Shown here piece after piece: positions 1 through 64,000 of a stretch of 64,000 bases of DNA. The stretch's first letter is position 1. Every line of letters begins with the position of its first letter. Below the pieces are notes generated by a model. That model worked only from the letters and a program-made list of their open reading frames with translations, made no database searches and was not told the DNA's origin. Position numbers and translations under genes: made by a program. Source of the stretch: Gammaproteobacteria bacterium 45_16_T64 (GTDB taxonomy: Bacteria > Pseudomonadota > Gammaproteobacteria > Pseudomonadales > Ketobacteraceae); assembly GCA_002162955.1 (NCBI GenBank), contig MABD01000047.1, positions 2,196 through 66,195 on the forward strand. The letters are read 5' to 3'.

Positions 1-114
1 CCAAAAAGCGACGTTCATAGCATTAAATTCATTCGGTCTGCACAATTGAATGTGAGCGATATGATTTTCAATAGAGATAGTGAATGTTTCGTAACTTGGA
101 ATTTCGTAACTCAT
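1..114 (-). CDS. Enoyl-CoA hydratase/isomerase (crotonase) family protein, N-terminal fragment cut by the window edge
   Basis: An open frame on the minus strand starts at ATG 114-112 and runs off the left edge after 38 codons. An AGAGGG ribosome binding site lies four bases before the ATG. The translated start reads ISIENHIAHIQLCRPNEFNA from about residue 13. This matches the first beta strands of crotonase-fold enzymes, where a short V/I-rich strand is followed by an RP-x-x-x-N-A segment. Such enzymes hydrate or isomerise acyl-CoA double bonds, often in beta-oxidation. The active-site loops lie outside the window, so substrate and exact reaction cannot be told. Confidence 0.75.
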   Translation of the reverse strand, partial: MSYEIPSYETFTISIENHIAHIQLCRPNEFNAMNVAFW

Positions 115-230
115 TTGACCCTCTGCACTAGCGTGCGCCATTAATTAAGAACTCCATCGATTGTAGGCAGACAGTGATCTCAAACAAGGGTCAAAAATGA
201 CAAATCAAACACTTAGATTCACAATATTGC

Positions 231-1193
231 CTATGCCGATACTAGCCGTGCCCTACCTAACATAGCTTTATTCATGGTGGCGGTCAGCCAGTCAGGGTCA
301 TGCAGGCCTTTTAGCCGACGCCTAGCCTCTATGTAGGCAGGGAAATAGCGTACCCTTCTCGGCATTAACGGGTAGGTTTTTTGTATGACTTTCAGACAAC
401 TTTCATACATCGCCCGGTTCGCAGTATTATCTTCTGGCATCTCAAATTGTTCGCGCAAACGCTCAGGCATCATCAGCGATGTCATCACCTCATAGGGAGC
501 CAATACTGGGCGCAGCAGAGGGTTAATATGAAAGATAAAGGAGGCAATCTCTTTGCCCGCAGCTTCAACTTGAAGCTGATCCGACTCCCACATCGCTTCA
601 TTATAATCGATAAATTCACCCCAATTTCTGGGCAATCTCGACTCAGGAATCCCGAACAAATACGCAAACATTTTGGTCTCTCGATAATACTGTTCTTTTT
701 CTTGCTGAGATAACGGCCCCACCACCAATTCATACATCTTTACTGATGTCTCCCACAACGTAGCGTGCACCCATATCATGGCGTCGATACTATTGGCATC
801 ATAGCGACTGCCCTGTTTAAACGCGCCGGAGTCTTGTTCAATTTCACCGATAATCCGTGTGTGTATATTATGCACATTTAGGGCGCTATTCATCACTTGA
901 TCTATATTGCCGTACACCATGGTAAATACATTGCTGAAAGTGCCGCGAAACCGGCTCATCGGATCATCGACAGTGCGAGAATGCTGCTTAATACCATTGG
1001 CCACCCAGGGATGTGCAACTTGTAGCAGAGCCGCTCTACCCGCGCCTAAAAATGAACTGCTGTATTTCCCTATCTGCCAGAACATACTGCCTGGTCCAAA
1101 AATACCCGCATTGTCATCAATCACCGCAGACTTCATCTCTTCTAACTGAGCCAGAAGATCTTCCCGTGTCACTGTATTTTTATGCTCACTCAT
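231..1193 (-). CDS. MpaB/DUF2236-family oxygenase-like protein
   Basis: A 320-residue protein of the DUF2236 family (MpaB, rubber oxygenase Lcp-like catalytic domain), which includes heme-dependent oxygenases and many uncharacterised members. Supporting features are the early segment FGPGSMFWQIG, then AALLQVAHPWVANGIKQHS with the invariant HP, then DPMSRFRGTF, and a central WVHATLWET helix whose His is a candidate heme ligand. ATG 1193 is preferred over the upstream start at 1208 because GGAGGG sits seven bases before it. No signal peptide is visible. It is transcribed alone, with 480 bases of non-coding DNA upstream. Substrate unknown; confident only at family level. Confidence 0.8.
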   Translation of the reverse strand: MSEHKNTVTREDLLAQLEEMKSAVIDDNAGIFGPGSMFWQIGKYSSSFLGAGRAALLQVAHPWVANGIKQHSRTVDDPMSRFRGTFSNVFTMVYGNIDQVMNSALNVHNIHTRIIGEIEQDSGAFKQGSRYDANSIDAMIWVHATLWETSVKMYELVVGPLSQQEKEQYYRETKMFAYLFGIPESRLPRNWGEFIDYNEAMWESDQLQVEAAGKEIASFIFHINPLLRPVLAPYEVMTSLMMPERLREQFEMPEDNTANRAMYESCLKVIQKTYPLMPRRVRYFPAYIEARRRLKGLHDPDWLTATMNKAMLGRARLVSA

Positions 1194-1673
1194 CGCCAAT
1201 CCCTCCATGCTATTGCCTCAATTTAGTATGCAACACAAAACTCACTAGTTTCAACTTAACAGAGCGCTTGGTATGCAAACAATGGCAACAAACATCATCT
1301 CGCATGGCAGAAGACGCCAGATAGATGGCAATAACAAAAGCGGCCTAACATAGCCAAAAATTGTTATTACTTGGGGGGATTCATTATCGAGAAGTGATGA
1401 AAGGAGAAAACGCAGGTCACGTAGGAGAAGAAAAAACCTGTGGGATATCAATAGATTGGCTCAGCCAATCTGAACTACACCGTGTACGCTAACTAAACTG
1501 AGGAGATAGAAAACGGTCATTTATATGTGTAGATCAGATTGCTGAGATGTTTATGTTAGACTGCTTAAAGTGTCTTTTACAAGAGTATACAGACTGAATC
1601 ATTAGAACTTTTTATTATGGATGAAAAAACCGCAGCCGCGACAAAGAGTTACACCGTGCGCTCATTTTATCAA
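1194..1673. other. 480-base gap between two minus-strand genes
   Basis: No credible gene is visible; the short open frames have no start context or recognisable sequence. The left end must carry the leader of the MpaB-like gene, including GGAGGG at 1201-1206. I see no convincing terminator for the DUF2244 gene and no repeat. Confidence 0.5.
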
Positions 1674-2174
1674 CTAATATACCTCTGCTGTCTTGTATCG
1701 CACAGGCAGTACTCGAACTAATAACTGCACCAGTTCATCACGCTCATTTTCGACCAAAAAACCACCAACTTCTCGTGATTCGGTTCGAAAACAAATAAGT
1801 ACACGCTTAGGGATATTACGCCGTTCTGATTTGCTCACCAATGCAGACGACCAGGGGCGGCTAATCTTCCAGCATTGATCCGCTCTTTTCACCCCAGACT
1901 CTATCAGTACTTCACCAGCGGAGAAGCGCAGAACTTCCTGACGAGATAAGCGACGCCGAACCATATAGGCAGTCACGAGCAAAGTAATAATTTCTAGGCC
2001 GGAAAAGGGTAAAACGAACCACACCCCGATAATGGCAAAATACACCCCAATGGCAAGGCAATACAACGATAGGGCTGAATACACCCATAACGCGCGCTGG
2101 GTAGACATAGAGAGGTTGGGGCGTAATACGATATACCCCTCTCCGGTATTCAGATCGATACGATTCTCTATCAT
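1674..2174 (-). CDS. DUF2244 integral membrane protein
   Basis: A 166-residue protein matching the DUF2244 pattern. A short soluble N-terminus ends in LRPNLSMSTQRALWVY. Two closely spaced transmembrane helices follow at about residues 30-48 and 50-68, then RRRLSRQEVLRF and a beta-rich cytoplasmic tail. The start ATG has GGGAG nine bases upstream. In many proteobacteria DUF2244 genes lie near cytochrome oxidase genes, but none is here. Function unknown; probably an inner-membrane protein. The neighbouring upstream gene at 2240 could share its transcript. Confidence 0.75.
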   Translation of the reverse strand: MIENRIDLNTGEGYIVLRPNLSMSTQRALWVYSALSLYCLAIGVYFAIIGVWFVLPFSGLEIITLLVTAYMVRRRLSRQEVLRFSAGEVLIESGVKRADQCWKISRPWSSALVSKSERRNIPKRVLICFRTESREVGGFLVENERDELVQLLVRVLPVRYKTAEVY

Positions 2175-2239
2175 GCAAGTTAACTCCCACCAGTGAGAGG
2201 CAACCCAGACTACGCGACGGTAATACCTACCATGGTGTT

Positions 2240-2794
2240 CTATGCACTGGGGGCCGGATCCAATAAAGTCTGCAGATCCTTCTTGGTTAATGTAGCCATA
2301 AACTCGGACAAAGGTATACCCAGATGCTGCGAAAAAAGCATTTCTCCTTTTGCCATTATTGCCGCAATTTTCAGTTTTGTGGCGTTATCGAGGCTGTCCC
2401 CTTCTCGAGAAGATATTGCGTATTGCTGGGCCGAATGTCGCATCATCATCAATACCGTCACTAACTCATTCTTAGTCGACTCTGCTAACGGCGGCTTGCC
2501 TGCGTCTTTGGCGGTTTGAGTAACTAACCCGCCCATCCAGTGCTCCATCAGCCTATCAGCACCAGCATGGGGACCCTCTTCACTGGCCATCGATCCACCA
2601 AGATCATTTAAGAAGTCTGCCTCTTTCCAATTATCGAAGTCCAAATCCGGCAACTGTACGGGTTTTACGCCTGATTGTTGGTAATGCTCAGCCATCTGCA
2701 GCAAGGGGTTTTCTTTATCCAGATACCAATAAAATGCACTGGCAGCGACCAATCCGCCCACGATTGCTAGAAACAGCTTTTTGATAATTAACAA
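2240..2794 (-). CDS. Membrane-anchored protein of unknown function
   Basis: A 184-residue protein with one hydrophobic N-terminal segment (about residues 7-24), either a signal anchor or an uncleaved signal. The rest should be periplasmic and mainly helical, including MEHWMGGLV and a Met-rich stretch MMMRHSAQQYA. The first codon is TTG, with GAGG nine bases before it; no in-frame ATG near the start gives a better fit. I do not recognise a family. It reads in the same direction as the DUF2244 gene 65 bases downstream, which is weak evidence of co-transcription. Confidence 0.6.
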   Translation of the reverse strand: MLIIKKLFLAIVGGLVAASAFYWYLDKENPLLQMAEHYQQSGVKPVQLPDLDFDNWKEADFLNDLGGSMASEEGPHAGADRLMEHWMGGLVTQTAKDAGKPPLAESTKNELVTVLMMMRHSAQQYAISSREGDSLDNATKLKIAAIMAKGEMLFSQHLGIPLSEFMATLTKKDLQTLLDPAPSA

Positions 2795-2980
2795 ACCTTC
2801 ATTCCTCTCGATATCTTTTTACTGATTTTCACGTCACTAACCCACTGAATTAACACATATTCGCATTTTAACGCCTGTTCACGCAACGTTAACAGTTCTT
2901 TACATTCGACATCACAGACGAGTACCATTGAGCACTATCGATAGATTAGGCTACAACTGCCTCTACTAGGGACTCCATTT

Positions 2981-5314
2981 ATGCCGGGCCAGGAAAAGCA
3001 TTACCGTACTTGCAACCTCTGTGAAGCAATGTGCGGCGTTGTCGTCACACACGAAAAAGGCAAAGTGCTTTCCATACAAGGGGACAAACATGACCCTCTT
3101 AGTCGCGGCCATATCTGTCCTAAAGCAGTTGCGTTGCAAGACATTCACGACGACCCTGATCGCCTCCGATATCCAATGCTCAAAACCCCACAAGGCTGGG
3201 AACGCATCAGTTGGGAAAACGCCTTTAACGAAGCCGCTTCTCGGCTACGCACCATTCAAGCAAAACACGGCAAGAATGCCGTCGGCATGTATACCGGCAA
3301 CCCCACGATTCACAACCTAGGCAGTATGATTACCATCGCCCCGCTTATGGCTGCGGTCGGTACCAAAAACCGCTTCAGCGCCACCTCAGTGGATCAGCTG
3401 GCCCCCATGCTCGTTGCAATGAAGATGTTCGGGAGCCACGTCTTGTTACCCGTGCCTGACATTGACCGCACCGACTATTTTTTGTGTATTGGCGGCAACC
3501 CTCTCGCATCCAATGGCAGCTTGATGAGCGTACCTGATGTCAGAAAACGCATCAAAAGCATCCAACAACGCGGGGGGCAATTTGTCACAATTGACCCCCG
3601 CAAGACTGAAACGGCCGACATATCTGACCAACACCATTTCATCACCCCTGGAAGCGATGCATTGTTTCTTATGGGGATCATTCATACGTTATTTAGAAAA
3701 AACCTTATCGACCTAGGTCGCGCAGAGTCCTTCACTCAAGGCGTTAACATGTTACGTAATATGGTAACTGGTTTCACGCCCGAGAAAGTCGCTCCGCACA
3801 CAGGTATTAGTGCTAAAGCAATACGCAACATAGCCACTGATTTGGCCAAAGCCGAGCGTGCGTGTTGTTATGGTCGGATGGGGACATCCACCCAGGAGTT
3901 TGGCGGTCTTAGTAGCTGGTTAATCATGGTGATTAATATCATCACCGGTAACATGGATGAAGAAGGTGGCATGATGTTCACCCACCCCGCCATTGATCTT
4001 GCTGGGTTATCCAATCTATTTGGCCAAACAGGTACTTTTAATAGTCGAAAGAGTCGAGTATCACGCCTACCGGAATTCGGCGGTGAGTATCCTGCAAGCA
4101 CCATGGCAGAAGAAATGCTTACTCAGGGAGAAGGTCAGATAAGAGGGTTGATTACCCATGCCGGAAACCCAGTGCTGTCGACTCCCAACGGCAAGCAATT
4201 AGAAAAAGGCTTAGAAGGCCTCGAATTTATGGTTGCCATTGATTTTTATCTCAATGAAACCACACAACACGCAGATATTATTCTCCCTCCAACGGGTCCT
4301 CTTGAGCATAGTCATTACGACTTAGCACTCAATATGATGACGATCCGTAATACCGCTAAATACTCTCCGCCACTTTTCAATCCTGCGCCAGACACACGGC
4401 ATGATTGGCAGATTCTGCTGGAACTCACCAAGCGGTTTGAAAGCAAATCCCCTATCTCATGGGCAGGAGCAGAAATAAAACACAAGCTGCTAAACCGCCT
4501 TGGCGCTGATGGTGTATTGGACGTGCTATTACGTTCCGGTCCCTATGGCACCAAAGTCCCTCAGTTTGCTGCTCAGCAAAAACAGCTGGTGGATCTACTG
4601 TATAACCGCCTACCAAAAAAGAGTATTGGGCGTCTAGCGCTGGAGCTTAGCCCATACAATAAGACACACAAGCACCGCAGCTCCCAACTCAATTTGCGAA
4701 CCCTGAAAAAGCACCCCCACGGTATTGATCTCGGGCCACTAAAATCTAGCCTGCCACAACGTCTCGCAACACTAAATCACCAAATAAACTTGGTGCCAAA
4801 GTTATTTTTAAAGGACGTATCGCGGCTACAAGAAAGGCTAGCGAGCAAACCACCCAGCAGAACACCCGAAACATTCCTAATGATTGGACGCCGTCATGTA
4901 CGCAGTAATAATTCATGGCTACATAACAGCTATCGCTTAGTTAAAGGCAAAAACCGATGCACGGCGCTGATCCACCCAGGCGATGCTAAGCGACTGAATA
5001 TCCGTAATGGTGACATGATTATTGTCAGTTCAAAAACCGGCGAAATCCGACTTCCTGTTGAAGTGACAGAGAATATCATGCCTTCCGTTATTAGCATTCC
5101 ACATGGCTGGGGGCACTCCAGAAAAGGCAGCCAACTCGCTGTTGCGTCTGAGCATCCAGGCGTTAGCATTAACGATATCACTGATGAAAAGCTCATCGAT
5201 GAGTTAACGGGGGCAGCCGCATTAAGTGGTCAACCCGTCACCGTAAGTCGAATAGAAGTGAAGAATAACATTGTGCGTTTAAATGATGTGCGACTAGCCA
5301 CGATAACGGAATAA
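2981..5314 (+). CDS. Molybdopterin-dependent oxidoreductase with an N-terminal [4Fe-4S] site
   Basis: A 777-residue enzyme of the DMSO reductase/formate dehydrogenase superfamily. C11, C14, C18 and C46 form the CX2CX3CX27C iron-sulfur site, followed by K48 in CPKAV. Segments such as DYFLCIGGNPLASN and ITHAGNPVLS bind the bis-pterin cofactor, and the C-terminal domain from about residue 635 (IHPGDAKRLNIRNGD) is the dinucleotide-binding barrel. By rough alignment to formate dehydrogenase the metal ligand falls near S136 in ATSVDQ, so the ligand may be Ser as in DMSO reductases. No selenocysteine codon is present. With no twin-arginine signal it should be cytoplasmic. No partner subunit is adjacent, and the substrate is unknown. 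Confidence 0.85.
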   Translation: MPGQEKHYRTCNLCEAMCGVVVTHEKGKVLSIQGDKHDPLSRGHICPKAVALQDIHDDPDRLRYPMLKTPQGWERISWENAFNEAASRLRTIQAKHGKNAVGMYTGNPTIHNLGSMITIAPLMAAVGTKNRFSATSVDQLAPMLVAMKMFGSHVLLPVPDIDRTDYFLCIGGNPLASNGSLMSVPDVRKRIKSIQQRGGQFVTIDPRKTETADISDQHHFITPGSDALFLMGIIHTLFRKNLIDLGRAESFTQGVNMLRNMVTGFTPEKVAPHTGISAKAIRNIATDLAKAERACCYGRMGTSTQEFGGLSSWLIMVINIITGNMDEEGGMMFTHPAIDLAGLSNLFGQTGTFNSRKSRVSRLPEFGGEYPASTMAEEMLTQGEGQIRGLITHAGNPVLSTPNGKQLEKGLEGLEFMVAIDFYLNETTQHADIILPPTGPLEHSHYDLALNMMTIRNTAKYSPPLFNPAPDTRHDWQILLELTKRFESKSPISWAGAEIKHKLLNRLGADGVLDVLLRSGPYGTKVPQFAAQQKQLVDLLYNRLPKKSIGRLALELSPYNKTHKHRSSQLNLRTLKKHPHGIDLGPLKSSLPQRLATLNHQINLVPKLFLKDVSRLQERLASKPPSRTPETFLMIGRRHVRSNNSWLHNSYRLVKGKNRCTALIHPGDAKRLNIRNGDMIIVSSKTGEIRLPVEVTENIMPSVISIPHGWGHSRKGSQLAVASEHPGVSINDITDEKLIDELTGAAALSGQPVTVSRIEVKNNIVRLNDVRLATITE

Positions 5315-5320
5315 GAAACG

Positions 5321-6841
5321 TTAGTTATTATGCAGCGAAGATAAGCGTAATCTTCGTTGCAGCTGGCCAGAAATTGCTTCCATCACCATATTTAACGCGG
5401 CAGCAAATAATATCAACAATAGCGCTCGATCATAGCGAATATCTTCAAACGCAGAGTCAATATAGAACCCCAGCGTAGACACACCTAGCAACCCCAAAAT
5501 AGCCGTCTCCCGCATAATTACCTCCCAACGATACAACCAAAAACTCATCAATTGGGCAGATACCCTTGGCAAGACCTCATAACTGTAAAGCAATAACGGG
5601 GCGGGGCAATCAGGCCTAAGGTCAAGGCTATCGACTTGACCACGCAACAAGTAACAAATAACGCCACCGTTATGTAATGCCAACGCAATAATCGCGGGAA
5701 TCATAGAGGGCCCGATCAACAGCATCAACACAAAAGCAATGACGACTTCCGGAAGGGATCGCACCACAAGCAATACAGCAATTCCCCCTCCCCTTCCATA
5801 TCGCCCAAGAAATAGGAATGATTGTAACGGCAAGAAAAACACCACAAAAAGCCCCGTTAACACCACTGACACCATCGTTAATACAATGGTGTCGACTATT
5901 CCTGGGTAGACCTCCTCAGACCAAAGGTGAAGAAACCAAGACAGCAGTTTTCCGTCTGCTATAGACGCCCAAACTTGTCCTCGCATTGGCGCTGGCACTA
6001 TTTCATCTGCAATAAATGCCCCTGCATATTGAAGTGAAACCCCCTGCCCGAACGGAAAAAAAATAACAGCACTTAACACCATCACCCACCAAGTCTTACC
6101 ATTAAACCACCAACGTTTGCCGGCAATAAGCAAGAGCAACACATACAGCAACATCCATGCCTCTGAGTAGTGCCCTTCTTTAATCGCTGACTCTAGATGA
6201 AAACCTATGGTTGGCAGACCAACAAAACCGAGCACAGCACTCGAGCGTAGGGCGCACTCCAACCGATAGCTTACGTAATGACTCATTTGCGACACGACTT
6301 GCATCAACTGAGAAAAAAGAAAGTTGGATACTTTGCCTACTTTTCCACGTAACACCTGCCTGGGTTCAGGGTCCGCTTGCAATAGCATTTCATAGAACAC
6401 CTTCGCGAACACACCAGAATAAGGTATCGCGATAGCCAACAGCCCAGCTAACGGAGATACCCCTATCATTGCTATTAGTAACAACCCCCAAAACAATTCA
6501 TGAATAGCCCGAATAAATGCACACGCCCAACGCACCACAGGCCAACGATAAAATAGTGCACACACAAACCCAACCACTAACGATAACATGACGCCCAACA
6601 CAGCAAATTGCACGGTCAGCATCACCGCACTAAATAGCTCAGAAATATCAGGGTAGGATGGCGTTATTGCTCCGGTGAATATACGTGACAACTCAGCCCA
6701 AGGATAAGTCACTGAGACAACAAGATCAGCAAAAGGCAGACAAATACAACCTACGACCAACATCATCAAGATGACGTTATTGGTAGCTGAAAAAGGCACT
6801 CTACGTAATAAAGAAAAGCGATTCAATACTCGAGAAATCAT
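5321..6841 (-). CDS. Fused PhnE-like ABC transporter permease, probably for selenium oxyanion uptake
   Basis: A 506-residue inner-membrane protein made of two permease halves of the PhnE type. Each half carries its own cytoplasmic coupling loop: SAVLGFVGLPTIGF in the first and ETAILGLLGVSTLGF in the second. Multiple hydrophobic helices surround both. PhnE permeases usually act as two identical subunits of about 260-290 residues, so this is a tandem fusion. Its ATG overlaps the stop of the ATPase gene by one base (TAATG), so translation is coupled. It ends six bases from the stop of the convergent oxidoreductase gene. The selenium role is inferred from the linked selU gene. Confidence 0.8.
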   Translation of the reverse strand: MISRVLNRFSLLRRVPFSATNNVILMMLVVGCICLPFADLVVSVTYPWAELSRIFTGAITPSYPDISELFSAVMLTVQFAVLGVMLSLVVGFVCALFYRWPVVRWACAFIRAIHELFWGLLLIAMIGVSPLAGLLAIAIPYSGVFAKVFYEMLLQADPEPRQVLRGKVGKVSNFLFSQLMQVVSQMSHYVSYRLECALRSSAVLGFVGLPTIGFHLESAIKEGHYSEAWMLLYVLLLLIAGKRWWFNGKTWWVMVLSAVIFFPFGQGVSLQYAGAFIADEIVPAPMRGQVWASIADGKLLSWFLHLWSEEVYPGIVDTIVLTMVSVVLTGLFVVFFLPLQSFLFLGRYGRGGGIAVLLVVRSLPEVVIAFVLMLLIGPSMIPAIIALALHNGGVICYLLRGQVDSLDLRPDCPAPLLLYSYEVLPRVSAQLMSFWLYRWEVIMRETAILGLLGVSTLGFYIDSAFEDIRYDRALLLILFAAALNMVMEAISGQLQRRLRLSSLHNN

Positions 6842-7509
6842 TACAGATTAGTGCGAAAAATAGTAGAGAAGTCCTGCTCGCACAGCTCGGAAGCCAGAGC
6901 ATTAAATGCCACTTTACCCTGCCTGATCCCCACTACACGATCAAAATGCTCAACCGCTAACTGCCGGTCATGGGTTGCCACCACCACCGTTGAGAACTGC
7001 TGCTTTAGGGATTGTATAAGTTGCGCACCATGCTGTTGGTCCACCGAAGACACCGGCTCATCTCCTATAAAGGTAGTCACAAACTCACCTTTACCTTGCA
7101 ATAACGACCGGGCTAACGCAACACGCTGACGCTGCCCACCAGATAACTGGCTGACTTGCTTCTTCAATAACTCGGCAACTCCCACGCAATCAGCCACCGC
7201 ACTTACATCTTCCCATGCCGCTGATTGGGGCCAAATCAAGTTGAGGATGTTCACTCCAATATTATGCTCACTAAGAGCACCCATGTAGATATTATGAAAC
7301 GCAGACAATGTCGGCACTAACCCTAACGACTGTGGACATAGGGCAATAGTTTGCGGCGATAGATCATATAACTGCCGTAACAGCGTACTTTTACCTGCCC
7401 CACTCTCCCCCACAATCGCAACGGATTCCCCCGGCGTCACACTCAGGTTCACCTTATGTAACACAAGGTGATTCCTATAGCCAAATGAGTGATCAACCAG
7501 TTTCAGCAT
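6841..7509 (-). CDS. PhnC-like ABC transporter ATP-binding protein
   Basis: A 222-residue ATPase. Walker A is GESGAGKST, the Q-loop segment is ALCPQSLGLVPTL, the signature is LSGGQRQRVALARSL, Walker B ends in FIGDEPVSSVD, and the switch His is in VVATHDR. The ATG at 7509 overlaps the stop of the binding-protein gene by one base (TGATG); a TTG just upstream is the alternative. It should energise the fused permease encoded downstream. Phosphonate transport is the closest functional analogy by family, but the gene context favours a selenium compound. Confidence 0.85.
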   Translation of the reverse strand: MLKLVDHSFGYRNHLVLHKVNLSVTPGESVAIVGESGAGKSTLLRQLYDLSPQTIALCPQSLGLVPTLSAFHNIYMGALSEHNIGVNILNLIWPQSAAWEDVSAVADCVGVAELLKKQVSQLSGGQRQRVALARSLLQGKGEFVTTFIGDEPVSSVDQQHGAQLIQSLKQQFSTVVVATHDRQLAVEHFDRVVGIRQGKVAFNALASELCEQDFSTIFRTNL

Positions 7510-8378
7510 CAATCAATTAATCCAACACGTTTCGCTACATCAACTATTGGGGCATAGTCTTCGTTAGAGGCCGCCACAAATGATTGCCGTGGAAACGCGG
7601 CGAGTAATGCAGGCGATCGCATTGTCAGTAACGCTTCCCTCACTTTTTCTTTAAAACCAACACCAAATCGCTGCTCCACATCACCCCGTATTGACCATTG
7701 GTAATCTGGATACCCTGGCGTTTGCCAAACCACCGCTACTTTTGAGGTATCAACTTTTCCTGCCGCGACAGCCTGGTCCCACACTTTAAAATTCACCGCG
7801 CCAGTATTAAACGCACCAGACTCTACCAAAGCAATGGTGCGAGAATGGTCACCACTATAACCTACCCGTGTAAAGACCTTGTTAGGCACAACACCAAATT
7901 GCTCACGTAAATAAAACTCTGGCATTAGCCGGCCAGAAGTAGAGCCCTTAGAGCCAAAAGTAAACGTAAACCCCTCTAAGGCATCTAAATTTTTAACACT
8001 GCCCTTTAACTGGGTTTGTTCGACATTTGCAATAAAATAAGTTTTAAAGAATTGATCTTCATATCCTTGAGCAATCGCTTCGGAACCTTTCACTCGCATC
8101 CGAGCTCGCACTCCTGACAAACCACCAAACCATGCCAATTGAACTTGATCATGGGAAAATGCCGTCACTGCAGCACCATAAGATTTCACCGGTAAATAGC
8201 GAACCTTAACTCCCAACTCCTGCTCTAAGTATGCAGCGACTTTTGAAAACCGCTGCTGCAACTGGCTCTCATCCTGATCGGGGATTGCAGTGAATACCAA
8301 CTCACGCTGATCAGCGAACCCCATGCTCGGTAAGAAGAGCACCGTAAATAAAATTAACGCTCGGCTTAACAACATCAT
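7509..8378 (-). CDS. PhnD-like periplasmic binding protein, putative selenate/selenium transporter component
   Basis: A 289-residue solute-binding protein with a signal peptide ending near SMGFA. The mature part reads AIPDQDESQLQQRFSKVAAY, then VQLAWFGGLSGVRARM, the usual PhnD-family layout. A subfamily with this layout is annotated as a putative selenate binding protein because it recurs beside selenium genes (established association; ligand unproven). I place the start at ATG 8378, which overlaps the selU stop as ATGA and has GGGG seven bases upstream. An upstream GTG at 8396 would add six residues. It would deliver substrate to the ATPase and fused permease encoded next. Confidence 0.8.
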   Translation of the reverse strand: MMLLSRALILFTVLFLPSMGFADQRELVFTAIPDQDESQLQQRFSKVAAYLEQELGVKVRYLPVKSYGAAVTAFSHDQVQLAWFGGLSGVRARMRVKGSEAIAQGYEDQFFKTYFIANVEQTQLKGSVKNLDALEGFTFTFGSKGSTSGRLMPEFYLREQFGVVPNKVFTRVGYSGDHSRTIALVESGAFNTGAVNFKVWDQAVAAGKVDTSKVAVVWQTPGYPDYQWSIRGDVEQRFGVGFKEKVREALLTMRSPALLAAFPRQSFVAASNEDYAPIVDVAKRVGLID

Positions 8379-9475
8379 TTTCTTTCCCCTACCCACTCAA
8401 GAATCATTTGGTGAGTACCTTTAAATAGAATGGTTCGTGTTTTTTGTTGATCTTGATAGGTATACATTGGGTCATAGTATTGCTGCAATAATTCAGCCAC
8501 TAACTCTCGATAAGCACTCAATGCCCCCGTTGCTTTATGCGCCTTAAGCGCACCTTCCAAAACCTCAGTTAAGCGGGTATATCGAACACCCCCAAGGCGC
8601 TTCCGTATGCGATACAAACTATCGTTGAGGTATTCAGCCAACAGTATATTAGCCTTTTCTTCATCGCCCTCATTGAGCTGCAGGTAACGTTGAAACATAT
8701 CAACCACATAGTCTTGTACACCCCGGTCGATTCTATCTTCCAGGGTGGTTTCCAATACCACGGCAGGCGCTTCCGACATTCGTTTTTTTAGTGGTTCAGA
8801 AAGAGCACACCGCCCGATCAATCGCCCCTCGTCCTCAAGGTAAACTGAACTAACAGCCTGACCTGCCATTTTTAACATAGCGATAGACAAACTGTTTTCG
8901 AAGTCAATTTGGCTAGGCTGCCCACCAGGTAACTTACCAAAGCTAGAGCCTCGATGATTGGCAAGCCCCTCTAAGTCGACCGATCCGGGCAAGTCGAGAA
9001 TCAGCTCTGTTTTACCAACACCCGTTGGCCCCGCCACAATAACAAAGGGTAATTTGGCCGAGTTGAGCTCCAATTCATCGATTAAAAATCGTCGCATCGC
9101 TTTGTAACCACCCAATACCAAGGGATAAGCCATGCCCGCTTCTTTCATTGCTTGCTGGGTTGACCTTGAACGCAGTCCACCTCGAAAACAATACAAATAG
9201 CCCGCCGGGTGCTTTTGGGCAAATTCACACCAACGTTGAATCCGCGCGTCTTTTGTCTCCCCAGATAACAATGAATGCCCCAGTAAAATGGCCTCATCCT
9301 GGCCTTTTTCCTTGTAGCAGGTGCCCACTAGCTCGCGCTCATGATCGTTAAGCACCGGGAGGTTAATCGCCTCAGGGAAGGCTCCTTTACTAAATTCAAT
9401 AGGTGCACGAACATCCATCATCGGAATATCGGACAGGAACAACTGGCGGTAATCCCGCGTATCGCCTCGATCCAT
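8375..9475 (-). CDS. selU: tRNA 2-selenouridine synthase
   Basis: A 366-residue SelU/MnmH (YbbB) enzyme. It replaces sulfur with selenium on 2-thiouridine at the wobble position of certain tRNAs, through a geranylated intermediate, using selenophosphate. An N-terminal rhodanese domain contains the active Cys C96 in YLYCFRGGLRSRS. A P-loop GPTGVGKT at 149-156 follows, then a helical C-terminal region. Length matches the family (E. coli 364). It is the first gene of a minus-strand block with the ABC transporter, joined by a 4-base overlap. Selenophosphate synthetase (selD) is not in the window and must be elsewhere if the enzyme uses selenium. Confidence 0.92.
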   Translation of the reverse strand: MDRGDTRDYRQLFLSDIPMMDVRAPIEFSKGAFPEAINLPVLNDHERELVGTCYKEKGQDEAILLGHSLLSGETKDARIQRWCEFAQKHPAGYLYCFRGGLRSRSTQQAMKEAGMAYPLVLGGYKAMRRFLIDELELNSAKLPFVIVAGPTGVGKTELILDLPGSVDLEGLANHRGSSFGKLPGGQPSQIDFENSLSIAMLKMAGQAVSSVYLEDEGRLIGRCALSEPLKKRMSEAPAVVLETTLEDRIDRGVQDYVVDMFQRYLQLNEGDEEKANILLAEYLNDSLYRIRKRLGGVRYTRLTEVLEGALKAHKATGALSAYRELVAELLQQYYDPMYTYQDQQKTRTILFKGTHQMILEWVGERK

Positions 9476-9555
9476 AATTAATCCATCTGTAATCTTTGGG
9501 GTGAGAAAGAAAAATAAAGGCGGGGATTTTACCTTAATTGGGGAGATTTTTCAGG

Positions 9556-11124
9556 TCAATTAAACAATAACTGGTCAGCACCATCGGAATAGTCAATAGG
9601 AAATGTGAGGGTAAATTCACTGCCACTCCCTTTTGCGCTAGTAACATCTAGTGTCCCATCAAGCTGCTTCATCAACTGATACACCACAGACAACCCCAAG
9701 CCAGCCCCTGCCCCTTGTTGTACAGCCTGCTCATCAAGGTCGATAAAGGGCTTTAAGAAGTCTTGTGCTTCATCCATGTCAAAGCCTTCACCGGTGTCCT
9801 TCACCCTGATCAACAGACACTCACCTACGTCTTTTTGGGTTTTTTTGATATCCAATACAACGCTACCTTCGACCGTATATTTAACCGCATTAGACAATAA
9901 GCTGCGTAATATTTGCTTTAAATGTTTCGGGTCGATAAACACCTTCTCATCTAGCCCCTCAAACGTATGGATAAATTCAATCGCCTTGCTATTTGCCCAA
10001 CGATCATAAAACTCCAGGGTATCCGACAACAAATCTGGCAAAGAGAAGTTCTTTCTGACCACATTGATATTTTCGATATCGCTTAACGCCAGAAGGTCTT
10101 CAATCAAGTCGGTCAACCTATTTGCACTCTTATCCATGAGGTCAATGACTTGGCTTTCCTTGCTATTGGATTTACCCCCTAGCTTTCGACGCAACAAAGT
10201 CACGCCACTCATAATAGAACCCATTGGGGTTCTGAGCTCATGGGACATATTCTTCAAAAACCACGCCTTGTTTCTTTCAGCAATGGTGGCTATTTTATCA
10301 GAATGAATCGAATGGGCTCGCATCCCCGCCCCCTCAATCAACGGAAACAACGAATCTTTTAACTGTCCGTGCTCCTCGGTATCGACTGGTGGCATATTGG
10401 TAACGTACACCCAAATATTTTCGAAAAACACCATAGTGTTATCATCATCCTGGAGATAACGCACACCCTCACGACTCCCTGTGGTCAATAAATTCGTCAC
10501 CAACACTTCACTAGAAGGGTCACCAAAATAATAAGACTGGCCTCCAATCCAAATAAGACCGTTGCAATCAGCACCCAGTAAGCGAAACGATTCAATCAGT
10601 AACTCACCGAGTTCGGAATACCCTTGAATCTTGTAACTATTTTCTTGGAACCGAACAACTTCCCCTAACTGGCTACTGGCTGACATACTCAACATTGCGA
10701 CATTACGAGCGTTAGCCAATTGCTCTTTTTTCGCTTGAACATCGGCGAGCATGTGATAAATCTGTTTAATCTGATACGCCAATAAATCCACTGGCTCATC
10801 ACTTCTAAAAATACTTATCACACCCAGTTCAGTAAATTCACTGACGGTTTTAACCGATTTATCATCGCTCAATATCAATAATGGCGGAAATTGAATCGAT
10901 TCCTCATTTTCGTGATAGAGCCTCACTAGCCGAGTTAAATTAATAAAACTGTTTTTCTTAATATCTAAAATAGCCAGCCCAAACTGATTATCTTCGAACA
11001 ACTGCTTTGATATATTTTGATGTTGATGAACGGAAACAGCAGCAACCTCTTGCAGCACAGGTGCCAACGTATCCGAGAGTGCCTCGTCCTGTAATATAAG
11101 TACAATATTATTGGAATAACTCAT
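9556..11124 (-). CDS. Sensor histidine kinase with an N-terminal receiver-like domain
   Basis: A 522-residue cytoplasmic kinase with no transmembrane segment. Residues 1-115 look like a response-regulator receiver: VLILQDEAL at the start, D54 in LAILDIKK at the phosphoacceptor place, then LLILSDDKS, but the usual acidic pair and KP motif are weak. A middle region (about 140-280) has no clear family match. The kinase core has the H-box NMSHELRTPMGSI with H295, an N-box SNAVKYT, and G-boxes DTGEGFD and GAGLGLS. A receiver before the kinase suggests regulation by an upstream phosphorelay or by protein binding. No response regulator gene is adjacent. Confidence 0.85.
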   Translation of the reverse strand: MSYSNNIVLILQDEALSDTLAPVLQEVAAVSVHQHQNISKQLFEDNQFGLAILDIKKNSFINLTRLVRLYHENEESIQFPPLLILSDDKSVKTVSEFTELGVISIFRSDEPVDLLAYQIKQIYHMLADVQAKKEQLANARNVAMLSMSASSQLGEVVRFQENSYKIQGYSELGELLIESFRLLGADCNGLIWIGGQSYYFGDPSSEVLVTNLLTTGSREGVRYLQDDDNTMVFFENIWVYVTNMPPVDTEEHGQLKDSLFPLIEGAGMRAHSIHSDKIATIAERNKAWFLKNMSHELRTPMGSIMSGVTLLRRKLGGKSNSKESQVIDLMDKSANRLTDLIEDLLALSDIENINVVRKNFSLPDLLSDTLEFYDRWANSKAIEFIHTFEGLDEKVFIDPKHLKQILRSLLSNAVKYTVEGSVVLDIKKTQKDVGECLLIRVKDTGEGFDMDEAQDFLKPFIDLDEQAVQQGAGAGLGLSVVYQLMKQLDGTLDVTSAKGSGSEFTLTFPIDYSDGADQLLFN

Positions 11125-11515
11125 TGAAATTAAAAACGTTTCCTTGAGACACTAAAAAATAAAATTCCCCATTAATATCAGTATAGACAGGCTCTTCGAA
11201 CCTGCCACCACACCCTTTACAATAACTTCGCCTCCCGCCAGCGAGTTATCACTCCCTCACTTCGTTTCTTGCGCAACTTATTAAACCATAAGGGTTTTTT
11301 TGAGTACCAGATCAACATTTTGTCAAAAACACACCACTTTTTTGTCAGCAATGTTTACACTCTACAGCAGGCTTTTCATGGATGGATCTCGACGTGTTGT
11401 TTCGGCCCTACTATCCGAATTCCGAGTAAATGAGCTTTCATTAACAGGAGATAAGGAACCTCCTACCCCCTCAAGCACAACACCGTAAAAAGAATCAGGT
11501 ACAAAAGGGCTTACC
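11125..11515. other. 391-base intergenic region between divergent genes
   Basis: This gap must hold the promoters of the histidine kinase (minus strand) and the leucine-rich-repeat lipoprotein (plus strand). Two short open frames lie here but neither has recognisable sequence or a clear ribosome binding site. An AAAGGG just before 11516 can serve the lipoprotein. I see no convincing operator. Confidence 0.4.
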
Positions 11516-12505
11516 ATGTTAATAAAAACAATAAGAACCGGCGGGCTAATACTAGCATCGCTTTTATTTTTGACTGGCTGCAATCCAGAAGTCTCCTTCG
11601 ATGGCTACTCCTTAGTAGACGACGAAGGCGTTCAATACGGCCAACTAGAATGGACCATCGCTGCTAACGCTGAAGGAACAACTATTCCCGTTCGCGTCAC
11701 CATTGAACCCGACATAGGGGAGGTAGAATTTCTCGGTAGTGCACGGGTTTATCCTCAAGAAACAACTACCTATACATTAAAAGCAGAAGCGGAACGTACC
11801 GACGGTGGTTTTTGGACAACCATTACCAATGTCACCATCCACATTGGACCACGGGTTGATTACGACCTGATAGAGGACTCAAATTTACGTGCATGCTTAG
11901 AAGAAACGAACTTTACCCACATCGAACAATTCAAGACGCTTCTTTGCTTTGACAGAGGCATTGAAAGCCTAGAGGGAATACAACAATTTACTCAATTCAG
12001 CTCAGCATCCCTAGATCAAAACACTATCAGTGATTACTCCCCCCTTAGTGCGTTACAAGAGCTTCATTCATTGAGTCTCACCAGCGCCAATATCGTCGAT
12101 CTTACAGGCTTTCCTTATATACCGTCCCTTACAACACTTGTGCTATACGACAATCAAATCAGTGACATAAGACCTCTTGAAAGTAATAGCCAACTGCTCA
12201 ATTTGACACTCAACAGTAATAAAATTACCGACACTCAACAATTTGAGTCACTTCAAGAGTTGGACAGTTTACTGTTAAAAAACAACCTGATTGATGACGC
12301 CTCAGGGCTAGCATTCAACACTGGATTAATCGCTCTCGACCTATCCAATAACCTGATAGAAAATGGCGTGATAGAACTACAAACCCTAACCAATGCGATA
12401 GGTATAGACCTCAGAGGTAACAAGCCCACACACTGTTTTGAATATGCGCAATTATTTCTGAAGCTAGGGCCAGTTATGCTATTCGATCAGTGTACTTTTC
12501 CGTAG
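11516..12505 (+). CDS. Leucine-rich-repeat lipoprotein
   Basis: A 329-residue exported protein. The signal peptide ends in the lipobox LTGC with lipidated Cys at residue 22. Residues 40-120 are beta-rich, with TIEPDIGEVEFLGSARVYP, resembling an immunoglobulin-like fold. From about residue 160 there are several repeats of the type L..L.L..N.I.D, for example LTTLVLYDNQISDIRPLE and LNLTLNSNKITD, as in internalin-type leucine-rich repeats. The C-terminus has a Cys pair (THCFEYAQ and DQCTFP) that may form a disulfide. It probably sits at the envelope and binds protein or polysaccharide; the ligand is unknown. The downstream sensor kinase gene reads the same way. Confidence 0.75.
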   Translation: MLIKTIRTGGLILASLLFLTGCNPEVSFDGYSLVDDEGVQYGQLEWTIAANAEGTTIPVRVTIEPDIGEVEFLGSARVYPQETTTYTLKAEAERTDGGFWTTITNVTIHIGPRVDYDLIEDSNLRACLEETNFTHIEQFKTLLCFDRGIESLEGIQQFTQFSSASLDQNTISDYSPLSALQELHSLSLTSANIVDLTGFPYIPSLTTLVLYDNQISDIRPLESNSQLLNLTLNSNKITDTQQFESLQELDSLLLKNNLIDDASGLAFNTGLIALDLSNNLIENGVIELQTLTNAIGIDLRGNKPTHCFEYAQLFLKLGPVMLFDQCTFP

Positions 12506-12538
12506 TGTATAAACGGCGATAACCTACGCATTTCAATA

Positions 12539-12584
12539 CCCCGATTGCACATCAGCGCTATACTGAATCTATCTGCAATCGGGG
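12539..12584 (+). promoter_or_regulatory. Perfect 11-bp hairpin covering the ribosome binding site of the downstream sensor kinase
   Basis: CCCCGATTGCA at 12539-12549 is the exact reverse complement of TGCAATCGGGG at 12574-12584, with a 24-base loop. The right arm contains the G-rich run that is the only Shine-Dalgarno candidate for the TTG start at 12591. If the RNA folds, the site is hidden. There is no following T run, so it is not a standard terminator. Translational control is an inference; a protein-binding inverted repeat is the alternative. Confidence 0.55.
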
Positions 12585-12590
12585 GATATC

Positions 12591-15527
12591 TTGATACGTT
12601 ACTTGCCAACTCACTTATCCACAAAGACATATGCTCTCCGCGTATTGTCAATTCTCTGCATCCTACTTTTCGTCAGCAGGCTATGTAGTGCAGAGCCCGA
12701 CACCATTGACATCAACAACTATGCCTTAGAAGCCACTGAAGCCCCAATAAATAGCAATAACATTGAAATACTTAGAGACCCGGACCATATATTGGCGGCA
12801 CCCAAAATTCATCTGCACCCCGGCTGGCGGCAACAGGCTGAAGGGTACATTAACCTAGGATACACTCAAGATACTCTCTGGATTCGTCTGCATATCAACA
12901 ATCTGCAATTAACCGACTACAAGCCATTGTTGCAAATAGCCTATTCTAGGCTCGACATCATTGAGCTATACAAAACTGATGACGGTAAAACCTTTAATCG
13001 CCTCTATTCTGCGGGCGATCTTCTTCCTTTTAGTTCTCGGCCTATTGACCATTCTACATTCCTATTTCCATTACATATCGCACGACAATCGTCGTCCTAC
13101 ATCTATCTAAGAATAAGAAGCGATAGCGCTATCCAAATACCGCTACACCTTTGGAGTGAACGTTACTTTTTATCAAAGGATCGCGTCACAACGTTGGGGC
13201 AAGGGCTTTTCTACGGCGCCACGTTTGTTATGTTTTTCTACAACGTATTTCTTAGTATCGCCTCAAAACGCGCATCATATTTCACCTACGCCCTTAATAT
13301 TGCCGCCGGAACATTACTGACAGCAAGCTTAAGTGGTTATGGGTACGAGTTTCTCTGGCCAAATTCGCCGGAATTTCAAGACAAAGCCCCCGCCCTTTTT
13401 ATGGCTCTGACATCAATCACTGTACAAATGTTTTCCGTATCCTTTTACGGCTATAGTAAATTAACCAACTCCTTGCAGAGCGTTCAAAAAGCCCTGTTCA
13501 GCCTCAACGTAATCGGCATCATCTCAGCACTTACATTACACCACACAACGACAGTCACTCCGTTAATTTTCCTCATTATGCTCGCCGCCATCAGCGCCTA
13601 TTACCTCGGAATAAAGCTGCTCCTACAAAAAAATATCGCAGCCAGATACTACATGACGGGGTGGACCGTTCTTATTATTGGCACCTTTGATATAGCCCTC
13701 AGCAAACTTGGAGTCACCTCCTTCTCTGAAACCGCCATACTAAGAACCCAGCTTGCCATGTGCGTAGAAATAATATTATTTTCATTTGCTCTCGCAGAGC
13801 AAATAAACCAGCACAAAAAGAGTCAAATAGAAGCAGAATTTATTGCTCGAACGCAGGAGAAAAAAGCCAACGAACATCATAGGAAATTATTACAAGTTGA
13901 GAAAAAAGCCACACAGACAACCGAAAAAGCCCATGCAGAGATTGCAGCAAATACAGACTTTATTGCATCCATGAGCCATGAGTTACGAACGCCCATGAAT
14001 GGTGTGATCGGAATGGCTGATTTACTCAAAACCACTCGACTTACCGACAAGCAAAAACGCTACGTTGATACCATATATGACTCTGGCGAAGCGTTAATCA
14101 CCATCATTAACGACATCCTCGACATATCAAAAATCGACGCGGGGAAAATGGCGCTAGAGTGCTCAGAATTCAGTATCGACGAGCTTATGGATCAATGTAT
14201 GTCCGTTTTCGCTCTCAAGGCGAACAGTGACAATATCGAGTATTTTGGTATTGTGGACCCTCGCACTCCCAAGACATTAATAGGTGACACAACGCGCCTC
14301 AGGCAGGTATTGCTTAACCTACTCGGCAACGCCTTTAAGTTCACAGAGAAAGGCTCCGTCATCCTACGCATCGAACCCGATTTATCCGGTAATACAGGAC
14401 TCCCCGCAAATCAAACACAAGTGCGCATCTCAATTACTGACACAGGTATTGGCATTGCACCCAATAAAATCCCGTCAATATTTGACCCTTACCACCAAGA
14501 AGAAACCTCGCTTATGCAGCGTAAAGGTGGAGGTGGGCTTGGACTTTCGATCTGCAAGAAAATCGTTGAGGAATTAATGGATGGCACCATCGGTGTCAAT
14601 AGCACACCGAATCACGGCTCAACATTCTGGTTTACCTTACCAATACCCTACATCTCCAGCAGTACCATTGCCCCTATAAAGCCACCGGAGGATACCAATT
14701 TCCGATTATTGATCGCAGATTTTGATACGCCGTTTACCCAAATACTGAAAGACCAAGCCAAAGAGCTCAACCTATCAATAAGCGCATTTAATTCCAGTGA
14801 GGATTTTATCGCCTCAGTAAAGAAGACATCACTCGATGAGGGGTTAATCCTTTGCATTGGGGAAGGATTCAAACCTTCAAGCCAAGAGTCTCTGCAAGAA
14901 CTGGTGTCTTACCCCCCCTACGACATGATTCCAGGCATCATTATTGCGCCACCACAGAAAATCAACCAATCAACCGCGATGACGTACGTAGAACGCCCCA
15001 TAACAAGCCCGCAAGTCTTTCGCTGGTTAAACACCCATATCAATGGCGAAAGAAAAATCCTTCGAGCAGCAACAAAAATCAACAAGCAGCTATTCGGTAC
15101 TCAGATATTGGTAGCAGAAGATAATAACGTCAACCAGTTGGTGATACGCTCTATGCTGGAAAGCCTTGGCGCAAACATTTACATTGTTGAAAATGGTCAA
15201 GAGGCAGTTAATCACTACCGTGAACACCACGCATTATACGATCTAATTCTGATGGACTGTGAAATGCCTATCATGGATGGATACCAAGCATCAGAACAAA
15301 TACACAAAACAGCTCAACAGCTCAACATTGCTGCCCCCATCATTATCGCTCTTAGCGCTCATGTGCTGGCCGAACACCGCCAAAAAGCCACCAAGGCAGG
15401 TATGAAAGATTTTATCAGTAAGCCGGTCATGCGCGGTAAACTCGCAACCTGTTTGGCAAGAAACTTACCAGAAAAAGACTGGGACGGTTTCGTACACCCC
15501 AGCCTCAAAGAGCAAGACAACTCCTAA
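12591..15527 (+). CDS. Hybrid sensor histidine kinase with 7TMR-DISM sensor and C-terminal receiver
   Basis: A 978-residue BarA-like hybrid kinase. A signal peptide (residues about 15-35) precedes a periplasmic 7TMR-DISMED2 carbohydrate-binding-like domain with TFLFPLHIA and PLHLWSE, then seven helices (about 200-400). A coiled linker leads to the H-box SMSHELRTPMNGV with H463, the N-box LLGNAFKFTEKG, and G-boxes DTGIGIAP and GGLGLSI. A poorly conserved receiver-like stretch (about 700-790) is followed by a good receiver with D889 in LILMDCEMPIMDG. The start codon is TTG at 12591 and its ribosome binding site lies in a hairpin. It shares sensor architecture with the protein at 33529. Confidence 0.88.
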   Translation: MIRYLPTHLSTKTYALRVLSILCILLFVSRLCSAEPDTIDINNYALEATEAPINSNNIEILRDPDHILAAPKIHLHPGWRQQAEGYINLGYTQDTLWIRLHINNLQLTDYKPLLQIAYSRLDIIELYKTDDGKTFNRLYSAGDLLPFSSRPIDHSTFLFPLHIARQSSSYIYLRIRSDSAIQIPLHLWSERYFLSKDRVTTLGQGLFYGATFVMFFYNVFLSIASKRASYFTYALNIAAGTLLTASLSGYGYEFLWPNSPEFQDKAPALFMALTSITVQMFSVSFYGYSKLTNSLQSVQKALFSLNVIGIISALTLHHTTTVTPLIFLIMLAAISAYYLGIKLLLQKNIAARYYMTGWTVLIIGTFDIALSKLGVTSFSETAILRTQLAMCVEIILFSFALAEQINQHKKSQIEAEFIARTQEKKANEHHRKLLQVEKKATQTTEKAHAEIAANTDFIASMSHELRTPMNGVIGMADLLKTTRLTDKQKRYVDTIYDSGEALITIINDILDISKIDAGKMALECSEFSIDELMDQCMSVFALKANSDNIEYFGIVDPRTPKTLIGDTTRLRQVLLNLLGNAFKFTEKGSVILRIEPDLSGNTGLPANQTQVRISITDTGIGIAPNKIPSIFDPYHQEETSLMQRKGGGGLGLSICKKIVEELMDGTIGVNSTPNHGSTFWFTLPIPYISSSTIAPIKPPEDTNFRLLIADFDTPFTQILKDQAKELNLSISAFNSSEDFIASVKKTSLDEGLILCIGEGFKPSSQESLQELVSYPPYDMIPGIIIAPPQKINQSTAMTYVERPITSPQVFRWLNTHINGERKILRAATKINKQLFGTQILVAEDNNVNQLVIRSMLESLGANIYIVENGQEAVNHYREHHALYDLILMDCEMPIMDGYQASEQIHKTAQQLNIAAPIIIALSAHVLAEHRQKATKAGMKDFISKPVMRGKLATCLARNLPEKDWDGFVHPSLKEQDNS

Positions 15528-15540
15528 ACATTACTCGGCA

Positions 15541-16602
15541 TTAAAGAAATACCGACGTCTGCCCAAAGGCTAACACTTGAAACCGTGCATCATCCACTTT
15601 GTGTTTGTCTAACGCTTGCGCCAGATCAAGCTCAGGTTGACTTACACCCTCAAGGGTCAATTGAAACGTACCGAAGTGCATCGATATGCTATTTTTGGAA
15701 CCCAGATCTTTATGGGCCTTTACCGCTTCCTCTGGATCCAAATGCACCGCTCGCATAAACCAGCGAGGCTCATAGGCCCCTATTGGTAATAGAGCCAAAT
15801 ACATGTCACCAAATCGCTCGCGCGTCTCATTGAAGTGGGGGCCATAACCTGTGTCACCGGCAAAATAAATTGGCCCTTTACTGGTCTCGATCACAAAACC
15901 ACCCCATAGGGTTTTCATTTGATCGCTAATGCCACGACCCGAACGATGACGGGTCTCCACAAAGGTGAATTTCATATTCTTATGTTCAGTGGTTTGTAAC
16001 CAATCTAAGTCCTTAGACAGCGACAATCCTTCTTCGCTAAAAAAATCGCTATTTCCAAGGCCCGCCAATATCAGAGGTTCACTTCCCTGCTGCTGTTGAT
16101 AAAGCGCTTTGAGGCTATCGATATCAAGATGGTCATAATGATTATGACTGACCAACACAACATCTATCGGAGGTAGGTCGGTCAACGCGATACCAGGATC
16201 TCTAACACGTTTAGGACCAATCCAACCAAAAGGGCTAACCCTATCTGAATATACAGGATCAGTTAGAATATTGAGCCCATCGACTTGAATCAAGAAGGTG
16301 GAATGATTAATAAAGGTCACACGTAAATCATTACTTCTCTCGACAACCTCGGACACCACACTCGCGTCATTTTCAATCCAATCCGGCCAAGACTGCTTAT
16401 AAAACTCGAATGTTGAGAATAATCGCACAATGTCCCAAGGGGTCTTATCACTCTTAATACGATTCACAAAAACACTGCCGTCAAAATGTCCTGTCTCCCC
16501 ACCTTTGTAGATAGGTGCAGAAGTGCACGCATTCAACACAAAAACAGTGAGGCCCAAGAGAATTAACACTATGGCAGTTTTGCTCTTAAGGATACGGGTC
16601 AT
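15541..16602 (-). CDS. Metallo-beta-lactamase-fold hydrolase, lipoprotein
   Basis: A 353-residue lipoprotein with lipobox LNAC and lipidated Cys 26. The metal-binding motif is SHNHYDHLD with H153, H155, D157 and H158. Other ligands are likely in FVETRHRSGRG, FAGDTGYGP and SMHFGTFQL. This pattern matches the UlaG/NAPE-PLD-like branch, which includes phosphodiesterases of N-acyl phosphatidylethanolamine and many uncharacterised envelope proteins. The ATG has AGGAAG four bases upstream. It is convergent with the hybrid kinase gene, with only 13 bases between stops. Substrate unknown. Confidence 0.82.
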   Translation of the reverse strand: MTRILKSKTAIVLILLGLTVFVLNACTSAPIYKGGETGHFDGSVFVNRIKSDKTPWDIVRLFSTFEFYKQSWPDWIENDASVVSEVVERSNDLRVTFINHSTFLIQVDGLNILTDPVYSDRVSPFGWIGPKRVRDPGIALTDLPPIDVVLVSHNHYDHLDIDSLKALYQQQQGSEPLILAGLGNSDFFSEEGLSLSKDLDWLQTTEHKNMKFTFVETRHRSGRGISDQMKTLWGGFVIETSKGPIYFAGDTGYGPHFNETRERFGDMYLALLPIGAYEPRWFMRAVHLDPEEAVKAHKDLGSKNSISMHFGTFQLTLEGVSQPELDLAQALDKHKVDDARFQVLAFGQTSVFL

Positions 16603-16774
16603 TTTACTTCCTGAATAATGGGATATCGCTAATTTATGCTAGCCCGCCCCTAAAGACAACACTATAGAGAGAACACACCGTTTCAAACATTGCCATTATT
16701 CGCCACATCTTTGTCCACTTTTGCGCCTCATTGCTTTGTTAGCCTAAAGAATCAACAACACAGGAGGTTACATC

Positions 16775-18115
16775 GTGCAAAAACAACTCACCATCAAGAT
16801 CATGACAATCACTATTATAGGGTTACTATTACTGGTACCAATTAACATGGTACAGACAAAACTATACGAACGTCAGCAATACCTGGAACAAGCCAAATCC
16901 ACTGTTGCTAGCAGCTGGACCGGCCAACAGCGTATAATTACACCATTAATCGTCATTCCTTACGAATTATCTCACTCGGCACCACCTTCTGGTTTCTACC
17001 CCGCGGATACAGCCAAGTTCAGTCATGAGCTCGGCATTGTATTGCCAAGCAATGTCAGTGGTAACATTGCCGTTCATAATAAAAGCGTATTCAAAGGTAT
17101 ATATGAAATACCCGTGTTCAATAGCGACATTCATATATCTGGATTAATTTCTGCTGAACAAATACAACAACACATCGCTGAACTTTCAGCGCTGCCCCGC
17201 TTTCATGCCCTTGGAAAACCCTACTTATCTTTTCAAATATCCGATATGAGAGGCATTACAAACACACCAACGCTACTGATTAACGAACAATCCACACCAT
17301 TGAATCCAGGCGCTCAACTTGCCCCCTTATCAGGCGGGCTACACAGTAATATTACTATTAGCGATGACGTAGAAGACATCAGTTTTAGTCTCAATTTTTC
17401 TTTGCGCGGCATGGGTAGTTTTTCATTCATTCCTCTAGCAGACAATACCGAAATCACCCTTCAATCCGACTGGCCACACCCGGAGTTTATCGGGGCCTCG
17501 CTTCCGATGAACAGGGATATTTCATCAACCGGATTTACCGCAACGTGGACCAGTAATTTATATTCAAACAACGCAGCAGAGACCATACGGCAATGCATAG
17601 AAAAGGATCAATGCCATCCGTTGATCAACTCAGCTTCTGGCGTCAATTTTATTGAACCCGTAGACATATACCTTCAATCAGAGCGGTCGGTAAAATACGC
17701 GCTACTGTTTGTTGGCCTCAGTTTTATTACGTTTTTTATTTTCGAAACGATTAAACAAACAAGAATTCACCCGATCCAATACGCCCTGGTAGGATTCGCC
17801 ATCGCTGTATTTTATCTACTACTTATCTCATTGGCAGAACACATTGCCTTTCACTGGGCCTATGCCATTGCTGCAGCCTGTTGCAACGGGCTCATGTTGT
17901 TTTATGTGCGCTACATGCTGAGAAGCTTCCGATCAGCCCTGTCGTTTTCAGTAATGATAGCAATGTTATACGCGTTACTTTATGTCATCATTCAGGCGGA
18001 GGACTTTGCCTTATTAATGGGAGCGTTTTTGGTATTTGTTGTGCTTACGGTAGTTATGTTCACAACGCGTAAATTTGATTGGTATGACGTTGCGTCCACT
18101 GCGGTAGAAAAATAG
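16775..18115 (+). CDS. creD: CreD-family inner membrane protein
   Basis: A 446-residue CreD homologue. One N-terminal transmembrane helix (about 7-24) is followed by ERQQYLEQAKSTVASSW and a large periplasmic region. A C-terminal bundle of about five helices runs from 310 to 435. In enterobacteria creD belongs to the CreBC regulon and affects envelope integrity and beta-lactam tolerance. Here no creBC genes are adjacent. The start is GTG 16775 with AGGAGG seven bases upstream. Length matches E. coli CreD (450). Confidence 0.88.
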   Translation: MQKQLTIKIMTITIIGLLLLVPINMVQTKLYERQQYLEQAKSTVASSWTGQQRIITPLIVIPYELSHSAPPSGFYPADTAKFSHELGIVLPSNVSGNIAVHNKSVFKGIYEIPVFNSDIHISGLISAEQIQQHIAELSALPRFHALGKPYLSFQISDMRGITNTPTLLINEQSTPLNPGAQLAPLSGGLHSNITISDDVEDISFSLNFSLRGMGSFSFIPLADNTEITLQSDWPHPEFIGASLPMNRDISSTGFTATWTSNLYSNNAAETIRQCIEKDQCHPLINSASGVNFIEPVDIYLQSERSVKYALLFVGLSFITFFIFETIKQTRIHPIQYALVGFAIAVFYLLLISLAEHIAFHWAYAIAAACCNGLMLFYVRYMLRSFRSALSFSVMIAMLYALLYVIIQAEDFALLMGAFLVFVVLTVVMFTTRKFDWYDVASTAVEK

Positions 18116-18165
18116 GGAACTAAAAAAAACCCAAAGTCACTTGTAACTCTAAGTAGACTTAAAAT

Positions 18166-18220
18166 AACCACTCCCCCTGAACTAGTGTATTCTTTTAGTT
18201 TTTATACCTAGGGAGTGGTT
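18166..18220. repeat. 10-bp perfect inverted repeat between convergent genes
   Basis: AACCACTCCC at 18166-18175 pairs exactly with GGGAGTGGTT at 18211-18220. The 35-base loop contains a smaller GTAT/ATAC pair. It lies between the ends of creD and the putative immunity gene. A transcription end signal is plausible by position, but neither side is followed by a proper T run. Confidence 0.5.
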
Positions 18221-18245
18221 GATCAAACAACCAGTAAATAAGGGT

Positions 18246-18749
18246 TTAGTCCGTGTGTACTTTTGTCATTAACTTAGTGCATTCCGCGGCCTTACCATTG
18301 CCGTTCACTGCAAGCTCATCAAGCTTTGTTGTTGCTTCTGCAATAAAGGCATCAACGACACTCTGCTCCTCCTCGATGAAAGGAATAGTACATAAGCGAT
18401 TCAAACTAAAGCCCAAATCAACACCAGACAAAACCAGTTCAGGCTCATAGGGCAAGCCACGCGCCACCGAGAAATCTAAGGAAAGGCTCCCGCCAGCATC
18501 ACTAACACTACGTAACTTTGCAGCTATATTAAGCCACACTACGTCTCCATTTTTCACTCCACTCTCAATATGATCCAGAATTGAAAACCACTGAGGTTGG
18601 TCTGACACAATATCTCCCAAAACCTTACTGCTAACATTTTGATTCAGATATTCCAATAACACGTCAGGCTTCGATGTGTTTATTGGGTCACTAGTCGAAC
18701 AAGATACGACAAATGCGCTACACAAGGATGCTAATAGCTTCAATTTCAC
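18246..18749 (-). CDS. Lipoprotein, putative immunity protein for the Tlde1-like effector
   Basis: A 167-residue lipoprotein with lipobox VVSC and lipidated Cys 17, so its mature form is periplasmic. It contains three further Cys (in NRLCTIP, AECTKLM and the signal peptide) and is mostly helical with an acidic C-terminal half. I do not recognise the family by sequence. Its GTG start overlaps the stop of the upstream effector gene as GTGA, with GAGG a few bases before, so the two are co-translated. Partner position and periplasmic address fit an immunity protein for a cell-wall-targeting toxin; this is inference. Confidence 0.6.
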   Translation of the reverse strand: MKLKLLASLCSAFVVSCSTSDPINTSKPDVLLEYLNQNVSSKVLGDIVSDQPQWFSILDHIESGVKNGDVVWLNIAAKLRSVSDAGGSLSLDFSVARGLPYEPELVLSGVDLGFSLNRLCTIPFIEEEQSVVDAFIAEATTKLDELAVNGNGKAAECTKLMTKVHTD

Positions 18750-19102
18750 CTAACCACCTCTAATCGTCTATCAGCGCTTCCAGCAATCAGCCTTCTCACA
18801 TTGGGTGGCAAAACGATACAACCCTCAGAGGCGTCATCACGTGCATTATTACCGTGAATTCTAAAGAGCGTCCTACCATGTGCGTTATGCCCTACAGGAT
18901 CAAGGTTCATCACCGCTGGCCCAAGCGAGGAGTGCCTATACGACGTTCCAATGTCATACGTTCCTCTCAGTATGGGACCCACGTCTTCCCTATCTTCCAT
19001 ATCTGGATTGTCCCTACCGCCACCCGTTCCAGCGTAACCTTGACCCATATAAGCACCATTTAGACGGATCACACCACTACTTTGATCATATTCCCAAGCC
19101 AT
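18746..19102 (-). CDS. Tlde1 (DUF2778)-type L,D-transpeptidase-like effector
   Basis: A 118-residue protein that is essentially one Tlde1 domain. The N-terminus reads WEYDQSSGVIRLNG, a typical start for this family. The catalytic region is GRTLFRIHGNNARDDASEGC with H83 and C95, the His/Cys pair of L,D-transpeptidase-fold enzymes. Tlde1 proteins are type VI secretion effectors that cut or exchange peptidoglycan stem peptides in the target periplasm (known for the family). There is no signal peptide, as expected for a cytoplasmically loaded effector. GGGAG stands a few bases before the ATG. No hcp, vgrG, PAAR or other secretion gene is nearby, so delivery here is unproven. Confidence 0.78.
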   Translation of the reverse strand: MAWEYDQSSGVIRLNGAYMGQGYAGTGGGRDNPDMEDREDVGPILRGTYDIGTSYRHSSLGPAVMNLDPVGHNAHGRTLFRIHGNNARDDASEGCIVLPPNVRRLIAGSADRRLEVVR

Positions 19103-19366
19103 TTACTTCTCCCTACCGGTCAATACTGTCTATTAATCGTCCGCCGGACATCCCTTCGATACGTACAAAACAAATAGTACAATCTTTGCGATAAAAAAGA
19201 ACACTCTCTTATATTTAACACAAAGGATGAGAACCCCACCATAAAAAGCTAACACCCCCTGTAGGCGCGCAAATCTTTTGTGAATACTCAAAAATAAAAT
19301 GACAAAATTGGCAAAGTGCTGTGACAGGCTTTTACTCTTTGAGGCAAGAATGAGAAACAATAGGCG

Positions 19367-19394
19367 AAAAAAAAGCCCTGCCTAAGCAGAGCTT
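19367..19394 (-). terminator. Rho-independent terminator after tRNA-Leu
   Basis: Read on the minus strand, AGCTCTGC pairs with GCAGGGCT (eight pairs, one G-T) around a TTAG loop and is followed by eight T residues. It lies 66 bases beyond the tRNA 3' end. Confidence 0.85.
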
Positions 19395-19459
19395 CTTAAA
19401 CCTTGTAACCTATATGATATCTAGGCTAGCGGTTATCTATTAGATAAATCTAAAAGAGA

Positions 19460-19544
<85 letters not shown>

Positions 19545-19563
19545 ATATACATGCTCTTTCATT

Positions 19564-19595
19564 CCCTTCGTTATTAGAGGCTTGCCTCAGAAGGG
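19564..19595. repeat. Two-tier hairpin upstream of tRNA-Leu
   Basis: CCCTTC (19564-19569) pairs with GAAGGG (19590-19595), and inside it GAGGC (19577-19581) pairs with GCCTC (19584-19588). It lies just 5' of the tRNA and downstream of the receiver/GGDEF gene. No T run follows. It could help end transcription of that gene; function is not shown. Confidence 0.4.
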
Positions 19596-19671
19596 ATGCG
19601 TAGAATAACAGGAAACACCTGAAGATAAAGCTTTTTTTTATCTTTTTTGCATTTATTTTTATAGTAATCAA

Positions 19672-20883
19672 CTAGGTAGACGAAAGCACCGCAATCAGTT
19701 GCTGCTTCTGCTTGTCGTCCAATAACTTAAGCAGCGGCTCAATTCGCTGCATCATGACGGGTAGCTTTAATTTCACCACATCACTCTCGCCGGATTTAAG
19801 TTGTGCCAGCGCCTTATCGATAGAAATTGCCGCCATCGCACACGCTGCAGTATCTACGCTGCTTTCCGCCTGAGCTACGTCCTTATCGGCCTCAACAACC
19901 GCCTCACTCTCGGAGGCTTCGGGTTTACTCTGTTCAGCTAACGTAGGAATATCAGCTGTCTCTGGGCGTATAGCATGGACCTGGCCTGGCCCCTTTGTTA
20001 GCGCAACTGCTAATGCATCCTTGGTACCTTGCCATACATCATCATAAGTAGGCCGGCTATTCGAGGGGGGTATAAAAACCCCAATCGAAATCGAGATAGT
20101 GACGCTTTCTCCTCTCAACTTTGCTTTAAAAGAATCCACCACCTTACATATTCGTTCCGCAAGCTGAACTGCTCCGTCCGATTTCGCGGTCGGTAGCGAT
20201 ACCGCAAACCGCGCCAACCCCAGGCGTGCGACGGTATCCTCTTTTCTCACCGCCTTTACCAACACTTTCGCTATTTGCTTGATAACGCTTTCAGCAGCTA
20301 ATCGACCTATTTTGAGAAACAGGCCATTAAAATCATTGAGCTCAACCAGCATTACCGCCAAATCTTCTTTATGCCGGGACACAAATGATACATCTTGACC
20401 AAGTCGTTCTTGAAAATGTTGCTCATTGCCCAATTGAGTCAGCGCATCGACCTTGTTGTTACTCTGCAACACCTTCTTAGTTCGCTGATAATCGGCATGG
20501 GCCTGCGCACGTGCCCTTAGATCTGTGCTATTAAAAGGCTTAGTAATAAAATCAGTCGCGCCTTTTTCGTACGCTAACTGCTTCGCCTCATCGTCATTTT
20601 CTGCCCCCGTCACTACGATAACAGGTAAGTTCCGAATCCCTTCGTCTTGGCTTGTGCGGATTGTTTCCAACAGTTCATAGCCATTGAGATTTGGCATATT
20701 CAAGTCAGTAAACACCACTTGGATACTGTCGTCGTTACAGATTTGTTTCCAGCCCTCACGACCATCTTCCGCGACAACCACATCAAAATCAGCTCCCAAC
20801 ATTTTGACAGCTGACTTTCGCATCACCTTTGAATCGTCAATCAATAACAGACGAGGTTTAGCCTCATCAGCGGGCTCGGTCAT
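19672..20883 (-). CDS. Response regulator with a degenerate GGDEF domain
   Basis: A 403-residue protein. The receiver (about 10-125) is complete: acidic pair D16/D17, phosphoacceptor D60 in VVFTDLNMP, and K115 in FITKPF. The following domain (about 140-300) starts with DALTQLGN, as diguanylate cyclases do. However, the catalytic motif reads GLARF at 222-226 instead of GGDEF, so cyclase activity is very unlikely. It may sense or bind rather than make cyclic-di-GMP. A C-terminal extension of about 90 residues is acidic and then helical. ATG 20883 is chosen because it starts ten residues before the receiver; a GTG at 20931 would add 16 residues. Confidence 0.85.
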   Translation of the reverse strand: MTEPADEAKPRLLLIDDSKVMRKSAVKMLGADFDVVVAEDGREGWKQICNDDSIQVVFTDLNMPNLNGYELLETIRTSQDEGIRNLPVIVVTGAENDDEAKQLAYEKGATDFITKPFNSTDLRARAQAHADYQRTKKVLQSNNKVDALTQLGNEQHFQERLGQDVSFVSRHKEDLAVMLVELNDFNGLFLKIGRLAAESVIKQIAKVLVKAVRKEDTVARLGLARFAVSLPTAKSDGAVQLAERICKVVDSFKAKLRGESVTISISIGVFIPPSNSRPTYDDVWQGTKDALAVALTKGPGQVHAIRPETADIPTLAEQSKPEASESEAVVEADKDVAQAESSVDTAACAMAAISIDKALAQLKSGESDVVKLKLPVMMQRIEPLLKLLDDKQKQQLIAVLSST

Positions 20884-21032
20884 GAGTCGTAGAGCTCCCC
20901 AAATTTCATAGAAGTAGCCCAAAATTCGCACTTAAGTCATTGAGTGGGCATGAATAAACTAACTATAGACGAAAAATAGAGGATGGCACTCTTAGCACCC
21001 TGAATAGCCACTCAAGGTGCCAACCTAGTGTT

Positions 21033-21821
21033 CTAAGGTTTCTTGTAGAGTGCTCCTAGCTCCTTATCGAGCTGGTCTAGCCGGCTATTTACCTGTCGCC
21101 TGTGGGCATCAATAGCATTAACTGCTTGCTCTAAGTCCACCATTTGTTGTTGATACTGTCCACTCTTAAAAGTCTGTAATAACTTCTCCTGCTCCACCGC
21201 CATCGACTTGAGCATTTCATTCTCAACCTGCAAGCTCGCAATTTGATCAGTTAATACGAGAATCTCGCCCTGTAGTGCTGATTGTTTTTTAACTCGAGAG
21301 TCCAACTCATCTTGCAATTGGGCAACATTCAACGTCAATGCTGCTGCCGCTTTCCCTTGTTTACCTAGCTGAGTCTTTTGTTTTTTCACGCCCACCCCAA
21401 GGCTCGCAATCTTGTCTTTATTAATTTTGATCGCCTTCTTGTTCCGTTTATTAGACACATCCCATAATTTTCTAATTTCACTTCGTATCAAATTAATGTC
21501 AGCAGACACCTCCCCTTCAGTTTTAGAGGATGAGCGCTGCCTATCTTCCAGTTCAACCTTTAGTGTACCCAGCGCTGACTCAGAATCGCTCAATGCATCG
21601 TTCGAGCTATCGAGTTTTGCAGTCACCTGCTGAACCTGCTGCCACAAGTACCACCCCCCTCCTCCTCCAATAGCAACAACAAGGACCAACACCACGGAGA
21701 CAAAGGTTAGCGCCGAGCGGCTTCCACCGCCGTCAGAGCCACGCCGAGCCGCTGTTTTTTTAACCGACTGCTCTCGATGTGCAACATCCTCTCTTGAGGG
21801 TTTCATACTTAAATCACTCAT
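21033..21821 (-). CDS. Single-pass membrane protein with long coiled coil, unknown function
   Basis: A 262-residue protein. About 38 basic, Ser/Gly-rich cytoplasmic residues precede one transmembrane helix (about 39-63, with a GGGGG run). A long heptad-rich coiled coil follows from about residue 70 to 255. Sequence is low in complexity and rich in Q, K, L and E. The layout resembles HemX-like or cell-envelope scaffold proteins, but I cannot assign a family. The upstream 329 bases contain no gene. It reads in the same direction as the degenerate GGDEF protein, 149 bases downstream. Confidence 0.6.
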   Translation of the reverse strand: MSDLSMKPSREDVAHREQSVKKTAARRGSDGGGSRSALTFVSVVLVLVVAIGGGGGWYLWQQVQQVTAKLDSSNDALSDSESALGTLKVELEDRQRSSSKTEGEVSADINLIRSEIRKLWDVSNKRNKKAIKINKDKIASLGVGVKKQKTQLGKQGKAAAALTLNVAQLQDELDSRVKKQSALQGEILVLTDQIASLQVENEMLKSMAVEQEKLLQTFKSGQYQQQMVDLEQAVNAIDAHRRQVNSRLDQLDKELGALYKKP

Positions 21822-22150
21822 AACATCACTTCACTATTGTCTTTGCTACTAGAAATATCAACTCACAACCATTCTGCCGCTACGTTGCATAATTGCCGCT
21901 ATTATCGTTTATTTTTCAACGACTTTGTACCTTCAAAATAGGCGCCTTCGAATAAGGCCGACTAAACCCCCTTCTGTCATAGGGTCTTAATACAACGTGG
22001 TTACTATTGGACAACTACTCATCAACAGATTCAAAGAACACAGCAAATCCTTGCTAAGATAATTAGGTTTGGCTATGATCTCGGCCCGAGGGACTAAAGT
22101 ACACAACCAACGGAACTGCCTGTGATCATCACCATACGAGACATCAAGCT
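21822..22150. other. 329-base gap between divergent genes, with one promoter-like sequence
   Basis: No gene is seen. The left end is the leader of the coiled-coil protein gene. The right end holds a promoter-like pair described separately. Nothing else stands out. Confidence 0.4.
22051..22079 (+). promoter_or_regulatory. Candidate sigma70 promoter for the gene at 22151
   Basis: TTGCTA at 22051-22056 and TATGAT at 22074-22079 are separated by 17 bases, four of six matches to each consensus hexamer or better. Transcription would start about 65 bases before the ATG. Confidence 0.5.
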
Positions 22151-22510
22151 ATGGCAATTCCTGATAGAGACACGATACAAAAACTTTGGCGGATAAAAAA
22201 ACTGATTCGTGAAGAGTTTGACACGAGCATTTCTATTAGCCAAAAAAACCTCGACGTACTACTTTCTTCCTACCAACAGAAATCCCGAAACCCTCATCTT
22301 GTCGAACTCATTTCCGACATAACCTCGAACAGCCCTTCCGCCCCAATATTAGCTACGCCTATTTCCACACCGCCGTACCAAACATCTAAGACTCAATATA
22401 GGGGCCAAGAAACGAAATTAGAGGACATAGTACCTACCGCTAAACCCAAGAAAACAAAAAGAACCATCATCTACCGCGGCAGAATCGTAGAGCAAGAAGA
22501 ACCCATATAG
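22151..22510 (+). CDS. Small protein of unknown function
   Basis: A 119-residue cytoplasmic protein. The first 60 residues are helical and charged (IQKLWRIKKLIREEF). A middle part is rich in Ser, Thr and Pro, and the basic tail AKPKKTKRTIIYRGR is reminiscent of a nucleic-acid-binding region. It ends one base from the stop of the convergent epimerase gene. The 17-base-spaced promoter upstream and consistent codon use support a real gene. No family recognised. Confidence 0.55.
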   Translation: MAIPDRDTIQKLWRIKKLIREEFDTSISISQKNLDVLLSSYQQKSRNPHLVELISDITSNSPSAPILATPISTPPYQTSKTQYRGQETKLEDIVPTAKPKKTKRTIIYRGRIVEQEEPI

Positions 22511-22511
22511 A

Positions 22512-23510
22512 CTAGCCCGAACGTTGCTCCAGCAACCAACGCTCTGCATATTTACTAATGCTATCCTCGATCGTCATCACTGGTCGATAACCTAATTTTT
22601 GTCGCGCCTTTTCAATACTCAACGTCATTGAGCGAGCGGCAACAGACACCTTTATCGGTGTTATTGCTGGCTCCTTTTTACTCCCGACCAGATTGCACGC
22701 CCTCTCCGCTACCCAGCTAGAACCAAAAGCTAACGAATAGGGAACCATATGCGTTAACGCCGGTAATTCCAATGCAAAAAATAGATTATCAACCATACTC
22801 CAAAAGTTGATAGGCTGCGGATTCGCAATATTATACACCTCACCAAGTACTGCATCCGGTCCCAACACACACAAGTCCATTGCATGCATTAGGTTTTCCA
22901 CCGACGTCATACTCACTACATTACGGCCGGGCCCGACACGTTTCAGCTTTCCTTGTTGATGAGTGGATATTAAACGAGGAAAAAAGTGCACATCACCCAC
23001 CCCTACGACTAATCGGGGTCGCAAAGAGACTGTTCCTAACTGATCACAATGGGCTGCAGATACACGACATTCCGCTTGATACTTGGTCCTAGCATAATTG
23101 TCCGCAAATCGGGACGGAAGATAATCTTCTGTGATATTAAGATGATCTTTAAAATCGAAATACACGCTGGGTGTGGATAGGTTAACTAGCCGACTGACGT
23201 TACCTTTTTTGCACGCTTCAACGACATTCTGCGTTGTCACTACATTCGCTTGATAAAAACTATCGTAGCTCCCCCACACACCGGCTTGTCCGGCACAGTG
23301 CACCACCACATCCATATTTCGACAGATATGATTCACAAAATTTTCATCACGTAAGTCTCCATGATAAAAATGTGCCCCCGCCTGCTTAAACGTCTCGCCA
23401 GCAGAGGAATTTCGACCGCAACAAAATATCTCTAACTCACGGCGGCTACAAAGTTGCTTCACATACCTCTGACCGACGAACCCTGTCGCCCCCGTCACCA
23501 GTATTTTCAT
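22512..23510 (-). CDS. NAD-dependent epimerase/dehydratase (extended SDR)
   Basis: A 332-residue extended short-chain dehydrogenase. The nucleotide-binding motif is GATGFVGQ at 7-14, followed by YHGDLRD and VVHCAGQAGVWG. The catalytic Tyr and Lys are in NYARTKYQAE, where both Tyr residues have Lys close behind. The overall pattern resembles 3-beta-hydroxysteroid dehydrogenase-like members, so the substrate may be a sterol- or terpenoid-like alcohol, but this is unproven. ATG 23510 has GAGG six bases upstream. The gene begins 65 bases inside the end of the hydrolase gene, in another frame. Confidence 0.82.
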   Translation of the reverse strand: MKILVTGATGFVGQRYVKQLCSRRELEIFCCGRNSSAGETFKQAGAHFYHGDLRDENFVNHICRNMDVVVHCAGQAGVWGSYDSFYQANVVTTQNVVEACKKGNVSRLVNLSTPSVYFDFKDHLNITEDYLPSRFADNYARTKYQAECRVSAAHCDQLGTVSLRPRLVVGVGDVHFFPRLISTHQQGKLKRVGPGRNVVSMTSVENLMHAMDLCVLGPDAVLGEVYNIANPQPINFWSMVDNLFFALELPALTHMVPYSLAFGSSWVAERACNLVGSKKEPAITPIKVSVAARSMTLSIEKARQKLGYRPVMTIEDSISKYAERWLLEQRSG

Positions 23511-24360
23511 TTGTTACCTCATCAATAAAACGGGTTATCTTATTAACAAATCGTCGATGGTTTGGCATAACTGGTACGAAATCAAACACAGGGCGAACAT
23601 GCCCATATTTTTCCTCGACATGAATATCGACGGGGTGATCCACCAATAGCGCATTCTTAAACATTCGCTCTGCACTGCGACACGCAACCGTCTGATCTTT
23701 TCGGCCATGAATTAGACGCAAAGGAATCCCATTTTTCTTGAGATAATTGATCGGTTTCGCCTCAAAGAAATCATTCGGGTCAGCGACGGGCTGAAAAATA
23801 TCACTCATTAACGCCGAATTTTCAGCTTTAAAAGAATAAATCCCCGCAATACCAATGACTCCTTTAACCATCGAGGGTGAAAACCCAAACTCATTGGCAT
23901 AGGATTCATCCATCGGTACCAAACTTGCCAAATGAGCTCCCGCTGAATGGCCTATCATTACGACCCCAGACTCAGTATGAAAACCGTATTCTTGCCCTCT
24001 TACCTCTAGCCACGCTAAAGCCTGAGCAATATCATTAGCAAACTCGGGAAACCTTACCTCTGGAAACAAACGATAACCCACAACGGCCGTTGCAATACCG
24101 TGAGCCGCTAACGCCTGCCCGACATATGCGTATTCGTTCTTATGACCTGATCGCCAAGTTCCACCGTGTATAAATACTGCAAAACCGGTAGGTTTGCCCT
24201 TTCTAGGTAGGTAGATATCAAGCTTTTGACGTACATGCCCTCCATAGGGCACATTTTGCGTTTGAATACTATCGAATCGATACGTTGTGCGTCCCAGCCC
24301 CCAAAATACTGCTTGCTGAGTAGAATCCATTATTCTCTCGGCTATTGTTCGCTCAGCCAC
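23446..24360 (-). CDS. Alpha/beta hydrolase, carboxylesterase-like
   Basis: A 304-residue hydrolase. The oxyanion motif is FIHGGTWRSG and the nucleophile elbow is GHSAGAHLA. An acid residue is likely in LIHGRKDQTV and the His in EKYGHVRPV. This pattern matches hormone-sensitive lipase/kynurenine formamidase-like esterases. The start is taken at GTG 24360, which has AGGAG five bases before it. TTG 24378 and ATG 24330 are alternatives. Its 3' end overlaps the epimerase gene by 65 bases, so both are probably made from one transcript and may act on related compounds. Confidence 0.8.
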   Translation of the reverse strand: MAERTIAERIMDSTQQAVFWGLGRTTYRFDSIQTQNVPYGGHVRQKLDIYLPRKGKPTGFAVFIHGGTWRSGHKNEYAYVGQALAAHGIATAVVGYRLFPEVRFPEFANDIAQALAWLEVRGQEYGFHTESGVVMIGHSAGAHLASLVPMDESYANEFGFSPSMVKGVIGIAGIYSFKAENSALMSDIFQPVADPNDFFEAKPINYLKKNGIPLRLIHGRKDQTVACRSAERMFKNALLVDHPVDIHVEEKYGHVRPVFDFVPVMPNHRRFVNKITRFIDEVTNENTGDGGDRVRRSEVCEATL

Positions 24361-24447
24361 ATACTCTCCTCGCCTCAAAACACATCGTTATTAGCTCTCC
24401 AGTGTACAGAATATAGCTGATTAGACAATCATCGAAATAGCAGGGTA

Positions 24448-25023
24448 CTAATTAACTCCCAATACGTGCAAAGTGCCCGGCATGTACTGTGGCGTGAGCA
24501 AACTAACATCTCCATCAGGGGACACATAATAAGGCAAGAAAACAGCCAATTGATCCGGAAAACGGTGTTCCAATTCAATGCGAATACCAGCCTGCTTACC
24601 TCCGGTATCTTTTCGTATCGCGACAAAATCAACAAATATCGCCACCGCACGGTACTGCTTCTTCGCCGCCAGTTGCTCCAATGCCATTTTTAACGCCTTG
24701 ATTGTCTGACGAGGTGTCGGTTTGTCATCTTGCTTCGCAGGTACCCCTACCAACTTAATGTCACCGCTCACCTCCATCACTGCCGCATAAGGATAAAAAG
24801 TGCCTTCTTCCAGTAGCTGCTGACTGGCAATAAATATCGACGAATCCATTAAGCGCTGTAGCTCTGCCCTAGCCTCTATTTCCGTAACCGGGGCGATGGA
24901 TACTGCCGCAGGTGTCGCCTTTACATCACGTCCTTCCTCTGCCCACGCCATATCCATGACTAACAAAAGATACAGTGTCACTCCTAAGATCCAAAAATAC
25001 GATTTCTTCATTATTATTATCAC
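24448..25023 (-). CDS. Secreted protein of unknown function
   Basis: A 191-residue protein with a signal peptide ending in DMAWAEE, so it is likely periplasmic. The mature part holds a helical stretch ELQRLMDSSIFIASQQ, then a beta-rich region with AAVMEVSGDIKLVG and FVDFVAIRKDTGGKQAGIRI. The second half resembles proteins that present a mixed beta sheet, but I recognise no family. GTG 25023 has GAGGG upstream; ATG 25011 is the alternative. It reads the same way as the hydrolase gene 87 bases downstream. Confidence 0.6.
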   Translation of the reverse strand: MIIIMKKSYFWILGVTLYLLLVMDMAWAEEGRDVKATPAAVSIAPVTEIEARAELQRLMDSSIFIASQQLLEEGTFYPYAAVMEVSGDIKLVGVPAKQDDKPTPRQTIKALKMALEQLAAKKQYRAVAIFVDFVAIRKDTGGKQAGIRIELEHRFPDQLAVFLPYYVSPDGDVSLLTPQYMPGTLHVLGVN

Positions 25024-25206
25024 TTAACCCTCGCCAGTTACCTCTATATACTAGCCGCTATGCTCTCGACTGCCCACGTTGTCTGCTTTTTGACTAAAGA
25101 ACTCTAATGATTAATACTGCAAAGCATCCGTGAACGTACTGCATTTAGTTCCCTGATAAGTAACAATAATAATATCCAGCCTAACAAGGATAAGAACATA
25201 GCCACC

Positions 25207-27318
25207 ATGAGCTATCAATTTTTCAATAGCCTATCCAATCGTCTGTTTTTTGTTGTGCTCGTCACCTCGCTCATCCTAGGGTTAATGATAAGCAGTATTC
25301 AAATATTCTTAGATGTACGCAGTGCACAAGTCAATATAGAAAAACAGGCTCACAATTTGCTGGCAATGATGAAGGAGCCCGCCACGCAATCGGCCTACAA
25401 TCTTGACCGGCCCATGGCTGAACAAGTTGTAGAAGGTTTATTTCAAAATGAGGCGGTATTTTATGCCGCAATAAAAACGGAAACAGAGCCTTCATTGGCG
25501 GTAGGGAAGAAACCTCTTTCCGACTTTAAATACCGAGAACTCAGTAACCTCTTATTTGGTCAGAGCCTCTACTTTAGTCTCCCCCTGGAAGGCACCATTA
25601 AAACACGCCTCTCAGATCGGTCTGAGTATTTTACCGCTACTGCACATTATGGTGTGCTGGAAATCAATCTTGATCCATCCTATGCAACACTAGCATTAGC
25701 AGAACGAAGCTTTCGTATTATTTTTAGTGGGCTTTTGCAATCGACAACATTTGGCGTCGTACTCTACTTAATATTTCATGGCATGATTACGCGCCCCATG
25801 GCCAAAGTAACCACATCACTGGAATCCATTGACCCATTACAGCCAAGTCGCATTCAACTAGAAGCGCCAAGAGGCCATGAGTCTGATGAGATAGGTACGT
25901 GGATAAAAAACATTAACGGCCTTTTCTTAACGATTGAAAACCATAACAACCAACGGCGAGTCGCCGAGGCACATGTCGAGCGCCTAAGTAATTACGATAT
26001 GCTCACCGAACTGCCCAATCGAATGCTTCTCAACAAACGGATTGAGCAGTCTATCTTGGAAGCGGACCATCAAAATGCGATCTTTGCTGTACTATGGTGC
26101 GCACTGGATGATTTTAATTCGGTCAATTTATTACATTCATACAACGCCGGTGACCGCTTACTTCTATCGTTATCCGAGAGATTACAAAATGAAATGCAGT
26201 CCATCCAAACAATATCACGTATCGGCGGCGATATTTTTGCGCTAGTACTCCCCAATATCAGCACGCATCTGGAAGCCGCCAAAACAGCACAGCGGGTATT
26301 AGAATTAATTCGACGTCCTTTTCAGATTGAGGATATGCAATTAGCCATCACCGCATCGATTGGTATCAGCGTATACCCCCACGATGGCGCCACATCAGAT
26401 GAGTTGCTAAAACACGCAGAAAACGTCATGCAACTTGCCAAAGCGCAAGGTGGTAACCGCTATCAGTTTTTCGTCGAGAGCGTTGACCAAAAGATCAAAG
26501 ATACCAAACGTTTAGAGAAGTCTCTCACTGCAGCATTGAATGAAGAACAATTTTCACTATTATTTCAGCCGCAAATTAACCTAAGTACAATGAAAATTAG
26601 TGGCGCGGAGGCCTTAGTACGCTGGCACCACCCTGAAAAGGGCTTAGTCCCGCCGTCCGAATTTATCCCACTTGCAGAAAACAATCAGACAATTATTGCC
26701 ATTGGGAAATGGATTATCGATGAATCCTGCCGAGCACTTAGCCTATGGCACAACGCGGGGTTCCCTCACCTTACGGTTTCCATTAACGTCAGTGCCATTC
26801 AGTTACACCAATCCAACCTTATTCGTGTGTTGAAAGACGCAATCAAGAAGTACCAATTAGATCCAAGTACGCTAATTCTAGAAATCACCGAAACAGCCGT
26901 GATGTCCAATCTCGATGCAGCCATACGAATGCTAAAGCACATTAAGCAAATCGGCATTCAAATCGCTATCGATGATTTTGGGACGGGATATGCCTCACTT
27001 AACCACCTAAAACGACTCCCCTTCGATAAGGTTAAAGTCGACAAATCATTTATCGACGACATGTTAGAGGGGCCTGAGAATGCCACCATCGTCGGTGCAA
27101 TCATCAAACTAGGGCACAATCTAAATATGCAGGTTATTGCAGAAGGCACAGAAACCCTTGATCAAATTGAGTTTCTACAGAAGGCCCATTGCGACTTTGC
27201 ACAAGGTTATTACTATAGCCGCCCCGTCAATAGCAACGAAGTCATTACCTTGTTGCGTAAAGATAGTGATTCTGCACCCAACAGCAACCTCTTCCCCCTT
27301 AATCCGCCAGAGCATTAG
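25207..27318 (+). CDS. Membrane-bound GGDEF-EAL protein, probable cyclic-di-GMP phosphodiesterase
   Basis: A 703-residue protein. Transmembrane helices at about 10-32 and 170-192 flank a periplasmic sensor domain, and a HAMP-like segment follows. The GGDEF domain reads GGDIF from residue 340, with Ile for the Glu, so cyclase activity is doubtful. The EAL domain has E468 in GAEALVRW, then INVSAIQL, LEITETAVM and DDFGTGYASL, all key motifs of an active phosphodiesterase. It should therefore break down cyclic-di-GMP in response to a periplasmic signal, perhaps with GTP binding by the altered GGDEF domain as a modulator. Confidence 0.88.
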   Translation: MSYQFFNSLSNRLFFVVLVTSLILGLMISSIQIFLDVRSAQVNIEKQAHNLLAMMKEPATQSAYNLDRPMAEQVVEGLFQNEAVFYAAIKTETEPSLAVGKKPLSDFKYRELSNLLFGQSLYFSLPLEGTIKTRLSDRSEYFTATAHYGVLEINLDPSYATLALAERSFRIIFSGLLQSTTFGVVLYLIFHGMITRPMAKVTTSLESIDPLQPSRIQLEAPRGHESDEIGTWIKNINGLFLTIENHNNQRRVAEAHVERLSNYDMLTELPNRMLLNKRIEQSILEADHQNAIFAVLWCALDDFNSVNLLHSYNAGDRLLLSLSERLQNEMQSIQTISRIGGDIFALVLPNISTHLEAAKTAQRVLELIRRPFQIEDMQLAITASIGISVYPHDGATSDELLKHAENVMQLAKAQGGNRYQFFVESVDQKIKDTKRLEKSLTAALNEEQFSLLFQPQINLSTMKISGAEALVRWHHPEKGLVPPSEFIPLAENNQTIIAIGKWIIDESCRALSLWHNAGFPHLTVSINVSAIQLHQSNLIRVLKDAIKKYQLDPSTLILEITETAVMSNLDAAIRMLKHIKQIGIQIAIDDFGTGYASLNHLKRLPFDKVKVDKSFIDDMLEGPENATIVGAIIKLGHNLNMQVIAEGTETLDQIEFLQKAHCDFAQGYYYSRPVNSNEVITLLRKDSDSAPNSNLFPLNPPEH

Positions 27319-27531
27319 TTTTCAGCCTAAGTCCTTATATTTGAAACAAATTCTCACATCTTGCAATAACACAGGTAAATCAACAAGTTAAGATCTACAG
27401 CGTATACCTATTTTACAATAAGTGTGTGGTGTATATCAACAAATTGGCCCTCGGAGCCCGTTCAAGGTAAAATCCCCCACGACTTTGGGCAAAGCCCCTA
27501 ATTAATAGATAGTTTAAGAAAGGTAAACAGA

Positions 27532-28713
27532 ATGTCTTCAGATCCAATTGTAATTGTTAATGGTGCCCGTACTCCTATGGGTGGTTTTCAAGGCTCACTA
27601 TCCGCCTGTACCGCTCCTGAATTAGGCGCGACCGCAATCAAAGAAGCCGTTTCTCGTGCAGGACTTCAGCCTGCGGATATCCAAGAAGTTATTATGGGCT
27701 GCGTATTACCAGCAGGTTTGAAGCAGGGCCCCGCGCGCCAAGCATCACTACAAGCTGGACTACCTGTAGCCACTGGCTGTACCACTATCAACAAACTCTG
27801 TGGTTCGGGCATGAAAGCCGCCATGATGGCACATGACCTTATCAAAGCGGGTACGAATGACATCATGATCGCTGGTGGTATGGAAAGCATGACCAATGCT
27901 CCTTACGTACTGGAAAAAGCCCGCGCTGGTTTGCGTATGGGCCATGGTGAAATCAAGGATCACATGTTCCTAGACGGCCTTGAAGATGCCGAAACAGGCC
28001 GCTTAATGGGATCTTTCGCGCAAGAAATCGCCGACAAGAAGAGCCTAACCCGTGAAGATATGGATGCATTTGCCATCTCATCTTTAGCCCGTGCAAACAA
28101 AGCCATCGCCGACGGTAGCTTTGAAGCAGAGATTGTCCCAGTTACCATCAAGACACGTAAAGGCGAACACACCGTTACGTTTGATGAGCAGCCTGGCAAC
28201 GCTAAGATCGACAAGATCCCCAAGCTGCGTCCTGCATTCTCTAAAGACGGAACGGTAACAGCAGCAAACGCCAGTTCAATTTCTGACGGTGCTTCTGCGT
28301 TGGTACTCATGAAAGAGTCTACAGCGAAAGCCAAGGGGTTAACTCCTCTCGCGCGCATCGTTGGGCATTCTACTCAATCTCAGCACCCTTCTGAGTTCAC
28401 GATTGCACCAATAGGCTCTCTTCAAACGCTACTTGCAAAGACCGGTTGGTCTATTGAAGATGTGGATCTGTTTGAAATCAATGAAGCATTTGCCATGGTT
28501 ACCATGATGGCAATGAATGAATTCAACATCCCTCATGAGAAGGTGAATGTTTACGGTGGAGCTTGTGCCCTAGGCCACCCTGTAGGTTCTTCCGGCTCAC
28601 GTATCATCCTTACCTTGATCCATGCACTCAAGCAACACGGCAAGTCTCGCGGTATTGCATCACTGTGTATTGGTGGTGGTGAAGCAACGGCAATGGCATT
28701 AGAAATCATCTAA
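27532..28713 (+). CDS. Acetyl-CoA C-acetyltransferase (thiolase)
   Basis: A 393-residue thiolase. The nucleophile Cys is C90 in INKLCGSGMK. The remaining signatures are NEAFAMV and GGACALGHPVGSSGSR, which includes the second catalytic Cys region and the GHP loop. Family length is about 390-394. It interconverts two acetyl-CoA with acetoacetyl-CoA and CoA, serving either degradation or polyhydroxyalkanoate/ketone synthesis. No phaB or acyl-CoA transferase is adjacent. A strong terminator follows, so it is likely a single-gene unit. The branched-chain operon begins 307 bases later. Confidence 0.92.
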   Translation: MSSDPIVIVNGARTPMGGFQGSLSACTAPELGATAIKEAVSRAGLQPADIQEVIMGCVLPAGLKQGPARQASLQAGLPVATGCTTINKLCGSGMKAAMMAHDLIKAGTNDIMIAGGMESMTNAPYVLEKARAGLRMGHGEIKDHMFLDGLEDAETGRLMGSFAQEIADKKSLTREDMDAFAISSLARANKAIADGSFEAEIVPVTIKTRKGEHTVTFDEQPGNAKIDKIPKLRPAFSKDGTVTAANASSISDGASALVLMKESTAKAKGLTPLARIVGHSTQSQHPSEFTIAPIGSLQTLLAKTGWSIEDVDLFEINEAFAMVTMMAMNEFNIPHEKVNVYGGACALGHPVGSSGSRIILTLIHALKQHGKSRGIASLCIGGGEATAMALEII

Positions 28714-28728
28714 ACGCCTTCCGCTCGT

Positions 28729-28769
28729 AAAAAAAGCCCTGAAGACTAATGTTTTTAGGGCTTTTTTTT
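28729..28769 (+). terminator. Rho-independent terminator after thiolase
   Basis: An A-rich left arm ending in AGCCCT at 28740 pairs with AGGGCT from 28757, followed by a T run to 28769. The stem is at least eleven pairs and the loop about 16 bases. It ends the thiolase transcript. Confidence 0.88.
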
Positions 28770-28836
28770 GGTTTCTACTCTACTGTGCTAACTCATTGAA
28801 CCTCCTAATGATAACTCGCCTCACCTGTTCGCCGTT

Positions 28837-28850
28837 CAAACAACCGTTTT
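28837..28850. promoter_or_regulatory. Weak palindrome upstream of the leucine dehydrogenase operon
   Basis: AAAC-AACC-GTTT at 28838-28849 is a short inverted repeat of the kind bound by TetR-type fatty acid regulators such as PsrA. It lies about 170 bases before the operon. Short palindromes of this length arise by chance, so this is only a candidate. Confidence 0.25.
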
Positions 28851-29020
28851 AGAAAAACGACGTACAATTGACCTCCTTGGTGGCAAAGACACCAAAAATT
28901 GGGTTAGTCTTTTACAAGGTCCACCGACCAATACACGCGCGAAAACTGCCAAAAGCGGTAACGCCATACTTCAACGCACGACATGATCCTACCCGATCAA
29001 TGTGCCTAGGGGGTCAACTT

Positions 29021-30049
29021 ATGTTCGAGAAATTCGAGCACGCGAATCTGAGTGAGCTGCATTTTCATGCAGATGAATCCACCCAGCTAAAATCCATTAT
29101 CGCAATCCATAGCACCCTCAGAGGCCCCGCCTTGGGTGGTTGTCGCTGCGTCGAATATGCGAGCGAAGATGAAGCCATTAACGACGTGGTTCGCCTCGCC
29201 AAAGGCATGAGTTATAAAGCGGCGCTGGCCAACGTACCACAAGGTGGCGGTAAAGCTGTCATTATCAAGCCACCAGAAATTGAAAATAGAAATGCCTTGT
29301 ATCAATCTTTTGGCAAATTTGTTGATGGGCTTGGGGGAAGATACATCACCGCCGTAGATAGCGGTTCACACTTATCCGATATGGACCAAGTACAGCAGGT
29401 TACTTCCTATGTCTCTGGCTGTACTAGCGATGGGTTTGACCCGTCACCGCTGACCGCACTTGGGGTGTTTTGTGGCATCCAGGCAGCCCTTCAGCACCGC
29501 CGTGGAAACAACTCGCTACAAGGTATTAGAGTGGCTATTCAAGGATTGGGGAACGTAGGTTTCGCTCTTGCCGAATTATTGCATAAAGCAGGTGCAACGC
29601 TCATCGTATGCGATATCAACAAGGCGAAACAACGCTTGTGCGAACAAAAATTCGGGGCGATTTCGGTTCCACCAGAAGACATCTACCAAGTACCTTGCGA
29701 CGTTTTTTCTCCTTGCGGTTTAGGTGCAATCCTTAATGATCAAACAATTCCACACCTACAATGTGAGTACATTGCTGGCTCTGCTAACAACCAACTACTC
29801 GCGCCCAATCACGGAGAAATATTACATCAACGGGGGATTTTGTATGCTCCCGATTATGTGATTAATGCTGGAGGGCTGATCCAGGTCTCTCTTGGATTAA
29901 ATCATATTGCGCAAGCCGACATTTTGAAAAAAACCACCGATATTGGTAAAACTCTACGTCAGATTTTCGAACGATCAGATAAAGATAATATCTCCACTCA
30001 CACAATCGCCGATCAGCTCGCTGAGGATATTTTGCAGGTTAAACATTAA
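29021..30049 (+). CDS. Leucine dehydrogenase (Glu/Leu/Phe/Val dehydrogenase family)
   Basis: A 342-residue NAD-dependent amino acid dehydrogenase. It deaminates leucine, valine or isoleucine to the 2-oxoacid, the substrate of the complex encoded downstream. The active-site region is GPALGGCR, then KGMSYKAALANVPQGGGKAV with the catalytic Lys residues. The nucleotide-binding motif is IQGLGNVGFALAE. The start ATG 29021 has AGGGGG seven bases before it and fits family length; upstream in-frame codons are a spurious extension. It heads a four-gene operon with E1 alpha, E1 beta and E2. Confidence 0.9.
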   Translation: MFEKFEHANLSELHFHADESTQLKSIIAIHSTLRGPALGGCRCVEYASEDEAINDVVRLAKGMSYKAALANVPQGGGKAVIIKPPEIENRNALYQSFGKFVDGLGGRYITAVDSGSHLSDMDQVQQVTSYVSGCTSDGFDPSPLTALGVFCGIQAALQHRRGNNSLQGIRVAIQGLGNVGFALAELLHKAGATLIVCDINKAKQRLCEQKFGAISVPPEDIYQVPCDVFSPCGLGAILNDQTIPHLQCEYIAGSANNQLLAPNHGEILHQRGILYAPDYVINAGGLIQVSLGLNHIAQADILKKTTDIGKTLRQIFERSDKDNISTHTIADQLAEDILQVKH

Positions 30050-30130
30050 AAATATTGCCGTTCATTATTGCACTCCTAGCCAAAAGCCCATGAGCGCATT
30101 TCCGAGACCATAAGTCGACAAGGAAACACT

Positions 30131-31225
30131 ATGAAGATTAACGCCGAATATCAATATATCGATGAAACAGGGCAAGCGAAGCATACTTTTCCCGACAACA
30201 TTACACAGAAACAACTTCTGGAGTTTTACTCTAGCCTTGTATTAGTACGTACCTATGACAAAAAAGCCGTCGCTCTGCAGAGAACAGGTCAGTTGGGTAC
30301 CTACGCAGCCTGCTTAGGCCAAGAAGCTATTAGCCTTGGTATCGGTTTTGCGATGACCAAGCAGGACATTCTTGTCCCTTATTACCGAGATCAAGGCGCA
30401 CAATATTTGCGAGGAGCTACATTCACCTCGCAATTACGTTATTGGGGGGGCGACGAGCGTGGCAACGCATTCTTAGAACAACAGCACACCCCAAATTTTT
30501 GTGCCAATGAGGACTTTCCAAATTGTGTCCCTATTGCCACTCAAGTCACTCACGCAGCGGGTATTGCCAGTGCATTCAAAATAAAAAACGAAAAGCGCGC
30601 CGTGGTCGTTACCTGCGGTGAAGGGGCAACCTCGCGAGGAGACTTCTATGAGCCACTGAATCTTGCCGGCGTGTGGCAACTCCCACTGGTAGTGGTGGTT
30701 AACAATAACCAGTGGGCAATATCCACGCCAAGCACAATGCAAACTCATGCCCAGGGTATTGCCGAAAAATCCGCCGCCGCGGGAATTGAGGGCATCAGAG
30801 TTGATGGCAACGATATCATCGCAGTACATCACGTCGTACAACAGGCGCTAGCAAAAGCTTATCAAGGTAAAGGGGGGACACTTATCGAAGCCATGAGCTA
30901 CCGCCTGTGTGATCACACCACCGCCGACGATGCAACGCGCTACCGTAGTAGCGACGAAGTCAATGCTGCCTGGAAGCGAGACCCGATTAAGCGCTTACAA
31001 CAATATCTATTCGATCAGGGGTTATGGTCCCCAGAGCAAGAGCAAGCACTCATCAAAAAACACCAAGCTTTTATAGAAAACGAAGTCGCTACGTATTTGG
31101 CGACAGACGAAGCCCCCGTCGCTGACTTATTTGACTACCTATATGAAGAACTCCCCTATCCACTACGAGAACAGCGTGATCATCTCATTCATAAAGCCAA
31201 CACATTATCGACGATGAGGAACTAA
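30131..31225 (+). CDS. Branched-chain 2-oxoacid dehydrogenase E1, alpha subunit
   Basis: A 364-residue thiamine-diphosphate enzyme subunit. It decarboxylates the 2-oxoacid from leucine, valine or isoleucine. The diphosphate-binding motif is GEGATSRGDFYEPLN, ending in NNNQWAIS. Conserved segments also include YYRDQGAQYLRG and YRLCDHTTADDATRYR, the phosphorylation-loop equivalent. It pairs with the beta subunit gene starting two bases after its stop. A pyruvate dehydrogenase of the E1 alpha/beta type is the alternative by sequence, but the adjacent leucine dehydrogenase supports branched-chain substrates. Confidence 0.88.
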   Translation: MKINAEYQYIDETGQAKHTFPDNITQKQLLEFYSSLVLVRTYDKKAVALQRTGQLGTYAACLGQEAISLGIGFAMTKQDILVPYYRDQGAQYLRGATFTSQLRYWGGDERGNAFLEQQHTPNFCANEDFPNCVPIATQVTHAAGIASAFKIKNEKRAVVVTCGEGATSRGDFYEPLNLAGVWQLPLVVVVNNNQWAISTPSTMQTHAQGIAEKSAAAGIEGIRVDGNDIIAVHHVVQQALAKAYQGKGGTLIEAMSYRLCDHTTADDATRYRSSDEVNAAWKRDPIKRLQQYLFDQGLWSPEQEQALIKKHQAFIENEVATYLATDEAPVADLFDYLYEELPYPLREQRDHLIHKANTLSTMRN

Positions 31226-31227
31226 TC

Positions 31228-32259
31228 ATGGGTATTCACCAAGAGTTTTCTAATACAGATAATGCCGGTACAGCACAGACAAACATAGTCACCATGGTCG
31301 AGGCCGTAAATCTTGCCCTACACCGTGCGATGAGTGATGACAAGGCTGTCGTCGTACTGGGAGAAGATATCGCCACCAATGGCGGAGTATTTCGCGCCAC
31401 CGTTGGCTTAAAAGATAATTTTGGCTGTAGAAGAGTCATGGATACGCCATTAGCGGAAAGCCTCATCGCAGGGGTTAGCATTGGCATGGCCAGCCAGGGA
31501 CTAAAACCCGTGGCCGAGATTCAATTTATGGGATTTATCTATTCGACAATGGAACATATCGTTTCCCATGCCGCTCGCCTACGAAACCGTACTCGCGGTC
31601 GACTGCATTGTCCGATGGTACTGCGCGCTCCTTATGGGGGTGGAATTCATGCACCGGAACATCACTCAGAGAGTATGGAAGCATTGTTCGCCCATATCCC
31701 AGGGATTCGAGTGGTCATCCCATCCTCTCCTACTCGAGCCTATGGCCTGCTTCTCAGTGCAATTCAAGACCCTGACCCCGTCATATTCCTTGAGCCGAAA
31801 CGCATCTACCGTGTCAACAAACAGGAGTTCAAAGACGACGGTGAAGGGCTTCCACTCGATACCTGCTTTACGCTTCGAGAGGGAACTGACATTACGCTGG
31901 TTAGCTGGGGATCGATGATTCAAGAAACACTTGAAGCCGCCAACCAATTGGGTATCGAGGGCATTCGCGCAGAAGTCATTGATGTCGCGACCATTAGCCC
32001 TCTCGACATCGATACGATTCTTAGCTCAGTTAAAAAAACCGGGCGCTGCGTTATCGCGCAAGAAGCCCCAAGAAGCTGTAGTGTCAGTACGGATATATCT
32101 GCACAACTGGCAGAAAAAGGTCTATTGTATTTACAAGCACCAGTGCAACGGGTCACTGGTTACGATATTCCCATGCCCTATTTCAAGAATGAGCACCTCT
32201 ACATGCCTAGCACTCAGGATATCGTTGTCGCCGCAAAAAAAGCCCTGGAGTTTTCATGA
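31228..32259 (+). CDS. Branched-chain 2-oxoacid dehydrogenase E1, beta subunit
   Basis: A 343-residue transketolase-like subunit that completes the E1 heterotetramer. Diagnostic segments are VVVLGEDIATNGGVFRATVG, DTPLAESLIAGVSIGMA, then EIQFMGFIYSTMEH and APYGGGIHAPEHHSESME. The last is typical of branched-chain and pyruvate E1 beta subunits. Its stop overlaps the E2 start as ATGA, so the complex subunits are made in step. The C-terminal domain starts near TLVSWGSMIQ and ends with the usual PMPYFKNEHLYMP. Confidence 0.9.
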   Translation: MGIHQEFSNTDNAGTAQTNIVTMVEAVNLALHRAMSDDKAVVVLGEDIATNGGVFRATVGLKDNFGCRRVMDTPLAESLIAGVSIGMASQGLKPVAEIQFMGFIYSTMEHIVSHAARLRNRTRGRLHCPMVLRAPYGGGIHAPEHHSESMEALFAHIPGIRVVIPSSPTRAYGLLLSAIQDPDPVIFLEPKRIYRVNKQEFKDDGEGLPLDTCFTLREGTDITLVSWGSMIQETLEAANQLGIEGIRAEVIDVATISPLDIDTILSSVKKTGRCVIAQEAPRSCSVSTDISAQLAEKGLLYLQAPVQRVTGYDIPMPYFKNEHLYMPSTQDIVVAAKKALEFS

Positions 32260-33398
32260 AGTATTTCAAACTGCCTGACCTTGGTGAAGGTTTGCAAGAA
32301 GCTGAAATTGTAGAATGGCACATTAAAATAGGCGATATCGTTGCCGTAGACCAAATAATCGTATCGGTCGAAACCGCCAAGGCAATTGTCGATGTACCTT
32401 CTCCACAAGCAGGTGAGATAGCCGCATTATTTGGCGCCACCGGGGATATCATTCACACCAATGAGCCATTACTTGAATACGCAGGAGAAGAACACGCGGA
32501 TACAGGAACTGTCGTTGGGGTCATTAACGAATCAACTCCATCAGAAGAATCCAGTCACGCCGAGGTCGATGAATTTATCATTGGCAGCGCCGAAGGAAAC
32601 TCTCAACATAGATCATTTGCAACACCCGCCATTAGAGCGTTAGCCAAAAGACTTAACGTTGATATCAACAGCCTCAAAGGCTCTGGCCATCGCCAATTAA
32701 TTACCGCATCCGATGTTGAAAGAGCGCATCAAATAGAAAAAGACTTTGGGGCATCAATTCCACTACGGGGTGTTCGCCGAGCGATGGCAAAGAATATGGC
32801 CAAAGCACAGCGAGAAGTGTCTAAGGTCACTATCTTCGATGATGCCAACATCCACCGTTGGTATGGTTCCCAGCACTCCCATAAGATAGATCCAACAATG
32901 CGTCTAGTACAGGCCATAGGTTCGGCTTGCAGGATTGAACCACAGCTGAATGCATGGTTTGACGGCGATAACTTATCGATTCGAATCATAGAAACCATAG
33001 ACCTCGGCATTGCAGTAGATACAGAAGACGGACTGTTTGTCCCTGTATTAAGAGACATTAATAATCGTGATGTTGAGAATATGAAGCAAGGGCTCGACGC
33101 TTTACGCGGTGCCGTTAAATCCCGAAAGATCCCACCCAAAGAAATGAGCGGCGCAACTATTACACTGTCAAACTTTGGTACTATTGCCGGTAAATACGGA
33201 AACCCCGTGGTTGTCCCACCGATGGTATCTATTTTAGGTGCGGGTACGATACATGACCAAGTCGTGGCATACGAAGGACAGCCGGTAATTCACCCCATCA
33301 TGCCCTTGTCCCTAAGTTTCGATCATCGCGCCATCACTGGAGGGGAAGCGGCTCGGTTTCTAAAAGCGTTAATCGAACATCTCGAACAGCCAGAATAA
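32256..33398 (+). CDS. Branched-chain 2-oxoacid dehydrogenase E2 (dihydrolipoamide acyltransferase)
   Basis: A 380-residue acyltransferase, the core of the complex. The lipoyl domain (about 1-75) has K42 in ETAKAIVDVPSP as the lipoylated Lys. A short acidic linker leads to the E1/E3-binding domain FATPAIRALAKRLNVDI (about 125-160). The catalytic domain runs from about 165 to the end, with SFDHRAITGGEAARF near the C-terminus. The family motif is often HxxxDG; here Thr replaces the Asp, a variant I believe occurs in some bacterial E2s. It has one lipoyl domain. No E3 gene (lpd) is present, so a shared E3 from elsewhere is needed. Confidence 0.9.
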   Translation: MKYFKLPDLGEGLQEAEIVEWHIKIGDIVAVDQIIVSVETAKAIVDVPSPQAGEIAALFGATGDIIHTNEPLLEYAGEEHADTGTVVGVINESTPSEESSHAEVDEFIIGSAEGNSQHRSFATPAIRALAKRLNVDINSLKGSGHRQLITASDVERAHQIEKDFGASIPLRGVRRAMAKNMAKAQREVSKVTIFDDANIHRWYGSQHSHKIDPTMRLVQAIGSACRIEPQLNAWFDGDNLSIRIIETIDLGIAVDTEDGLFVPVLRDINNRDVENMKQGLDALRGAVKSRKIPPKEMSGATITLSNFGTIAGKYGNPVVVPPMVSILGAGTIHDQVVAYEGQPVIHPIMPLSLSFDHRAITGGEAARFLKALIEHLEQPE

Positions 33399-33528
33399 GA
33401 GTCACGCTGGTACAACACTAAGGACAATAAAACAATTCAATATATTCTTGAGAAAAACATTCATTACCAACCCCGAAGCATGGACGCATATTAACCTTCG
33501 GTATATTAGCAAAATACTGTACAGTCGA

Positions 33529-36480
33529 TCATTCTATCACAGGGCAAGGCTTCGCTATTGCATAGCCCTGTGCGTAATCGACGCCCAACTCACGTAGTCT
33601 TTCCAATATCCCTTCATTTTCAACAAACTCTGCAATGGTTTTTTTACCCATCACGTGTCCTATACGATTAATCGACTCTACCATGGCGTAGTCAATTTCA
33701 TCATGCTCTATATCCTTTACAAACGTACCGTCAATTTTAAGATAATCCACCGGCAGGTTCTTGAGGTAACCATATGATGAAAAACCGCTGCCAAAATCAT
33801 CGAGGGAAAAACGACAGCCTAACGCTTTGAATCGATTTATGAACTCTATTGCTTTGGTAAGGTTTGTGACCGCGATGGTTTCTGTTATTTCAAAACAAAT
33901 TTTATCTGCAGGTATCTCATAGCGATCGAAAAGTTCCGCTAGAAAGATAGAAAAATCATCATCACCGATACTCAAACCCGACAAATTAATCGAGCATAAA
34001 GACAAACGTGACATTTGTTCAACATCCTCACTAAGCCATCGAAACACATTTTTAACAACCCAACGATCAACTGATGGCATCAGATTATATCGCTCCGCTG
34101 CGGGCAAAAATGCCCCTGGCTGAACAATGCCTTCGTCGCCAAGCATACGCACCAATATTTCCATGTGATCGCCGCTATCCTCGCCATCAATGGAAGCTAT
34201 TTCTTGACGATACAGAACTAACCCATCATCTTCCAGTGCGCGGGTAATACGTGACGCCCATTGCATCTCCCCTTGCTGTGATGCTAATTCAGAATCACCA
34301 GCAACATATTCATGCACCCTATTTCGCCCTGCATCTTTAGCGGCGTAACAGGCTGCATCGGCTAAACTCATGACACTCTTAATCGATTCGGTATCGCTCC
34401 CAATAGGCACTAATCCAATACTCACCCCCAATGTGAATATTTTGTTCTCCCAGGAAAATCTAAACTCCTGAATCACAGAGCGCAACTTATGGGCCACAGT
34501 CGTCGCGTTATTACCCTCACAATTCTCTAGCAGCACGCCAAATTCGTCACCACCTAATCGTGCCAATGTATCACCGCCGCGCATGTGCCCTTGAATTTGT
34601 AACGTCACTTGGCGCAGTAATTCATCACCGGCAATATGGCCACAGGTGTCGTTGACCAATTTAAACTGGTCCAAATCCATATATAACATCGTATGTATAA
34701 CATGATCTCTGCGAGCGCTTTTCACTGCTCGATCCAATCGAATTTCAAATTCCCTTCGATTCACCAATCCTGTCAATGGGTCATGTCGGGCCAAAAAATC
34801 AAGTTGCTCTTCACTTTTCTTTCTTGCCGTTATATCAACCACGAAACCTTCAATGAGCGACCTGTCTGATGTTTTTTGCTGGACTAGTTTAGCAGATAGT
34901 GAACACCAAAAAGGCGCACCATCCAAACGAACACCATGGGCTTCGTAATTAAGTACCTGCCCATCTTCCAGCACTGCTTTTCTAAATTCGTGGTACTGCT
35001 CCACATCAAGAAATATCTGAGCGCCAGCATCCACCACCATACCGGCAAACAATTCAGATGATTCATACCCCATAAATTTAGCCATCGCTGGATTAGCACT
35101 CACGAAGCGCCCCTCCAGAGTACACTGAAATATACCTTCGATCGCATTGTCGTAGAGAGACTTAAACCTCTCAAGGTTATTAATAGCCTCTTGTTTTGCA
35201 CTCAATTTCTCTCGTTTATCAGCATTAATACGATCTGCTAATGCCAATGAAAACAACACAACTTCTAATGCTGAACCTATTTGCAGTGCATTGGTGGTAA
35301 AGAACGTTATCGGAATGACACCCATTTTACTCAACGAAATAAGCAGTATTCCAACCAAAAACGCACTCCATGCAATAAGAAAGTACCGAGCAATTACGCC
35401 GCCGTTTGACCAAACATACACCCCGACCCCAAAACAGCCGATACAGATGGGCAGCGATAGCCCAACCACCAAACGAATTGCATAAGCATAGGGAATAAAC
35501 AAAGAAACAACTGACATCGTCGCTGTAGATAGCGCACCAAGCAGTAATAATCCAGACAAGCGCGGATGATAGTCTGCTAATTTAAGAAAGGAATTAGAGA
35601 ATAAACATAAGAACATCAACGTAAATGCACTAAACACGACAAAACTCTTACCGTGAAATTCAGGATTGCCTGGCCACAAAAACTGAAAAGCCAACCCATC
35701 AATCCCAGACTGAAAAAATATCAAACAAGCCGCATAACACACATAATAGAGGTAGCTGCTTTCTCGAACAGAGAAGTAAATAAACAGATTATAAATCACC
35801 ATAATCAGAATTACGCCAAAATACACACCTTTAACAACAATGATGGTCTGCTCTTGTTCCCAAAATTCTTTTTCACTCCATAACGTTAACGGTAGTTCTA
35901 ACGTGCCTTCTGTTTGAACACGCATATAAACATCCACCGAACCCGTCGTCGAGTCAGGCACTGGAAACAAAAAATGGCGATGATTGATAGGGCGGGTAAG
36001 AAAGTCGTAGGTATCACCCGTTTGATAACTGCGGATAACACGGTTGTCCTCCACAAAATAGAGACCAATTTCATCAATCAGCGGATAAGATAACGCAATA
36101 AGCCAGTTGCCATCCCCCTGATTTAAGTCCAACAGTGTTAAATGAAACCAATACGTCGCCCGAGTGTACCCAAAATTAGGTACATCAACATTGGCTTGCC
36201 GCCATCGCATAGGTTGCTGTTGAGCACCAACAAAATCTACCAACGCTAACGTCTGGTGCGGGTCTTCAATAAACTCGATACTGGTGCCTAGCGGATACTC
36301 TGATATCGCAGGAGAAACAAGCACATCCGACTGAGCAGAAAAAACAGATGCACTATAAAACCAACACAGGGCAACCAACACCACCTGTATAAACAAAGGT
36401 TCCTTATCATCTACCGAACAGCCCTTTTGTAATACATCTCGATTGCTAATACAGATCCCCAAAAGAAAGAACGAATACAA
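33529..36480 (-). CDS. 7TMR-DISM sensor protein with PAS, GGDEF and EAL domains
   Basis: A 983-residue membrane signalling protein. A signal-like segment (about 30-48) precedes a periplasmic DISMED2 domain (HFLFPVPDS, PLTLWSE), then seven helices (about 210-400). A PAS domain (about 430-545) follows. The GGDEF domain has an intact GGDEF from residue 643. The EAL domain carries E774 in MEILVRM rather than EAL, with FEITETIAVT and DDFGSGFSSYGYLKN intact. It could both make and break cyclic-di-GMP. The listed start is TTG 36480; a start near residue 28, close to the signal segment, is possible. Its sensor is paralogous to that of the kinase at 12591. Confidence 0.85.
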   Translation of the reverse strand: MYSFFLLGICISNRDVLQKGCSVDDKEPLFIQVVLVALCWFYSASVFSAQSDVLVSPAISEYPLGTSIEFIEDPHQTLALVDFVGAQQQPMRWRQANVDVPNFGYTRATYWFHLTLLDLNQGDGNWLIALSYPLIDEIGLYFVEDNRVIRSYQTGDTYDFLTRPINHRHFLFPVPDSTTGSVDVYMRVQTEGTLELPLTLWSEKEFWEQEQTIIVVKGVYFGVILIMVIYNLFIYFSVRESSYLYYVCYAACLIFFQSGIDGLAFQFLWPGNPEFHGKSFVVFSAFTLMFLCLFSNSFLKLADYHPRLSGLLLLGALSTATMSVVSLFIPYAYAIRLVVGLSLPICIGCFGVGVYVWSNGGVIARYFLIAWSAFLVGILLISLSKMGVIPITFFTTNALQIGSALEVVLFSLALADRINADKREKLSAKQEAINNLERFKSLYDNAIEGIFQCTLEGRFVSANPAMAKFMGYESSELFAGMVVDAGAQIFLDVEQYHEFRKAVLEDGQVLNYEAHGVRLDGAPFWCSLSAKLVQQKTSDRSLIEGFVVDITARKKSEEQLDFLARHDPLTGLVNRREFEIRLDRAVKSARRDHVIHTMLYMDLDQFKLVNDTCGHIAGDELLRQVTLQIQGHMRGGDTLARLGGDEFGVLLENCEGNNATTVAHKLRSVIQEFRFSWENKIFTLGVSIGLVPIGSDTESIKSVMSLADAACYAAKDAGRNRVHEYVAGDSELASQQGEMQWASRITRALEDDGLVLYRQEIASIDGEDSGDHMEILVRMLGDEGIVQPGAFLPAAERYNLMPSVDRWVVKNVFRWLSEDVEQMSRLSLCSINLSGLSIGDDDFSIFLAELFDRYEIPADKICFEITETIAVTNLTKAIEFINRFKALGCRFSLDDFGSGFSSYGYLKNLPVDYLKIDGTFVKDIEHDEIDYAMVESINRIGHVMGKKTIAEFVENEGILERLRELGVDYAQGYAIAKPCPVIE

Positions 36481-36552
36481 TACGTTAGTACATCAAGAAT
36501 AGTATCTATAGGGCGATTGGCAAACGAAGGCAAGCCACTGGGTTTTAATTTA

Positions 36553-37329
36553 TCAAGAGCTAGCCTTTCGTTTACACAGAACATGGATATATCGACCAAG
36601 ATAGCGATAAGGCTCCATTTGTGAGTAGGCCAATTCCAATTCAAGTATATCCTCTAGGGATATCGTAGACTGGCTAGCGTTAGGCATATTGTCGTAAAAA
36701 ACACGAACACCACTCTGCAATACCACCTCCCATCCCCAGCATTCAAGCCAGGCCAACACGTCATGTGGATCTAGCGGATTGATCGGAGTCAGACCCTTTC
36801 CATCTCCTCCAAACTGGCCACTTTTAACCTTTCGCAAATTCCCACGAATCATATTAGAGTGAATAATTGAATGGACATTAAAGAACATTAAGGAGCAATA
36901 ACCTTCTGATTTTACCGCACCAAGTACTTGTTTTAATGATTCTTTTGGCGAATTCATCCATTCGAGGACTGCATGGAACAACAACAGGTCAAACTGCTCT
37001 GGATAGCTTTCTGCAGCCTTCTGTGCGGATAAGTGCTCACAGCGCATTAACTCACTGACACCCTCTTCGCCAGCCAATACCGTTGCCCGCTTGACCATCT
37101 CTTCCGATATGTCACATAGCAACACATCATGACCTTGTTTTGCCTGCTCAATGCCCGCATAACCCAAACCACCTCCTGCATCGAGCACGCTTATAGGGCT
37201 GTCGAATGGAAGCCCACGCACCAAGTCACGACTCAACACCGCTAATCGAATAGCTCCCTTTTTACCACCATAAATATGTTTTGAAAATCGTTCCGCCATA
37301 TGGTCAAAATTTTGATCTCGATCAGACAT
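36553..37329 (-). CDS. cmoM: tRNA 5-carboxymethoxyuridine methyltransferase
   Basis: A 258-residue SAM-dependent methyltransferase. CmoM methylates the carboxyl of cmo5U at wobble position 34, producing mcmo5U. The N-terminus RDQNFDHMAERFSKHIYG is highly characteristic of CmoM (formerly SmtA). The SAM motif is VLDAGGGLGYAG, followed by LLCDISEEMV and LLFHAVLEWM. Length agrees with E. coli (261). It follows the J-domain gene by four bases, suggesting one transcript. The only tRNA in this window, tRNA-Leu(UAG), is in E. coli a cmo5U-bearing species. Confidence 0.92.
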   Translation of the reverse strand: MSDRDQNFDHMAERFSKHIYGGKKGAIRLAVLSRDLVRGLPFDSPISVLDAGGGLGYAGIEQAKQGHDVLLCDISEEMVKRATVLAGEEGVSELMRCEHLSAQKAAESYPEQFDLLLFHAVLEWMNSPKESLKQVLGAVKSEGYCSLMFFNVHSIIHSNMIRGNLRKVKSGQFGGDGKGLTPINPLDPHDVLAWLECWGWEVVLQSGVRVFYDNMPNASQSTISLEDILELELAYSQMEPYRYLGRYIHVLCKRKASS

Positions 37330-37333
37330 GCAA

Positions 37334-37921
37334 TTACCGGTAATACCTTTTTAGTTGATCCATCGCATTATTTACGTTCTGTAAATCCGCAACGTTACCA
37401 CCCCGATCTGGGTGTAACGCCATCGCTTTTCTTCGATAAGCCAATTTGATTTCTTTCATCGTTATTGGCTCTGCAAGTCCGAGCGTTGCAAGTGCTGCGG
37501 TTCGATTATCACTGGCATCAAACTGATTCCAAAACTGCCCCAACAGTGTCTCTACTGCTTGCTGATCAGTATCCGCCAGCTGTTGCATGTCAAGATAGTA
37601 TGCCTTTAATGATGGACTCTGCAGTGCCATCAACGCTCTTATGCGTGATAAATCAACGCCATCATAAGATAAAAATTCAATTCTCAACACGTCGATAACC
37701 AAGTGCCCTTGTTTGCTTTTTTGCCATTCATCTTGCAACTGATAGAGCGCATTAAACAATAAAAAGTGAGTACGAAATAACGAGAGTGTATCCCCGGAAA
37801 ATTCTCGAGGAATAAAATCACATTGTTCCTTCAATAAACAAATAAGTGCAAACTCCGTCAACGGCTTTGCATTGTCTGCTTGAAGGATTCTAGCTGAGGG
37901 TGCCAATAGAGGATTATGCAA
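37334..37921 (-). CDS. DnaJ-related protein with C-terminal J domain
   Basis: A 195-residue protein. The first 135 residues match the pattern of the DNAJ_related N-terminal domain: CLLKEQCDFIP, FLLFNALYQLQ and LDMQQLADTD. The C-terminus is a shortened J domain with the HPD motif in RRKAMALHPDRGG, able to stimulate DnaK ATPase activity. It probably acts as a specialised cytoplasmic co-chaperone; clients are unknown. The first codon is TTG with AGG close upstream. It lies directly before cmoM. Confidence 0.82.
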   Translation of the reverse strand: MHNPLLAPSARILQADNAKPLTEFALICLLKEQCDFIPREFSGDTLSLFRTHFLLFNALYQLQDEWQKSKQGHLVIDVLRIEFLSYDGVDLSRIRALMALQSPSLKAYYLDMQQLADTDQQAVETLLGQFWNQFDASDNRTAALATLGLAEPITMKEIKLAYRRKAMALHPDRGGNVADLQNVNNAMDQLKRYYR

Positions 37922-38114
37922 TTACACCTAACCTAATAAGTTATTGAGAATATCAATTACCCGTATTCTCCTACAAAGTGACCGCTTTAACAATTCGACC
38001 ACAATCCAACAGTAGAACAAGATTAACCATGGTGCACTTTCTTAGTATCAGATAGACTTATAACGCTATAACCTAAGAACTTAATTCTACAAAACTAAAA
38101 GAAATATATACTCT

Positions 38115-38324
38115 ATGCGCTTTTTCCGAAAGAAAGAATCAAGAAGAGATTCAGAACCCACTGATCACACTGGTTCCGCGACTATGGCCTCAATAGGTAA
38201 GAAGTTAGAGAACTATCAAGCAACTCAAGGTCGAGCTTCATTTAACGGGCAGTCGAGTTATAACGTGGAAGAACTAAGCTCAAGCCCAGCATTTACTCCA
38301 ACAGCGAAAGAACCAAAGACTTAA
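38115..38324 (+). CDS. Small orphan protein, family A (paralogue at 48848)
   Basis: A 69-residue protein of unknown function. The N-terminus MRFF is followed by a highly charged stretch, then MASIGKKLENYQ, a short helix, then GRASFNGQS. The same order, MR-[FW]-F, charged stretch, ASI-x-x-KL-x-x-Y, and F-x-G, occurs in the protein at 48848. This supports a true coding gene although the ribosome binding site is weak. Its last 32 bases overlap the end of the CxxC protein gene on the other strand. No transmembrane segment or signal. Confidence 0.6.
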   Translation: MRFFRKKESRRDSEPTDHTGSATMASIGKKLENYQATQGRASFNGQSSYNVEELSSSPAFTPTAKEPKT

Positions 38325-38691
38325 GCGCCGGTAATGACTCGCAGGCATCCAATTCCTCCTTGCTCACCGCATGCCGCATACCGTTGCTCTCCAATGTAAA
38401 GATCGCAGGATAAGCGACAGTAGATAACCCTGATCCCCAATGACGGGTATTCTCGTATTGCGCGGTAAATTCATCAATATGCAAATACTCTTGCGCAACA
38501 TTAAGTTGTTTGCGAAATCGAACCCATGATTGCTTTTCACCAAAAACCGAATACGTCAAATCACACAGACTACAAGGGTAGGTCGAAGGAGACAGTAATT
38601 TGTGGAGAATATCCTTCGCAAGATTCACCAGTCCACTATCCGCATTGTAAACGAATACCAGTTTATCGAACGACTGCTGACTACCATTCAT
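38293..38691 (-). CDS. CxxC-containing protein of unknown function
   Basis: A 132-residue cytoplasmic protein. It starts KLVFVYNADSGLVNLAKDIL, like the first strand and helix of a thioredoxin-like fold, and has the pair YPCSLCDLTY at about residues 39-43. Later segments are VAYPAIFTLESNG and a C-terminal helix. Similar proteins are common in bacteria and carry no proven function; some are labelled GTPase without evidence. GAGGG precedes the ATG. It is convergent with the small orphan gene and overlaps it by 32 bases. Confidence 0.7.
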   Translation of the reverse strand: MNGSQQSFDKLVFVYNADSGLVNLAKDILHKLLSPSTYPCSLCDLTYSVFGEKQSWVRFRKQLNVAQEYLHIDEFTAQYENTRHWGSGLSTVAYPAIFTLESNGMRHAVSKEELDACESLPALKSLVLSLLE

Positions 38692-38916
38692 AGCTACCCT
38701 CGGTTATGTATTGAGTTTCATTAGTGATTTGTGACGAACTCTACCACTAGGTTTGCCAAACCACAAAGTCCCAATATTGGTACGGTTATTCGAAATATGC
38801 GTCGATAGAGCCATATTTACCGCCTCCGTCATTTGCTAGAATCACTGCAACATCGTAGGATATCGACGACTTTACACTGTCCTGCACACTATTATTCATA
38901 CCCAATAGGAGACATC

Positions 38917-39192
38917 ATGTCCGACGTTAAGAGCCAATTCGAAGCCGCTGTAAACTACGTAAAAACTGTAGAGGGTGACTCATTCAAACCATCTAATGAT
39001 CTCAAACTAGAAATGTACGGGTTATTCAAGCAAGGAAGCTCTGGTGATGTTCAAGGGAAACGCCCTGGAATGACTAACTTCATCGCTCGCGCTAAGTATG
39101 ATGCTTGGGCGAAACTAAAGGGTACCAGCGGTGAGCAAGCCATGCAGTCCTACATCGACAAAATTGAAGGTTTGAAAGGCAAGCATAGCTAA
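38917..39192 (+). CDS. Acyl-CoA-binding protein
   Basis: A 91-residue four-helix acyl-CoA-binding protein. Family signatures are FEAAVNYVKTVE, LYG-type LEMYGLFKQGSSGDV, then KRPGMTNFIARAKYDAWAKL and YIDKIEGLKGK. It binds long-chain acyl-CoA esters and buffers or delivers them. ATG 38917 has AGGAG five bases upstream; a longer frame to 38833 is not part of the gene. ACBP is nearly universal in eukaryotes and patchy in bacteria. A hairpin follows at 39216. Confidence 0.93.
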   Translation: MSDVKSQFEAAVNYVKTVEGDSFKPSNDLKLEMYGLFKQGSSGDVQGKRPGMTNFIARAKYDAWAKLKGTSGEQAMQSYIDKIEGLKGKHS

Positions 39193-39215
39193 TCAGGTAA
39201 CGATGCTATTTATGA

Positions 39216-39254
39216 GGTTTTCCGTTCTACCCCTTAGTGGCTGAATGGAAAACC
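39216..39254. terminator. Candidate bidirectional terminator hairpin
   Basis: GGTTTTCCGTTC at 39216-39227 pairs with GAATGGAAAACC at 39243-39254 (12 pairs, one G-T) around a 15-base loop. It lies between two convergent genes. Neither side has a clean T tract, so strength is uncertain. Confidence 0.5.
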
Positions 39255-39264
39255 CTTGCTGTTC

Positions 39265-40194
39265 TTACTTGTTTTTCGAGGACCCACCTGTCGATGGATC
39301 AGGATACAGCCTTATACGCTGCTGAAAACCTTCAGAAGTAGTGATATACCCTTGCCCACTCCACGCTACCGATTCACCTTGCTTTTCTTCCACATAAGGC
39401 ACGTACGTAGGGGCCGTTAATAGCACCTCTGCTAGGCTCTGCTTAGGCTTCCTTCTCCAATAAAGCATACGTTGATAGGTTTTCACCAACACATCCTGAC
39501 CATCAGCAGAAATATCGGCAGCGACAACTTTATCTCTTGGGTACCCACCCGTCGGCGACGGTAAGCGTGCAACCAACTCAGCCTCCACACGTTCTCCTGA
39601 CCACATAAGAGGCTTGTTACCTGCAGATACACGGTACAACAACGGCCTTTCTTCTCGCTTGGTTAATATATATAAAGCATCATCCCACGGATCATACATT
39701 AACGCCTCAGCATCCCTTGCTTGATCGGGGTACTGAACTTGAATGCTACCCACATCAGCTAACGTAATGATCTCTTTATCTTGCTGAGCTTTTTCTTGAT
39801 GAACAACCGGTTCTTTTATCCGATAAATAGTCACAAAATCACGTCGCCCAAAGTTATCACCGATATCGCCAATAAATAGATAACTTTGGCCACTGTGTCC
39901 GCCTTGTATTGTTATATCTTCCCAATCCTCGGCGACAACACTTTTAAGATGATATTGCCCTAGATGCTGACCCTCAGCATTCATTGCAAATACACGCGCA
40001 CTATCGCCTGAATCGTTATGAGCCCAAATAACATTGGCTTGTTGCCGGCTTGCCGAAATACCAGAAATTTCGACGGCCTCACGAAAAGACACTCGACCTA
40101 CATCATACTCAGTGGCCTCATCTCCACTCTGGAAGCACCCTGACACGCCACATAAAACCAAACCACAGAGCCCAACTCTTAATTTTACAGTCAC
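39265..40194 (-). CDS. Lipoprotein with beta-propeller-like repeats, partner of a TonB receptor
   Basis: A 309-residue lipoprotein with lipobox VSGC and lipidated Cys 20. Repeated blocks resemble propeller blades: SGISASRQQANVIWAHNDSG, ARVFAMNAEG, YLFIGDIGDN, DAEALMYDP and LVKTYQRML. The acidic and Asp/Asn-rich loops suggest metal or phosphate binding, as in phytase-like esterase domains, but this is weak. The start GTG has AAGGAG nine bases before it. It begins 19 bases after the TonB receptor stop, so the two form an operon and may act together at the outer membrane. Confidence 0.65.
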   Translation of the reverse strand: MTVKLRVGLCGLVLCGVSGCFQSGDEATEYDVGRVSFREAVEISGISASRQQANVIWAHNDSGDSARVFAMNAEGQHLGQYHLKSVVAEDWEDITIQGGHSGQSYLFIGDIGDNFGRRDFVTIYRIKEPVVHQEKAQQDKEIITLADVGSIQVQYPDQARDAEALMYDPWDDALYILTKREERPLLYRVSAGNKPLMWSGERVEAELVARLPSPTGGYPRDKVVAADISADGQDVLVKTYQRMLYWRRKPKQSLAEVLLTAPTYVPYVEEKQGESVAWSGQGYITTSEGFQQRIRLYPDPSTGGSSKNK

Positions 40195-40213
40195 CTTTAT
40201 TCACTCCTTGTTG

Positions 40214-42208
40214 TTAGAAATGCAGATCCACCTGTAATGCAGCGCTGGGTTCGATACGCGTCCAATCCGGTGCCATCAACGTGTCAGTAAATTCCAAACG
40301 TTTGCTACCACCAAGATTTTTGCCAATAAGGGAGAGCGCTATTTGAGGGGAATAACGCCACGCCAACCGCACATCGATATCCCGTTGAGGGTCAATATTA
40401 TCCTTATCCATGCCATCCCGATACTTCAGAGCCCAATCAAATTCAATACCACCATCAAAGGTATATTGGCAACGTAGCGCGGCAATATTATGTACCTCTT
40501 GCTCTTCAAACACGATAACACCTGCACCACTTTGCACATCACGATCAGGCGAAGATACAAAGTCAAAATAGCTATATTGAAGATTAAAAGACAATTTCTT
40601 TAGGGGTTTCCATTCAACAACCGCTTCCCCACCAAAAGAATACCCACGGGCTTTGTTGGCATAAATAAAATTCAGTACCGGATAAGGTGGCGTAACGGAA
40701 TAGTCCACCTCTATATCAAATGTCCTGAGGTTGTCATATTCAAAATAAAAACCGCTGACGTCCACAAAAACGCTTGATGTGAGCTGCGAGCGCACCCCAG
40801 TTTCATAAGCGATAAGTGTCTCTGCCTCAAACTCTTCATCTCCAAACACATACCGCTCTGTAGAGGGATATTCTTCAGAGCTACCGAAACGCAACTGCAC
40901 ACCTTTTCCGACGCGGTTAGGGGTTCTGTTGGCTTTTGATACCGCTGCCCACCCAGTTAATTTATCATTGGGGGTCCATAACACACGTAACGTTGGTTGA
41001 GTATCAAAAGGGGCAAACTCGGTTTCTTCGAACTTAATACCCGCAATAACCGCCCAGCTATCCGTTAAGCTTATTTCATCTTGAACAAACGCCGTAAAGC
41101 GATCATAACGTTTAGATTCATCTTCAATGCTAACAAAATAATGCCCTTCAAAATCGTCATGGCTATAACGATAATTCCCGCCCCAGGTTATTTGCTGGCT
41201 ATCGGTGAGTGCAAATAAATGTTGGAAATCGACATCTACGTTCACCACTTCTAAAGTAAAAATACTTTCTTGACGATGCATTTTATCTGCGGACAATTGA
41301 ATATCGTATTGCTGCGTCCCCGATAGCCGATCTGACCAATGTACCAAAACATGGCCTCCAGTTATGTCCTCCTCGAAGCCGTCCGTAGGCGCATCGTCAG
41401 CAATAAGCTCGTCAATCAGAGGGTTGTACTCTTTATCTAATCGGTACCATTCACCCTGCATGGATAGATCACGACGACTACTCACTTGCAAATCCACTCG
41501 TCCACCGAGTTGCAATGCCTGGTAGCCATCCTCAGCATCTTCCCCGGTGTGATCATTAACCCCGCCATCACGATCCAACGTCTGCCCATACAAGCGATAT
41601 TTAATGCCTCCAAGATCACCCCCAGTACGCAATCGCCGATAGCTCTTATCCTCGTTACCAACACCTAAAACGATATGCTGCCCCTGAGTGTTTTCCGCAG
41701 ATTTGGTAATAACATTGATCACGCCATTCACCGCATTTGAACCCCAAAGGCTTGCCCCCGGCCCCCGAATTACTTCAATACGCTCAATATCATCAAGCAA
41801 CGGCATCGTCACATCCCAAAACACGGACCCAGCGATCACACTATAAACGCTACGACCATCGACCAGGACCAGTAACTTATTGGAATATTGGCCATTAAAA
41901 CCGCGAACGCCCACGCCCCAAGTAGAGGTATTTGTTTTCACTACATCTACACCCGGCGCTAGTGCCAACACATCAGGTAACGACACTTCGCCCGAACGGC
42001 GAATCGCCTCATTAGTGATGACATATACTGCAGCGGCAGATTCTGCCAGTGACGACGCACGCTTGTTGACTGAAGATACCGGGAGGTCCATCAGTTGTTC
42101 TAATTCCATATGATAGAGGTCATTAGAATCAACGTTAGCGAAACTCACAGAGGAATACGCGAATCCCCCGGCAAGAGCCCATACTTTAGCGCTTTTGGAT
42201 AAATACAT
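40214..42208 (-). CDS. TonB-dependent outer membrane receptor
   Basis: A 664-residue receptor. The signal peptide ends near SVSFA. The plug domain includes LPDVLALAPGVDVV, VRGFNGQ, LVDGRSVYS and IERIEVIRGPGASLWGSNAV. The barrel ends in an aromatic residue (VDLHF), as expected for outer membrane insertion. The EIRRSG/IGEV region and DLPVSSVNKR resemble colicin I-type and cobalamin-type receptors, but substrate is unknown. ATG 42208 is preferred over TTG 42268 because GAGG stands five bases before it, and a -10 box at 42277 would put transcription start near 42268. Confidence 0.88.
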   Translation of the reverse strand: MYLSKSAKVWALAGGFAYSSVSFANVDSNDLYHMELEQLMDLPVSSVNKRASSLAESAAAVYVITNEAIRRSGEVSLPDVLALAPGVDVVKTNTSTWGVGVRGFNGQYSNKLLVLVDGRSVYSVIAGSVFWDVTMPLLDDIERIEVIRGPGASLWGSNAVNGVINVITKSAENTQGQHIVLGVGNEDKSYRRLRTGGDLGGIKYRLYGQTLDRDGGVNDHTGEDAEDGYQALQLGGRVDLQVSSRRDLSMQGEWYRLDKEYNPLIDELIADDAPTDGFEEDITGGHVLVHWSDRLSGTQQYDIQLSADKMHRQESIFTLEVVNVDVDFQHLFALTDSQQITWGGNYRYSHDDFEGHYFVSIEDESKRYDRFTAFVQDEISLTDSWAVIAGIKFEETEFAPFDTQPTLRVLWTPNDKLTGWAAVSKANRTPNRVGKGVQLRFGSSEEYPSTERYVFGDEEFEAETLIAYETGVRSQLTSSVFVDVSGFYFEYDNLRTFDIEVDYSVTPPYPVLNFIYANKARGYSFGGEAVVEWKPLKKLSFNLQYSYFDFVSSPDRDVQSGAGVIVFEEQEVHNIAALRCQYTFDGGIEFDWALKYRDGMDKDNIDPQRDIDVRLAWRYSPQIALSLIGKNLGGSKRLEFTDTLMAPDWTRIEPSAALQVDLHF

Positions 42209-42672
42209 AGCAGCCTCAATCACAGCCAGTGATTTGTGTTCTGACGCAATCAATCTAACGTCAGCCAAGGCCTCGTATTGTAATGAAAAGAGCGACTAAG
42301 TCACTGTTTTGGTAGGATTTATGAAAAGAGAAACCGGGCAGACTACATTTGATTATTATTTACCCCCTTTGTGATTTCCGCGAAAAGCAGTGCTTTATTC
42401 GCTCACTACAGCAAAGCCTAATCAAAACTGACCGGTTTCAGGAAATCATTCTGTCTTTATAGGTTTAGCAAAACAAGCGTTTTCTTACCCCTCAATAGCA
42501 TTTTAGCCTTTCGTTTAGAGGCCCCGTGAGCTTTGGATTAGTCATTGACTCGCATCAACGAACAAAAGCCTATATTCACCCCGTGAAATCTGAGAAAATA
42601 GCCTACTTAGCAACCTCAATTGGTTAGTTTACAATCATCACCTGCAGTTTACCCCTTGCATCGACGGTTTTC
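42209..42672. other. 464-base divergent intergenic region before the TonB receptor and ygiQ
   Basis: No gene with convincing sequence is seen. On the minus strand GTGACT and TACAAT (42277-42282) with 16-base spacing could drive the receptor. On the plus strand TTGACT and TATATT before ygiQ are 20 bases apart, too far for a good promoter. I saw no Fur-like palindrome and no riboswitch that I can recognise. Confidence 0.4.
42277..42282 (-). promoter_or_regulatory. Candidate -10 element of the TonB receptor gene
   Basis: The minus strand reads TACAAT here, with GTGACT 16 bases upstream. Transcription would begin close to 42270, leaving a leader of about 60 bases before ATG 42208. Confidence 0.35.
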
Positions 42673-44856
42673 ATGAAGATCACAGCACCAAAATTATTTT
42701 CATACCCAAAATATTGGGCGGAATGCTACGGCACCTCACCATTTCTCCCTACCTCGCGAGAGGAAATGGATGCACTCGGCTGGGACAGCTGTGATGTCAT
42801 TATCGTCACCGGGGATGCATACGTAGATCACCCCAGCTTTGGCATGGCGGTGATGGGACGCTTTTTGGAGTCCCAGGGCTTTAGAGTGGGTATTATCGAC
42901 CAACCCGACTGGCGTAATACTGATGATTTTATGGCGCTTGGTGAGCCTAACCTTTTCTTTGGTATTACCGCCGGCAATATGGATTCTATGATCAACCGCT
43001 ACACTGCCGATCTGCGAATGCGTCATGACGATTACTACACCCCCCATGGTGAAGGTGGAAAACGCCCCGATCGTGCCGTCATTGTATACAGCCAACGTTG
43101 CCGAGAAGCCTATAAGACTACACCCATCGTCATTGGGGGTATTGAAGCAAGTTTACGACGTATCGCTCAATACGATTACTGGAGCGACCAGGTACGACGC
43201 TCAGTACTCATTGATTCTGGTGCCGACATTTTGCTCTATGGTAATGCCGAAAGAGCCATTGCAGAGATTGCTAACGCTGTGTCTATTGGCCGCGAGATTG
43301 GCGACCTAATCGACATCCGAGGCACGACCATATTACGAGACAGCGCTCCTACTAATGGTTGGGTAGAAGTTGATTCTAGTCGCATTGATTGGCCAGGAAA
43401 TATCGACCAAATGCCCAACCCTTATGCGATGACCGATACAAACAACCCATCGCAGTGCGCAACAAAAAATAACCCGGTTGCTGACGAGGATGGTCCCAAA
43501 CCCCTTCGTATCATTCCTATGCCTCTACAGGGCAGGGAAAAACTTGACCCCAAAACGACCTACATCCGCCTACCTTCATTCGAAAAGGTAAGTAAGGATC
43601 CGATTTTATACGCCCACGCTTCACGAGTACTTCACCTTGAATCCAACCCCAACAATGCTCGCTGCCTAATTCAAAAGCACGGTACTAAAGAGATATGGGT
43701 TAACCCACCACCAATCCCCCTAGAAACAGATGAGATGGACGGTGTATTTGATTTCGATTACCAGCGGCGCCCTCACCCCAAGTATAAGAAAGCCAAGATT
43801 CCCGCATTCGATATGATCCGCTTCTCCGTCAACATCATGCGCGGTTGTTTCGGAGGCTGCACGTTCTGCTCGATCACAGAGCACGAAGGTAGGGTTATAC
43901 AAAGCCGCTCGCAAGAATCAGTACTGAGAGAAATTGAAGCCATTCGAGATAAAACACCTGGCTTCACCGGCACGATTTCGGATTTAGGTGGCCCGACAGC
44001 CAACATGTACCACCTAAACTGCAAAGACGACACAATCCAGTCACATTGCCGAAAACTTTCCTGCGTGTACCCAACCATTTGCGAGAATTTAATTACAGAC
44101 CACTCGCAAACCACTTCTCTCTACCGAAAAGCACGACGCATCGAAGGGGTTAAGCGTGTCGCTGTCGCATCTGGACTACGGTATGACCTCGCCGTCAAGG
44201 ACCCCGAATACGTCAGAGAATTAGTCACCCATCACGTTGGCGGATATTTAAAAATAGCGCCGGAACACACAGAAGACGGCCCATTATCCAAAATGATGAA
44301 ACCAGGCATGGGCACCTATGACGAATTTAAGCGAATGTTTGTTAAGTTCTCTGAGGAGGCGGGCAAAAAGCAATATTTGATACCTTATTTTATTGCGGCT
44401 CACCCTGGGTGTGAAGACGAAGATATGGTGAACCTGGCGCTATGGCTGAAACGTCAAGATCTGCAGGTTGACCAAGTACAAACGTTTTACCCTTCTCCAA
44501 TGTCATTAGCAACCGCCATGTATTATTCAGAGAGAGACCCTCTGCATAAGCTAACGTATAAATCCAAAAAGATGACGGTGCCAAAGTCCACACCACAACG
44601 CCAGCTGCATAAAGCATTATTACGCTATCACGATCCGGCCAATGCAGAGGCGATCAAAGAATCCCTTGTGCAGATGAAACGCAAAGACCTGATCGGCGAT
44701 GGACCGAATCAGCTAGTACCGCCCACAGCACAGGACGCAGGAAAATCCAAACAACAAAATAGATCGTCCAAAACCCGACGTTCCATACAATCTACAAAAA
44801 ACAGTTCCGGTCGCAACAACAACAAACCCAAAAGCCGATCGAAACGAATTAACTAG
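42673..44856 (+). CDS. ygiQ: YgiQ-family radical SAM protein
   Basis: A 727-residue radical SAM protein. The N-terminal domain starts with [20 protein letters not shown], the usual YgiQ signature. The [4Fe-4S] cluster Cys are C392, C396 and C399 in [10 protein letters not shown]. Further conserved parts are [29 protein letters not shown] and [13 protein letters not shown]. The C-terminal 50 residues are a basic, Ser/Asn/Lys-rich tail, probably disordered, that may contact RNA. The reaction is not established. Length matches the family (E. coli about 740). Confidence 0.92.
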
Positions 44857-44893
44857 ACATCCCAGGTCAAGTCGACCAATTAATTAGACTGGC

Positions 44894-46156
44894 TTAACCA
44901 CTGACAAGCTTCTGCACTGCCTGAATCTGCTCCTTTGCATCTTTCAGCAGCTGGATACTCTTGCTAGGTGTTAAGCCGATACTTTCTAATTTCTTAAAAG
45001 ATGTAATCTCATCCATCGGTGGATGAGATTGCTTATAACTGCTCCCCAACATTGCGTGTACTTGCGCGATGATCACTATATCTGCAAGATCAGGTTCCTC
45101 CTGCCCTGATTCATACTGCCAGTTGCCGGTATTCGTAACCACATTCAACATATCTTCAGGCCAGCCCCATTGCTCCAACATGGTCCCGCCAAGCTCAGCT
45201 CGCAGGGCTTCGATAACCTTCTCCAAATCTTTCACGTTGGTGACAAAGTGGGTGTGTGAATCTGCATATTGCAACACCGGTATTACCCCGACGTCATGGG
45301 TCAACCCCGCTAATAGAGCCTGCTCTGGATCAACCGTTTTCGTCATCGTTGCCAGTGTATGGGCAATAGCCGCAACTGATTGGCTCGTTTGCCACAATAT
45401 TTGCATCCTAGCCTGTAAACAACCCAGCTTCGAACCAAACAATTCTCGTAGCGCATATACATTTACTAGCTGCTTAGTCGTATCCACCCCGAGACGGCTT
45501 ACGGCGTCGCTGCAAGTTAATACTTTGGATTCCCCTCGATATAACGGGCTATTGGAGGCCGATATGATTTTTACTACCATTACAGGATCAGCACTGATTA
45601 ATTTGCTCAGCAAATCGCAAGAAGCATCTTCGGAGGCTACAGCTTGCCGGATGTGATTGGCAATGGCAGGAATACTGGGTAACTCCAGGTTATTGCTGGA
45701 CAGGTCATGTTTAAAGCTACCACGAACCAGATCGATCGGGTCATTCATATCGACACTCACCGCTGCTCCGCTATTTGTGCCGCTCTTAGGTGCCTCTCTA
45801 ATAAATTGCGCGAGTACCATCCAATCAATCAGTAAAAAAGTGGCCTTTTCAATCACCTGCACGTCGTATTGACGAGGCTGCAGATGCGCAATTGGACTCA
45901 TCGCTGACAGCGTTCCCGCTTCGACCACTTTTTTCTTTCCATCTTTAGCGGTAACTTCAATTTTCCCATCAATCAAAAAATACTCGACATTATCACTACT
46001 TCCAACAGTCATCACGGTTGAGCGCTTTTTATATTGCCTAACCTCATGATTTGACGATAGCAAAATGAGTTGTTTTTCGTTTAGCCGATTCAACGGGTTA
46101 AACTTTCTCAGTATTTTTGTTTTTAAGAGGGGCGATGATTCCATTATTAGCAACAT
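44894..46156 (-). CDS. Cyclic-nucleotide-binding and HDOD-domain protein
   Basis: A 420-residue cytoplasmic signalling protein. Residues about 15-115 form a cyclic-nucleotide-binding barrel (FNPLNRLNEKQL, FLIDGKIEVTAKDG), with no obvious phosphate-binding Arg motif, so ligand binding is doubtful. An HDOD domain follows at about 150-355 with LPSIPAIANHIRQAV, SADPVMVVKIISASNSP and GLTHDVGVIPVLQ. HDOD proteins are HD-fold, often non-catalytic, scaffolds in signalling and motility. The start could be ATG 46156 or ATG 46144. It converges on ygiQ. Confidence 0.85.
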   Translation of the reverse strand: MLLIMESSPLLKTKILRKFNPLNRLNEKQLILLSSNHEVRQYKKRSTVMTVGSSDNVEYFLIDGKIEVTAKDGKKKVVEAGTLSAMSPIAHLQPRQYDVQVIEKATFLLIDWMVLAQFIREAPKSGTNSGAAVSVDMNDPIDLVRGSFKHDLSSNNLELPSIPAIANHIRQAVASEDASCDLLSKLISADPVMVVKIISASNSPLYRGESKVLTCSDAVSRLGVDTTKQLVNVYALRELFGSKLGCLQARMQILWQTSQSVAAIAHTLATMTKTVDPEQALLAGLTHDVGVIPVLQYADSHTHFVTNVKDLEKVIEALRAELGGTMLEQWGWPEDMLNVVTNTGNWQYESGQEEPDLADIVIIAQVHAMLGSSYKQSHPPMDEITSFKKLESIGLTPSKSIQLLKDAKEQIQAVQKLVSG

Positions 46157-46345
46157 CCACTGTGAGACTAATGAGCCTACTGAAAGAATGACTGATCAAA
46201 TACCTACCTTTAAAGAGTAAGCAGCCAACATGAATTCCGCCATCTAACACCTCTAATTTCACTAATCGCTTAGGCATAAAGACCCGGCTAGCCAGAGATA
46301 TTTACTATAAGCCCTGCATTTTGCACGCTCCACCGCTTATTCCTG

Positions 46346-47788
46346 CTATTTACCCTCTAATTGCTGGGCAACCAATCCCCCTAGTGTCACCACAGCCCAT
46401 TGAAATTGCGCATCCCAGGGCTGTGCAATATTAATTCGAAAGCACGATAAATACTTTTTGGTCGTTGAGAACATGGTTCCAGGCGCAATGCTAATCCCCT
46501 GAGACAACGCCGCTTCATACAGTCGCATTGAATCCAGTCCCTTTGAATCCAGTCCCTTTGGACACGCTACCCAAAGCACAAACCCGCCTGCCGGGCTACT
46601 GACACGCGTCCCGCTCGGAAACGACGCTTGGATCAATGCTCGAACTTTCGACAGTTGTTGCCTGTATTTACTACGTACTTCTCGTAAATAGCGATCATAT
46701 GAATGACTACATAAAAACTCGTAAATACCTCTCTGGGCCAAGGTAGGCGCTGAGAGACTGTTGACGTATTGAAAGTACTCAATCCTCTCTTGATGCTCTG
46801 ATGATACAACCCACCCCACCCGTAACCCAGGAGAAAGTGTCTTCGAAAAAGATGAGCAATAGATAACCGAGGGATCAAATGCTAACAAAGGCAGGGCCCG
46901 CCGATTACTCAGTCCCAAATCCCCATAAATATCGTCTTCAATCAATTGCACAGAATGGCGCTTTGATAGCTCAACTAATTCACGCTTAGCCTCGTCCTCC
47001 ATGCAATGACCTAATGGATTCCCATAATTTGGAATAACTACGCACGCCCTTACATCCCATTGTTCGTACGCTAATGTTAACGCAGGTAAACTAATACCTA
47101 TTTTTGAATCTGTCGGTATTTCAAGTGCTTGCAGCCCTAAGGACTCGATAACGTGCAATAAACCATAAAATGTTGGCGATTCTATGGCGACAATATCCCC
47201 TGGCTTCGTCACAGATTTTAACGCAAGCACTAATGCATTTTGACAACCACTGGTAATCACCACCCCGCTCGATCTCACCGTACAATCAAGGTCTTGCATA
47301 CGCTGTGCGATTACCCGTCGTAAGGGTTTGTATCCCGGTGCAAAGTCATAATGATCACTGTGCTCGCTATTGCCTTTACACACGTCCTTAAGGGCTCTAT
47401 TGATACCTTTAACAGCCAAATAGCTCTTATCGGGCACCGCAGCACCCAACTGCACAACCTCGGGAGTAAGCGCCGCACGCACAAGATTCATTACCCATTC
47501 GGATTGAGTCACTGGACTCGGCTTCAGCATAACCCTATCCAAATCCACCGGCTCATGAATTCGTTTGGTATCATTCAAAGCCGTCACATAGTGACCTGAC
47601 CGCTCTGCAGATTCGACTCGCCCTTGATCCTCCACCAATTTTAGCGCCTCTACAACGGTAGAAACACTCACCTGATAATGTTCAGCTAAACGCCGAACGC
47701 CAGGTAATCGTTCACCTGGCCGGTACATGCCGCCTTCTATCTCTTCCAGCAAGGCGTTAGCAATCCACTCATAACGCTTCAGTTTCAC
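46346..47788 (-). CDS. MocR-type regulator (GntR DNA-binding plus aminotransferase fold)
   Basis: A 480-residue regulator. The winged-helix domain is KLKRYEWIANALLEEIEGG, then RPGERLPGVRRLAEHYQVSV. An aminotransferase class I fold follows, with ITSGCQNALVLAL, VIPNYGNPLGH and the PLP Lys in YCSSFSKTLSPGLRVGW. MocR proteins usually control vitamin B6, GABA or amino acid genes with PLP as a cue. GTG 47788 has GAGGGG seven bases upstream and fits better than GTG 47803. It is divergent from a class IV aminotransferase gene, its likely target. A 15-base tandem duplication encodes KGLDSKGLDS near residue 420. Confidence 0.85.
   Translation of the reverse strand: MKLKRYEWIANALLEEIEGGMYRPGERLPGVRRLAEHYQVSVSTVVEALKLVEDQGRVESAERSGHYVTALNDTKRIHEPVDLDRVMLKPSPVTQSEWVMNLVRAALTPEVVQLGAAVPDKSYLAVKGINRALKDVCKGNSEHSDHYDFAPGYKPLRRVIAQRMQDLDCTVRSSGVVITSGCQNALVLALKSVTKPGDIVAIESPTFYGLLHVIESLGLQALEIPTDSKIGISLPALTLAYEQWDVRACVVIPNYGNPLGHCMEDEAKRELVELSKRHSVQLIEDDIYGDLGLSNRRALPLLAFDPSVIYCSSFSKTLSPGLRVGWVVSSEHQERIEYFQYVNSLSAPTLAQRGIYEFLCSHSYDRYLREVRSKYRQQLSKVRALIQASFPSGTRVSSPAGGFVLWVACPKGLDSKGLDSMRLYEAALSQGISIAPGTMFSTTKKYLSCFRINIAQPWDAQFQWAVVTLGGLVAQQLEGK
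46528..46557. repeat. 15-bp tandem duplication inside the MocR gene
   Basis: TTGAATCCAGTCCCT occurs twice in a row, at 46528-46542 and 46543-46557. It keeps the frame and doubles a five-residue block (KGLDS). This looks like recent slippage or local duplication. Confidence 0.85.
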
Positions 47789-47861
47789 TGTGTCACCCCT
47801 CACTCATCGATTAGCACAGATTACGAAAACACAAGCAGCACAGATTAAAACCAGCTTAACT

Positions 47862-47918
47862 GTACTGCTTTAATTTACTTCTATTGCATCTGTATCACTT
47901 AATGGATTCATCGTACTG
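47862..47918. promoter_or_regulatory. Repeated GTACTG hexamers in the MocR/aminotransferase gap
   Basis: GTACTG occurs at 47862-47867 and 47913-47918, 51 bases apart, so close to five helical turns. MocR regulators often bind direct repeats in such divergent gaps. Whether these hexamers are the operator is unknown. Confidence 0.3.
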
Positions 47919-47953
47919 TTATCTCACTCAAAACACCAACCAGGAAATTAGCA

Positions 47954-48844
47954 ATGAGCCAATCACAATTCCATAACAATACACTTTGCTGGCTAAACGG
48001 AGAGCAATGCCTACCTGCCAACGCCACCATTTCAATTTTTGATCATGGCGTACTCTACGGCGATGGGGTTTTTGAGGGGATTCGTTTTTATAACCACCAG
48101 CCTTTCTTACTGAACCAACACCTTGCCCGGCTACAACGGTCAGCACACCATATTGAGCTGGACATCCCCTTCAGTAATGAAAAGCTAACCGAGACAATTA
48201 ACACCTTATGTCTGCAAGCAGAATTCGCCGCTGGTTACATCCGGCTAGTGATTACCCGCGGTAAAGGAGGCCTTGGAATGAACCCTAAAAATTGCCACGA
48301 AGCCAACACGTTTATTATCGTTGCTGAATTGGAGATGATGCCGCCAGAAGCGTCAAACGCTGGAATATCAACAATCATTGCTAAAACCCAACGCATATCG
48401 TCCCGCGCACTGGATAGCCGAACAAAAAGTCTCAATTATTTGAATAATATACTGGCAAAACAAGAGGCGAACGCTGCGAACGCAGACGAAGCAATACTAC
48501 TGAACAGCCAAGGTAACGTCGCAGAAGCCTCGGCAGAGAACCTGTTTATCGTTAAGGACGATTGCCTCATCACTCCCCCCTGTCAAGATGGGGCGTTGGA
48601 GGGGATCACTCGCGGTACCCTATTATTCCTTGCGGACAAAATGGGCATTCCAACGGAAATTCGCTCCATTCCAGCGGCATCGTTATTAACCGCTGACGAG
48701 GTTTTTCTTTGCGGTACAGGGGCCAGAATAGTACCGGTACGTTGTATTGATGAAATAGAAACTGCCAACTGCCCAGGGCCTATATTCAATCAACTCAACC
48801 TATCCTACAGCCACTTTGTCGAAGAACAAACCTTATCGAAATAG
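47954..48844 (+). CDS. Class IV aminotransferase, branched-chain type
   Basis: A 296-residue PLP enzyme of fold type IV (branched-chain aminotransferase, D-amino acid aminotransferase, aminodeoxychorismate lyase group). It starts CWLNGEQCLP, with SIFDHGVLYGDGVFEGIRFY. The PLP Lys is K158 in RTKSLNYLN. Later segments include VAEASAENLFIV and LCGTGARIVPV. The GDGVFEGIR block and length favour a branched-chain aminotransferase (IlvE-like). AGGAAAT precedes the ATG. It is divergent from the MocR gene. Confidence 0.82.
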   Translation: MSQSQFHNNTLCWLNGEQCLPANATISIFDHGVLYGDGVFEGIRFYNHQPFLLNQHLARLQRSAHHIELDIPFSNEKLTETINTLCLQAEFAAGYIRLVITRGKGGLGMNPKNCHEANTFIIVAELEMMPPEASNAGISTIIAKTQRISSRALDSRTKSLNYLNNILAKQEANAANADEAILLNSQGNVAEASAENLFIVKDDCLITPPCQDGALEGITRGTLLFLADKMGIPTEIRSIPAASLLTADEVFLCGTGARIVPVRCIDEIETANCPGPIFNQLNLSYSHFVEEQTLSK

Positions 48845-48847
48845 ACC

Positions 48848-49093
48848 TTAATGGATACTAAAAGGTGCTGGGGTGCTCATCACGCCATCTGGATCAATAT
48901 CCACTTTGACGTACGCTAGGCCATCGGCACTGTTCTTAAGCTCCATCTGATCTTCTAGGCTTAATGCTGGCCCGGTGAATTCAGAAGGACCGGCTGAGGA
49001 CTCGTAGTGTCTCAACTTATTACGAATAGATGCTACGGTTGCTGGTGAACGTTTGCTGACTTCTTCTTCGCGCTTAATAGTGAACCATCTCAT
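48848..49093 (-). CDS. Small orphan protein, family A (paralogue at 38115)
   Basis: An 81-residue cytoplasmic protein of unknown function. MRWF opens it, a charged segment follows, then ASIRNKLRHYESSAG and EFTGPAL. These match the order and key residues of the protein at 38115. The C-terminal third (LAYVKVDIDPDGVMSTP) is present only here. ATG 49093 is used rather than 49174 because GAGG lies nine bases before it and the shorter frame aligns with the paralogue. Its stop lies three bases from the end of the class IV aminotransferase gene. Confidence 0.65.
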   Translation of the reverse strand: MRWFTIKREEEVSKRSPATVASIRNKLRHYESSAGPSEFTGPALSLEDQMELKNSADGLAYVKVDIDPDGVMSTPAPFSIH

Positions 49094-49242
49094 TGTCTTT
49101 GCCTCTTTACCGTGATTTATGTGTCTTGCTTGGTAAAGAATTTTGGCAGAACTGGAATAAAGCACTAGCTTCATATTACCGATAACTTTTGTGATCTATG
49201 CACAAAAGTTATCATTTGCTTCCTTATTTATAACATTCAAGG

Positions 49243-50196
49243 TCAAGAAACGTACAAAAAAGCCTCCACAGGCTCAATAGACCCAATATGCCCCAAAACT
49301 AAGTTGGTTAACTTGGCGGTTAACCCGGGAGGTAAATCATGTCCCATGCCGGGAATAATGGATAACTTAGCCCCTGGAATTGACTTTGCACTGTGACGGC
49401 CCCCCTGCGACCTCACCAAGGGGTCTCGGTCACCATGAATAACTAATGTCGGTGCGATTACCGCCTTCAACCGCTTTGAAAAACCACCTGTCGCCAATAT
49501 TGCCATTTGATGCATTGGCCCTGCCATCGGCCGCCTTGCTCTGGCGTTCGCTCGACGTACATCAAATGCCAAGACATCCCGATGCACTCTGTAATCTGGA
49601 CTTTGCAGCTTATCCATCACATCCACTGACGCTTTCACTTTCGCTTGTTCGGTGTTGTCCCTTGGCGGCTTCACGAGTCCCAACAACACATCCCACCGTG
49701 GGCCAGGGATATGGGGTTCATTGGTCGTAGACATTATTGACGTCAAACTCAGTACCCGCTGTGGATAATCCGCTGCCGCTAGCTGGGCTATCATTCCCCC
49801 CATAGAAACACCAACCCAATGTGCCTGCTCCACACCCAGGGCATCAAGCACTCCCACAGCATCTAAAACTAACGTGTCCAAGTCGTACTCCGCATCCACT
49901 TTAAAACCCAGTCGATAACGGACAAAGCTCTGCAAAATAGGTGGCGCTGATTTTACATGACTGCGCGTCGTCAACCCCGTCTCGCGGTTATCGAAACGAA
50001 TCACCCTAAACCCCTGCGCAACCCAGGCCTGGCACATTGCGTCAGGCCAATGTATCAATTGCATAGCCATTCCGCATACCAAGAACATTACAGGATCGCT
50101 CGGATTCCCAAGATCTTCATAATAAACAGAAATTCCATTCGTATTTACATAACCTGTTCTTAATGTCTCATCACTCACTACCTTCACTGTAATCAC
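49243..50196 (-). CDS. Alpha/beta hydrolase
   Basis: A 317-residue hydrolase. The nucleophile is S131 in WVGVSMGGMIAQ. The acid is likely Asp in VIHGDRDPLV and the His in GMGHDLP. The N-terminal VNTNGISVYYEDLGNPSDP is typical of esterase/haloalkane-type hydrolases. A GTG start overlaps the upstream dehydrogenase stop by four bases, so it is the third gene of a coupled operon. Substrate is unknown, but the neighbours suggest lipids or alcohols. Confidence 0.82.
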   Translation of the reverse strand: MITVKVVSDETLRTGYVNTNGISVYYEDLGNPSDPVMFLVCGMAMQLIHWPDAMCQAWVAQGFRVIRFDNRETGLTTRSHVKSAPPILQSFVRYRLGFKVDAEYDLDTLVLDAVGVLDALGVEQAHWVGVSMGGMIAQLAAADYPQRVLSLTSIMSTTNEPHIPGPRWDVLLGLVKPPRDNTEQAKVKASVDVMDKLQSPDYRVHRDVLAFDVRRANARARRPMAGPMHQMAILATGGFSKRLKAVIAPTLVIHGDRDPLVRSQGGRHSAKSIPGAKLSIIPGMGHDLPPGLTAKLTNLVLGHIGSIEPVEAFLYVS

Positions 50197-51017
50197 CCCA
50201 TCGCTCGACGTATTAATTTTTGATAGCCCGTTGGCAATATACGTTGGATAAGGTCTCCAATTTTGGCATCGATTCCCACCAAGATTCGCGGTGAGTTATC
50301 TAACAGTCCCTTCAAAATAATCTGCGCTGCTTGCTCTGGGGTTGTTCTTGCCAGTGTGTCATTAAATTCCTTCTTCATTTGATCCGCTGAGCGTTGTTTA
50401 CCAACCATACCCACTATTTTCCCACTGTTAGCGATATTGGTTTTTACGCCACCGGGGTGCACACAACTTACGTTAACGGAGGACTTTTCGATTTCTAATT
50501 CCATTCGCAAACTTTCGCTAAACCCCTTTACTGCAAACTTTGCTGCGTTATACGCCGACTGATTCGGGATTGCGATCAATCCAAAGAGGCTAGATACATT
50601 AACAATATGCCCCCAATCACTTTGTTTTAAGTATGGTAAAAATGCTTTGCTTCCATATACCACACCCCAAAAATTAATATCCATCAGCCACTGAAAATCT
50701 TTGTCGGCTGTCTGCTCGACACTTCCCGACAAAGCAACGCCCGCATTATTTATCACGGCGTTCACCCGACCAAAATGTGAATTAACCCTATCGGCCCATT
50801 GATACACGGACGCTGAATCCGCGACATCAACAGTATCGATTATTACGTCCTCTGCCCCCAACGTTAAGCAATGAGAGCGCAAAGATTCCAAGGCATCGCC
50901 ACTAATATCGCTCAATGCCAAACAGGCCTTATTCTTTGCTAAGGTCTCTGCTAAGGCTTCCCCTATACCGGAAGCCGCCCCAGTTATTGCTATTACCGCA
51001 TGTTCAAATCGTTTCAT
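50193..51017 (-). CDS. Short-chain dehydrogenase/reductase
   Basis: A 274-residue classical SDR. The nucleotide-binding site is ITGAASGIGEALAE, with NNAG in VINNAGVALSG. Catalytic Ser is in NVSSLFG and the Tyr/Lys pair in YNAAKFAVKG. The C-terminal tail is longer than in minimal SDRs, with RILPTGYQKLI. ATG 51017 is preferred over TTG 51023: it has GGGAG about nine bases before it. It lies between the metal-dependent hydrolase and the alpha/beta hydrolase in a single transcript. Confidence 0.85.
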   Translation of the reverse strand: MKRFEHAVIAITGAASGIGEALAETLAKNKACLALSDISGDALESLRSHCLTLGAEDVIIDTVDVADSASVYQWADRVNSHFGRVNAVINNAGVALSGSVEQTADKDFQWLMDINFWGVVYGSKAFLPYLKQSDWGHIVNVSSLFGLIAIPNQSAYNAAKFAVKGFSESLRMELEIEKSSVNVSCVHPGGVKTNIANSGKIVGMVGKQRSADQMKKEFNDTLARTTPEQAAQIILKGLLDNSPRILVGIDAKIGDLIQRILPTGYQKLIRRAMG

Positions 51018-51019
51018 TC

Positions 51020-51904
51020 TCAAATAGCTCCCGTGGAATATTGACTATTCTTCTCTATGGTTTCTAAATCTGTCTCTACAGAATAGCCCCGAGCGCGCTT
51101 CCAATCATCTATTAAATGACGATTATCATTGTCCCAGGGGTGAAAGTCCTTACGAAAATAGTCAAGGTAAGGGCCAACAATATTTCTTGCCAATCCACCT
51201 TTACCTAAGAAAAATTTCGCAGCCCCTACCACATCTTTAATACTCGGCACCTTCTTCGCCCAACGTAATAGCGACAATTGATAAAGACTCACTTGCCACA
51301 CAAACAATAGCGTTTGTATCCCCATTACTATATGCAGGCGGCGGCGCTGACCAACACATGATTGATACACTTCAAATGCTACCGACTTATGTTCAATTTC
51401 CTCTACCGCATGCCATAACAACAGTTCCCTAACCGATGGCGTAAGCGGCTCTAGTATGTGTGGGTTATTCAACAAATATTCAGCCATCACAGCAGTAATA
51501 TGTTCCATGCCAACGGTCGACGCCAAGAAGTCCCTTGAATCTAGCCGCCCCTTGTCTTCAGTAATCTTCTTTTCTAGGTCTTTCTCAATACGAGTGGCGA
51601 ACAATCCCAGTTCATCCAGCGCGATGTTGACCTGTTTATGCTGATAACTATGCTGGCCCTCTTGGCCGATAAAACCCTTTATTTGCTCTAGCAATTCCGG
51701 ATCTGATACTTGGTCCCGATACAGTCGGATAGAGTCTATGAAACCTTTTTCTCCAGGAGGAAATGTCCCCGACAGCGCTGCCATATAGGTGCTTATAATA
51801 GAATTGTTGGCGTAGAAAAACTTCTCAGTGACATCACTAAACGGAAAGTCCATTTTTCTCGGTTTTATCTCTGGCGTATCCTTAATTGGCTGCATCGCTG
51901 TCAT
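51020..51904 (-). CDS. Predicted metal-dependent hydrolase of the PF10118 type
   Basis: A 294-residue helical protein. It carries FIGQEGQHSYQHKQVN and HAVEEIEHKSVAFEVYQ, the two His/Glu-rich segments of the PF10118 family, which can bind a di-metal centre as in ferritin-like oxygenases. The actual reaction is unknown. ATG 51904 has GAGGAG six bases upstream. It is the first gene of an operon with an SDR and an alpha/beta hydrolase, and it is divergent from an AraC regulator. Confidence 0.78.
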   Translation of the reverse strand: MTAMQPIKDTPEIKPRKMDFPFSDVTEKFFYANNSIISTYMAALSGTFPPGEKGFIDSIRLYRDQVSDPELLEQIKGFIGQEGQHSYQHKQVNIALDELGLFATRIEKDLEKKITEDKGRLDSRDFLASTVGMEHITAVMAEYLLNNPHILEPLTPSVRELLLWHAVEEIEHKSVAFEVYQSCVGQRRRLHIVMGIQTLLFVWQVSLYQLSLLRWAKKVPSIKDVVGAAKFFLGKGGLARNIVGPYLDYFRKDFHPWDNDNRHLIDDWKRARGYSVETDLETIEKNSQYSTGAI

Positions 51905-51971
51905 ATTAAACTCCTCAAAAACAGTAATTTACAATATAACCTTGCCTTACTCGGTCATCTGCTTTCTACTA

Positions 51972-51997
51972 TCTACTGTAGTTAACGTAGATATAAT
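51972..51997 (+). promoter_or_regulatory. Candidate promoter and operator of the AraC regulator gene
   Basis: TATAAT at 51992-51997 is a perfect -10 sequence about 36 bases before the AraC ATG. Just upstream an inverted repeat TCTAC (51972-51976) and GTAGA (51987-51991) overlaps the expected spacer. It may be an operator. No good -35 is visible. Confidence 0.45.
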
Positions 51998-52032
51998 GTT
52001 TAATTGTGTCTAATTTATGGTGATATGGGGCC

Positions 52033-53088
52033 ATGTCAGAAAATTTTGAAACAATCGGGGACGGGGATTTTGCGATTTCGGGTGACTATTTAATTGCCCT
52101 AAATGAATATGCTTCTGAATATGGTATGACACCACAACAGGTGCTAAAGGATACCGCCATTCCATTAAATGCGTTGATAAAGCCGAACATACGGATTCGT
52201 CATCGTTCAATGGATCAGTTGGTAAGAAATATCATCACTGGGCTCAGCGATCCACTCCTGCCAATTCGATATGGTAAACGTCTTACTATTTCCCGTCACG
52301 GCGTCTTGGGTTTTGCGGCACAAAGCAGCCGTACATTACTTGAGGCCTCAACGTTACTGATCGATTTTATTCAAACCCGTTCCGGCGGCGGAGAACGAAT
52401 TCACTTTGAAATATTGAACGATCAAGCACTACTAAGCTTCCATGCCGAAGACACAAGCATTGGGTCTGACGTTGCTTTGTTTCATGTGCTTTCAGTATTT
52501 ACCAGTATCGAAAACATCGGACGCCTGCTAACAGGCACCACCCATACCCATGTCGACACTGAGATCCGCGTTAGCTTCGACAAACCCTGTGATATTCCAA
52601 AAGAGATATTATCTCCCGGCCTCGTGCTTAAATTCAATCAAAAAAGCAATCAACTATGCTGCCCGATGAGTTATCTAAAAACACCGCTAGCATCGGCTAA
52701 TCCCGCATTATTCGATGAGGCAAAAAAAGAATGTGAAAGTGAATTAAGTTACTTAAACCTCACTTCTGACATCACCACCCAAGTACGCTCTATTTTTCGT
52801 GGCCACCAAGGTAAATCCCCCACCATTGATTTGGTCGCTGAACAGATGAACGTATCAACCAGAACACTCAAGAGAAAACTGCACGATGCCGGCACCACGT
52901 ATCAAAAAATAAAAGATTCTGAACGATTCACCCACGCCATCCGTTTACTTGAGCATACCCAAGAAACCATGGAAAGAATTGCAGAGACTTTGGGTTATAG
53001 TGATGCCAGCAACTTTACCAAAGCCTTCAAAAACTGGGCTGAAATGTCCCCTAATGAATACCGCATACGAACAACAAAAGAATCGTAG
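52033..53088 (+). CDS. AraC-family transcriptional regulator
   Basis: A 351-residue regulator. The first 220 residues match the arabinose-binding-type N-terminal domain of AraC relatives with LGFAAQSSRTLLEA and MSYLKTPLASANPALF. The C-terminal DNA-binding domain has two helix-turn-helix units, TIDLVAEQMNVSTRTLKRKL and RIAETLGYSDASNFTKAFKN, ending in SPNEYR. It is transcribed away from the PF10118-SDR-hydrolase operon, 128 bases apart, and is its likely regulator. The inducer is unknown. Confidence 0.88.
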   Translation: MSENFETIGDGDFAISGDYLIALNEYASEYGMTPQQVLKDTAIPLNALIKPNIRIRHRSMDQLVRNIITGLSDPLLPIRYGKRLTISRHGVLGFAAQSSRTLLEASTLLIDFIQTRSGGGERIHFEILNDQALLSFHAEDTSIGSDVALFHVLSVFTSIENIGRLLTGTTHTHVDTEIRVSFDKPCDIPKEILSPGLVLKFNQKSNQLCCPMSYLKTPLASANPALFDEAKKECESELSYLNLTSDITTQVRSIFRGHQGKSPTIDLVAEQMNVSTRTLKRKLHDAGTTYQKIKDSERFTHAIRLLEHTQETMERIAETLGYSDASNFTKAFKNWAEMSPNEYRIRTTKES

Positions 53089-53106
53089 TGTATCCTTTGA
53101 AATGAA

Positions 53107-53140
53107 TAAAAAAAGCCGCTATAAATAGCGGCTTTTTTTA
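53107..53140. terminator. Bidirectional Rho-independent terminator
   Basis: A near-perfect palindrome, GCCGCTA / TAGCGGC with flanking A and T runs, has a short TAAA loop. It lies between the convergent AraC and ilvD genes and can end both transcripts. Confidence 0.92.
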
Positions 53141-53169
53141 TTCTGCAGGAAAGTGTTCGACTTGATTAT

Positions 53170-55023
53170 CTACTTTCCTAATAAGGATACATCCCTAACG
53201 CCACCACGATCAGCACTGGTAGCCATTGCCGCATAGGCCTTAAGGGCCGCACTTACCTTACGAGGCCGATCTTCAGCTGGCAACCAGCCATCCTGCCCCT
53301 TGGCGTCCATGGTTTGACGACGTTGAGATAACTCATCATCAGAAATCAATACATTGATGGTTCGGTTCGGAATATCAATTTTGATTTTATCGCCCTCTTC
53401 CACCAGACCGATAGCACCACCTGCTGCGGCTTCTGGGGAAACATGACCAATTGATAACCCTGACGTTCCCCCTGAGAAGCGGCCATCCGTCAATAATGCA
53501 CAGGCCTTACCAAGACCTTTAGACTTCAGGTAACTGGTGGGATACAGCATTTCTTGCATTCCTGGGCCACCTTTGGGACCTTCGTAGCGAATAATCACAA
53601 TATCGCCCTCAATCACTTCATCTGCCAGAATACCTTTTACCGCAGAATCTTGGCTCTCAAAGATCCTCGCGTTGCCTTCAAAAACAAGAATACTTTCATC
53701 AACACCCGCTGATTTAACCACACAGCCTTTCTCTGCGATGTTGCCCGTCAATACCGCTAATCCACCTTCCAATGAATAAGCGTTTTCAATTGAGCGAATA
53801 CAACCATTGGCACGATCATCATCAACGGTATCCCAGCGACAATCTTGACTAAACGCTGTTTGAGTGGGAATACCTGCAGGGCCAGCTCTAAAGAACGAAT
53901 GTAATTTGGGATCATCATTCAATGTGATATCCCACTTCTTCAGAGCATCCTTCAACGTCGGACTATGGATCGTTGAGGTATCTGTATTCAACAAACCAGC
54001 ACGATCCAACTCTCCTAAGATCGCCATGATACCGCCGGCCCGATGCACGTCTTCAACATGGTACTCCGGCGTATTCGGAGCAACCTTGCATAATTGCGGC
54101 ACCTTTCTGGACATGCGATCAATATCGTCCATACCAAAATCCACTTCGGCTTCTTGTGCAGCAGCCATTAGGTGAAGAATGGTATTGGTAGACCCACCCA
54201 TCGCAATATCAAGCGTAATGGCATTTTCGAACGCATCAAACGAAGCAATATTTCGTGGTAGTACCGACTCATCATCTTGCTCGTAATACCGGCGGGTAAT
54301 ATCGACAATAATTTTACCCGCTTCTTCAAATAACCCACGACGATCAGCATGAGTTGCTAATGTCGTACCGTTACCCGGTAACGAAAGCCCCAAAGCCTCT
54401 GTAAGACAATTCATGGAATTGGCTGTGAACATACCGGAACATGAACCACAGGTAGGACATGCGCTGCGCTCATACTCTTCGGCTTGTTCATCCGATACTG
54501 AAGGATCTACGGCTGCAACCATGGCATCAACAAGGTCTAACTTGATGATTTTATCTGACAATTTTGTTTTGCCGGCTTCCATAGGGCCGCCGGACACAAA
54601 TATTGTTGGGATATTCAATCGCAGCGAAGCCATTAACATTCCAGGGGTTATTTTATCACAGTTGGAAATACACACGAGGGCATCAGCACAATGGGCGTTC
54701 GCCATATATTCCACAGAGTCAGCGATAAGATCCCGTGATGGCAAACTATAGAGCATTCCATCATGGCCCATTGCGATGCCGTCATCAATTGCAATGGTAT
54801 TAAATTCTTTTGCTACACCACCTGCTTTTTCAATTTCTCGCGCCACCAACTGCCCCATATCCTTAAGATGGACGTGACCAGGCACAAACTGAGTGAAGGA
54901 GTTAACCACGGCAATTATCGGTTTTTTAAAATCCTCATCTTTCATACCAGTCGCACGCCATAGGGCACGCGCACCAGCCATATTACGACCATGAGTGGAG
55001 GTTTTAGAACGATAAACAGGCAT
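53170..55023 (-). CDS. ilvD: Dihydroxy-acid dehydratase
   Basis: A 617-residue iron-sulfur dehydratase. It makes the 2-oxoacids of valine and isoleucine from the dihydroxy acids, in the cytoplasm. Cluster Cys are in [11 protein letters not shown] and [11 protein letters not shown]. Other signatures are [16 protein letters not shown] and [20 protein letters not shown]. Length equals E. coli IlvD (616). AAGGAG is six bases before the ATG. Only ilvD is here; no ilvE or ilvC is adjacent, although a class IV aminotransferase lies at 47954. Confidence 0.97.
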
Positions 55024-55109
55024 TGCCTTCTCCTTAGATTACAGATGTATCAAAAACGCACAGGATAGCAGGAAAGGCTAGTAAACATAAGGGGTAGACG
55101 AAGATCGAT

Positions 55110-56054
55110 TTATTCCGGATTTAGCCACGCGGCCCCAAAAACCCCCGCAGAGTCTCCCAGCTTCGCAGGGACTACCGGGGTTTCAAACTGACCAGAAAAT
55201 ATATAAGGTTCCATTCGCTGAGCCAACCCTTCATATATTTCTGGTATCGTCGACATTCCGCCCCCTAAAACAATCAGCCTAGGATCAAGTATATTGACAA
55301 TATAGCTCAAGGAACAGGCCAATTGCTCCGAATACATCCGCCAGATGGATAAAGATGCCTCGTCCCTACTTCGCACCCCCCGGAGAATAGCTTTAGACGA
55401 ACGCACATCACCGAAGCGTAACTGATAGCTCAACGCCAAACCTGGCCCAGACAAATATGTTTCGACACAATCATTACGCCCACAATAACAAGCACGACCT
55501 TTTTCGGTGACAGGCAACAAGGCTAAAGCACTCTCTGGTAATGGATTATGACCCCACTCTCCAGCAATACCATGTAACCCTATTAAAGGTTGCCCTCTAA
55601 CGATAATTCCTGCACCAACCCCAGTACCGAGAATGACACCAAATACGGTTTCTGGAATTCCCTCATCAAACATATCAACACCCTGACCAGAGAGCGTCTC
55701 CGCTAATGCAAAGCAATTGGCATCATTAGCCATATATACTGCGCAACCAAGTAACGTTTCTAGGTCCCGCTTAAGTGGCATTCCATTCAGCACAGTAGAA
55801 TTACAGTTCTTCATAACGGGTACAGGTGACCCCTTCATAGAATACAAGGAACCGGGGGTACCAATACCTACTGATGCGCTCAGCGGCACACCTGCCTGTT
55901 GCTGAGCCAACATCACTAACGACGCTATTGCTTCTAACGTGGCAGTATAATCTGCGTGAGGGGTTCGCACTCGACGACGCCACACTTCCTTGCCCACACC
56001 ATCCAATACGATGGCCTCAATTTTAGTACCACCCAGATCAATTCCTACTTTCAC
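55110..56054 (-). CDS. ROK-family sugar kinase
   Basis: A 314-residue ROK kinase. The phosphate-binding motif is GIDLGGTKIEAI at 4-15. The zinc motif is CYCGRNDCVETYLSG, and the conserved EWGHNPL carries the Glu/His pair. The catalytic Asp is in ANDANCFALAE. The likely substrate is fructose, N-acetylglucosamine or mannose, as in Mak and NagK; the sequence does not decide. The start is GTG 56054. No sugar transport or metabolism genes are adjacent. Confidence 0.88.
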   Translation of the reverse strand: MKVGIDLGGTKIEAIVLDGVGKEVWRRRVRTPHADYTATLEAIASLVMLAQQQAGVPLSASVGIGTPGSLYSMKGSPVPVMKNCNSTVLNGMPLKRDLETLLGCAVYMANDANCFALAETLSGQGVDMFDEGIPETVFGVILGTGVGAGIIVRGQPLIGLHGIAGEWGHNPLPESALALLPVTEKGRACYCGRNDCVETYLSGPGLALSYQLRFGDVRSSKAILRGVRSRDEASLSIWRMYSEQLACSLSYIVNILDPRLIVLGGGMSTIPEIYEGLAQRMEPYIFSGQFETPVVPAKLGDSAGVFGAAWLNPE

Positions 56055-56094
56055 ACATATTACTCACTACACTGAAAAACGGATAACAAATGAA

Positions 56095-56703
56095 TCAGGC
56101 CTCAACGGAATCTAATTTAGCGCAGAGTTCCATTTTCACCTTATCCCATTCGTTATCGATAATGCTAAAATAAACACTATCCCGAACATACCTTTTTTGA
56201 ACCACGGCATGCCTTCGAAACACACCCTCCTTAGACGCCCCTATACGCTCTATCGCCCGCTGCGAGCGTTCATTTCGCCCATCCGTCTTAAATTCCACAC
56301 GGTGAGCCCCTAAAATATCAAATGCATAAGATAACAAGAGGTACTTTGTTTCTGTATTTACACTGGTTTGCTGTGATGCTCTTGCCAGCCAAGTCCAGCC
56401 TATCTCTACGCTTCTATCCTTACCTCGGATATTCAAATAGCGGGTACTACCCAAAATCTGTTTTGTGGTTGTGGACATTATCACATAGGTAACATGATCC
56501 CCTTTTTGCGATAGCGCTAAGGCCTCCTTCACCCATTCAATAGTATCTTCTATTGAACAAAAACAAGGTCGAGGAAGGTATCGCCAATCTTCTGCCACTT
56601 GCCCTATATCCCATAACCCTCGAGCATGAGATAAACTGATAGGTTCTAGCACCACATTATCACCCCGAATCACCCGAGGCGTCACCTTCATAATCTCATT
56701 CAT
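56095..56703 (-). CDS. GNAT-family N-acetyltransferase (RimJ/RimL-like)
   Basis: A 202-residue GNAT acetyltransferase. The N-terminal VLEPISLSHARGLWDIG and EIGWTWLARASQQTSVNTE, then LGAHRVEFKTDGRNERSQRA, match the RimJ/RimL group that acetylates protein N-termini or small molecules. ATG 56703 is used; TTG 56724 would add seven residues. Its target is unknown. It may be co-transcribed with the ROK kinase 41 bases downstream and with the DUF5995 gene upstream. Confidence 0.82.
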   Translation of the reverse strand: MNEIMKVTPRVIRGDNVVLEPISLSHARGLWDIGQVAEDWRYLPRPCFCSIEDTIEWVKEALALSQKGDHVTYVIMSTTTKQILGSTRYLNIRGKDRSVEIGWTWLARASQQTSVNTETKYLLLSYAFDILGAHRVEFKTDGRNERSQRAIERIGASKEGVFRRHAVVQKRYVRDSVYFSIIDNEWDKVKMELCAKLDSVEA

Positions 56704-56767
56704 TACTTTATCCGTTTGTAGCAATTTTTATTTCAATCAAGGCCATTATTACAATCTCAAAAACAGA

Positions 56768-57577
56768 TTAGATCAAAGGCCAGACATTGAAATCTGAGTA
56801 TAAGTTTAGCTCCATACTTTTCATTTCTGTTGTCGGTTGAGATAGCACATGAATCTTTTGAACAATAGAGCCGCGCTCACCCACTCTGACCGGCAACAAC
56901 GCCAGATTAAGCATCGCACCAGGGTTCGCGAACACCATACCTAATTTCGCCATTTGATAATCCTTGTCTCGTATTTCATCTTCCTGATCAGCCACTTTAA
57001 GCGCCGCGAGGGTTTCAGCAAATGCCCAAGACTCGGCTCTGGCCTTATCCATACTGAAATTTGCCAACACATTGTCTGCCTTGCCCACTGTGAGTAATCT
57101 AAGTGGCGGCCATATTTGGCACAACTCATCGACCACAGAGTTTACCAATTCAGCCAGCACGTCATTAATCTTGTTAAAGTCATTCTCTAACGACGCAAGC
57201 TTGCTACCTGGTGCGGTTCTGGCAGCAGCAATACCCAAATCCAAATTGATATGGGCATTCATACCCAGTAATAGATGTTGAAGCACAAGAGGTTGCCAAC
57301 TTTTCAGCGCATGAAACGTTGTTTGCCACACCATGGTCGGATTTTTGCCTGCTTGCCATAATGCATGAGCTCTTAAAAAACGATTCGCAAATATGACATC
57401 AAACCTCTCCATGCGAGCGTTATCTTCAAACGAACCTTGCTTGATCCCTTCTTGAATCTTTATCGTGACCTTTCGATAGAGAGCAGCAAAATAACCGGCA
57501 CGGCTATTATGCTCAATTGACCAATCTACAATTTCATCCAGTTGCTTAATGACCTGTGCGATAGACTTAGCTTGCAT
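56768..57577 (-). CDS. DUF5995-type protein
   Basis: A 269-residue helical protein. The segment DVIFANRFLRAHALWQAG, then LVLQHLLLGMNAHINLDLG, is the hallmark of DUF5995, including the invariant QHLLLGMNAHI with His ligands that may bind metal. Function is unknown. It lacks a signal peptide. It stands alone on the minus strand with 44 bases to the GNAT gene and 228 bases of non-coding DNA to moeA. Confidence 0.72.
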   Translation of the reverse strand: MQAKSIAQVIKQLDEIVDWSIEHNSRAGYFAALYRKVTIKIQEGIKQGSFEDNARMERFDVIFANRFLRAHALWQAGKNPTMVWQTTFHALKSWQPLVLQHLLLGMNAHINLDLGIAAARTAPGSKLASLENDFNKINDVLAELVNSVVDELCQIWPPLRLLTVGKADNVLANFSMDKARAESWAFAETLAALKVADQEDEIRDKDYQMAKLGMVFANPGAMLNLALLPVRVGERGSIVQKIHVLSQPTTEMKSMELNLYSDFNVWPLI

Positions 57578-57805
57578 AAGGAACTCCTATTCCATTGCTT
57601 TACAAAAGTTAACAACTATCTTAAAGGAGAAACAGCACGCGGGTCATCAAAAAGCTTGACTAGTTTAACAAACATATCAATTTATCTTTTCGCTTCTTGC
57701 TTTCACGAATAAATAACAAGCAGAACGAACAATATACAACCAACCCTTTGGCATGTCTGAACAATAAAGCATGTATGTGATACTTTTATTGCTCGACATG
57801 GCAGG

Positions 57806-59032
57806 CTAAAACAATAAATCCCTATAAGGTAGAAAAGTCACTGCCTCCCCTCGCTGAATGGTTTTTCCAATTGGAACAACCACCAAACCATTTCCCCAAC
57901 AGGTTGAGGAAAGTACACCCGAACTTTGATTCGGGTAAACTGAAACTCGTATTTCACCATCTACGATCTCAGACCTTGCCCTCAAATACTCCTGCCGTGT
58001 ACCTGGCTTGGAATGACTGAAGTTGGCAGGCAAAGTAAAACTAACGGTGTCAGGGTTTTCATCACCTTGCTTCTTGAGTAAATAAGGACGACATAGTAGT
58101 AAAAATGTAGCGAAAGCCGCCACTGGGTTTCCGGGCAGCGCTAGAAATGGAGTCCCTTTTACATCACCAAATGCAAATGGCTTCCCTGGCTTGATCGCTA
58201 ATTTCCACAACTCCAATTGACCAAGCTTTTCTATCGCGTTCTTCACATGATCTTCTTCGCCTACCGAGACCCCACCGCTACTCACAATGCAGTCTGCCTC
58301 TGTCGCTTTTAACAGTGCGCTCTCAGTCGCTTCCGGTGTGTCCGCGACGATTCCAAGATCCAGGGTGGTAAAGTTCAACGCTCTCAGTAACCCCAACAAG
58401 GTATATCGATTAGAGTTATAAATACTCCCGACGGGTAAGGGCTCCCCCGGTTCGACTAACTCATCCCCCGTCGACAACAAGGCTACCGTTAATGGCCTAT
58501 AGACCGCTAGCGTCGATATACCCACTGATGCGAGTAAACCCATTTCTTGTGGTCGTACTCTCCGGCCTTTAGGAACAACTATATCCCCTTTACAAATGTC
58601 TTGGCCTTGCTTACGAATATTATCGCCAACCGTTAAACACTCGGGCAATTCAACCCCACCGCCAACCACTCGACAGTTCTCTTGCATAACAACAACATTG
58701 GCCCCCTCCGGGACTTCTGCGCCGGTAAATATTCTTGCCACTGTACCTGAAACCAGTGGCTGTGGAACACTACCTGCCGGTATCCTCTGACTTAACGGTA
58801 ATACTCGATTAGCCGCCGACAATGCATCATCCGCAGCCAAGCAATAACCGTCCATCGCACTGTTATCTGCTGGAGGAACATCAACGTCAGAGAGAACATC
58901 TGTAGCAACAACTTTTCCCAGGCACTCAGACAGAGGCAGTTCAATGACGGATTGTGTTGGTTCAACATCTGACATCAGGCGCTGCATCGCTTGCTCTAAC
59001 GGCATCAACACAGGGCGCGACTTCCGGTTCAT
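57806..59032 (-). CDS. moeA: Molybdopterin molybdenumtransferase MoeA
   Basis: A 408-residue MoeA. It inserts molybdate into adenylylated molybdopterin to form the active cofactor. Signatures are DNSAMDGYCL, PAGSVPQPL, FTGAEVPEGANVVVMQE and VSSGGVSVGEEDHV, then LPGNPVAAFATF. The start ATG 59032 overlaps the moaB stop as ATGA; GTG 59047 is an upstream alternative. E. coli MoeA has 411 residues. Together with moaB and moaA it supplies cofactor for enzymes such as the one at 2981. Confidence 0.93.
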   Translation of the reverse strand: MNRKSRPVLMPLEQAMQRLMSDVEPTQSVIELPLSECLGKVVATDVLSDVDVPPADNSAMDGYCLAADDALSAANRVLPLSQRIPAGSVPQPLVSGTVARIFTGAEVPEGANVVVMQENCRVVGGGVELPECLTVGDNIRKQGQDICKGDIVVPKGRRVRPQEMGLLASVGISTLAVYRPLTVALLSTGDELVEPGEPLPVGSIYNSNRYTLLGLLRALNFTTLDLGIVADTPEATESALLKATEADCIVSSGGVSVGEEDHVKNAIEKLGQLELWKLAIKPGKPFAFGDVKGTPFLALPGNPVAAFATFLLLCRPYLLKKQGDENPDTVSFTLPANFSHSKPGTRQEYLRARSEIVDGEIRVSVYPNQSSGVLSSTCWGNGLVVVPIGKTIQRGEAVTFLPYRDLLF

Positions 59033-59574
59033 GAACGCGTCTCGCACTCAACACTGCCTTCGCGGTGCTTAGTAATCAACGCAACAAAATTACACGGCCG
59101 ATGAGTTGCATCTAACTGGTCTTTGATCACTCCGTTCCATGCGGTTTTACACGCACCGGTCGACCCTGGCATCACAAAAATCGCGGTACGATTTGCCAAT
59201 CCCGCCAGTGCTCTAGACTGAATCGTAGAGGTACCAATTTCTTGATAGGAGATTTGCCTAAATACTTCACCGTAACCCTTTACTTCCTTATCGAACAACG
59301 GTAATACCGCCTCTGGTGTGCTATCCCTATCCGAAAACCCGGTCCCCCCCGTAATTAGTACCGCTTCCACATCAACCTGCGCAATCCACTGAGACAATAC
59401 CGCTCTGATTTGATAAATATCGTCTGCTACAATTTTTTTGTCTATCACCACATGACCCGACGCGCTGACGTTATCCACCAAGCTTTTGCCAGAGCTATCA
59501 GTATCCTCTGTTCTCGTATCAGAGACAGTTAACACGGCGATATTCACCGGTACGAATTCTTTACTTGCTGACAT
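59029..59574 (-). CDS. moaB: Molybdenum cofactor biosynthesis protein MoaB
   Basis: A 181-residue MogA/MoaB-type protein that adenylylates molybdopterin in preparation for metal insertion. Signatures are VLTVSDTRTEDTDSSGKSL, VLITGGTGFSDRDSTPEAV and FVMPGSTGACKTAWNGVIK, the standard MoaB sequence blocks. Its stop overlaps the moeA start. It begins 95 bases after the moaA stop, so the three genes may form one transcript. Confidence 0.93.
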   Translation of the reverse strand: MSASKEFVPVNIAVLTVSDTRTEDTDSSGKSLVDNVSASGHVVIDKKIVADDIYQIRAVLSQWIAQVDVEAVLITGGTGFSDRDSTPEAVLPLFDKEVKGYGEVFRQISYQEIGTSTIQSRALAGLANRTAIFVMPGSTGACKTAWNGVIKDQLDATHRPCNFVALITKHREGSVECETRS

Positions 59575-59668
59575 AGTATCTCTCGCTATATATCTCTATA
59601 GAATCTAAAAATTCAGGGGGGAGTAATTTGCTATCACCACGGGAGAAACTTTAACAGCCTCGACAACG

Positions 59669-60664
59669 TTAACCGCCCGTCATATTCATAAATCGGACAA
59701 TTTGTGGTTTTTCTGCTAAATCAAAATGATGCTTCTCGGGTTTGATATCCATCGAATCCAAGAGAGCCTGTTTTATCTGGTCGTCGTCGAGGTTCTGTTC
59801 TCTTACCAACGCCCGCAAATCCACCGAATGCTCATTACCAAGACACAACAAAAGTCGCCCTTCTGACGTTAAACGGACACGATTACACGTACTGCAGAAA
59901 TTATTAGAATGAGGAGAAATAAAGCCGACACGAGAGCGGCTACCCGCCAAATCAAAATATCGCGCAGGGCCACCACTATCTCGGTCCGTCGCCACTAAAG
60001 TAAACTCTTGCGCAATTACCTTTTGTAATTCAACTGAAGACATAAATGTCTCAGCACGATCGTAGGCCAGTGACGTACCTAAAGGCATTTCTTCGATAAA
60101 TGTAATATCAATACCGAGAGACTTTACGTAACGAATCAACGGCATTATTTCGTCTTCATTACGTCCTTTGATAATGATGGCATTTATCTTAATACGCTCA
60201 AAACCAGCTTCGACCGCTTCTTCAATTCCCTCAAGTACCTTCGATAATTTTCCGGTACGTGTGATCTCTTTGAATCGTTCCGGCTGTAAGCTATCCAAAC
60301 TTACGTTAATTCTTGACACTCCAGCTTTACGTATCGGTTTAGCGAGTTCCTTTAGTTTTGATCCATTGGTCGTTATAACAAGTTCACGCAGACCTTCGAG
60401 AGCACCCAGCGGCTCAATCAGCGCCATGATATTGCGTCTAATTAACGGTTCTCCACCCGTTAGTCTGATTTTTTGCACGCCCATCTCAACAAAATTCTTA
60501 CATAACCGAAACTGCTCTTCCAACGTCAAAATTTGGCTGCGAGGCAAGAACGTCATTTCCTCGGCCATACAATACACGCACCGATAATCACAGCGATCGG
60601 TAACCGACACGCGTAAATAACTTACTTTTCGACCAAACTGATCTATCAACTTCTTGTTAATCAT
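59669..60664 (-). CDS. moaA: GTP 3',8-cyclase MoaA
   Basis: A 331-residue radical SAM enzyme that starts molybdenum cofactor synthesis by converting GTP to a cyclic intermediate with MoaC. Cluster Cys are in DRCDYRCVYCM, and the second cluster in FCSTCNRVRLTSEGRLLLCL. The protein ends in the typical GG of MoaA (MNMTGG). ATG 60664 aligns with family starts (MINKKLIDQFGRKVSYLR); TTG 60712 would add 16 residues. moaC, moaD and moaE are not in the window. Confidence 0.94.
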   Translation of the reverse strand: MINKKLIDQFGRKVSYLRVSVTDRCDYRCVYCMAEEMTFLPRSQILTLEEQFRLCKNFVEMGVQKIRLTGGEPLIRRNIMALIEPLGALEGLRELVITTNGSKLKELAKPIRKAGVSRINVSLDSLQPERFKEITRTGKLSKVLEGIEEAVEAGFERIKINAIIIKGRNEDEIMPLIRYVKSLGIDITFIEEMPLGTSLAYDRAETFMSSVELQKVIAQEFTLVATDRDSGGPARYFDLAGSRSRVGFISPHSNNFCSTCNRVRLTSEGRLLLCLGNEHSVDLRALVREQNLDDDQIKQALLDSMDIKPEKHHFDLAEKPQIVRFMNMTGG

Positions 60665-60785
60665 ATACTTAGCTGCACCACAGCGGCCCAATAGAGAAAA
60701 GACTAATAACAATTAGAGTGTTCACCGAAGCCGAAGCTCAGGCCCATCATTACTATTATTCTATAAGAGTAGGCTTGAAACATCT

Positions 60786-60804
60786 TCCATAAATTTATTA
60801 TGGA
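60786..60804. repeat. AT-rich palindrome between mazG and moaA
   Basis: TCCATAA pairs with TTATGGA around a five-base loop. It lies between the mazG stop and the moaA start. It has no T run, so it may be a weak terminator or an operator. Confidence 0.35.
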
Positions 60805-60838
60805 TTTAACTAGTAAAGAGGATTACCTATCTATGCTG

Positions 60839-61702
60839 TTACGTATTGGCTTCGTGTTGCTTTACATGCTGCCAACCTTGCTCCATTCGCTCCAGATCAG
60901 CGGAATCTAAGCTTTCCCCCTGCATCTCAAGAAATGCTTCAACCCCCTGAAACCGACGTTGAAACTTATCATTTGCCTTTTTCATAATGAGCTCAGCATC
61001 CAATTTAGAAAACCTAGCAACATTAACTGTGCTAAATAAGACGTCACCTATTTCATCTGCAACGGCGTCTAGGTCAATCTCTGCTGCGGGTACCGCTAGC
61101 TCTTCTTTTAGTTCATCCACTTCTTCTTGTAATTTATCCAGCACCAGATCAATGCTGGGCCAATCAAAACCTTTTTTTGACACTTTCTTTTGTAATTTCT
61201 GCGCCCTCAATAACGGCGCCATACTGACAGGAATATCATCCAAAATTGACGCGGACGCTTCTGATTTCCCACCCAAAGACTTCAAACGCTTTTCTTCCGC
61301 TTTAATTTTATCCCACTGCCCCCGTATATACTCCTCTGAAGGTCGAGAATGTATATCGACCCGGCTTTCCAAAGTGCCTTCTGGAAATACATGGGGGTGA
61401 CGTCGGACCAACTTGGTCACTAAACCACTCGCGACATCATCCAGCGAAAAGTGACCTTCTTCTTTTGCTATTTGAGCATAAAAAATCACTTGGAAAAGCA
61501 AGTCGCCTAATTCTTCCTGCAGATGTGGTAAGTCACCTTTTTCGATCGCATCAACCACTTCATATGTTTCTTCGATCGTATAGGGCACGATTGATTGGTA
61601 GGTTTGCTTTATGTCCCATGGGCACCCTGAATCTTTATCACGTAAACGAGCCATCAAATATTCAACGCGTTCCATGGGTGCGCCATCTTTTGCCTGTGCC
61701 AT
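60839..61702 (-). CDS. mazG: Nucleoside triphosphate pyrophosphohydrolase MazG
   Basis: A 287-residue MazG. It splits (d)NTPs to NMP and pyrophosphate and can lower ppGpp levels. Both helical MazG domains are present: LMARLRDKDSGCPWD and YTIEETYEVVDAIEKG, then LQEELGDLLFQVIFYAQIA, and a second copy with DKLQEEVDELKEEL and ADEIGDVLFSTVNVAR. E. coli MazG is 263 residues, so this one has some extra sequence between domains. It starts three bases after the relA stop, as in E. coli. Confidence 0.94.
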   Translation of the reverse strand: MAQAKDGAPMERVEYLMARLRDKDSGCPWDIKQTYQSIVPYTIEETYEVVDAIEKGDLPHLQEELGDLLFQVIFYAQIAKEEGHFSLDDVASGLVTKLVRRHPHVFPEGTLESRVDIHSRPSEEYIRGQWDKIKAEEKRLKSLGGKSEASASILDDIPVSMAPLLRAQKLQKKVSKKGFDWPSIDLVLDKLQEEVDELKEELAVPAAEIDLDAVADEIGDVLFSTVNVARFSKLDAELIMKKANDKFQRRFQGVEAFLEMQGESLDSADLERMEQGWQHVKQHEANT

Positions 61703-61705
61703 ACT

Positions 61706-63955
61706 CTATCCGCCGGAAGGGTGGTAACGCTTAACTTCAACTATGTTAGGAAGTTGGTTTATTTTACCCAACAGATCACCTAGTTTTTCTAAGCTAGGAA
61801 CCTCAACTTTTAATAACATTGTTGCGGTACCTGAGGAATGATCAGATGATGTATTCACCGCAGTAACGTTGACCTTTTCATGCATCATGACACTGGTAAC
61901 ATCCATCAACAATCCTTGGCGATCATATGCTTTGATGTAAACTTCGACAGAGTACACACTGTCATTTCGCTTACTCCAGTTCACCTCCACCAAACGCTCA
62001 CGATTCGTTTCAACTAAACGTTTCAACTCCGCACAATCGTAACGATGAACCGTAACCCCTCGCCCATAAGAAACATAACCAATTACATCGTCCCCCGGAA
62101 CAGGCTTACAGCATCCAGCAATATTGGTGAGAATATTGGAAACGCCATCCACGGTAAAATCTGTGTCGCTCTTGTTTACCTGAGGCTTACGTAAATCAAA
62201 AGGTAAAACGCCTTGTTCTGGTTCCGATTCAATGGCCGATTGAATCACATTAAGCACCTGACCGACACGAAGGTCACCTGCGCCTACCGCGGCATAAATA
62301 TCTTCAGCTGATTTAACGCTAAAAGACTCCGACAAGCTATCCAGGTCGACTTTCCCGACATCAAGTCGATGAAACTCTTTATCTAGAATAGCTTTACCAT
62401 CCGCGATGTTTTGCGTTCGATCCTGCCGCTTAAACCAATGAATCGCTTTCGCTCTAGCTCGAGCAGTCCCTAAATATCCCAGCGATGGATTAAGCCAATC
62501 TCGACTTGGACTTTCTTCATTGCCTTTTATGATGGCAACTTGTTCACCCGTTTTAAGTTTGTAATTTAAGGGGACTATGCGGCCATTGACCTTAGCTCCA
62601 CGGCAACTATGACCAACCTCAGTATGCACATGGTAAGCAAAATCCAACGGTGTCGCTCCCTGTGATAAATCGACAACATGTCCCTCTGGAGTAAATACAT
62701 AGACCCGCTCTTCTATGATGTCTTCACTAAACTGAGACACAACACTACTTACATCAGTATCACCAAGCTCTTCCTGCCATTCCAGTACTTGACGCAGCCA
62801 CGTAATCTTATCTTCATAGCTTTCACGGCTTTTAGTCGTACCTTCTTTGTACCTCCAGTGAGCACACACACCGAGTTCAGCCTCGTCGTGCATATCTTGA
62901 GTGCGTATCTGTACTTCAAGCACCTTTCCATCTGGCCCTAGTACCGCGGTATGCAAGGAACGATATCCATTTTCCTTAGGAGCCGCGATATAGTCATCAA
63001 ATTCCTTCGGAATGTGCTGCCAAAGGTTATGAACTATACCCAGCACAGCATAACAATCTCGAATATCAGGAACCAATACTCGTACAGCCCTCACGTCATA
63101 AATTTGATAAAAATCGATGCGCTTTCGCTTCATCTTGCGCCAAATACTAAAAATATGTTTTGCGCGACCACTGATATCGCCTTCGATATCTACCGATGTC
63201 AGAGACTGCTCAAGCTTATCAATAACGGTCGTAATGTAGTCTTCTCGATCTAGGCGCTTTTCATCCAATAGACGAGCTATCTTTTTATAGGCATGAGGCT
63301 GAAGATAGCGAAATGACAAATCCTCCAGCTCCCACTTAATGTGGCCTATACCCAGACGGTGAGCCAAGGGGGCATAGACATCAAACACTTCTTTCGCCAC
63401 CTTCTCTCTTTTTTCTTGTGGTGCATCTTTTACGGCCCGGATGGCACACGTTCGCTCAGCCAGTTTGATCAAGGCAACTCTAACATCATCAACCATAGCG
63501 ACGAGCATTCGCCTGAGATTTTCCAGCTGATTACTGCTCTGACCGAGAACCATTCTTTTGTCCGCATTCATCACAGCGCTAATAGCCGCCATCTGTAATA
63601 CGCCATCGATTAAATTCGCAATATCCTCACCCGCGATAGCAACCACTTCGCTCAGAGTGGTCTGCCCTTCTCGCACCGCACGATAAATAACGGCAGCTTT
63701 AATACAATCAGTATCCACATGAAGGTCTGCTAGAATCTCAGCCATCTCCAAACCAGTATGAAAACTACTGGCACTTTCAGCCCAGAGGTTTTTACCATCA
63801 GGGGTCTGTTGCTCTAGAGATAAACTCAACTCTGCAATTGCCAACAGGCCCTCGGGGTCCGATATTTCCACCTTACCCTGAAGCCCTTGCAACCAATGCT
63901 GCAAATCAACAGCACCGTCTTCGATCTGTGTATGTACGTCTCTTACTTTAACCAT
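61706..63955 (-). CDS. relA: GTP pyrophosphokinase RelA
   Basis: A 749-residue (p)ppGpp synthetase that responds to uncharged tRNA on the ribosome. The N-terminal HD domain lacks the HDxxED motif (AAVIYRAVREGQT instead), so hydrolysis is unlikely, as expected for RelA rather than SpoT. The synthetase region includes KENGYRSLHTAVLGPDGKVL and VQIRTQDMHDEAELG. The TGS domain starts near VYVFTPEGHVVDL, and an ACT domain ends the protein. The start ATG is 45 bases from the window edge. mazG follows in the same operon. Confidence 0.95.
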   Translation of the reverse strand: MVKVRDVHTQIEDGAVDLQHWLQGLQGKVEISDPEGLLAIAELSLSLEQQTPDGKNLWAESASSFHTGLEMAEILADLHVDTDCIKAAVIYRAVREGQTTLSEVVAIAGEDIANLIDGVLQMAAISAVMNADKRMVLGQSSNQLENLRRMLVAMVDDVRVALIKLAERTCAIRAVKDAPQEKREKVAKEVFDVYAPLAHRLGIGHIKWELEDLSFRYLQPHAYKKIARLLDEKRLDREDYITTVIDKLEQSLTSVDIEGDISGRAKHIFSIWRKMKRKRIDFYQIYDVRAVRVLVPDIRDCYAVLGIVHNLWQHIPKEFDDYIAAPKENGYRSLHTAVLGPDGKVLEVQIRTQDMHDEAELGVCAHWRYKEGTTKSRESYEDKITWLRQVLEWQEELGDTDVSSVVSQFSEDIIEERVYVFTPEGHVVDLSQGATPLDFAYHVHTEVGHSCRGAKVNGRIVPLNYKLKTGEQVAIIKGNEESPSRDWLNPSLGYLGTARARAKAIHWFKRQDRTQNIADGKAILDKEFHRLDVGKVDLDSLSESFSVKSAEDIYAAVGAGDLRVGQVLNVIQSAIESEPEQGVLPFDLRKPQVNKSDTDFTVDGVSNILTNIAGCCKPVPGDDVIGYVSYGRGVTVHRYDCAELKRLVETNRERLVEVNWSKRNDSVYSVEVYIKAYDRQGLLMDVTSVMMHEKVNVTAVNTSSDHSSGTATMLLKVEVPSLEKLGDLLGKINQLPNIVEVKRYHPSGG

Positions 63956-63983
63956 CGCGTAGACTTCGTTTCCTAGTAACTAC

Positions 63984-63989
63984 ATTATA
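63984..63989 (-). promoter_or_regulatory. Candidate -10 element of relA
   Basis: The minus strand reads TATAAT about 29 bases before the relA ATG. A -35 element would lie beyond the window edge, so this cannot be confirmed. Confidence 0.4.
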
Positions 63990-64000
63990 TATTCGCTATG

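Follow-up and report, generated by a model that had tools for sequence, protein, structure and literature searches.

The closest described counterpart of the locus analyzed here is the PhnD1C1E1 transporter of marine picocyanobacteria, the most common photosynthetic microbes of the ocean. Its binding protein, PhnD1, binds phosphite at 0.05–4.3 µM (the lowest Kd, 0.05 µM, in Prochlorococcus) and phosphate at 7–182 µM, and has been described as a paradoxical phosphite/phosphate binder, phosphite-preferring and probably phosphate-importing (PMC10284923). The paradox lies in a modest phosphate affinity, no phosphorus-starvation response and the absence from most strains of genes for phosphite or phosphonate use; the Cyanorak database covers 97 picocyanobacterial strains, and the protein has been reported in every one of them. 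The PhnCDE transporters of C-P lyase operons share the three-component architecture and the fold.

Among selenium genes, the contiguity of selD and ybbB (selU) has been known since 2005, according to the accessible part of PMC1273633. Transporters of the same family as that described below lie beside senA, senB and a fused selD, i.e. beside the selenoneine genes (SenA and SenB, with SelD), in other genomes. The original selenoneine paper appeared in Nature in 2022. In the available text of PMC3781023, the E. coli sulfate/thiosulfate permease is an ABC importer of both selenite and selenate, but a non-specific one, and a dedicated bacterial selenium importer has not been identified according to the consulted portions of reviews.

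The link between selenium and the family TIGR04553 (ABC_peri_selen) is already hypothesised in its NCBIfam name, "putative selenate ABC transporter". In the accessible part of PMC13077682, "putative selenate ABC" is an entry in a table of resistance genes, with selenite export suggested; the accessible part of PMC10891094 mentions no transporter, and that of PMC5029168 notes an ABC ATPase (pfam00005), not further specified, in the vicinity of orphan selD; this is possibly the ATPase of the present transporter. We found no paper naming both PhnD1 and selenium and none with TIGR04553, and the literature yielded no binding or uptake data with selenium for this family; the words selenium, selenite and selenate are absent from the main text of PMC10284923.

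The four-gene block and its genome

In the window (the whole stretch of 64,000 nucleotides that was analyzed), four genes with intact reading frames form one block on the minus strand, joined by overlaps of 4, 1 and 1 bases, as originally predicted:

8375..9475, minus strand: selU/mnmH, tRNA 2-selenouridine(34) synthase, 366 aa, over the cut-offs of NF008751 and TIGR03167
7509..8378, minus strand: periplasmic substrate-binding protein of the TIGR04553 family, 289 aa, 365.4 bits against 250
6841..7509, minus strand: ABC transporter ATPase, PhnC-like, 222 aa, ATG at 7509, PF00005 match
5321..6841, minus strand: PhnE-like ABC transporter permease, a tandem fusion, 506 aa, two TIGR01097 stretches
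8375..8378, minus strand: the end of selU and the start of the binding-protein gene share 4 bases (ATGA)
7509..7509, minus strand: the end of the binding-protein gene and the start of the ATPase gene share 1 base (TGATG)
6841..6841, minus strand: the end of the ATPase gene and the start of the permease gene share 1 base (TAATG)

A promoter scan found 1 site, against 0.6 expected.

Profile searches placed SelU well within its families (NF008751, 488.5 bits against a cut-off of 361; TIGR03167, 336.9 against 219.75). The binding protein matches TIGR04553 over nearly the whole profile (residues 27–289 on profile positions 2–266), and also passes the broader TIGR01098 of phosphate/phosphite/phosphonate binding proteins (159.5 against 112). 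The binding protein of the E. coli sulfate/thiosulfate permease belongs to a different family. The ATPase passes PF00005 (71.7 bits against 25), and the nearest families of ATPase and permease are PhnC and PhnE. In contrast to the PhnCDE systems, however, all three proteins fall below the respective cut-offs (PhnD, TIGR03431, 139 against 261; PhnC equivalog, TIGR02315, 138 against 266 with the ATPase searched from 7503; PhnE, TIGR01097, 188 against 217), and the permease is a tandem fusion, a single protein containing two PhnE stretches. PhnJ (PF06007), a further point of difference, is absent from the whole genome at E<=1e-10; the statement that phosphonate genes are absent thus holds for phnJ, the sole phosphonate gene searched.

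A genome without selD would have told against the original prediction. SelD is encoded in this genome (G000:C53, 436.6 bits), unlinked to the block, which distinguishes the locus from the known selD-ybbB operon; the selU gene is of the same family, and a dedicated transporter has been added to the operon. New here is the combination of selD with neither SelB (best 142 bits against 242.25, in a genome 97% complete) nor tRNA-Sec (best 43.6 against 47, with 83 of 361 candidates scored) over cut-off, and at family cut-offs the known selenocysteine route is excluded for this genome. This lack of SelB and tRNA-Sec agrees with the proposal that selenium may serve mainly tRNA modification in this bacterium. 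In contrast to the sen loci of other genomes, neither the window nor two further stretches of its genome matched SenA or SenB.

We consider it probable (about 0.78) that the four genes constitute an operon for the uptake and use of inorganic selenium. In the periplasm, the binding protein would capture selenium as a small oxyanion, of which hydrogen selenite (HSeO3-) is the most likely, and the ATPase and the tandem-fused permease would import it. Inside the cell the selenium would be reduced to selenide, a step that we infer, and converted by SelD, encoded elsewhere in the genome, to selenophosphate. With this, SelU would exchange the sulfur of the tRNA wobble uridine for selenium.

Recurrence of the transporter and its association with SelD

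With the binding protein as query, we collected 80 loci. The transport triple (binding protein, ATPase and permease) recurs in 76 of them, selU lies less than 400 bases upstream of the binding-protein gene in 38, and a standalone selD lies upstream in 29, the order selD-selU-binding protein-ATPase-permease being found repeatedly. Given this recurrence, the block is more than a chance arrangement. The binding protein is better conserved than the ATPase and the permease in 73/73 loci. Unlike phnD1, which lies near tesA (PMC10284923), none of the 80 binding-protein genes has a TesA-like neighbour detectable by motif in the surrounding ORFs.

The proposed translational coupling of selU to the transporter stood only in part. 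The overlap is present in the window, but of the 37 loci where the distance could be measured just 2 have selU and the binding-protein gene overlapping, and the gap has a median of 25 bases, figures that are approximate since start codons were picked by script. Strict coupling was therefore rejected as a conserved trait and is regarded as local. The ATPase and permease genes, which overlap in the operon of the window, do so in 45/71 loci (by the same approximate measure).

Two genome sets, 38 relatives and 369 genomes of the class, were searched for the binding protein and SelD. Both proteins scored over cut-off in all 18 carriers among the relatives. In the class, with the best six candidates per genome scored, SelD was present in 15/15 carriers, compared with 87/369 genomes overall (Fisher 1.4e-10, ancestry ignored; the carriers span 13 families); the association is partly inherited. 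Sub-cut-off look-alikes of the binding protein (E<=1e-60) in seven class genomes were accompanied by SelD in none (0/7, best six candidates per genome); together with one from G002 they form a separate clade in the tree, and both scanned neighbours of theirs are histidine kinases. The TIGR04553 cut-off does not separate perfectly, as is seen in the relative G023, where the binding protein scores 201 bits, below cut-off, yet SelD is present and selU adjoins. The fetched stretch lacked both selU and selD in 36 loci; 35 of these (34 genomes) were searched, and SelD was found in 32/34 genomes. The exceptions were G409 and G412, of which G409 has SelB and is therefore probably an incomplete assembly.

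This co-occurrence gives good support to selenium as the cargo, and we predict with considerable confidence that selenium is what the transporter carries. The evidence bears on an alternative in which the transporter imports phosphite, phosphate or a small phosphonate, as characterised for PhnD1, and the selenium genes are incidental company or are there for phosphorus supply. In crystal structures of relatives, the same pocket is occupied by phosphite, phosphate or methylphosphonate, with the submicromolar phosphite affinity mentioned above (PMC10284923), and the window protein passes TIGR01098. This alternative nevertheless appears improbable given the presence of SelD in every carrier over cut-off of both sets, the recurrence of operons with selU, selD or sen genes, and the distribution of PhnJ, which was found in 2/38 relatives, both among the 18 carriers and each with another PhnD-like gene approx. 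4 kb from phnJ. In addition, neither phosphite nor methylphosphonate supported growth of the two tested strains of Synechococcus (PMC10284923).

The gene adjoining the transporter varies. In relatives carrying the binding protein over cut-off, selU adjoins its gene in 14/18, so the transporter is not unlinked from selU there; class-wide this holds for 1 of the 9 genomes with both, namely the window's own (best six candidates per genome). Linkage to selU is lineage-bound. A SelU match is missing in 6/15 class carriers (best six candidates per genome), and a SenB-like gene occurs in the same locus in 5/80 loci and in 6/14 class loci examined; the scanned loci gave SenB over cut-off in 4/4 (L184–L187) and SenA in 2/2 (L184, L185). 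SelU (E<=1e-40, with six candidates scored) and SelB (E<=1e-70) are both missing from five class carriers (G163, G191, G283, G302 and G369), and in all of these except G283 SenB lies in the same locus.

A role confined to tRNA was rejected as a general one. Of the predicted selenium uptake-to-tRNA module, the selenium cargo was well supported and the restriction to tRNA proved too narrow: the presence of the importer near selD or selenoneine genes elsewhere suggests that it serves selenium use generally. The same loci bear on the idea that a sulfur oxyanion (sulfite or thiosulfate) is imported for tRNA thiolation before selenation. SelU acts on 2-thiouridine tRNA, according to the accessible part of PMC5322559, but this idea leaves the linkage to SelD and sen genes unexplained where SelU is missing, and we regard it as highly improbable.

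The binding pocket and the predicted ligand

The AF2 model of the binding protein (pLDDT 92.2) has 7S6G as its best PDB match. The nearest solved structures are those of marine picocyanobacterial PhnD1 (7S6G, 5LQ5 and 5LQ8; 39–41% identity), which is the sister of the window-type clade (support 99/94) and also passes TIGR04553. Its pocket is formed by Y44, S124-T125-S126, H156, D203 and Y204, with D11 and N174 (PMC10284923). These residues map onto D34, Y67, S146-T147-S148, H178, N196, D225 and Y226 of the window protein, which are invariant in a 46-row alignment (A1), so the oxyanion contacts are common to both proteins. The D225 position is Asn in a few members (L118, L173), and S123, which contacts a buried water in PhnD1, corresponds to Gly145 of the window protein. 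The capping residue is Tyr here, compared with D/T/E for 2-aminoethylphosphonate binders of the PhnCDE type (PMC10284923 and the available part of PMC5700983).

In the available part of PMC5700983, the Asp contact is read as binding a mono-anion, i.e. a protonated anion, and a P-H...pi contact is described. Read in this way, D225 would bind a singly protonated anion, which favours selenite over selenate. Judged by pKa, part of the selenite is present as the mono-anion at a pH of about 8; selenate carries no proton there, nor does it at neutral pH.

We therefore think selenite a somewhat better prediction for the cargo than selenate or an organic form. Import of selenium as selenate, or as a small organic compound, for example methylseleninate, would accord with the family name and with the tolerance of the PhnD1 pocket for a fourth oxygen or a methyl group (phosphate, methylphosphonate; PMC10284923). 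We hold it to be rather unlikely; for selenate, the equivalent of D225 contacts the oxyanion in PhnD1 and is read as requiring a protonated one (available part of PMC5700983). Selenate is a guess made in the family name; our results point rather to selenite, and PhnD1 also falls within the model. Counted against the proposed selenite uptake as a whole were the binding of phosphite and phosphate by PhnD1, the lone pair that selenite offers in place of the hydrogen of the P-H...pi contact (same part of PMC5700983), Gly145 at the buried-water position, the TIGR01098 score, selenate in the NCBI name and the unlinked selD.

Implications for selenium uptake in bacteria

We tentatively suggest, at somewhat less than even odds, that the whole clade including PhnD1C1E1 represents the dedicated bacterial importer of selenium (as selenite) that has long been missing, a single importer mixed and matched with modules for tRNA selenation, selenoneine and selenocysteine. 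The accessible part of PMC1273633 reports SelD fused to an oxidoreductase in Prochlorococcus and Synechococcus, and cyanobacteria with ybbB/selU; in PMC5029168, three genomes of Prochlorococcus are classed as orphan-SelD, which speaks against SelU being universal in Prochlorococcus. Seven pattern matches in viral contigs included no relative of PhnD1. The PhnD1 paradox would vanish if the ligand were selenite, a pyramidal oxyanion with a shape near that of phosphite, and if this fed the fused SelD and the SelU reported in picocyanobacteria.

The binding protein of the block is defined and expressible, structures of its relatives have been solved, and the prediction for its ligand is sharp. If this prediction is true, the block would supply the bacterial selenium importer that reviews report as missing, the phosphite binding measured in the PhnD1 clade would be mimicry, and the published paradox of a transporter present in all examined picocyanobacteria would have its solution.

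The selU-transporter block and selenium use in its genome

The predicted minus-strand block of four genes was reproduced exactly, both in its coordinates and in its overlaps of 4, 1 and 1 bases:

9475-8375, minus strand: selU, passing the equivalog cut-offs NF008751 and TIGR03167
8378-7509, minus strand: gene of the PhnD-like binding protein, overlapping selU by 4 bases
7509-6841, minus strand: ATPase gene, PhnC-like but below the PhnC cut-off, overlapping the binding protein gene by 1 base
6841-5321, minus strand: permease gene, PhnE-like but below the PhnE cut-off, overlapping the ATPase gene by 1 base

Reading of the sequence revealed a purine-rich AGGGG immediately 5′ of the binding-protein ATG and no obvious purine-rich stretch in front of the ATPase and permease starts, which fits coupling at the latter two. 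The family profiles detect two PhnE-like stretches in the permease (506 aa), as in a fused pair of half-permeases. The block is flanked by a histidine kinase gene upstream of selU (9556-11124) and a convergent molybdopterin oxidoreductase gene downstream (2981-5314); the same two genes flank it in loci L034 and L036 (76% and 85% identity).

The window corresponds to G000:C46:2196-66195 of a 6.49-Mb genome (97% complete), and a search of this genome located SelD (436.6 bits) on a contig other than that of the block. It carries Cys at what we take to be the usual catalytic place, and no long frame resembling a selenium gene was seen by eye in the selD neighbourhood. In the genome search SelB and tRNA-Sec were both below cut-off, and thus the known pathway to selenocysteine is missing here. 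The tRNA-Sec cut-off was passed in 8 of 38 genomes and that of SelB in only 4, which are the same four whose tRNA-Sec scores are 66-78 bits; the remaining four matches (47-50 bits) are probably other tRNAs. No selenoneine genes were found in the window or in two further stretches of the genome.

G001, of the same genus, yielded three selU matches (on C41, C184 and C188), and next to the one on C188 comes a stretch that matches 69 profile positions of the selenium binding protein. The module may have been duplicated, or the extra matches may stem from misassembly or from contamination, which stands at 4%.

Association of the binding protein with SelD and selU

The original prediction rightly pointed to a pattern tying similar binding proteins to selenium genes: the family name, 'putative selenate ABC transporter' (TIGR04553), already exists. 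Our literature search found no paper testing a selenium role of such a protein, and the block is one case of a family whose name is hypothetical.

Among the 38 relatives, 18 carry the binding protein over the TIGR04553 cut-off (250 bits). SelD is over cut-off in 18/18 of these carriers versus 26/38 relatives overall, SelU in 18/18 versus 27/38, and SelB only in G034 and G035. Linkage to selU was upheld in 14 of the 18 carriers, with both genes on the same strand and the matched domains under 500 bases apart; in G004, G015, G033 and G034 they lie on different contigs. In a class-wide sample of 369 evenly drawn genomes, the 15 carriers are spread over 13 families, and SelD is present in all 15 versus 87/369 overall (Fisher p, shared ancestry ignored: 4.7e-5 for the relatives, 1.4e-10 for the class). 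selU lies beside the binding protein in one of the nine class carriers that also have SelU, this being only G000, and selD lies within 15 kb of it in 7/15.

Seven class genomes with a related protein at E≤1e-60 but below the cut-off served as a control, and SelD was found in none of them, although two are partial (G070, 86% complete; G214, 72%). The control is imperfect, since the relative G023 combines a sub-cut-off protein (201 bits) with SelD and an adjoining selU. In G002 a copy over the cut-off is accompanied by a second one below it (243 bits). This second copy and the proteins of the seven control genomes (L139, L163-L169), all PhnD-like and just short of the cut-off, form their own clade in a 66-row tree (support 100/99). 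Several of the genes lie beside large, kinase-sized genes, and both neighbours that were scanned, in L164 and L168, encode sensor histidine kinases, which suggests that the clade probably consists of oxyanion sensors, not importers. The divergent G023 protein (L136:1489-2415) is encoded directly 3′ of selU, has Asn in place of the capping Tyr, and has no adjoining ATPase or permease frame within the 3.8 kb examined; it possibly has an altered ligand or is a relic.

Among the loci of the best 80 of 163 relatives of the binding protein, the binding protein-ATPase-permease triple was found in 76, the exceptions being L053, L074 (truncated by a contig end), L076 and L109. selU lies within 400 bases upstream of the binding protein in 38 loci, selD is present in 41 (in 29 as a standalone upstream gene), and one or the other in 44. 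Of the 36 loci with neither, 35 were searched at genome level (34 genomes; L082 left out), and SelD was found in 32 of the 34 genomes. Of the other two, G412 has neither SelD nor SelB, and G409 has SelB without SelD, which suggests that its assembly is probably incomplete. The binding protein was closer to its relatives than were the ATPase and permease in 73/73 loci with all three (median identity, taken across every usable locus, 65%, 41% and 44%, respectively), a comparison somewhat biased by the choice of loci through the binding protein.

As for import on behalf of C-P lyase, the genome search found no PhnJ in G000. PhnJ occurs in two of the 38 relatives (G012 and G015), both of them carriers; each has a second PhnD-like gene approx. 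4 kb from phnJ, so that the C-P lyase importer of these two genomes probably does not involve the selenium-associated protein. We conclude that the block encodes a selenium-associated ABC importer, in this lineage joined with selU in one operon.

The ligand pocket and PhnD1

The best structure matches of the AF2 model of the binding protein (pLDDT 92.2) are PhnD1 proteins of marine Synechococcus and Prochlorococcus (39-41% identical), crystallised with phosphate (7S6G, Synechococcus) or with methylphosphonate and phosphite (5LQ8 and 5LQ5, Prochlorococcus). The TIGR04553 cut-off lets these proteins in, their chain segments scoring 337 and 301 bits. The 66-row tree places PhnD1 and the window-type clade as sisters (99/94). 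Just outside both lies a clade from G034, G144 and G260, three genomes that have SelD, with support of 94/82, under the starred level; provided that this outer branch holds, PhnD1 would be bracketed by selenium-linked members.

The PhnD1 pocket is described as Y44, S124-T125-S126, H156, D203 and Y204, plus D11 and N174, in the accessible part of PMC10284923. The counterparts (Y67, S146-T147-S148, H178, D225, Y226, D34 and N196) are invariant in all 46 rows of our binding-protein alignment; among the wider tree rows, L118 and L173 have Asn for Asp225, and L136 and L172 deviate at some pocket positions. S123 of PhnD1, which contacts a buried water, is replaced by Gly145 in the window protein, and positions close by set the two groups apart: window-type proteins mostly have E107, K144, G145, D177, S179 and R180, for which the PhnD1 residues are I, E, S/N, S, D and A, respectively.

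Selenite is pyramidal and partly HSeO3- near pH 8, and selenate is fully deprotonated. The Asp-ligand contact was interpreted by the authors of PMC5700983, in the part available, as binding of a singly protonated anion. We therefore favour selenite as the predicted ligand, and not selenate, after which the family is named. A point against selenite is that phosphite is held by a P-H...π contact that selenite is unable to form. The sources covered, as far as they were accessible, contain no test of a selenium compound.

Selenoneine genes and the picocyanobacterial transporter

Of the 14 class loci that were examined, six (L173, L183-L187) hold a SenB-like gene together with that of the binding protein. 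SenB was over cut-off in 4/4 scanned (L184-L187) and SenA in 2/2 (L184, L185); in L173 and L183 SenB was detected by tblastn, in L173 approx. 7 kb away (40% identical). Among the 80 loci, SenB occurs in five and SenA in four. With the binding protein near selU, selD or sen genes, one importer family is found alongside tRNA selenation, the making of selenoneine and SelD itself, and SelD is the common factor. The SelD genomes G163, G191, G302 and G369 (L184, L185, L183 and L186) have senA/senB near SelD and the transporter and no SelU or SelB match at the thresholds used. Selenoneine may explain some previously reported 'orphan SelD' genomes. In L055:13028-14161 and L082:7148-8296 the oxidoreductase half of a SelD fusion, lacking the SelD half, adjoins senB and senA; elsewhere the L055 genome yields a partial SelD match that contains an in-frame TGA and is located at the end of a contig.

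According to the accessible part of PMC10284923, PhnD1 is present in 97/97 genomes of the Cyanorak set, neither phosphite nor methylphosphonate supported growth of the two Synechococcus strains tested, the four strains studied lack known genes for using either, and the transporter genes do not respond to phosphorus starvation. Its authors see a paradox in the purpose of the transporter and suggest that it is a constitutive importer of phosphate; selenium, selenite and selenate are not mentioned in the main text. Partly consulted reports describe a fused SelD in Prochlorococcus and Synechococcus and ybbB in cyanobacteria (PMC1273633), and list three Prochlorococcus genomes as orphan-SelD (PMC5029168). 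A selenium role for the PhnD1 transporter, which we predict, would fit these facts.

The refinements that our searches did not find in print are testable: a tie to SelD rather than to selU, the link with selenoneine genes, selenite in place of selenate as the ligand, and the inclusion of PhnD1. The last means that PhnD1 genes may carry the name of a selenate transporter in public annotation, and that of phosphate or phosphite transporters in papers.
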